NCBI GenBank assembly: GCA_015657395.1
Contig: JADLKI010000003.1
Location: 7,890 to 20,518 of the forward strand
Source: Spirochaetales bacterium
Lineage (GTDB): Bacteria > Spirochaetota > Spirochaetia > Treponematales > Rectinemataceae
Direction of reading: 5' to 3'
DNA length: 12,629 nucleotides
Positions 1 through 12,629 of this stretch are shown in pieces (position 1 is the stretch's first letter; each line of letters begins with the position of its first letter). The translations under genes and the position numbers were made by a program. Under the pieces are notes generated by a model. That model ran no database searches, was not told the DNA's origin, and saw only the letters and a list, made by a program, of their open reading frames with translations.

Positions 1-1117
1 GAAGCAAGGACAAGAAGCCGCCCGCCAGCGTGCCCACCACGCAGATCATTGATCGCGAGGGCTCGCTCTTCTTCTCTGGCGGCACCGCCGTGTCGATCAC
101 CTCGACGAAGACCTGATCCGTGGCATTCTGCAGGCGCAAATTCTCGAGGCTCGTCAGGAGCCCGCCGTATATCTTTGTCGCCAGTTCGAGCTCCGCCTGC
201 AGATTCGCGTATTCCATAAGGGCCTTGGGCGTCTCGCTTATGGATGGACCGACGCCGCCGCCCGTGCGCTCGAAGTTGTCGATCTGCTTCTGTATGGCCG
301 CAAGCTGGGCCTGGGCCTGGGTGAGCTTCGGGTTGTCGGCCGAGAGCGCGTTCTCCAGGCTGGAAATCTGAATCTCGAGGGTGATCTTCTGCTGGATGAG
401 CGAGCGGTACAGGTCGAGTCCCTGCTGGCTCTGGGTCGCCGGCGCCACGAGCCTATTCTTCCTCTGGTAATCCTCCATCTTGCTCTGAAGCTCGCGCACC
501 TTCTTTTCCTGGTCCGCAACCTGCTGCTCCAGCACCACGATGCTCTTGCCGCTCGAAGTGAGCACGCGGTTCGCAAGGTCCTGCTGCAGCAGGTCTATCG
601 CCGTATTGGCTATCCGGGCCGAGAGCTCCGCGCTCTTTGTCTTCGCCGACACCTTGATGAGCGACGTCTTCGCATCTATCGAGACGGAAAAGACGTCCTT
701 CTGGAATATCTCCACAGCGGCCGAAAGAGGACTTACATCTTTGAGCTTCTCCGGCTTTTTGATGAGCTGTGGGATCAGATCGAGTTCGTTGATGACCTTG
801 ACCGCCAGCTCCCGGCTGTTGAGGATCGCCTGGATCTTGACCGAAGGGTCCGAGGAATTCGTGCCGGGGAGGCTCACGCCCGCCATCGCGGCAAGACCCG
901 CATACTGGGAGAGCAGCGAAGAGGAGGAGCTCGAAATCGGCAGGACCGTGCTCGTCGCGGTGTACCTGTTTGGCAGTCTGAGCGCATAGACCACCGAAAG
1001 CACCGCGGCCAGCACCGTGATGATGATGATGAGCCACTTCTGCCGCCAGACTGTCGCGGCCAAGTCGATCAGCGATACCGATTCCGTCACAGCAGTATTT
1101 TGTTCAGCCACAGTCAT
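1..1117 (-). CDS. Wzz/GNVR-type polysaccharide chain-length determinant or co-polymerase, C-terminus cut by window edge
   Basis: Inner-membrane protein of the Wzz/PCP family, which controls polymer length or assembly during polysaccharide synthesis. The reverse strand reads openly for 372 codons to the left edge. It shows a short cytoplasmic N-terminus, a first membrane segment at about residues 29-46 (WLIIIITVLAAVLSVVYAL), and a periplasmic Wzz region with a Ser run and the SLLSQYAGLAAMAG segment. A long coiled-coil-forming stretch around LEQQVADQEKKVRELQ follows, then LLTSLENLRLQNATD, and finally the Pro-containing VIDTAVPPEKKSEPSRS motif leading into the second membrane segment, where the sequence ends. 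Whether a tyrosine-kinase domain follows cannot be seen. It lies 9 bp after the SLBB gene fragment, so co-transcription is likely. Start: GAGGAG (1118-1123) abuts the ATG at 1117, whereas the GTG at 1111-1109 is 6 nt away and better spaced. The true start may therefore be two codons downstream. Confidence 0.88.
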   Translation of the reverse strand, partial: MTVAEQNTAVTESVSLIDLAATVWRQKWLIIIITVLAAVLSVVYALRLPNRYTATSTVLPISSSSSSLLSQYAGLAAMAGVSLPGTNSSDPSVKIQAILNSRELAVKVINELDLIPQLIKKPEKLKDVSPLSAAVEIFQKDVFSVSIDAKTSLIKVSAKTKSAELSARIANTAIDLLQQDLANRVLTSSGKSIVVLEQQVADQEKKVRELQSKMEDYQRKNRLVAPATQSQQGLDLYRSLIQQKITLEIQISSLENALSADNPKLTQAQAQLAAIQKQIDNFERTGGGVGPSISETPKALMEYANLQAELELATKIYGGLLTSLENLRLQNATDQVFVEVIDTAVPPEKKSEPSRSMICVVGTLAGGFLSLL

Positions 1118-1123
1118 CTCCTC
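1118..1123 (-). promoter_or_regulatory. Shine-Dalgarno for the Wzz gene, favouring a GTG start
   Basis: GAGGAG directly touches the ATG at 1117 and leaves exactly 6 nt (ATGACT) before an in-frame GTG at 1111-1109. The spacing suits the GTG. The protein differs by only two residues (MTVAEQ or MAEQ). Confidence 0.55.
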
Positions 1124-1126
1124 ACA

Positions 1127-1663
1127 TTACAGGCCCAGGAGTGTCTTTGCAGTCAGCGCAGTTGTCAGGATGGTGCCGACAATCTCAAAGCCATCGCTCA
1201 GGTAAGCCCAGGTCATAGACAATTTGGACGATTTGGTGGGCACGTAGACCGTGTCGCCGGGCTCAAGCCTGTAGTTCAGGATATTCGGCCTGAAGAAAAG
1301 GAAGCCCTTGCCCTCGGTGCTGTCGAGCTTGCCTGAGACGCGGATGATGTATGCATGCGCCAAATCGGCCTCGTCCAAGATCCAGCCGGACTCGGCGATA
1401 GCCTGGCGTACGGTTAAGCCTTCCTTGTACAGCACCACATTCTGGCTCGACACTTCGCCGGATACCAGCACATAGGTCGGCATTTTGGGCACGTAGACGA
1501 GGTCGTCGCGCTCGAGCCTGATATCGGAAGAGGAGCCTGCCAGCGCCTCGACTGAGTCGGGGATATCGAGCGCGATTCGCCCAAAGCCTTCCTTGTAAAG
1601 CTGTTTCAGATTGCCGAGCTTAGCCTTCTGGATCGCGAGATCAACATGCATGTTCGCAATCAC
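1127..1663 (-). CDS. C-terminal SLBB fragment of the giant polysaccharide export protein, detached by a frameshift
   Basis: A 178-codon ORF that opens with a GTG overlapping the TGA of the upstream giant ORF (GTGA). It has no signal peptide and no convincing Shine-Dalgarno. Its N-terminus (DLAIQKAKLGNLKQLYKEGFGRIALDI) looks like the second half of the helical hairpin that normally precedes the last SLBB domain in Wza-like proteins. The first half (SAQQAQVDRLIAQYEAA) ends the upstream ORF. One SLBB domain follows (DIRLERDDLVYVPK, VLVSGEV, LTVRQAIAESGW, RLEPGDTVYVPTK), then a hydrophobic tail (WAYLSDGFEIVGTILTTALTAKTLLGL) that could be a C-terminal amphipathic or membrane helix like that of Wza. 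The same frame reads sensibly upstream of the GTG (GAALPTISSSSSSSVSGFAV), so the start is probably artificial. It is best read as the tail of the preceding gene. Separate translation by coupling at GTGA cannot be excluded. Confidence 0.8.
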   Translation of the reverse strand: MIANMHVDLAIQKAKLGNLKQLYKEGFGRIALDIPDSVEALAGSSSDIRLERDDLVYVPKMPTYVLVSGEVSSQNVVLYKEGLTVRQAIAESGWILDEADLAHAYIIRVSGKLDSTEGKGFLFFRPNILNYRLEPGDTVYVPTKSSKLSMTWAYLSDGFEIVGTILTTALTAKTLLGL

Positions 1664-4600
1664 GGCGAAGCCTGATACAGAAGAGGACGAAGAGCTCGAT
1701 ATGGTGGGCAGTGCAGCCCCGCGGACGTCGCCGCCTCGTACTGTGCGATGAGCCTGTCGACCTGGGCCTGCTGCGCGGACGCGACCGATTTCCGGATCAG
1801 GACAAGCCCCTTCGGATAAGCTCTCTGATCGTAGCCGCCCACTGCCGCAAGAGCGTCGGAGAGCCGCATCCCTTCGGTAAAGGCGAGAGTCTGGGGATGC
1901 ACGACTTCACCCCGGACCACGATCGCCGGCAGATGTTCGTCGGGCAGAAGCGCCTTGATCGTAATGGCGTCTCCCGGCGAAAGCAAAATTTTGGTGGTGG
2001 GCTGCCGTTTCAGGTAATCCTCGAGATACACGACAGTCGTCTCGCCTGAGGTCTTCTTGATTTCAGCCTTTAGTTCCATCAGGTCCTGCAAAAGTGTCAC
2101 GGATCGGAGGACCGACGACAGTTCGATCTGGTCATAATACGGTATGACCTTCGGATCGGCCACCTCGCCCGCGATGCTGATGGGCTTCTGGGAATATTTG
2201 GGATAGAAAATGACGGTATCGCGCGGCTGGAGTTCGACATCTGCCTGGGCCGAGACTACCTGACCTGGCGCAAAATTGATGACTTCACTCTTAACGCTGT
2301 AGCGGTAGACCTCGGCATAACTCGTCTCGGTATCGATGAGGATGTCGCTCTTCTGGATGATATCGGAGAGCTTCATGCCGCTGTACCAGGCATAACGTCC
2401 GGGATAGCGAATCAGTCCCTTGAGCAGCACAGTATCGGGATATTTCGAGAAATCGTGATTCTCTCCTGTGTCGCCCGCCGTGACGAAGCGGATGATGTCT
2501 CTCGGGTATATCCGTATGTCCTGATACCCTTTGAGCACTGCGAGGGGACTGAAGGTGAGGTAGTCGATTCTGTCGCTCCTCTGCCACCGCTCGATTTCGC
2601 CATAGAAAATGTCGGTGGTCGAGAGCAGCTGCTCGGGCGTCAGTATCTCCGACAGCATTTTCGGAGCGCTGAAGGAGTAGAGACCCGGAAAATTCGCGGC
2701 ACCCTGAATGGCGATCGCGTTGGCAAACTTGTCAAAGTCGATTTTCTCGGGAAGGTATTTCACAGGTACAAAGTGAATGGAATCCATTGCCCGCAGCGGG
2801 ATGTCGTAGGTTTTCCCAAGGACTTCGCGCGGCGAGAAGGTGAGGTATTCCCAGCTTCCGTCGGCCTTGCGGCGTGTCATCTCGGCATAGTCTAGGTTGG
2901 TGTCCTGCAATATCTGATCAGACGTTACGACTGAAGAGAGCATCAGATTGGGCGTGCGCGCATAGGGACCTTCGTACCGTATACTGCCTGAAGTATAGAC
3001 AACTTCGAGATAGAGACCGAGGTCTGTCTCTATGCCTCCGGTACCGGCAGCAGGTGCAGGCGCGGCTGTGCCATTGGCTGCGACTGGGGCGGCCTGGGCG
3101 GTACCTGCCGGTCTGGAGACTGTGCCGCCTCCATTGCCAGGGGCCGTCGTTATCTGGACTTCCGCCGCTCCCTGGACGGTAGAGGCAATCTTCGGTGCAA
3201 GAGTGCTGTACAGTCGTATCCTGTCACGGGCCTTCAGCGTCGTGTCATACTCCCCTCGCCCCACCTCCCGCGGCGCAAACGTCACATACTCGTTCTTCCC
3301 TCCACCCAACGGCCTCACTATCTCCGCATAGACCTGGTTCGTCTCCAATAACGGCTTCGCCAGCTTCAGAAGCGCCGACAGACTCATCCCCTCCGCCCAC
3401 GCATACGAACCCCCAAATCCCACAGGCCCTTCCACCGTCACTGCCTGCCCAAATCGCTCCGCATCAGATGCTGGCGCCACATACCCCACCTTCACCAGCC
3501 GGATCACATCCCTTGGGCCTAACTCAATATCATACCCCCCACTCAGCACTTCACCAGGACGGAACGTCAGATACTCATTCTTCCCATCACTCCTCAGCCG
3601 CGTAATCTCCCCATAGTTCAGATTCGTGTCTAGCAGCATCTGATCCGCCGTCAGCACCGAAGAAAGCTTCATCCCGGGCCGCAGCGCGTACACTTCAGGC
3701 CGCGCCACGTTCCCCGTCAGCTGTACAAGATCGCTGAATTTCTCAAGGTTCGGCTGTTCTCCTGCTCCCCCAAATGCCGTCTTCGCCACAAATCGAATCG
3801 CATCCTTCGCCTTCAGCGCAAGGTCATACTTCCCTTCCAGCACGTTTTTCGGCGCAAACGTATGATATTCCGGCGTCCCGTCTGCCTTCAGCCGTGTCAA
3901 CTCCGCATACTCAAGATTCGTCTCCTCCAGTATCTGGTCTGTCGTCACCACCGAGGACAGCTTCAAGCTCGGCGTCCGCGCATAAGGCCCCTGGTACCGG
4001 ATCGTCCCACTCACCGTCACAACCTCAAGAAACAGCCCTAAATCGGGAGTGATCGTCGCCGCTGATCCAAGGACTGGCGCTGTTGCCGGTGCCTGACTCG
4101 CTGCGGGCACCTCCACCGGCACAGTCTCTTGGGTACCAGGGACTACCCCTGGCCCACCACCCTGAGAAGTCGTCCCTGGGGACACTGTCGCTCCACCCGC
4201 CACAGCCGGCGCCTGTACACTCCCTCCCTCAGAGACCTCCGTCCCGGCTTCCACCCCTTGCTTCACCGTCGTCGTTTTCGCGGTCGCAGTGCTGTACAGT
4301 CGTATCCTGTCACGGACCTTCAGCGCCGTGTCATAGTCCCCTCTCTCCACCTCCCGCGGCGCAAACGTCACATACTCGCTCTTCCCTCCACCCAACGGCC
4401 TCACTATCTCCGCATAGACCTGGTTCGTCTCCAATAACGGCTTCGCCAGACTCAACAGATCCTTTAGCCCCATTCCCTCTTTCCACGCATACGAGCCCCC
4501 AAATTCCACCGGCCCTTCCACCGTCACCGCCTGCCCAAATCGCTCCGCCTCCACCGCTGGCGCCACATACCCCACCTTCACCAGACTGATCACATCTCTC

Positions 4601-7600
4601 GGCCCTAAGTCGAGGTCGAAGCTCCCCGCCAGCACCTCCCCGGGCCGGAAGGTCAGGTATTCATTCTTTCCGTCCGCCTTCAGCCGCGTAATCTCACCAT
4701 AGTTCAGATTCGTGTCCAGCAGCATCTGATCCGCCGTCAGCACCGAAGAAAGCCTCAGTCCCGGTGTCAGCGCATAGACATCAGGCCGCGCCACGTTCCC
4801 TTTCAGCTGTACTATCGCTGAATACTTGTTGAGCTCAGGTGCCGATCCTGCAGCGCCAAACGCCGTCTTCGCCACAAAGCGTATTGAATCTTTCGCCTGT
4901 AAGGGGAGATCGTCTGTACCTCCAAGTACGTCCTTGGGCGAGAATGTCCGGTATTCTGCCTTACCGTCAGCGTTCAACCTTGTCAACTCCGCGTAGTCCA
5001 GATTTGTGGTATCGAGGATCTGCTCGGGGATTAGTACCGACGAGAGCATGAGTCCCGGCGTCCGCGCATAAGGGCCCTGGTAGCGAATCTCTCCCACGAC
5101 AGAGACATATTCCTTTACATCCCTAAGATGCGGATTGTTCACGTCGATTGTTTCAGCGCCACTGGCAGACACAGCGGTCTCTGTAGCCTCCGTATACAGT
5201 CGGACGATATCTTTGGCCTTCAGCGCCATATCGAACGCGCCACTCGCCACTTCCCGCGGCGCAAACGTCAGGTATTCGCTCCGGCCATCTTTTCCAATCC
5301 GCACCACTTCCGCGTAGAACTGGTTCGTCTCGAGCTTCGGTTTCGCCAGTTTCAGAAGCGCCGACAGGCTCACACCCTCTTTCCACGCGTACATCCCCCC
5401 AAACTGCACAGGCCCTTTCACTTCCACCGCGTCCCCAAAGCGGTCGAAATCCGGCTTCTCCGGCGCATACCCCACCTTCACGAAGTTCACCACGTCTCGC
5501 GGCTCCAACGCAAGGTCCCAGGCCCCGCTCAGCACCTCCGAAGGCCGGAACGTCAGGTATTCGTTCTTACCGTCGGGGCGTTGCCGCGTCAGCTCCCCGT
5601 AATTCAGATTCGTGTCCAGCAGCATCTGATCTTTCGTCACTATCGACGACAGCTTCAATCCCGGCGTCAGCGCATAGGGACCCGTATATCTGACGGCACC
5701 ACTGACCGTCACCACGTCGTTGAAGAGATCCTTCTCTGTGTCCGGTGGGCCATACGACACGGCTGGCGTCGTCGGCACAGCTGTCTGCGCAAGCTTGGAC
5801 GCTGTTCCAGAAGCTGCCGGTTGAGTAGTGGTAGCGACAGGAATGGTTGCCGGGGTGGGCATACGGGTCGCGAGTGGCGCTGACTGAGTATTTCCAGCTT
5901 GGTCATTCGCAACCGCCCCCGAGGCGATACCCGTGGGCTGCGTATTCGCGCTTGCCGGTGCTGTTGTGGTCGTCGCCGGTACGGCGCCCGTCGCCTGCGA
6001 AGCTGCCGGCGCATTGGGAACCGTCGCACCCTGCGCCGCAGGGCTCGGTCCCGTCGCTGCACTGGGCACGGCAACACTTGGTGCCGCATTCGCAGTCCCT
6101 GCACCCGCACTCGCCACTGTCACACTGCCCGATGCCTCTGTCGTTCCCGTCGCCGCCTGTAAAGGCGCCTGCACGGGAACCGATGCCTTCTGCGCACCGG
6201 AAACCGCCGCACTCTGCACAGTCGCACTTGCCGGCGCTCCCGTAGGCGCCGTAACTTGCGCCGCGGTGCTCGGTGCCGCCACTGTACTGGTCAGGGCAGC
6301 GCCAGATACTCCTCCCACCGGCATGTTCGTATACAGCCGTACAATATCCTTCGCCTTCAGCGCCATGTCATACGCGCCACTCGTCACTTCCCGCGGAGAA
6401 AAGGTCAGGTATTCACTCCTCCCGTTCTCCCCCGCCCTCACGATCTCCGCGTAGAACTGGTTCGTCTCGAGCTTCGGCTTCGCCAGTTTCAGAAGCGCCG
6501 ACAGGCTCATACCCTCCCGCCACGCGTACATTCCCCAAAACTGCACAGGACCTTTCACTTCCACCGCGTCCCCAAAGCGGTCGAAGTCCGGCTTCTCCGG
6601 TGCGTACCCCACCTTCACGAAGTTCACCGCATCCCGGGACGCCAGCTCGAAGTCCCAGACCCCGCTCAGCACTTCAGAGGGCCGGAACGTCACATACTCG
6701 TTCTTCCCGTCGGGCTGCAGCCGCGTGATCTCCGCATAATTGAGGTTCGTATCCAGGAGCATCTGATCTTTCGTCACTATCGACGACAGCTTCATCCCCT
6801 CAGTCAGCGCATACACGTCCGGCCGCGCCACGTTCCCCGTCACGGTCACCGCATTGGGAAACTTATCGAAATCGTGGTCGGTCGCCTGCCCGTCCCGCGC
6901 GACGAAACGAATGGTGTCGTACCTCGCGAGCGCCAGATCGGTCTTGCCCGCCAGCACGCTGTCCGGCGAGAAGGTATGGTATTCAGGTTTTCCGCCGGAG
7001 CCTCTCCGCGTAAGCTCGGCGTAGAAGTGATTGGCATCGAGGAGGAGGGCGTTGTTCGCGAGAAGATCGGAGAGCCGGGCCCCTTCCTTATACAGATAGA
7101 ATCCCGGATATTTGACCGGTCCGCTTATCACCACCGTATCGGCAAAGCGGTCGAAATCCGGATCGATCGTCGTGTCATCGTAGCGGTAGAGCACTACCTT
7201 GTCGAACTCGGAGAGCGGCACGTCGCCAGCCGAGGCAAGCACATCCCTCGGAGAGAAGGCGAAGGACTTGTCGCGTCCCGACTGATCGATGCGGTACAGG
7301 CGGCCATAGAAGAGGTTCGTCTCGGGCAGCGGCTGCGCCTTCAGCAGGAGGCTCCTGAGAGTCTTGAAGGTGCCGACATCGTAGCGCCCGGGATACTTCA
7401 CCGTGCCGGAAATCTGGGCCTGGCCCAGGAGAAGGTCGCTCACCCTGCCGAAATAGACGAAGTCACCGTCGCTGACAGTCAGACCCGCAAAGGCCTTGTC
7501 CGCGATATCGCCCGTGCGCAGCACCTTGCCCGCGGCCTCGAAGCGGAGCAGGCTCACGTTCCCCGAACGCGCCGAAGGCAGCGCATTCCCCGCCAGCGCG

Positions 7601-8607
7601 AGAACCTGGCCGATACTCGCCTCGCTCTTTATTTCGTAGATGCCGGGCCGCCTGAGTTCGCCCGAGAGCGCCACGACGGGGCCGATTCCCGGAATGAATA
7701 TCGAATCGCCCTCTCGTACGCGCAGGTCGATGGACTTGCCCTCGAGAAGGCTCGCGTAGAAATCGAGATCGACGCGCTCCGCAGCGCCGCCCTTACCCTG
7801 CCTCGTGAGCACGACCGAACGCAGAGAACCTGTCTTGAGAACGCCGCCCGCGCGCGAGAGCACCGTGAACACCGTATCCGCGCCATTCGCCAGCACCGTC
7901 CCCGGATTGCCCGCGTAGCCCGAGACGAACACCGGAAACTGCCGCAGCGTCGAGAGCGTCAGGTTCATCTCGAGCTTCTTGTAGCGCCGGTCGAGCATGC
8001 TCTTCAGCGTCTCCTTCACCGTCCCGAGATTCTGGCCCCACACCGACACCTGTCCCACGGGAGGCAGGAAAATCGCCCCATTTCTGTCCACAGTGAGTAC
8101 ATAGGAAGACGACAGCTCCCTGATGTCCACCGGGTCGCCCCAGAGGTAGAGCACGAGGCCGTCGCCCGGCCCGAGCGTATAGTCGTCGCCAATCGCCGCG
8201 AGCGATGGCGCAGTAGGATTTCCGAAGAGCGAATAGCCGAACTGCGTGAGATTCTGTGCCGACGTTCCCAGGCTCGAGGCCATGGTCGCAAACATCTGCT
8301 CTATGGAGGAAGGCTGTATAGTCTGGGCCGGAGCTTGCACCGCAGCGGCGGTCTGGCCGCTTGATGTTTGGGCGCCTGAAGCCTGTCCAGAGGGCGCCGT
8401 CGTGAGCTGGTTCACCGTCGGCTGCTGGGGCGCGGTAGTCGGAGCAGTGCCGGTGAAAGAGCCGCTCAGATTCTGTGTCCCGCCCTGCATGGCGCTCAGT
8501 GCCTGCTCAATCGCCGTCTGGTCCATCGTCTGGGCACCCGCAGCCGCAAGCAGCACGAGCGAGAACATCGCCGCCGATATCAATGCAATTATTTTCTTTG
8601 TCATCAT
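1660..8607 (-). CDS. Giant Wza/OPX-type polysaccharide export protein with tandem SLBB modules
   Basis: Likely outer-membrane or periplasmic export conduit for a polysaccharide. Residues 1-25 are a Sec signal peptide (KK, hydrophobic core, AGA|Q); there is no lipobox, unlike classical Wza. Residues 26-140 are low-complexity. Residues 141-222 form the Poly_export domain (DDYTLGPGDGLVLYLWGDP, DRNGAIFLPPVGQV). SLBB domains lie at about 225-310 and 311-395. Then come 16 modules of about 95 residues, starting near 397, 490, 586, 681, 966, 1059, 1167, 1265, 1360, 1528, 1627, 1722, 1869, 1964, 2058 and 2143. Their pattern is roughly VxGxVxxPGxY, xxGxxLSSLL, TNxxYAExxR, EYxTFxPxxV, DxIRxV. Ala/Thr/Pro-rich linkers lie at about 761-965, 1441-1529 and 1803-1869. 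Another SLBB starts near 2228 (IVVRGEVVHPQTLAF). The last ~18 residues are out-of-frame product of a frameshift near 1717-1720; repaired, the protein would be about 2,493 residues. GGAG at 8611-8614 is 3 nt from the first ATG and 6 nt from the second (8604), which is the likelier start. Confidence 0.9.
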   Translation of the reverse strand: MMTKKIIALISAAMFSLVLLAAAGAQTMDQTAIEQALSAMQGGTQNLSGSFTGTAPTTAPQQPTVNQLTTAPSGQASGAQTSSGQTAAAVQAPAQTIQPSSIEQMFATMASSLGTSAQNLTQFGYSLFGNPTAPSLAAIGDDYTLGPGDGLVLYLWGDPVDIRELSSSYVLTVDRNGAIFLPPVGQVSVWGQNLGTVKETLKSMLDRRYKKLEMNLTLSTLRQFPVFVSGYAGNPGTVLANGADTVFTVLSRAGGVLKTGSLRSVVLTRQGKGGAAERVDLDFYASLLEGKSIDLRVREGDSIFIPGIGPVVALSGELRRPGIYEIKSEASIGQVLALAGNALPSARSGNVSLLRFEAAGKVLRTGDIADKAFAGLTVSDGDFVYFGRVSDLLLGQAQISGTVKYPGRYDVGTFKTLRSLLLKAQPLPETNLFYGRLYRIDQSGRDKSFAFSPRDVLASAGDVPLSEFDKVVLYRYDDTTIDPDFDRFADTVVISGPVKYPGFYLYKEGARLSDLLANNALLLDANHFYAELTRRGSGGKPEYHTFSPDSVLAGKTDLALARYDTIRFVARDGQATDHDFDKFPNAVTVTGNVARPDVYALTEGMKLSSIVTKDQMLLDTNLNYAEITRLQPDGKNEYVTFRPSEVLSGVWDFELASRDAVNFVKVGYAPEKPDFDRFGDAVEVKGPVQFWGMYAWREGMSLSALLKLAKPKLETNQFYAEIVRAGENGRSEYLTFSPREVTSGAYDMALKAKDIVRLYTNMPVGGVSGAALTSTVAAPSTAAQVTAPTGAPASATVQSAAVSGAQKASVPVQAPLQAATGTTEASGSVTVASAGAGTANAAPSVAVPSAATGPSPAAQGATVPNAPAASQATGAVPATTTTAPASANTQPTGIASGAVANDQAGNTQSAPLATRMPTPATIPVATTTQPAASGTASKLAQTAVPTTPAVSYGPPDTEKDLFNDVVTVSGAVRYTGPYALTPGLKLSSIVTKDQMLLDTNLNYGELTRQRPDGKNEYLTFRPSEVLSGAWDLALEPRDVVNFVKVGYAPEKPDFDRFGDAVEVKGPVQFGGMYAWKEGVSLSALLKLAKPKLETNQFYAEVVRIGKDGRSEYLTFAPREVASGAFDMALKAKDIVRLYTEATETAVSASGAETIDVNNPHLRDVKEYVSVVGEIRYQGPYARTPGLMLSSVLIPEQILDTTNLDYAELTRLNADGKAEYRTFSPKDVLGGTDDLPLQAKDSIRFVAKTAFGAAGSAPELNKYSAIVQLKGNVARPDVYALTPGLRLSSVLTADQMLLDTNLNYGEITRLKADGKNEYLTFRPGEVLAGSFDLDLGPRDVISLVKVGYVAPAVEAERFGQAVTVEGPVEFGGSYAWKEGMGLKDLLSLAKPLLETNQVYAEIVRPLGGGKSEYVTFAPREVERGDYDTALKVRDRIRLYSTATAKTTTVKQGVEAGTEVSEGGSVQAPAVAGGATVSPGTTSQGGGPGVVPGTQETVPVEVPAASQAPATAPVLGSAATITPDLGLFLEVVTVSGTIRYQGPYARTPSLKLSSVVTTDQILEETNLEYAELTRLKADGTPEYHTFAPKNVLEGKYDLALKAKDAIRFVAKTAFGGAGEQPNLEKFSDLVQLTGNVARPEVYALRPGMKLSSVLTADQMLLDTNLNYGEITRLRSDGKNEYLTFRPGEVLSGGYDIELGPRDVIRLVKVGYVAPASDAERFGQAVTVEGPVGFGGSYAWAEGMSLSALLKLAKPLLETNQVYAEIVRPLGGGKNEYVTFAPREVGRGEYDTTLKARDRIRLYSTLAPKIASTVQGAAEVQITTAPGNGGGTVSRPAGTAQAAPVAANGTAAPAPAAGTGGIETDLGLYLEVVYTSGSIRYEGPYARTPNLMLSSVVTSDQILQDTNLDYAEMTRRKADGSWEYLTFSPREVLGKTYDIPLRAMDSIHFVPVKYLPEKIDFDKFANAIAIQGAANFPGLYSFSAPKMLSEILTPEQLLSTTDIFYGEIERWQRSDRIDYLTFSPLAVLKGYQDIRIYPRDIIRFVTAGDTGENHDFSKYPDTVLLKGLIRYPGRYAWYSGMKLSDIIQKSDILIDTETSYAEVYRYSVKSEVINFAPGQVVSAQADVELQPRDTVIFYPKYSQKPISIAGEVADPKVIPYYDQIELSSVLRSVTLLQDLMELKAEIKKTSGETTVVYLEDYLKRQPTTKILLSPGDAITIKALLPDEHLPAIVVRGEVVHPQTLAFTEGMRLSDALAAVGGYDQRAYPKGLVLIRKSVASAQQAQVDRLIAQYEAATSAGLHCPPYRALRPLLYQASP
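1717..1720 (-). other. Probable single-base frameshift site (G4 run on the coding strand) in the giant SLBB gene
   Basis: Around this run the reading frame that makes sense changes. Upstream of it the giant ORF encodes a helix ending QYEAATSAG. Downstream it yields atypical residues (LHCPPYRALRPLL) before stopping. The frame that would follow if one G were added here reads GAALPTISSSS and runs straight into the 178-codon ORF. With that one base the whole coding length 8607-1127 becomes 7482 nt, an exact multiple of three. The cause could be a sequencing error in a homopolymer, a real mutation, phase variation, or -1 ribosomal slippage. Confidence 0.72.
3001..3201 (-). repeat. Ala/Gly/Thr-rich linker 3
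   Basis: About 67 codons of low-complexity sequence (Ala, Gly, Thr, Pro, Val) between C module 12 and A module 13, ending ETDLGLYLEV like linker 2. After it, module 13 is A-like (GSIRYEGPYARTPN), while modules 14-16 are progressively divergent and more ordinary. Confidence 0.75.
3202..4020 (-). repeat. SLBB triad 4 (modules 10-11-12, A-B-C), 819 bp
   Basis: Same length and order as triad 3: A (VTVSGTIRYQGPYARTPS), B (GNVARPEVYALRPG, TADQMLLDTNLNYGE) and C (GPVGFGGSYAWAEG, LKLAKPLLETNQVYAE). Many long identical DNA stretches link it to triad 3, which points to recent duplication or gene conversion. Confidence 0.85.
4021..4287 (-). repeat. Gly/Thr/Pro/Val-rich linker 2
   Basis: About 89 codons between triads 3 and 4. 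It is rich in Thr, Gly, Val, Pro and Ala (VQAPAVAGGATVSPGTTSQG is typical) and ends ITPDLGLFLEV. The DLGLxLEV ending recurs at the end of linker 3, so linkers and triads appear to have been duplicated together. Confidence 0.8.
4288..5106 (-). repeat. SLBB triad 3 (modules 7-8-9, A-B-C), 819 bp
   Basis: Full A-B-C triad: A (VSVVGEIRYQGPYARTPG), B (GNVARPDVYALTPG, TADQMLLDTNLNYGE) and C (GPVEFGGSYAWKEG, LSLAKPLLETNQVYAE). It is collinear without gaps with triad 4, which lies 1086 bp further along the coding direction. The two share, for example, an identical 69-nt stretch (4381-4449 here, 3295-3363 there). Confidence 0.85.
5191..5712 (-). repeat. SLBB unit 2, shortened: hybrid A/B module 5 plus C module 6
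   Basis: Only 174 codons, 99 fewer than the full triads. Module 5 begins like an A type (VTVSGAVRYTGPYA) and continues like a B type (LKLSSIVTKDQMLLDTNLNY, KNEYLTFRPSEVLSG). It matches module 3 closely in DNA from about 5655 leftward. Module 6 is a C type almost identical to module 4 (GPVQFGGMYAWKEG, LKLAKPKLETNQFYAE). A short 28-codon linker (5107-5190) separates it from triad 3. Confidence 0.8.
5713..6327 (-). repeat. Ala/Thr/Pro/Val-rich low-complexity linker 1
   Basis: About 205 codons of low-complexity sequence between the C module of triad 1 and the next array unit. It is dominated by Ala, Thr, Val, Pro, Ser, Gly and Gln, with almost no charged residues until PPDTEKDLFND at its end. 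It is probably disordered or extended. It sits where the other linkers sit (after a C module, before an A-type module) but is two to three times as long. Confidence 0.8.
6328..7134 (-). repeat. SLBB triad 1 (modules 2-3-4, A'-B-C)
   Basis: Three consecutive SLBB-like modules inside the giant gene, 269 codons. The first (VVISGPVKYPGFYLYKEG) is a diverged A type that shares the YHTFxPxxVLxGKxDLAL half with module 10. The second is a B type (GNVARPDVYAL, KDQMLLDTNLNYAE). The third is a C type (GPVQFWGMYAWREG, LKLAKPKLETNQFYAE, LKAKDIVRLYT). B and C are near-identical in DNA to the corresponding parts of triad 2. An Ala/Thr/Pro linker follows. Confidence 0.8.
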
Positions 8608-8610
8608 AAA

Positions 8611-8614
8611 CTCC
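8611..8614 (-). promoter_or_regulatory. Shine-Dalgarno of the SLBB gene, favouring the second ATG
   Basis: GGAG lies 3 nt before the first ATG (8607) and 6 nt before the second, in-frame ATG (8604-8602). The second spacing is more usual, so translation probably starts MTKKII. Confidence 0.55.
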
Positions 8615-8664
8615 GAGCCTGGATTATACTACGTCCTAACTCTTCATCTTCCTATAGAGAATAG

Positions 8665-8677
8665 ATTGTATCACAAT
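8665..8677 (-). promoter_or_regulatory. Candidate extended -10 promoter with overlapping small palindrome, upstream of the SLBB gene
   Basis: Coding strand ATTGT-GAT-ACAAT is a perfect 5-bp inverted repeat with a 3-nt spacer. It contains TGATACAAT, an extended -10-like element (TG-N-TACAAT) at 8673-8665, about 58 bp before the first ATG. There is no good -35 at 17 bp (a TTGATC at 8689-8684 is only 13 bp away). A perfect TATAAT at 8628-8623 would leave a leader of only about 9 nt and also lacks a -35. The 78-bp gap contains no obvious terminator for the upstream toxin gene. Confidence 0.3.
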
Positions 8678-8685
8678 TGAGCAGA

Positions 8686-9099
8686 TCAATGATTCCGGGA
8701 AGGGTCCAAAAGTTTTAGTTTTTTGAAATATTTCCGATAATACCCGCGGTCGCGGGCCAGAAGTTGATCGGCGTGTACCATGGCATGGGCCGCAATAAGA
8801 AAATCAGGCAACACCCTCTTCGATTCACCTTTATTTTTTAAGTAGAAAGAGTATATCGAGCCTGCGAGAAAAGCGCTTTCTCTTGTCGAGGGGAAAAATT
8901 CAGCTCCCATGTCATTCAAAAATTCTGACAAAACAGCATCGGATGATAGAGCTGGCCGTAATTCTGCAATCACAGATTCGCAGACTATAATCCTCCCTGT
9001 CTCGCGGGCCTTTGCCAGGGCTGCTTCCGAACAGGAAGCAAAATGCGAATCATCGACGAGGATATCGAGGAGCACAGAAGTGTCAACAGCCGTTGTCAT
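8686..9099 (-). CDS. vapC: PIN-domain ribonuclease toxin (VapC-like)
   Basis: 137 residues, normal length for VapC toxins, which are Mg2+-dependent RNases held inactive by a partner antitoxin. The acidic residues expected of a PIN active site are visible: D6 in TTAVDTSVLLDIL, E41 or E46 in VCESVIAEL, D99 in VLPDFLIAAHA, and D117 in LLARDRGYY. All four positions look intact, so the protein is probably active. The start codon overlaps the antitoxin stop (ATGA, 9096-9099), which implies translational coupling. The two genes are more A+T-rich than the polysaccharide genes on either side, consistent with horizontal acquisition. The RNA target cannot be told from the sequence. Confidence 0.85.
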   Translation of the reverse strand: MTTAVDTSVLLDILVDDSHFASCSEAALAKARETGRIIVCESVIAELRPALSSDAVLSEFLNDMGAEFFPSTRESAFLAGSIYSFYLKNKGESKRVLPDFLIAAHAMVHADQLLARDRGYYRKYFKKLKLLDPSRNH

Positions 9100-9320
9100 C
9101 CACGCACCTCATTGAGATAGGTATCGACATCCACAAAACCTTCTGGCAAACGCCCTTTGCCGCGCCATCGTCTCAATGGATCTTTCGGCTCCTGTTTTGT
9201 GCCGATAATTTTCCCGTTAGTAAGCTCAAATTCAATTATGGTCCCCGGACGGATGCCCAGCTTTGTCCGGATTGCTTTGGGAAGAGTAATTTGACCCCGT
9301 TCAGACACTCTCGTTTTCAT
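9096..9320 (-). CDS. vapB: AbrB/SpoVT-type antitoxin (VapB-like)
   Basis: 74 residues. The N-terminal swapped-hairpin AbrB domain is clear: TRVSERGQITLPKAIRTKLGI followed by RPGTIIEFELTNGKIIG, about residues 3-41. The C-terminal tail (residues 42-74: DPLRRWRGKGRLPEGFVDVDTYLNEVRG) is the kind that wraps around a PIN toxin. It is expected to bind its own promoter and neutralise the toxin encoded directly downstream. No Shine-Dalgarno precedes the ATG; the promoter places the transcription start at or next to the A of the ATG, so the message may be leaderless. Confidence 0.85.
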   Translation of the reverse strand: MKTRVSERGQITLPKAIRTKLGIRPGTIIEFELTNGKIIGTKQEPKDPLRRWRGKGRLPEGFVDVDTYLNEVRG

Positions 9321-9345
9321 ATTTTTATTTTACGAATTCATATTT
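9316..9345 (-). repeat. Pair of 9-bp direct repeats spaced 21 bp in the vapBC promoter, candidate operator
   Basis: AAATATGAA occurs at 9345-9337 and again at 9324-9316, start-to-start 21 bp, that is two helical turns. The first copy lies in the promoter spacer and the second overlaps the start codon. This suits cooperative binding of a dimeric AbrB antitoxin on one DNA face. A+T-rich context makes chance similarity possible. Confidence 0.35.
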
Positions 9346-9355
9346 ATAAAGTCAA
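9327..9355 (-). promoter_or_regulatory. Sigma-70-type promoter of the vapBC-like operon
   Basis: TTGACT (9355-9350), a 17-bp spacer, and TAAAAT (9332-9327) give five of six consensus matches in each box. The base 7 nt after the -10 box is the A of the antitoxin ATG at 9320. The spacer and flanks are very A+T-rich. Confidence 0.7.
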
Positions 9356-9444
9356 GAAGACTGCCAAAGCTTAGGGGCATGGAAGAAGGCCTCTCTGCCT
9401 CAGCGGCGCTCCGGGGGGACACAATAGGTAACCAGGTCTTCACC

Positions 9445-10083
9445 TTATCCTTTCAGTTTTTCCGCGGCCGAATTCAGCAATATCTGGGAGAATCTGATGA
9501 GCGGCACCGAGCGAGGCATCCCGGCACGGCTCCTGACCTCTTCGCCAGCATCGTCATTTGCGCAGATAACGACAAGATTCTCATATTCCATACGTCCCGC
9601 ATTGATCACCCGCAGACAGGGCTCTGCCTTTTTATAGAATTGCAGGCTATGCCGCAGACATGCGTAATCAAACAAAAAATCGAGCTCTTCCGGCCCCAGG
9701 AACAGTACCGCGTCATAGCCCCGCCGCGCCACTTTTTCAATGAAAATATCTATTTTCTTCCGATATAGTGAGGCATTTCGCATCGCGCGCGCAAAGAAAT
9801 CCATTGTCCGCACGGCGATCTGCTGTACTCCCGACGGTGTCAGCGCGTACTTGATGGCGCTCCCCCTGACATGCAGCAGCTTCACCCAGCCCCGGTCCAT
9901 AAAGCGCTTGAGCAGCACATTGGTAAGACCGAGGGACAGCCCGGAGGTACGCGCCAGCGCCCTCTGCGAATTCAGCGTAGAGGTATCCCCTTCCTCCATC
10001 GCGGTATAGAGAGAATCGAGGAGTTGTAATTCGGGATTATTTGAATTCATGGTAGGCTCAATAATTTTGACAGGATTGAACAT
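9445..10083 (-). CDS. Winged-helix DNA-binding protein with unknown C-terminal domain
   Basis: About 212 residues. Residues 18-85 (counted from the ATG at 10083) look like a MarR-type winged helix: LQLLDSLYTAMEEGD, a helix-turn-helix around STLNSQRALARTSGLSLGLTNVLLKRFMDRGWV, and a wing LLHVRGSAIKYALTPSGVQQI. The rest (YRKKIDIFIEKVARRGYDAVLFLGPEELDFLFDYAC, INAGRMEYENLVVICANDD) alternates hydrophobic strands and helices as an alpha/beta domain I do not recognise; it could be a ligand-sensing domain. The ATG at 10083 overlaps the ATPase stop (TGATG). A TTG one codon earlier or ATG at 10050 are alternative starts; none has a strong Shine-Dalgarno. It is probably translated by coupling from the ATPase message. 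Possible targets are its own operon palindrome at 11302-11331 or the polysaccharide genes; this is inference. Confidence 0.65.
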   Translation of the reverse strand: MFNPVKIIEPTMNSNNPELQLLDSLYTAMEEGDTSTLNSQRALARTSGLSLGLTNVLLKRFMDRGWVKLLHVRGSAIKYALTPSGVQQIAVRTMDFFARAMRNASLYRKKIDIFIEKVARRGYDAVLFLGPEELDFLFDYACLRHSLQFYKKAEPCLRVINAGRMEYENLVVICANDDAGEEVRSRAGMPRSVPLIRFSQILLNSAAEKLKG

Positions 10084-11288
10084 CAAACAATGGGGTCGGA
10101 ACCCTTCCTGACGTGGATTTTTTTGCCCTTGTAGATGATTTCGTCACAGGTATCTGCGGTTATGATATACCCTTCGGCCAGGTTGAAAAATGAGAGCGCC
10201 GCCATCAGACCATGGATTTCACGCGCTTCATTGTCGGTGGTCAGCTGGCTGCATACCTGGATGCAGAGAGGCGGCCCGCTATGGGGATGTACGACAAAGT
10301 CACATTCACTCTCTTTATCGGAGAAATAATAGATATCTTTCGTTTTCCGCCTGAGTTCTATGAACACGACGTTCTCGAGCAAGGCGCCTTCATTCTTTGT
10401 GAATGCCGCAGAACCGGTGGTGATAAGCCCCGGATCCACCACATAGAGTTTCTTTGGGGCGAGCGACTGAGCCTTTGCCGACCACGCGAATCGTGGCACC
10501 AAGTCGATCAGGTACGCGGCCTCAAAATAAGAGATGTAATCGAGGATCGTTTGGGGAGATTTAACGCCTACGATTCCCGTCAAGTTGCTTGGCGAAACAA
10601 GGTTTGCCGCATTGGAAAGAATATAGGTGAAGAGCCGCTTCAATGATCCTATGTCACGAATTCCGTGGCGCACTGCGATATCGCGATAGAGGATATCTGT
10701 CTGCAGCTGCACAAGAATGTCGCGGTTTCCGGTTTTTAAATACTCCGGGAAGCCGCCTGATTCCAGATATACCTTGAGCGAGTCGATCCCTCTCGCAAGA
10801 TTTCTGAACGCCAGAAACTCGCTATAGGAAAAAGGATAGAGCTCTTTGGTGATATGCCTGCCCGTGAGCTTTGTGCCAAGCTCACCGCTCAAGAGCGACG
10901 CGTTCGAGCCGGTCGCGATAACCTGGAAGTGCTCATCCAGTTTTTGTCTGATATAGAGCTCCCAGTTTGCAGCTGACTGAATTTCATCGAAAAACAGCAG
11001 CCTGGAGCCAGACTCCGCGATCACCGTATCGAGGAGAGTGAAATCGCTTGTCTCAAAGCCGAGAAGCCGCAGGTCGTCAAAATTGAAATAGAAATACGGC
11101 CTCGCCAGCTTTCTCGTGAACTGATGCAGAAGCGTACTTTTGCCGCACCTGCGGATGCCAGAGACGATAAGCGCGTGACTTGTGATATCAGGCAAGCCGG
11201 CAAGGACCTCCCTCTCGAGCCCCGTATCGAAGGTCTCGACCGCCTCTTTCTGGCTTGCCGCAATATCGCGCAGTCCCGACAGTTTCAT
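10083..11288 (-). CDS. AAA ATPase with C-terminal DUF4143 domain (AAA_14 family)
   Basis: 401 residues, typical length for this widespread but poorly understood prokaryotic ATPase family. Walker A is GIRRCGKST (44-52), Walker B is RLLFFDEIQ (D101, E102), a sensor-like ATGSN lies at 125-129, and LTGRH with a possible arginine finger follows at 141-145. The C-terminal DUF4143 region resembles the PD-(D/E)XK nuclease fold: FIEL (E311), ESECDFVV (D330), and CIQVC (344-346), where the usual lysine of the E-x-K motif is absent, as is common in this family. Such proteins are often linked with mobile or accessory DNA and sometimes described as toxin-like, but no firm function is known. It overlaps the winged-helix gene downstream. 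No Shine-Dalgarno is seen before the ATG at 11288. A TATACT at 11301-11296 would start transcription right at the ATG. Confidence 0.85.
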   Translation of the reverse strand: MKLSGLRDIAASQKEAVETFDTGLEREVLAGLPDITSHALIVSGIRRCGKSTLLHQFTRKLARPYFYFNFDDLRLLGFETSDFTLLDTVIAESGSRLLFFDEIQSAANWELYIRQKLDEHFQVIATGSNASLLSGELGTKLTGRHITKELYPFSYSEFLAFRNLARGIDSLKVYLESGGFPEYLKTGNRDILVQLQTDILYRDIAVRHGIRDIGSLKRLFTYILSNAANLVSPSNLTGIVGVKSPQTILDYISYFEAAYLIDLVPRFAWSAKAQSLAPKKLYVVDPGLITTGSAAFTKNEGALLENVVFIELRRKTKDIYYFSDKESECDFVVHPHSGPPLCIQVCSQLTTDNEAREIHGLMAALSFFNLAEGYIITADTCDEIIYKGKKIHVRKGSDPIV

Positions 11289-11301
11289 GGATTATAGTAT
11301 A

Positions 11302-11331
11302 CTGCCACTGGAATATTTATTCCAGTGGCAG
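11302..11331 (-). promoter_or_regulatory. Perfect palindrome (14-bp arms, 2-nt centre) upstream of the ATPase gene, candidate operator
   Basis: CTGCCACTGGAATA pairs fully with TATTCCAGTGGCAG across a 2-nt centre. It lies between the dehydratase stop (11350) and the ATPase ATG (11288). The coding strand continues TATACTATAATCC and then ATG, so the palindrome would cover the -35/spacer region of a promoter using TATACT as -10. There is no T-run after it in either direction, which argues against a simple intrinsic terminator. It could still form an mRNA stem-loop at the dehydratase transcript end. Confidence 0.55.
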
Positions 11332-11349
11332 CAGAATATTTTCAGCACA

Positions 11350-12629
11350 TTATACAGAATTTCGCTTATATGTGGGCACCATTCTCTGAATCCTGACCAT
11401 CACCTCAGCCTTATTTCCGCTTTCGCAGAAGGTATTCAACTCCATAAGCTCATTTTTCAGTCGATCAAAGTCATAGCAACCTGGTTCGGCTATGAAGATT
11501 TTGTCGTGCGCCGTCTTACGAACGCCCTCCTCCGACATGAGGACTTCTTCGTACAATTTTTCCCCCGGTCTGAGGCCGGTGAACTCAATTTTTATGTCCA
11601 CATCCGGGGTCAACCCTGAAAGCTGAATAAGGTCCTTGGCGAGCTGATAGATCTTCACGGGTTTGCCCATGTCGAGGATAAAGATTTCACCGCCTTCGGC
11701 GTAAGCGCCTGCCTGCAGCACGAGCTGGGCGGCCTCTGGTATGGTCATAAAGAATCGCACGATGTCGGGATGAGTTACGGTCACAGGACCGCCAGCAGCA
11801 ATCTGTTTCTGGAACAGGGGAACGACCGAGCCGTTGCTTCCGAGCACATTGCCAAACCGGACCGCGCCGAATTTTGTCGCGCTCTTTTGGGCGATGGCCT
11901 GCACGATCATCTCGCACATACGCTTGGTCGCGCCCATCACGTTGGTAGGGTTCACCGCCTTGTCGGTCGAGATCATCACAAATTTATCAACATGGTGGCT
12001 ATCGGCGACTTCCGCCAAATTGAGGGTACCGAATACATTGTTCTCAATAGCCTCGATGGGATTGTCCTCCATGAGGGGGACGTGCTTGTGCGCCGCCGCG
12101 TGGAAGACTACATTTGGTCTTTCTTCCCCAAAGACACGATCCAGCCCATTCCTGTCCCGGATGGAGGCGATAAAAACGCTCAGTGGCATGTCGGGGTATT
12201 TCTGTCTGAGTTCGTTCTGAAGCTCATAGGTGGTGTTCTCGTAGATATCGAGCAGCACGAGTTTCGCCGGCCTGAACGAGGCGATCTGACGGGCCAGCTC
12301 GGCGCCTATGGAGCCGCCGCCCCCGGAGATCAATACGACTTTCCCCGCGAGATACCGGGAAATACCTTCGGCCTCGAGCTCCACCGGATCGCGGCCAAGG
12401 ATGTCCTCCATATTGATGGCGCGCATCTGGTTGAGCATCACATGATTGCTAAGAAGCTCGTAGATGCCGGGAACTATCTTTATGCCGCACTTCGTCTTGC
12501 GACACTCTTCGATGATGGCCGACTTGCGCTCGCCCGACAGCGAAGGAATGGCGATGATGATCTGGTCGATCGTGTAGTGGTCGGCGAGCGCCGGGATATC
12601 GTCAGCATTGCCTCTGACCGGCACTCCAG
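11350..12629 (-). CDS. NDP-HexNAc 4,6-dehydratase, membrane-type (PglF/WbpM/CapD family), N-terminus cut by window edge
   Basis: Dehydrates UDP-N-acetylhexosamine to a 4-keto-6-deoxy sugar for polysaccharide or glycan synthesis. About 425 residues are visible, and the frame is open to the right edge. The first visible residues (GVPVRGNADDIPAL, IDQIIIAIPS) belong to the soluble domain that normally follows the N-terminal membrane helices, so the start and those helices lie outside the window; the GTG at 12624 is not the real start. Counted from that GTG: Rossmann dinucleotide loop SGGGGSIGAEL at 100-110; AAAHKHVPLMED at 177-187; catalytic segment MISTDKAVNPTNVMGATK at 217-234 with D221, K222 and a T220-M230-K234 set, Met replacing the SDR tyrosine as in PglF and WbpM; FGNVLGSNGSV; and the C-terminal GLRPGEKLYEEVL substrate loop. 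The 3' end is complete (TAA at 11352-11350). Confidence 0.9.
   Translation of the reverse strand, partial: GVPVRGNADDIPALADHYTIDQIIIAIPSLSGERKSAIIEECRKTKCGIKIVPGIYELLSNHVMLNQMRAINMEDILGRDPVELEAEGISRYLAGKVVLISGGGGSIGAELARQIASFRPAKLVLLDIYENTTYELQNELRQKYPDMPLSVFIASIRDRNGLDRVFGEERPNVVFHAAAHKHVPLMEDNPIEAIENNVFGTLNLAEVADSHHVDKFVMISTDKAVNPTNVMGATKRMCEMIVQAIAQKSATKFGAVRFGNVLGSNGSVVPLFQKQIAAGGPVTVTHPDIVRFFMTIPEAAQLVLQAGAYAEGGEIFILDMGKPVKIYQLAKDLIQLSGLTPDVDIKIEFTGLRPGEKLYEEVLMSEEGVRKTAHDKIFIAEPGCYDFDRLKNELMELNTFCESGNKAEVMVRIQRMVPTYKRNSV

Follow-up and report, generated by a model that had tools for sequence, protein, structure and literature searches.

A giant OPX protein of a spirochaete with 20 SLBB domains and relatives of variable length

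A 12,629-nucleotide stretch of DNA from a member of the Spirochaetales (family Rectinemataceae), hereafter called the window, encodes a giant OPX protein whose Poly_export domain is followed by 20 SLBB domains. With relatives that carry up to 29 of these domains, it represents a new, length-variable OPX variant that extends the known kind. Most of what is known of OPX translocons comes from Wza, which has two SLBB domains. On balance, we believe that the giant is the OPX protein of an exopolysaccharide cluster in a flagellin-less spirochaete near Rectinema, and that its periplasmic, blockwise-variable array guides the polymer and is no ruler for the periplasm. In the mechanism that we propose, the inner-membrane co-polymerase of the Wzz type would be the docking site of the head, and the tail would be held in the outer membrane by the C-terminal helix, which is modelled with low confidence. 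The array would lie between these two ends in the periplasm and would ensheathe or guide the polymer by means of rigid SLBB blocks and flexible linkers, its length being free to vary by recombination. Arrays of 11-29 SLBB domains, variable between identical ends, provide a natural length series for the role of this domain in forming a pore, setting length or holding glycan. They also allow the length of OPX proteins to be considered apart from envelope widening due to periplasmic flagella, as the carriers in this family have no detected flagellin.

Gene layout and genomic context

The long open frame (1660-8607, minus strand) encodes 2315 residues. A Pfam scan found Poly_export (PF02563) at residues 140-218, scoring 47.1 bits (cut-off 28; E 2.7e-12), as well as SLBB (PF10531; E 2.3e-43), for which seven stretches were individually significant. 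Pfam misses copies here. A profile made from the protein's own modules found 15 middle copies in its first form and, once iterated on relatives, brought the number in this frame to 19; the iterated profile is more sensitive than that of Pfam and gave 0 matches in 200 residue shuffles of the window protein. The adjacent frame of 178 residues (1127-1663, minus strand), past a frameshift near position 1720, contributes the 20th SLBB domain (one Pfam match) and the C-terminal helix. The features of the window are as follows.

1660-8607, minus strand: giant OPX frame with a signal-like N-terminus, Poly_export and 19 SLBB domains (ORF, Pfam, iterated profile)
8533-8607, minus strand: signal-peptide-like N-terminus without a lipobox cysteine (sequence reading; lipobox pattern absent)
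7954-8190, minus strand: Poly_export domain, residues 140-218 (PF02563, 47.1 bits; head model matches Wza)
7438-7932, minus strand: head SLBB domains 1 and 2, residues 226-308 and 312-390
6322-7416, minus strand: middle array block 1, four SLBB domains, residues 398-762 (profiles; model pLDDT 87.1)
5713-6321, minus strand: low-complexity linker of 203 residues
5185-5712, minus strand: middle array block 2, two SLBB domains, residues 966-1141 (iterated profile)
4285-5106, minus strand: middle array block 3, three SLBB domains, residues 1168-1441 (iterated profile; DNA repeats)
4021-4284, minus strand: low-complexity linker of 88 residues
3199-4020, minus strand: middle array block 4, three SLBB domains, residues 1530-1803 (iterated profile; DNA partly 82-89% identical to block 3)
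3001-3198, minus strand: low-complexity linker of 66 residues
2191-3000, minus strand: middle array block 5, three SLBB domains, residues 1870-2139 (iterated profile)
1729-2181, minus strand: two tail SLBB domains, residues 2143-2220 and 2229-2293, with the frameshift immediately behind (iterated profile)
1127-1663, minus strand: second frame, 178 residues, with the last SLBB domain (1229-1471) and the C-terminus (PF10531, 33.2 bits)
1130-1213, minus strand: C-terminal hydrophobic segment, candidate outer-membrane span (similar C-termini in relatives; helix in the P0047 model)
2-1117, minus strand: Wzz/GNVR polysaccharide co-polymerase, 398 residues in full, which leaves the window (PF02706, PF13807; complete in L019)

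An earlier sequence-only reading had proposed an exporter of the OPX type built from about 20 SLBB domains, which the count of 20 by the iterated profile and the Poly_export match above its cut-off bear out. Its division into two head, 16 middle and two tail domains was right for the head, but 15 middle and three tail domains were counted instead. The single feature that it placed at 1127-8607 consists, in the assembly, of two open frames, between which homology switches near 1720.

Homology to the relatives P0001 (2527 residues) and P0002 (2467 residues), with which the long frame shares 97% identity over 79% and 94% over 99%, respectively, leaves this frame near 1720 and is picked up in the 178-residue frame, which matches the end of P0001 with 96.6% identity. 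Since these near-identical relatives read through the counterpart region with no break, the frameshift in the window is due either to faulty sequencing or to a mutation that arose recently. Its site is the region that forms a helical hairpin in the P0047 model, in which a pair of long helices (residues 917-980) is seen in the second last SLBB region. The tails of P0031, P0034 and P0037 (the latter from Rectinema sp., 87% identical and obtained with the head query described below) are likewise out of frame or end abruptly, through error or real variation, so that breaks in the giant OPX gene are seen in several assemblies. Such copies, together with the window frameshift, would suit an artefact of repeat expansion or a decaying gene, i.e. 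an assembly error or neutral expansion with a broken copy in the window. We regard this as highly improbable, given that 36 large relatives were found, 32 of them with both ends and some on contigs of 1.3-3.3 Mb, that many positions are conserved along the chain and that near-identical relatives read through.

In the source genome, which is 91.6% complete, Poly_export and Wzz (PF02706) were each matched once, by genes that are adjacent in the window. Genes for a Wzx-type flippase, an initiating sugar transferase, a GT11 enzyme, group 1 glycosyltransferases and a nucleotide-sugar dehydratase lie on the same contig, and the window also holds a Polysacc_synt_2 gene. The order of OPX followed by Wzz is kept in loci L076, L077 and L078, and apparently in L083, judging from the look of the next ORF. 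The cluster is probably of the Wzx/Wzy type; no Wzy polymerase was identified in it. The window protein shows the marks of an OPX protein, namely a Poly_export domain (PF02563), at least one SLBB domain following it (here 20), and co-polymerase and sugar genes nearby. Because the head has a Wza-like fold, the neighbour is a co-polymerase and no other OPX protein was detected in the genome, a role in export is likely, and the giant is probably the working exporter of this genome.

Directly upstream of the giant gene lies a PIN-domain protein resembling VapC toxins (8686-9099, minus strand), and an AAA_14/DUF4143 ATPase (10083-11288, minus strand) is located between the sugar genes and the giant gene. 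A winged-helix regulator (9445-10086, minus strand) weakly resembles the MarR EPS family (48.1 bits against a cut-off of 88), and a winged-helix gene (L074:469-1044) also adjoins the divergent giant described below. Two ORFs of L021 (4035-4769 and 4808-5383) had no Pfam match.

Relatives and variation of the array

A search of approximately 5.8 billion proteins, in which scoring was limited to the 7988 candidates with the most words in common, resulted in 36 large relatives of 1281-3551 residues. Three of them bear organism names (Rectinema sp., Spirochaetales bacterium and Spirochaetae bacterium); Rectinema cohabitans is a rod-shaped spirochaete (PMC6052044). Both head and tail were present in 32 of the 36, with 11-29 SLBB domains each by the iterated profile. 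At the lower end the counts were 11 (three proteins), 12 (two), 14, 15 and 18 (three), and at the upper end 20 (three), 21 (14), 22 (two), 23, 26 and 29. The first reading had named many described homologues of the same architecture as grounds for refutation; this is half the case, in that the 36 relatives exist in databases but none was found described in print.

A search with the head as query returned 95 proteins of 389-1167 residues (7997 candidates scored), including ordinary OPX proteins. The five of the latter whose modules were counted, among them P0062 from Geobacter, had six or seven SLBB domains each. When GTDB genomes were scanned with two conserved peptides, relatives were found at 16 loci. 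One of these, L022 (from a MAG labelled Treponema sp.), is a member of the giant family that runs off its contig; by the first profile, 14 of the remaining 15 had one to three modules and L037 had none. Among 392 Spirochaetota genomes, 63 contained a Poly_export match, and frames of at least 1000 residues with such a match were found in G000 (2322), G063 (1580) and G347 (1091). The frame of 1566 residues in G063 was rejected as a giant, as no SLBB domain was found in its first 940 residues and its Poly_export match falls short of the threshold. A second, divergent giant OPX protein was found in the same bacterial family, probably Rectinemataceae judging from what its close relatives are called, with 22 SLBB domains in 2128 residues in G397 and 13 in 1598 residues in G411 (L073:2905-9276 and L074:1135-5685, both on the minus strand). 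These proteins share 27-35% identity with stretches of the head query and show a strong lag-3 periodicity.

The number of modules varies between identical ends. P0003, P0023 and P0030, with heads and tails 100% identical, have 26, 15 and 12 SLBB domains, respectively, and P0026 and P0033, also with identical heads and tails, have 14 and 11; collapse of short-read assemblies could explain the differences in these two sets. P0020 and P0028 (98% identical), on contigs of 3.26 and 3.04 Mb, have 29 and 22. Copy number changes blockwise, often by three modules, and lag 3 gave the highest identity between modules in 12 of 17 chosen proteins (one tied), including those of G397, G411 and G409. Other peaks were found at lag 2 (P0036), lag 7 (P0020 and P0028), lags 2 and 5 (G403) and lag 6, slightly over lag 3 (G362). 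The lag-3 signal of the window protein is modest, its value being reached by 57 of 2000 shuffles, compared with 84, 94 and 262 of 2000 for P0001, P0003 and P0004. A strict triplet rule was rejected: lag 3 is the commonest, yet P0036 goes by two and P0020 and P0028 by seven.

Blocks are separated by long linkers. With the boundary at the helix pair set aside, the 32 proteins have 552 module boundaries, of which 444 are tight (at most 26 residues) and 108 long (37-203 residues); the module runs between long linkers are mostly of three, five or six. The long linkers are rich in Ala (24%), followed by Thr (11%), Gly (11%) and Pro (10%). Parts of blocks 3 and 4 of the window are 82-89% identical in DNA over 238-300 bases. 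P0008 is reciprocally mosaic: it shares 99% identity with P0011 in the head and 92-99% with P0015 over the last six modules, whereas the reciprocal regions, its last eight modules compared with P0011 and its first ten with P0015, are 56-80% identical. P0006, P0008, P0011 and P0015 form mosaics with near-identical heads and divergent tails, or the reverse for P0008 and P0015, which points to recombination within the array.

Structure models and the envelope

The model of the head has the fold of Wza. Middle modules, modelled on a relative, superposed singly on the first SLBB domain of Wza with an rmsd of 1.3-1.6 Å, so that the modules do fold as SLBB domains, as the first reading had assumed; one of them was also compared with the GfcC fold (rmsd 2.3 Å). 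Two consecutive modules aligned with both SLBB domains of Wza over 157 residues with an rmsd of 6.8 Å, the orientation of the domains departing from that in Wza.

The first SLBB domain of Wza belongs to its ring. The giant could be a stack of 20 octameric SLBB rings forming a continuous conduit of approximately 50-60 nm, which spans a very wide envelope or reaches beyond it. The match of single modules to Wza, the joint alignment of two of them and the 444 tight boundaries agree with this, and its best point is that 14 of the 32 relatives have the common count of 21, which fits some preferred length. We nevertheless consider it unlikely, in view of the domain orientation unlike that of Wza, the linkers of 37-203 residues, the 12-26 copies between identical ends and the lack of a flagellin match in the genome. 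Its length is a further difficulty. If each SLBB ring adds 25-30 Å, 20 rings would amount to about 50-60 nm and exceed the published widths of the periplasm. In a survey of OPX proteins (PMC9603273), the periplasm measures 210-442 Å in 34 Gram-negative species besides Myxococcus xanthus (327 Å), with one strain excepted, and OPX length is not correlated with periplasm thickness in 92 pairs. Of the 360 Å length of the Wza-Wzc channel, about 250 Å lie in the periplasm, that of E. coli being about 330 Å wide (PMC12881504).

Middle modules might instead be beads that bind glycan, holding the polymer or peptidoglycan without lining a pore, while export is carried out by head and tail only. This is as doubtful as the stack of rings, since the fold match to the first SLBB domain of Wza is as good or better, and since head and tail are at opposite ends of the chain, so that the array must lie between them.

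Flagellin was matched in 11 of 30 genomes of the bacterial family but not in the source genome, so that periplasmic flagella give no reason for a wide envelope here. Frames with at least two PF10531 matches were found in 11 of the 19 flagellin-less genomes (G000, G362, G394, G396, G397, G403, G406, G409, G410, G411 and G414) and in 0 of the 11 flagellin-bearing ones (Fisher p 0.0016, a value that ignores kinship, with a cut set post hoc and several genomes incomplete at 69-99%). These 11 frames, mostly truncated by contig ends, have 5-22 SLBB domains by the iterated profile. Two flagellin-bearing genomes matching the head query, G399 and G413, have four SLBB domains each. As frames with two or more PF10531 matches were seen only in flagellin-less genomes of the family, flagella do not explain the length, and we rejected them as the cause of the long exporter in this family. 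The suggestion of a long conduit for a wide periplasm is thus weakened by the variable counts between identical ends, the linkers, the flagellin-less carriers and the absence of correlation between length and thickness. We find it rather improbable, even more so than the stack of rings as such, that spirochaetes losing their flagella evolved a length-variable column of SLBB rings, a conduit of more than 50 nm that remodels the envelope or passes beyond an ordinary periplasm, its blocks being gained and lost by recombination between near-identical strains.

Our preferred reading, a periplasmic array that guides the polymer, places the C-terminus in the outer membrane. The hydrophobic C-terminus is conserved among relatives, and residues 1107-1134 of P0047 were modelled as a helix with a low pLDDT of about 40. 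If this helix crosses the outer membrane, projection of the array from the cell, which had also been proposed, would be disfavoured. An amphipathic C-terminal helix of the Wza type was not supported by the hydrophobic moment in the window protein, the value of which was reached by 624 of 2000 shuffles. At most 51 of 2000 shuffles reached the value in five of the 12 proteins tested (P0036, P0051, P0058, P0062 and G397), which are other family members or outgroups.

Comparison with known export proteins

Wza, the OPX protein of E. coli (PDB 2j58 and 9r60), is a lipoprotein with two SLBB domains and a helix barrel, Wza_C (in part from PMC9603273). The window protein differs from it by its 20 SLBB domains, its linkers, the absence of a lipobox pattern from its N-terminus, and the absence of a match to Wza_C (PF18412) at E values up to 1 in either frame, by a profile search whose filters drop most matches above about 0.1. 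In PMC9603273, where assignment also used HHpred, class 1 OPX proteins are marked by a C-terminal Wza_C and class 2 by GfcC (PF06251), while class 3 has Poly_export and one to seven SLBB domains and nothing else.

The GfcC profile reached 12.8 bits (E 0.12) in the window protein, below its cut-off of 20, although one middle module aligns by fold (2.3 Å) with GfcC (PDB 3p42), which is soluble, periplasmic and built of two beta-grasp domains (PMC8592465). KpsD, of class 2, is likewise non-lipidated with several SLBB-like domains, and is predicted to assemble into an octameric barrel whose C-terminus spans the outer membrane (PMC11041684). Compared with class 3, no further domain was found by profile in the window protein. 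Pfam gives seven SLBB stretches for its long frame and the iterated profile 20 domains in all, and a putative C-terminal helix belongs to no assigned domain. WzaB of M. xanthus (class 3, PDB 9n9a) is a chain of 160 residues, as opposed to 20 SLBB domains here, and its gene lies beside that of a beta-barrel protein (PMC9603273).

Published numbers of SLBB domains per OPX protein are 1-8 (PMC1796856, 2007) and 1-14 (PMC9603273, 2022), both being profile counts that may undercount. The first reading knew of no described exporter with so many SLBB domains, and this still stands in that 14 was the printed maximum found; the supplementary lists of PMC9603273 may include some of the giants. Searches of the SLBB and OPX literature found no description of copy-number variation or of a link to absent flagellin. 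With class 1 OPX proteins the window protein has a multi-SLBB architecture in common, the maximum reported there being 14 by profile (PMC9603273), as against 20 in the window protein and up to 29 in its relatives by the more sensitive iterated profile.
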